From Promethearchaeota archaeon (GTDB taxonomy: Archaea > Asgardarchaeota > Lokiarchaeia > Sigynarchaeales > SOKP01), in contig JAEOTW010000075.1 in NCBI GenBank assembly GCA_016839655.1, positions 1 to 6,685 of the forward strand: a stretch of 6,685 bases of DNA, written 5' to 3'. Below the pieces are notes generated by a model. The model had not been told where the DNA came from. It worked only from the letters and a program-made list of their open reading frames with translations, and searched no databases. Each line of letters opens with the position of its first letter. Positions within the stretch are counted from its first letter, which is position 1. The position numbers and the translations under genes are program-made. Below are positions 1 through 6,685 of the stretch, piece by piece.

Positions 1-5
1 TCAAA

Positions 6-581
6 ATGGTAAATCGATGCAGATGGGCAGGAAATGACGAACAAATGATCTCTTACCATGATCTTGAATGGGGTAGTCCAGTACATGATGATCAGCTTCT
101 CTTTGAGTTTTTAATTTTAGAAGGTGCGCAAGCGGGTTTAAGCTGGAGTACAATTCTAAAAAAGCGTGAAAATTATAGGAAAGCATTCGATGACTTCAAT
201 TATAACAAAATTGCGAAGTACACTGAACAGAGGGTTGAAAAACTTATGGAAAATGAAGGCATTATTAGGAATAGACTTAAGATTGAAGCTGTTATTACAA
301 ACGCTAAAGCTTTTTTAAACGTTCAGAAAGAGTTCGGTTCATTTGACAAATATATATGGAAATTTGTTAATTATAAAACAATTGATAATAAGTTTAAAGA
401 ACTTTCAGAACTTCCGTCAAAGACTGAAGGATCAGAACAGATGAGTAAAGATTTAAAGAAACGAGGATTCAAGTTTGTTGGTCCCACAATATGCTACGCT
501 TTTATGCAAGCCGTAGGAATGGTAAATGATCACGTTCAAAACTGTTATAGATATGAGGAAGTAAATTCATTCATAAAATGA
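6..581 (+). CDS. tag: DNA-3-methyladenine glycosylase I
   Basis: Base-excision repair enzyme that cleaves the N-glycosidic bond of 3-methyladenine in alkylated DNA, acting in the cytoplasm. The 191-residue product is close in length to E. coli Tag (187) and collinear with it from end to end. The four zinc ligands of the Tag 'zinc snap' can be seen: C5 and H18 near the N terminus, H176 and C180 near the C terminus (NDHVQNC). The base-pocket residues also match: Y17, W22, E39 in LEGAQAGLSW, and W47. The LKKRENYR block and the KKRGFKFVGPTICYAFMQA block are family signatures. The ATG lies only 5 bases from the window edge, so its ribosome binding site cannot be judged; alignment to the family supports this start. 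A T-rich tract follows the stop. The gene is bacterial in type, so ancient acquisition by transfer is plausible but unproven. Identification is very secure. Confidence 0.97.
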   Translation: MVNRCRWAGNDEQMISYHDLEWGSPVHDDQLLFEFLILEGAQAGLSWSTILKKRENYRKAFDDFNYNKIAKYTEQRVEKLMENEGIIRNRLKIEAVITNAKAFLNVQKEFGSFDKYIWKFVNYKTIDNKFKELSELPSKTEGSEQMSKDLKKRGFKFVGPTICYAFMQAVGMVNDHVQNCYRYEEVNSFIK

Positions 582-599
582 TTCTTTTTTTATTCTTTT
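582..599 (+). terminator. Oligo-T terminator after tag
   Basis: Immediately after the tag stop codon the + strand reads a T-rich run including seven consecutive T (585-591) and a further T4 (596-599). There is no GC-rich hairpin. Archaeal RNA polymerase terminates at such oligo-T tracts, so this probably ends the tag transcript and separates it from the next gene, which has its own TATA box. Confidence 0.45.
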
Positions 600-650
600 C
601 CATCCTTTTTCAAAATTTTAAGATAAAAGTGTATTGGGAATTATTGAGAA

Positions 651-658
651 TTTAATAA
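651..658 (+). promoter_or_regulatory. Candidate TATA box for the zinc microprotein
   Basis: TTTAATAA preceded by a purine-rich GAGAA stretch, fitting an archaeal BRE/TATA element. A start about 26 bases downstream (near 680) would give a leader of about 19 bases that still contains the GGTGA site at 691-695. It lies between the tag T-tract and the small gene, which supports independent transcription. The region is AT-rich, so chance matches are common. Confidence 0.4.
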
Positions 659-690
659 GAACATTTTTATTCTTTTAAAGAAGAATGTAA

Positions 691-695
691 GGTGA
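691..695 (+). promoter_or_regulatory. Shine-Dalgarno site of the zinc microprotein
   Basis: GGTGA, within AAGGTGA, matches the GGAGGTGAT complement of the 16S rRNA 3' end and sits 3 bases before the ATG at 699. It supports both the reality and the start of a gene that would be too short for most ORF filters. None of the TTG-start genes in this window has a comparable site. Confidence 0.6.
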
Positions 696-698
696 ATA

Positions 699-872
699 AT
701 GAGGTGCGAAGGATGCCTTCACCAAGAAAATTTGTACATGTGCTTCTTCACAGATAAGAATAAAGAAGTGTATTTATGTGCCAAATGCCTTGGTAAGATG
801 CTATTAGAGGATCCTTCACCAGCAATATATAATATGAGCAAGCTTGCTTATACTTGGAAAAAAACAGATTAA
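699..872 (+). CDS. Small CxxC/CxxC zinc-binding protein
   Basis: A 57-residue protein of unknown role. It begins MRCEGC and carries a second pair in LCAKCLGKM, so four cysteines (C3, C6, C27, C30) form a treble-clef-like or ribbon zinc site; a fifth cysteine is at C15. The pattern of an N-terminal CxxC, a beta hairpin with a charged turn (TDKNKE), then LCxxC and a helix resembles the N-terminal zinc module of McsA-type proteins and other bacterial zinc microproteins, but it has no second module and no UVR domain. The ATG is supported by a GGTGA ribosome binding site at 691-695 and a TATA-like box at 651-658. The stop is only 5 bases from the convergent stop of the HAD gene. No membrane segment or signal peptide. 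Possible roles include nucleic-acid binding, protein interaction or zinc carriage; none can be chosen from sequence. That it is a gene is likely; its function is unknown. Confidence 0.75.
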   Translation: MRCEGCLHQENLYMCFFTDKNKEVYLCAKCLGKMLLEDPSPAIYNMSKLAYTWKKTD

Positions 873-877
873 AAAAA
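858..877 (-). terminator. Oligo-T terminator of the HAD gene
   Basis: On the minus strand the HAD stop codon is followed at once by T7 (877-871) and, after six bases, a second T7 (864-858). Such tracts terminate archaeal transcription. The second tract lies inside the last codons of the convergent zinc microprotein, where it encodes lysines, so the 3' ends of the two genes interlock. Confidence 0.5.
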
Positions 878-1597
878 TTAAAGTAATGGTTTTAAATCAG
901 ATAAGGTTCCTTTAAATGTGGGTTCTGGAATTTCAGGGCCTAATTTTTTATTATTATTGGTTATAAGAAAAGTTTTCATTCCTAACTTTCCAGCTATTAT
1001 ATCGTGATCCTCATCACCGATCATTAAACAATTTTCGGCACTATAACCAAGTCTATTAACAATCTGTTCATAGTATATTAAATGTATTAAAGATTTGGTG
1101 GCACAACTGTTTTCAATGCTGGTTATTAAACGGTAAGGAAAATCAGCTACATCAGCCCATTCAAGACGTTGTTCAATAGCAGTTCTTGGCAGAACTGGCA
1201 TTGTAGCAATTACTAAATCATATCCTTTATCGAATGCTGCTTGAACAACCTCTCTTGCCTCAGGTTTTCGTCGAGCACAATGTTTCAATTTTTGAAATCT
1301 ATTTTTATAGAAATCGTCAAAGTAGGGTTCAATCTCTTCACGAGAATACCCTTCTATGGGAAAGAAGTGTTTTGCATATACTTCTTCGTTTGTAATATGA
1401 CCATTATTTCTTTCAACGGCTTTAGAAGCCTTAAGTATCTTTGAAATAAACTTTCTTGGAGCTATGTTTAAAGTGGCAACACTTTCTGCGAGAAGGTTCA
1501 AATATTGAGGGATAAACTTATCTAGATCTATTTCTAGAAGTGTTTTATCGAGATCAAAAAGAATCGCTTTAATATTATCATCCAATCTTTCGGTCAT
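878..1597 (-). CDS. HAD-superfamily hydrolase (probable phosphatase)
   Basis: A 239-residue soluble haloacid-dehalogenase-fold enzyme, most likely a phosphomonoesterase. All four HAD motifs are present: motif I FDLDKTLL with nucleophile D15 and acid/base D17; motif II T132 in VIATMPVLPR; motif III K168 in ATKSL; motif IV GDEDHD with D195 and D199 for Mg2+. Residues about 20-105 between motifs I and II are helical and form a C1-type cap, as in phosphoglycolate phosphatase and beta-phosphoglucomutase relatives; the cap sets substrate choice, so the substrate cannot be named. K18 replaces the usual Gly or Asn in DxD(G/N)T, a substitution also seen in other HAD proteins. The ATG at 1597 leaves ten residues before the first core strand, a normal length. 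Upstream on this strand is only a weak AAGAAG. The gene is convergent with the zinc microprotein and divergent from the arrestin-like gene. The superfamily is certain; the specific activity is not. Confidence 0.93.
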   Translation of the reverse strand: MTERLDDNIKAILFDLDKTLLEIDLDKFIPQYLNLLAESVATLNIAPRKFISKILKASKAVERNNGHITNEEVYAKHFFPIEGYSREEIEPYFDDFYKNRFQKLKHCARRKPEAREVVQAAFDKGYDLVIATMPVLPRTAIEQRLEWADVADFPYRLITSIENSCATKSLIHLIYYEQIVNRLGYSAENCLMIGDEDHDIIAGKLGMKTFLITNNNKKLGPEIPEPTFKGTLSDLKPLL

Positions 1598-1859
1598 CTT
1601 CTTAATATAATCGCTGCTTTTTGTATAATAATTATAATAAAAATTGAGGTTATTTACTTTTTGACAATTTAATAATTTTGACTCAAACGTACGAACAATT
1701 CCAACAAATTCTCCAAAACGTTAACATTATTGAGAAAATTCCTAGGAGTCTAGCTAAAATACTTAAATCCATAAGTCTTAACAAATAATAATAAAAAATT
1801 TTTATAAAAGTCTATCTTTTAATAAATAAAATTAAGAAAATAATTAACATTATATCTGT
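1598..1859. promoter_or_regulatory. Divergent intergenic region, HAD gene / arrestin-like gene
   Basis: This 262-base AT-rich spacer separates divergently transcribed genes and should hold both promoters. On the minus strand, AT runs between 1623 and 1645 (TTATTATAC and flanks) sit at a suitable distance for a TATA box of the HAD gene. On the plus strand, TTTTTATAAAAG at 1799-1810 is the best TATA candidate for the arrestin-like gene and would give a leader of about 30 bases. Two direct copies of TTTTGAC begin at 1659 and 1676. A short inverted repeat, ACTTA/TAAGT, lies at 1761-1776. I see no coding sequence and no convincing RNA gene or riboswitch. The individual elements are weak because the whole spacer is rich in A and T. 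Confidence 0.35.
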
Positions 1860-3077
1860 TTGGATTTGGCAAAGCTAGAATTAAATGATTTAAATAACGG
1901 TTCGGTATTTATCGGAGATAAATTAAATATTAGGGCGCTATATAATTTCGAAGAAGACTCTGAAATTTTATGGAGCGGTGTTGGATTAATAACAAATCCT
2001 CCATGCAATAAGGAACTCCAAGTTTCAAAGGAAGAAATATTCTCAAAAGGGCATTTTGAATCGGGTGAGTATATTCGTGAAAAATCTCTTCTAATAAAGA
2101 GTAATGTTGTTCCAACAATAAAAAATAGAAATCTAAATTATCATCTAAAGCTTATTTTAAGACAACCAAATCCAATTAATCCAGAGGATGATTTGATCGT
2201 TAATAAAACTCATAACATTGAAATAAAAGCTAGAAATGCAGGTTTTGGGGTGAAGACACCAAATCCAATTTCATTTTCAATTTCTGGATTAAATATCCTT
2301 TTAACTAAAGATGTTTTTAAACCAGGAGAAACAATCAAGATAGGGTATACATCAGAAGAACTGAAACAACTTGAAGTAAGATTACTTCAAAACTCGAATT
2401 TGGTTTGTTATTGTGAAGCATATGGCCAAAATTGTAGAAAAGTAGAAGAACTCCCACCTGCAATTGCCGGAGATGTAAAAACTCAAAATTTTGAAAAAGA
2501 TTTTGTGCTATTAAAAGTCCCTGAAGTAGCTGAACCCAGTCATGATTATTTATGGTCTCCATCAGAAAAAGAATATTGGGGTTTTAAGTATGGAGATTAC
2601 ACAAAATGGAGCCTCCTTGTACTTGGAAAAAAGAAACCTGAATTTGGGCAAGAAATGATTAAACTAGAAGTGCCAATTACTATTACGAGAGGTCCCATTT
2701 CAGAAAAAAAGGGGGCTGTAGATTTATTTGCAGAAGGTACTGGTGGTGCTTCTTCTGTATTCGATGGACTCTCAAAATTTCAAAAAACCTATAAAGTAAT
2801 CTCAATAGATTCTGATATCGATAAATACATTTTAAGAATAAAAAACATATCAAAAGAAGATCTTAAAGGAGTTTCTGTTAATATCACAGGACTTCAAGAA
2901 GGATTATTCGAGACTAGTCCTCATTTAACTGGTTTTAATACATGGAAAAAAGGAGAAGAGAAAGAAATTATCTATAAGTCTAAACAAAATATTACTGCTT
3001 TAATCTCGATTTTGGAAGATAATAGTCAACAAAGAATTCGGATTCAATCTCCTGTCTCAGAGGCTAGTTTTTTTTGA
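1860..3077 (+). CDS. Arrestin-like multi-domain beta-sandwich protein
   Basis: A 405-residue soluble, mostly beta protein without signal peptide or membrane helix. Residues 5-125 fit an arrestin N domain: strand, GDKLNIRALY, a Trp-containing strand (ILWSGVGLI), then GEYIREKSLLIKSNVVPTI and NLNYHLKLILRQ, matching the 'pG.y.fpF...lP.s....i.Y.l.v' layout of arrestin_N. Residues 137-277 fit an arrestin C domain: a strand then DVFKPGETIKIGY, a second LLQNS strand, VLLKVPEVAEPSHDY, Y247/W250 with LLVLGK, and the closing strand LEVPITI. A linker at 281-310 leads to a third, Ig-like beta domain at 312-397 (YILRIKNIS, LKGVSVNI). C183, C185 and C192 cluster in the C domain and could bind metal. The start is TTG; an in-frame stop at 1845-1847 and the lack of ATG or GTG nearby leave little choice. 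Arrestin folds include Vps26, alpha-arrestins and bacterial Spo0M. An adaptor role beside the convergent receptor gene is inference. Other beta-sandwich families remain possible. Confidence 0.6.
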   Translation: MDLAKLELNDLNNGSVFIGDKLNIRALYNFEEDSEILWSGVGLITNPPCNKELQVSKEEIFSKGHFESGEYIREKSLLIKSNVVPTIKNRNLNYHLKLILRQPNPINPEDDLIVNKTHNIEIKARNAGFGVKTPNPISFSISGLNILLTKDVFKPGETIKIGYTSEELKQLEVRLLQNSNLVCYCEAYGQNCRKVEELPPAIAGDVKTQNFEKDFVLLKVPEVAEPSHDYLWSPSEKEYWGFKYGDYTKWSLLVLGKKKPEFGQEMIKLEVPITITRGPISEKKGAVDLFAEGTGGASSVFDGLSKFQKTYKVISIDSDIDKYILRIKNISKEDLKGVSVNITGLQEGLFETSPHLTGFNTWKKGEEKEIIYKSKQNITALISILEDNSQQRIRIQSPVSEASFF

Positions 3078-5334
3078 TTTGGATCAATTTTTTTCGCATT
3101 GGTTGAAATATTTCTTTTTGAATTAAATTGAGAATTGTTTCGGCATCATTTACTCGAATTTCTTTCATTTTATCATACAAGGATAAAACAAGGAAATTAT
3201 CTGTATTTTTTTCTTTCATTATCTTCACAGCTTTATTTATCATTATATGTTCTTCTGAAGTAAGTTTTTTTGTATGATTTACCAATTTTAATGGGGAAAT
3301 TAAGGATATATGAAGATGAGCATCAAGAAGGTCCCCCATCCCTTTAAATTGAGTTATATCTCCATTAAAATCTACAAATAAATGTCCAAATTTTTCTTCG
3401 ATATCGTACAATAGAGCATTCAATGAATTCAAAAAATCTTGAGAAGGATTCTTCGCCATTATCAGAATTATCCTAATGTTTTTATAATCTGACATTAAAA
3501 TTTTTGAATTCTGGTAATCCAACTTGAGACTTCGAGTTTGTTCTTCCGCTTCTGTTAATTCAATTCCAAAAGCGCGTACAGCTTGTAAGAATCCAGATAT
3601 CAATGCACTATCTATATTCTTACCTTTAAAAAATTGTTCATAGACAGTTAATCCAGAATTTTTCTCAGAGAGAATAACATTATGTAGACTTAATGCATCT
3701 GTGAATTTATTATACTTTTTTTGTTTATTTGCAACTAGAATCCTTCTTTTTCTCTTTACTAAAACATATCCTGAGATACTCACCACCAAAATAATAAAAA
3801 CCGAAAATAAAATCTCTAAAATAATATTGAGTGGTATTCTAAAGGGAATAATAATTGAAAATTTTTGAGTTTTTGTACCTGCATCACTATTATTGAACCA
3901 AAATAAGTACGCTTTATATGTTCCTGGAACTGGATTTTGGGAGATATTAAAAGAAAATAAAGTTTCTTGAGATAGAACTTGTTTTGTTTCTCTAAATTCT
4001 TCATAACCTAATGCATCAATCAATACATAAGTTATATGCCCTTGAATAATAGGTGTTATAACTGAGAATTTTAATGTTTGCAATGGCTCGAACTCTGTTT
4101 TTTGAATATTTAAAGAAAAATCTATATCAGGAGAATAAGCATAGATTAACCAAGTGGCATCCTCTTTTATCGTATTATTCGAAATGAAAATATAGTTTTC
4201 AGTATAGTTAAGATCTAAGTTGTGGGTAATATCAAGTCCATCTCTATAAACTGAAAGATTATACCAACTTTTTGGGTAGCAAAATTTTATTGAATAGCTT
4301 GGAGATACTCTTATAAATTCAGGACTAATAGTCCATTTATTTTCCACATTTTCCCTTATTAATACTGAACCTTCCGAGAAAAGTAAATGGTTAAGAGCAA
4401 TATTATATTTAAAATTCATTTCTAAACTTAATGATAAATTATTTCTAATAACAATATTCAACATAACTCCAGATACAAAGAAATCAAGATTCTCAACAGA
4501 AAGCATTCCATTTCCTAGTTCCATTCCGTCTGTTATAAAATATGTTTTTTCTCCAATTTTAGCCGTCATGTTAATTTCAGATGGAAAATATGTTCGATTG
4601 ACTTTCTGTTTTATCCTATGGAGAAACACATCTCCAGTCCTATTCTGCCATTCATCTAAAATATCATCATACTTACACATAGATAATTTTGATGTTGGAT
4701 TATCATTATTAATATACCAGTAATATCTATCATTCCAGCTTATTCCTGTTCCATCAAGCACTAAACAATATAATCCTGAAGATAAATAGACTGGAGATTG
4801 AAATGATTGCTTATTCCATTGAGGGATTCCTTCTGTCATATTTATTATTATGGGCATACTGTAAATTACTCCATTAGGTCTGCTAAGATTGGAATCCCAT
4901 CCCTCTATTCGAATATATACGGGTACGGGGGATGTAGTTTTAATCGTTTTATACCCAAATATCTCTACCGAATAGACTAATGTAGGTTCAGTAATATTCA
5001 TTTGCATCCCTAAAATCTCAATGTTATTACCTCTTATAGTCTCGAATCCAGTTGCCTCTTCTTCAATTATCTTTATTTCAGAATTCATCTTAATACTAGT
5101 AAAATTAAGGTCTATATCGGTTAATGTCCAATTTGGAGAAGGGAGATCAATAAGTACTGAAGGAGAATTTTCCTTTATACCATAAATTTCTGAAAACTCA
5201 ATCATTTGAAAATCTGAAGAAATTACTAAAGAATCACTGTTTTCCTGAGCATAGCAATAGCTAATATTATGAATTAGGCTAATTACAAAAACAGCTGATA
5301 TAAAAATAATATATTTTTTCCTTGTTATCTCCAA
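3064..5334 (-). CDS. Receptor-like type I membrane protein with cytosolic longin-like domain
   Basis: A 756-residue protein of no named family. Residues 1-29 are a signal peptide (RKK, hydrophobic core 8-21, likely cleavage after YCYA). Residues 30-500 are extracellular and beta-rich: a jelly-roll-like domain at about 103-242 (SPVYLSSGLYCLVLDG, then W/Y-rich strands and GDVFLHRI; C190 and C220 could pair), a second beta region at 243-400, and an Ig-like domain at 404-496. Fourteen N-x-S/T sequons occur here, against one in the cytosolic part. A transmembrane helix at 502-526 is followed by the stop-transfer KRKRR. Residues 546-665 look longin-like: two strands (HNVILSEKNSGLTVYEQFF), helix IDSALISGFLQAVRAFGIEL, three strands to IRIILIMA, then a helix. 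The rest (668-756) is mostly helical and unassigned. The start is TTG; no upstream ATG, GTG or TTG exists in frame, and the signal peptide begins here. The gene follows two GTPase genes but has its own TATA box. A surface sensor coupled to a GTPase is inference. Confidence 0.8.
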   Translation of the reverse strand: MEITRKKYIIFISAVFVISLIHNISYCYAQENSDSLVISSDFQMIEFSEIYGIKENSPSVLIDLPSPNWTLTDIDLNFTSIKMNSEIKIIEEEATGFETIRGNNIEILGMQMNITEPTLVYSVEIFGYKTIKTTSPVPVYIRIEGWDSNLSRPNGVIYSMPIIINMTEGIPQWNKQSFQSPVYLSSGLYCLVLDGTGISWNDRYYWYINNDNPTSKLSMCKYDDILDEWQNRTGDVFLHRIKQKVNRTYFPSEINMTAKIGEKTYFITDGMELGNGMLSVENLDFFVSGVMLNIVIRNNLSLSLEMNFKYNIALNHLLFSEGSVLIRENVENKWTISPEFIRVSPSYSIKFCYPKSWYNLSVYRDGLDITHNLDLNYTENYIFISNNTIKEDATWLIYAYSPDIDFSLNIQKTEFEPLQTLKFSVITPIIQGHITYVLIDALGYEEFRETKQVLSQETLFSFNISQNPVPGTYKAYLFWFNNSDAGTKTQKFSIIIPFRIPLNIILEILFSVFIILVVSISGYVLVKRKRRILVANKQKKYNKFTDALSLHNVILSEKNSGLTVYEQFFKGKNIDSALISGFLQAVRAFGIELTEAEEQTRSLKLDYQNSKILMSDYKNIRIILIMAKNPSQDFLNSLNALLYDIEEKFGHLFVDFNGDITQFKGMGDLLDAHLHISLISPLKLVNHTKKLTSEEHIMINKAVKIMKEKNTDNFLVLSLYDKMKEIRVNDAETILNLIQKEIFQPMRKKLIQIKKN
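3068..3094 (+). terminator. Oligo-T tracts ending the arrestin-like gene
   Basis: T8 (3068-3075) runs into the TGA stop of the arrestin-like gene, and T7 (3088-3094) follows 13 bases later. These fit archaeal oligo-T termination. On the other strand the same bases encode lysine codons at the C terminus of the convergent membrane protein, so terminator and coding sequence are shared. Confidence 0.45.
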
Positions 5335-5469
5335 GATTCTTATACCATCTAAAACATGAAAAACACTATTTATATAATTTTGTCTATTTTTATCCTTTTG
5401 TCAAAATCATTTCTAACAGAAATTTTAAAAGTTTAGAGAATAAAAGAGATTTAATCATAGGTACTATAT
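5335..5469 (-). other. Gap between the MglA-like and receptor-like genes
   Basis: A 135-base AT-rich spacer. It contains stop codons in the receptor frame (the last TGA directly precedes the final 22 sense codons before the TTG), T-rich runs such as CTTTTATTCT on the minus strand that may end the upstream transcript, and the TATA box at 5367-5377. An open frame on the opposite strand crosses it but has no coding character. Confidence 0.5.
5367..5377 (-). promoter_or_regulatory. TATA box of the receptor-like gene
   Basis: The minus strand reads TTATATAAATA here, a strong archaeal TATA match, preceded by an A-rich stretch (GACAAAA) suited to a BRE. Its centre is about 38 bases before the TTG at 5334, so initiation about 26 bases downstream gives a leader of about 12 bases. 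No good Shine-Dalgarno site fits; GATGG in that leader is the nearest. It lies in the 135-base gap after the MglA-like gene, implying separate or additional transcription of the receptor-like gene. Confidence 0.55.
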
Positions 5470-6123
5470 TTAGTTTATTTCGGAAACCAATTTGTGATTA
5501 TAATATTTTCTTAAAATTAATCTTAGAATATCTTCGAAACAATCTAGGATTCCTTGTCCTTTTAACGCACTGGTACATCTGTTGTCAATATTCTTGTATT
5601 TATGGTATCTTATATTTTTTAGAAAATCTACAGGGTTAAATTTGTCATCTAAATCTTGTTTATTAAAAGCAATAATAATTGGAAGATCATCAATAGAATC
5701 ATTGAAATAAGACATTAATTCTTGCCATGAGATTAAATTCCTTTCATACACATCTTCCTGTGAATCTATAACGAAGATTACTCCATCCACTGCCCTTAAG
5801 GTTATAGGTCGTGTTATAAAATAGAAATCCTGCCCTGTAGTAGTATATATGTGGATTTTTAGAGCCCATTCTTGGTTTTGGAATGTGACTGTTCCATAAT
5901 CAAAAAATAATGTTCTATTTACAGTACTTTCTATACTATGAATCTCTTCTTCTTTTCCAAATTGTGAGAATAAGGCCTTAATTGAAGTGGTTTTACCCGA
6001 AAGCGCAGGTCCAAAATATACTATTTTTATGCTTATTGTTTTTTGAGAATGATCTATAATCAATATTAAACCAACGCAATATCTATTTAATTGATAATTC
6101 AAAAATAGATTTAAAAAAACCAA
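5470..6123 (-). CDS. MglA-like small GTPase
   Basis: A Ras-superfamily GTP-binding switch closest to the prokaryotic MglA group. Numbering from the longest frame (217 residues): G1 P-loop GPALSGKT at 38-45; switch I with STVNRTLFFDY (R70-T71), matching the TDRTLFFDF of MglA; G3 YTTTGQ at 93-98, where the DxxG aspartate is replaced by Thr as in the TVPGQ of MglA; RPITLRAVDGVIFVIDSQ (105-122); G4 NKQD at 154-157; G5 TSAL at 184-187. No lipidation motif. The start is uncertain: no ATG is in frame. TTG at 6123 adds a hydrophobic N-terminal stretch; TTG at 6063 gives MIIDHSQKTISIKIVYFG, nearer the family's usual N terminus, with TTAAATAG about 26 bases upstream as expected for a leaderless message. 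I slightly prefer 6063. It follows the Rab-type gene by 33 bases (or 93) on the same strand. MglA proteins cycle with roadblock partners; the longin-like domain of the next gene is a candidate partner. Confidence 0.9.
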   Translation of the reverse strand: MVFLNLFLNYQLNRYCVGLILIIDHSQKTISIKIVYFGPALSGKTTSIKALFSQFGKEEEIHSIESTVNRTLFFDYGTVTFQNQEWALKIHIYTTTGQDFYFITRPITLRAVDGVIFVIDSQEDVYERNLISWQELMSYFNDSIDDLPIIIAFNKQDLDDKFNPVDFLKNIRYHKYKNIDNRCTSALKGQGILDCFEDILRLILRKYYNHKLVSEIN

Positions 6124-6156
6124 TATTTTTATTATAAGAAAATCAAAAATAAAGTT

Positions 6157-6685
6157 TTATAGTTCTAAAGTTTTAAATCTTAAATACAATTGCTCAATAA
6201 TTGTATTAAATGCCTTAACTACTCCTTGCCCTGTTTTTGCGGATGTGAAAAAAAATTTTAAAAAATTATGTTCCTCAACAAGGTTTTGGATTTTTGATAG
6301 ATTTATACTATTTTCATCCACTAAATCAACTTTATTAGCAAATAAAACAATAGGAATATTTCCACAATTTTCTTCTACTACTTCATACCAATTCTTTATA
6401 TGCGTAAAGCTATTTTGACCAAGTGCATTTTCTTCAAGACTATATACTATAATCGCTGCTTTACTCTCTTTATAAAATAGGTGATGGAGAAAATTGAAAT
6501 CATCTTGACCTGCTATATCCCAAAATACTAATTTAACCTTATCTCCATTAAATTCCTTGTTATATTTTGAAAATTGCGCTCCAATAGTTTTTACATAATC
6601 CTTTTCAAATGTTCCTTTCGTGAATTTTTTAATTAAGGATGTTTTGCCTACTGCTCCATCTCCAACTACTACTATCTTAAATCGA
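6157..6685 (-). CDS. Rab/Ras-type small GTPase, 5' end cut by window
   Basis: A partial gene whose first complete codon is at 6684-6682; 175 residues are visible and the start lies just outside, probably only a few codons away since the first core strand RFKIVVVGDGAVGKTS is already present. All five G motifs are intact and eukaryote-like: G1 GDGAVGKTS (8-16), switch I T33 in KTIGAQF, G3 WDIAGQ (55-60) with catalytic Gln60, G4 NKVD (117-120), G5 TSAK (147-150). The residue after Gln60 is Asp, where Rabs usually have Glu. The C terminus (LYLRFKTLEL) has no cysteine, so it is not prenylated like eukaryotic Rabs; membrane attachment, if any, must be indirect. Such Rab-like proteins are abundant in Asgard archaea. 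It is the first gene of a same-strand series with the MglA-like GTPase 33 bases downstream. The family call is secure; Rab versus other Ras branches is less so. Confidence 0.93.
   Translation of the reverse strand, partial: RFKIVVVGDGAVGKTSLIKKFTKGTFEKDYVKTIGAQFSKYNKEFNGDKVKLVFWDIAGQDDFNFLHHLFYKESKAAIIVYSLEENALGQNSFTHIKNWYEVVEENCGNIPIVLFANKVDLVDENSINLSKIQNLVEEHNFLKFFFTSAKTGQGVVKAFNTIIEQLYLRFKTLEL

Follow-up and report, generated by a model that had tools for sequence, protein, structure and literature searches.

The locus analyzed here raises the question of what a surface protein does in an Asgard archaeon when its cytosolic tail resembles small-GTPase platforms and small GTPases are encoded beside it. 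The window, that is, the whole stretch of 6,685 nucleotides analyzed (contig JAEOTW010000075.1 of a Promethearchaeota archaeon), contains six genes, which are listed in Table 1 together with the parts of the receptor protein. The receptor frame at 3064-5334 is a real gene, since 35 homologues were found at an E value of ≤0.001 (34 to 92% identity), 32 of which spanned at least 85% of the query, ruling out a chance frame or artifact. At the protein level, P0002, which is 89% identical and the nearest of the homologues that match over the full length, has a Met at the same alignment column as the TTG start. The receptor is also present, with 68 to 70% identity, in three Lokiarchaeal metagenome-assembled genome (MAG) loci, which makes a Lokiarchaeal origin of the window very likely. 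No known family was recognized by sequence: Pfam gave nothing above the cut-off for the receptor (weak rows around the transmembrane helix were MRAP, E 0.16, and MMgT, E 0.53), NCBIfam gave nothing at an E value of ≤0.1, and PDB sequence searches gave no significant relative. The best PDB values (0.43 for a DNA polymerase, 0.026 for SYCP3, and 1.6 for a pilin) we read as chance matches.

Table 1. Genes of the window and predicted parts of the receptor protein
Feature	Residues	Bases	Strand	Details	Basis
tag (DNA-3-methyladenine glycosylase I)		3-581	(+)	5' end open	
HAD hydrolase		878-1597	(-)		
405-aa gene, no named function		1860..3077	(+)	Convergent with receptor; conserved neighbor	
Receptor gene		3064..5334	(-)	756 aa, TTG start	Open frame, homologues, start matched by P0002
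Signal peptide	1-30	5245..5334	(-)		N-terminal hydrophobic segment
Extracellular region	31-495	3850..5244	(-)	All-beta, 14 sequons	AlphaFold2 and sequon count
Jelly-roll/lectin-like beta-sandwich	84-245	4600..5085	(-)		
Macroglobulin-type beta-sandwich stalk	403-498	3841..4128	(-)		
Transmembrane helix	502-526	3757..3831	(-)		Hydropathy and AlphaFold2
Longin domain (predicted)	548-679	3298..3693	(-)		AlphaFold2 and structural matches
C-terminal helical extension	680-756	3067..3297	(-)	Winged-helix-like	Secondary structure only
MglA-type small GTPase		5470..6123	(-)	Directly upstream of receptor, same strand, 135-nt gap	
Ras/Rab-like small GTPase		6157..6684	(-)	Runs off window	Pfam Ras 4.3e-43

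By hydropathy, a hydrophobic helix precedes the C-terminal domain in all 34 aligned rows. Within 15 residues after it, 33 rows carry 5 to 9 Lys/Arg, a basic stop-transfer stretch; the remaining one, P0022, has 3 and shows a second hydrophobic helix at 690-708, where its tail departs from the family. The N-terminal hydrophobic segment is present in 26 of the 34 rows, the other 8 starting later in the alignment. N-glycosylation sequons, summed over 33 of the 34 rows (leaving out P0036, whose tail is cut), were enriched outside (542 seen, where composition predicts 229.8) and depleted inside (25 versus 50.0), a bias that speaks, apart from any hydropathy argument, for an N-terminal part outside the cell and a tail in the cytosol. 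A signal peptide, one transmembrane helix, positive residues inside, and sequons outside are the marks of a type I single-pass protein. This topology, with the tail in the cytosol, had been proposed in the earlier note, and hydropathy, charge, and sequon counts, on which our call rests, support it well; a domain outside the cell, which the note had named as a refuting outcome, did not emerge. The correspondence given there between residues and bases (502-526 to 3757-3831 and 546-665 to 3340-3699) was also correct.

AlphaFold2 modeled the transmembrane helix as one helix continuing to residue 548, followed by strands at 550-557 and 563-568, a helix at 576-588, strands at 601-607, 610-617, and 620-626, and helices at 632-653 and 666-674. 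In this model, which is a prediction and not a solved structure, the tail has the longin topology (beta-beta-alpha-beta-beta-beta-alpha-alpha on a five-stranded sheet). The beta-beta-alpha-beta-beta-beta-alpha pattern expected at 546-665 was therefore right as a pattern but not in its limits; because one further helix follows, the domain is 548-679, the segment covered by the structural matches to longins (model residues 22-153). A structure search had been named beforehand as the test of the fold, and it returned longins, including Sec22b, VAMP7, Ykt6, and adaptor subunits. All 50 listed rows of the finer structural alignment, which drew only on chains in Foldseek's own list, appear to be longin-family chains, judging from their titles and the known identities of the subunits. 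The tail had been called “longin/roadblock-like”; the longin half of that description is supported and the roadblock half is not favored: roadblock chains are present in the Foldseek list, but longin chains are ahead in the finer alignment, and no roadblock chain was seen among its 50 listed rows. For residues 527-756, Pfam gave no match at an E value of ≤10, which, given that its filters drop weak matches, marks the relationship as remote rather than absent, and the transmembrane-longin module had no significant sequence match to solved longins. On the strength of the model and its structural matches, we confidently predict that 548-679 is a longin domain, nearer to longins than to roadblocks; in eukaryotes, this fold handles small GTPases during membrane traffic. 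At the far end of the C-terminal extension, residues 748-756 had a pLDDT of under 50.

The receptor is not a one-off but a member of a large family. Two database searches (the second represented by the best 120 of its 141 matches) provided 129 proteins, P0001 included. The tail was matched by BLASTP in 127 of them, always with a hydrophobic segment before it. Among the 129, P0097 and P0102 had no BLASTP match to the ectodomain of the window protein. All 58 close relatives contain the module (E ≤ 1e-5), as do 217 of the 392 wider relatives searched (E ≤ 1e-10), where the misses may include non-Asgard genomes. The whole window protein was matched in 58 of 117 relatives (E ≤ 1e-20), in some through the tail alone. 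In the genomes of three relatives, the transmembrane helix and longin tail occur in open reading frames of 739 to 1926 aa with different ectodomains, and soluble versions of the longin module occur in proteins of 457 and 241 aa. The 84 unique receptors in the fetched loci, including those of L017 and L050, which lie at a contig or stretch end, fell into ectodomain classes of 67, 12, 4, and 1 at 30% mutual coverage and into eight classes at 50%, while single linkage without a coverage rule joined them all. Under the 30% rule, ectodomains of at least four dissimilar classes are therefore joined to the module.

Among the soluble relatives, the 457-aa proteins (L014, 6192-7565, with counterparts in L015, L018, L019, and L021) have no transmembrane helix and consist of an N terminus with cysteines, the longin module, and a long further part. 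The C terminus of the 241-aa protein (L022, 5246-5971) resembles the winged helix of TrmB (Pfam E 2.4e-4, below the cut-off). In L025, L029, L036, and L039, two or three receptor genes stand in tandem, without an adjacent GTPase.

Kinship with longin-like domains joined to putative GTPases is suggested by two such fusions in L002, whose longin-like halves were matched by a profile made of receptor tails alone (E values of 9.7e-8 and 2e-6; these and the values of our GTPase scans and free-longin profile refer to databases of some hundreds of open reading frames). The GTPase half of one of them matched Pfam Roc below the cut-off (E 0.0013), and the fusions escaped a strict GTPase-motif scan but were picked up when a looser search applied a P-loop rule. 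Since the profile A3 contains one of the fusions, only the match of the receptor-tail profile counts as independent evidence for this link. Another relative, P0141 (298 aa), is named “GTPase domain-containing protein” in its source.

Genomic neighbors gave a second view. The window receptor belongs to an orthologue group of 6 rows (SH-aLRT 100), and an MglA-type gene lies directly upstream of the receptor, with gaps of 97 to 189 nt, in the 5 members with DNA there; in the sixth, L003, the receptor begins at the contig end. The MglA-type gene of the window probably starts near 6063, as judged by comparison with relatives, and its product has MglA (3t12, E 2e-28) as its best PDB match. In its third GTPase motif, this protein does not have the Asp of other GTPases but a Thr that aligns with that of MglA, as is expected of an MglA-type GTPase. 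The MglA residue is Thr78 (PMC3000849). The MglA-type gene in turn has a Ras-like gene no more than two genes upstream of it in 4 of the 5 loci, the exception being L002. On the other side, a gene of 403 to 406 aa is convergent with the receptor in 6 of 6 members, identified by homology in L001, L002, and L003 and by length and place in L045 and L048.

In the window, this convergent gene overlaps the 3' end of the receptor gene by 14 bases; other copies are at 10259-11470 in L001, 10259-11470 in L002, and 2069-3286 in L003. Two weak matches, neither of them significant, point to arrestins: the L003 orthologue matched Pfam Arrestin_C (E 0.63), as the window's own copy did not, and a PDB search gave an arrestin domain protein (E 0.8). 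In 2 of the 5 loci (L002, 6715-7092; L048, 5090-5467), a 125-aa gene without a significant Pfam family (L048 copy) immediately precedes the MglA-type GTPase gene. The GTPase pair also has TPR-type proteins upstream of it (L001, 1-6526; L045, 886-2832; L048, 441-4436), with TPR confirmed by Pfam for one of the three; their shared C-terminal domain looks longin-like (hhalign, 38% against A3 and 0.1% against the receptor-only profile).

A second orthologue group comprises 8 rows (SH-aLRT 86), including the long-branch row L049. Here, an Arf/Rag-like GTPase lies directly downstream of the receptor in 6 of the 8 rows (gaps of 33 to 99 nt), L046 being cut inside the GTPase, and a free longin gene of 130 to 152 aa comes next in all 7 rows with DNA there, directly after the receptor in L055 and L059. 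A profile made from five of the seven free longins matched those of L055 and L059 with E values of 8e-42 and 7e-42. Against A3, the free longin reached 92.7% in hhalign (E 4e-7), with five controls at 0.3% or less, but only 20% against the receptor-only profile (E 0.001). Its best PDB profile match was VAMP7, at an insignificant E value of 0.04, and one member matched Pfam Sybindin weakly (E 0.014).

Across the family, an adjacent same-strand GTPase was absent in 73 of the 84 unique receptors, and we therefore do not call the GTPase link general. Pooled, GTPases made up 11 of 129 adjacent neighbors versus 29 of 864 in the background (Fisher P = 0.013, with rows that are related and not independent). 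Taken together, the conserved GTPase and free-longin neighbors and the kinship with GTPase fusions circumstantially support GTPase coupling, and we infer from these sequence patterns that the receptor tail may be coupled to a GTPase.

We consider it reasonably likely that the protein is a single-pass Asgard surface receptor whose cytosolic longin acts as a dimerizing platform for a small GTPase. The ectodomain, a lectin-like sandwich on a macroglobulin-like stalk, would bind something outside, and binding or clustering would be relayed through the transmembrane helix, modeled as unbroken up to the longin domain. Longins would then pair, either between two receptors or, in the second group, between a receptor and the co-encoded free longin, and the pairs would recruit the co-encoded GTPase or alter the nucleotide that it carries. 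For the window receptor, the first candidate partner would be the MglA-type GTPase encoded directly upstream. Against this platform reading, we counted the 73 receptors without an adjacent GTPase and the modest pooled excess, the SH-aLRT of only 86 of the second group and its long-branch row, the 20% of the free longin against the receptor-only profile, the weak GTPase halves of the L002 fusions, the lack of a significant sequence match between the module and a solved longin, and the gene order described for strain MK-D1 (PMC10933270; see below); moreover, longins also work without GTPases.

One such role would be that of a trafficking or coat adaptor, with the tail sorting or clustering the surface protein through other membrane-shaping proteins, as SNARE and AP/COPI longins do. 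The presence of SNARE longins (Sec22b and VAMP7) and adaptor subunits among the top structural matches fits this idea, as do the Asgard multidomain proteins described in part of PMC10936438, in which longins are joined with adaptin appendage and Vps28 C-terminal domains. However, structural matches say nothing about function, and with GTPases among the conserved neighbors in two groups and relatives fused to putative GTPases, we regard an adaptor as unlikely. The protein could instead be an adhesin or S-layer-linked protein whose longin merely dimerizes or anchors it, the nearby GTPase being incidental or acting on it. Its lectin-like and macroglobulin-like folds, the tandem copies, and the lack of an adjacent GTPase in most receptors agree with this, but it is receptor-like to have a single conserved module inside the cell and ectodomains of at least four dissimilar classes outside, and a passive anchor has no obvious need of such a module; this makes it quite improbable in our judgment. 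Finally, the tail could be a roadblock, acting as an MglB-like GTPase-activating protein (GAP) on the upstream GTPase. The MglA type of that GTPase, the helix modeled before the first strand, and the LAMTOR chains and Streptomyces Roadblock/LC7 chain in the Foldseek list all speak for it, but the rows of the finer alignment, all of which appear to be longin chains, disfavor a roadblock as the better fold, and the structural match takes in the helices after the sheet, so that we give this reading hardly any credence.

On the reading of the tail as a GTPase platform, these proteins may form a whole class of Asgard single-pass receptors in which a cytosolic longin passes outside signals directly to small GTPases, the GTPase and a partner longin being encoded alongside in some cases. 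This would be a prokaryotic receptor-GTPase signaling system and might be an early version of what later became longin platforms on eukaryotic internal membranes, a broader proposal that we hold tentatively, at slightly short of an even call. The receptor-longin architecture itself is real and conserved. It makes a variant form of longin protein and leads to a receptor-GTPase hypothesis that can be tested; we found no description of a transmembrane longin receptor in the open-licence literature searched.

Lokiarchaeal genomes encode dozens of small GTPases and longins: in PMC10933270, 37 Rab-like proteins and 41 longin domains are predicted, matching GTPases to regulators is called difficult, and the GTPase genes of MK-D1 are said not to share operons, as a rule, with roadblock, longin, or TRAPPC3 genes, a pattern to which the two clusters found here look like exceptions. 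In PMC4917890, it is posed as an open question if the targets of GTPases in Lokiarchaea might be read from operons. The two conserved clusters name candidate partners: the receptor tail, an MglA-type or Arf-like GTPase, and a free longin. If the coupling were true, longin-GTPase signaling would take place at the surface of cells that have so far shown no internal compartments, and a single protein would link an outside signal to a GTPase switch, as suggested by the receptor and the adjacent GTPase genes of some relatives.

Asgard longin domains have been described on their own, in fusions with GTPases or roadblocks (PMC10933270; PDB 8yqg), and in ESCRT-related multidomain proteins (PMC10936438). 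For those in the passages of PMC10933270 examined, no transmembrane or extracellular part is mentioned (the word “transmembrane” does not occur), whereas the longin described here forms the tail of a surface protein that spans the membrane once. The MglA/MglB polarity switch of Myxococcus, a GTPase with a roadblock GAP/GEF, is alike in that an MglA-type GTPase is encoded beside a longin/roadblock-superfamily domain. MglB is, however, a roadblock not known to have an ectodomain, while here the domain is a longin fused to a receptor. The R-SNAREs Sec22b, VAMP7, and Ykt6 share a cytosolic longin fold and a membrane anchor, but their longin is N-terminal and followed by a SNARE motif, and they are not known to have a large extracellular part. 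Here, the protein is type I, and the C-terminal longin follows the transmembrane helix with only the short helix 527-548 in between, where R-SNAREs have the SNARE coiled-coil between longin and membrane. The SRP receptor (the SR-alpha longin on the GTPase SR-beta), Ragulator, TRAPP, and Mon1-Ccz1 are likewise small-GTPase platforms at membranes, none of which is known to join the platform covalently to a large extracellular domain. A work-alike architecture is that of plexins, eukaryotic single-pass receptors with a small-GTPase regulator as the tail, the intracellular fold of which is unrelated to the longin tail described here.
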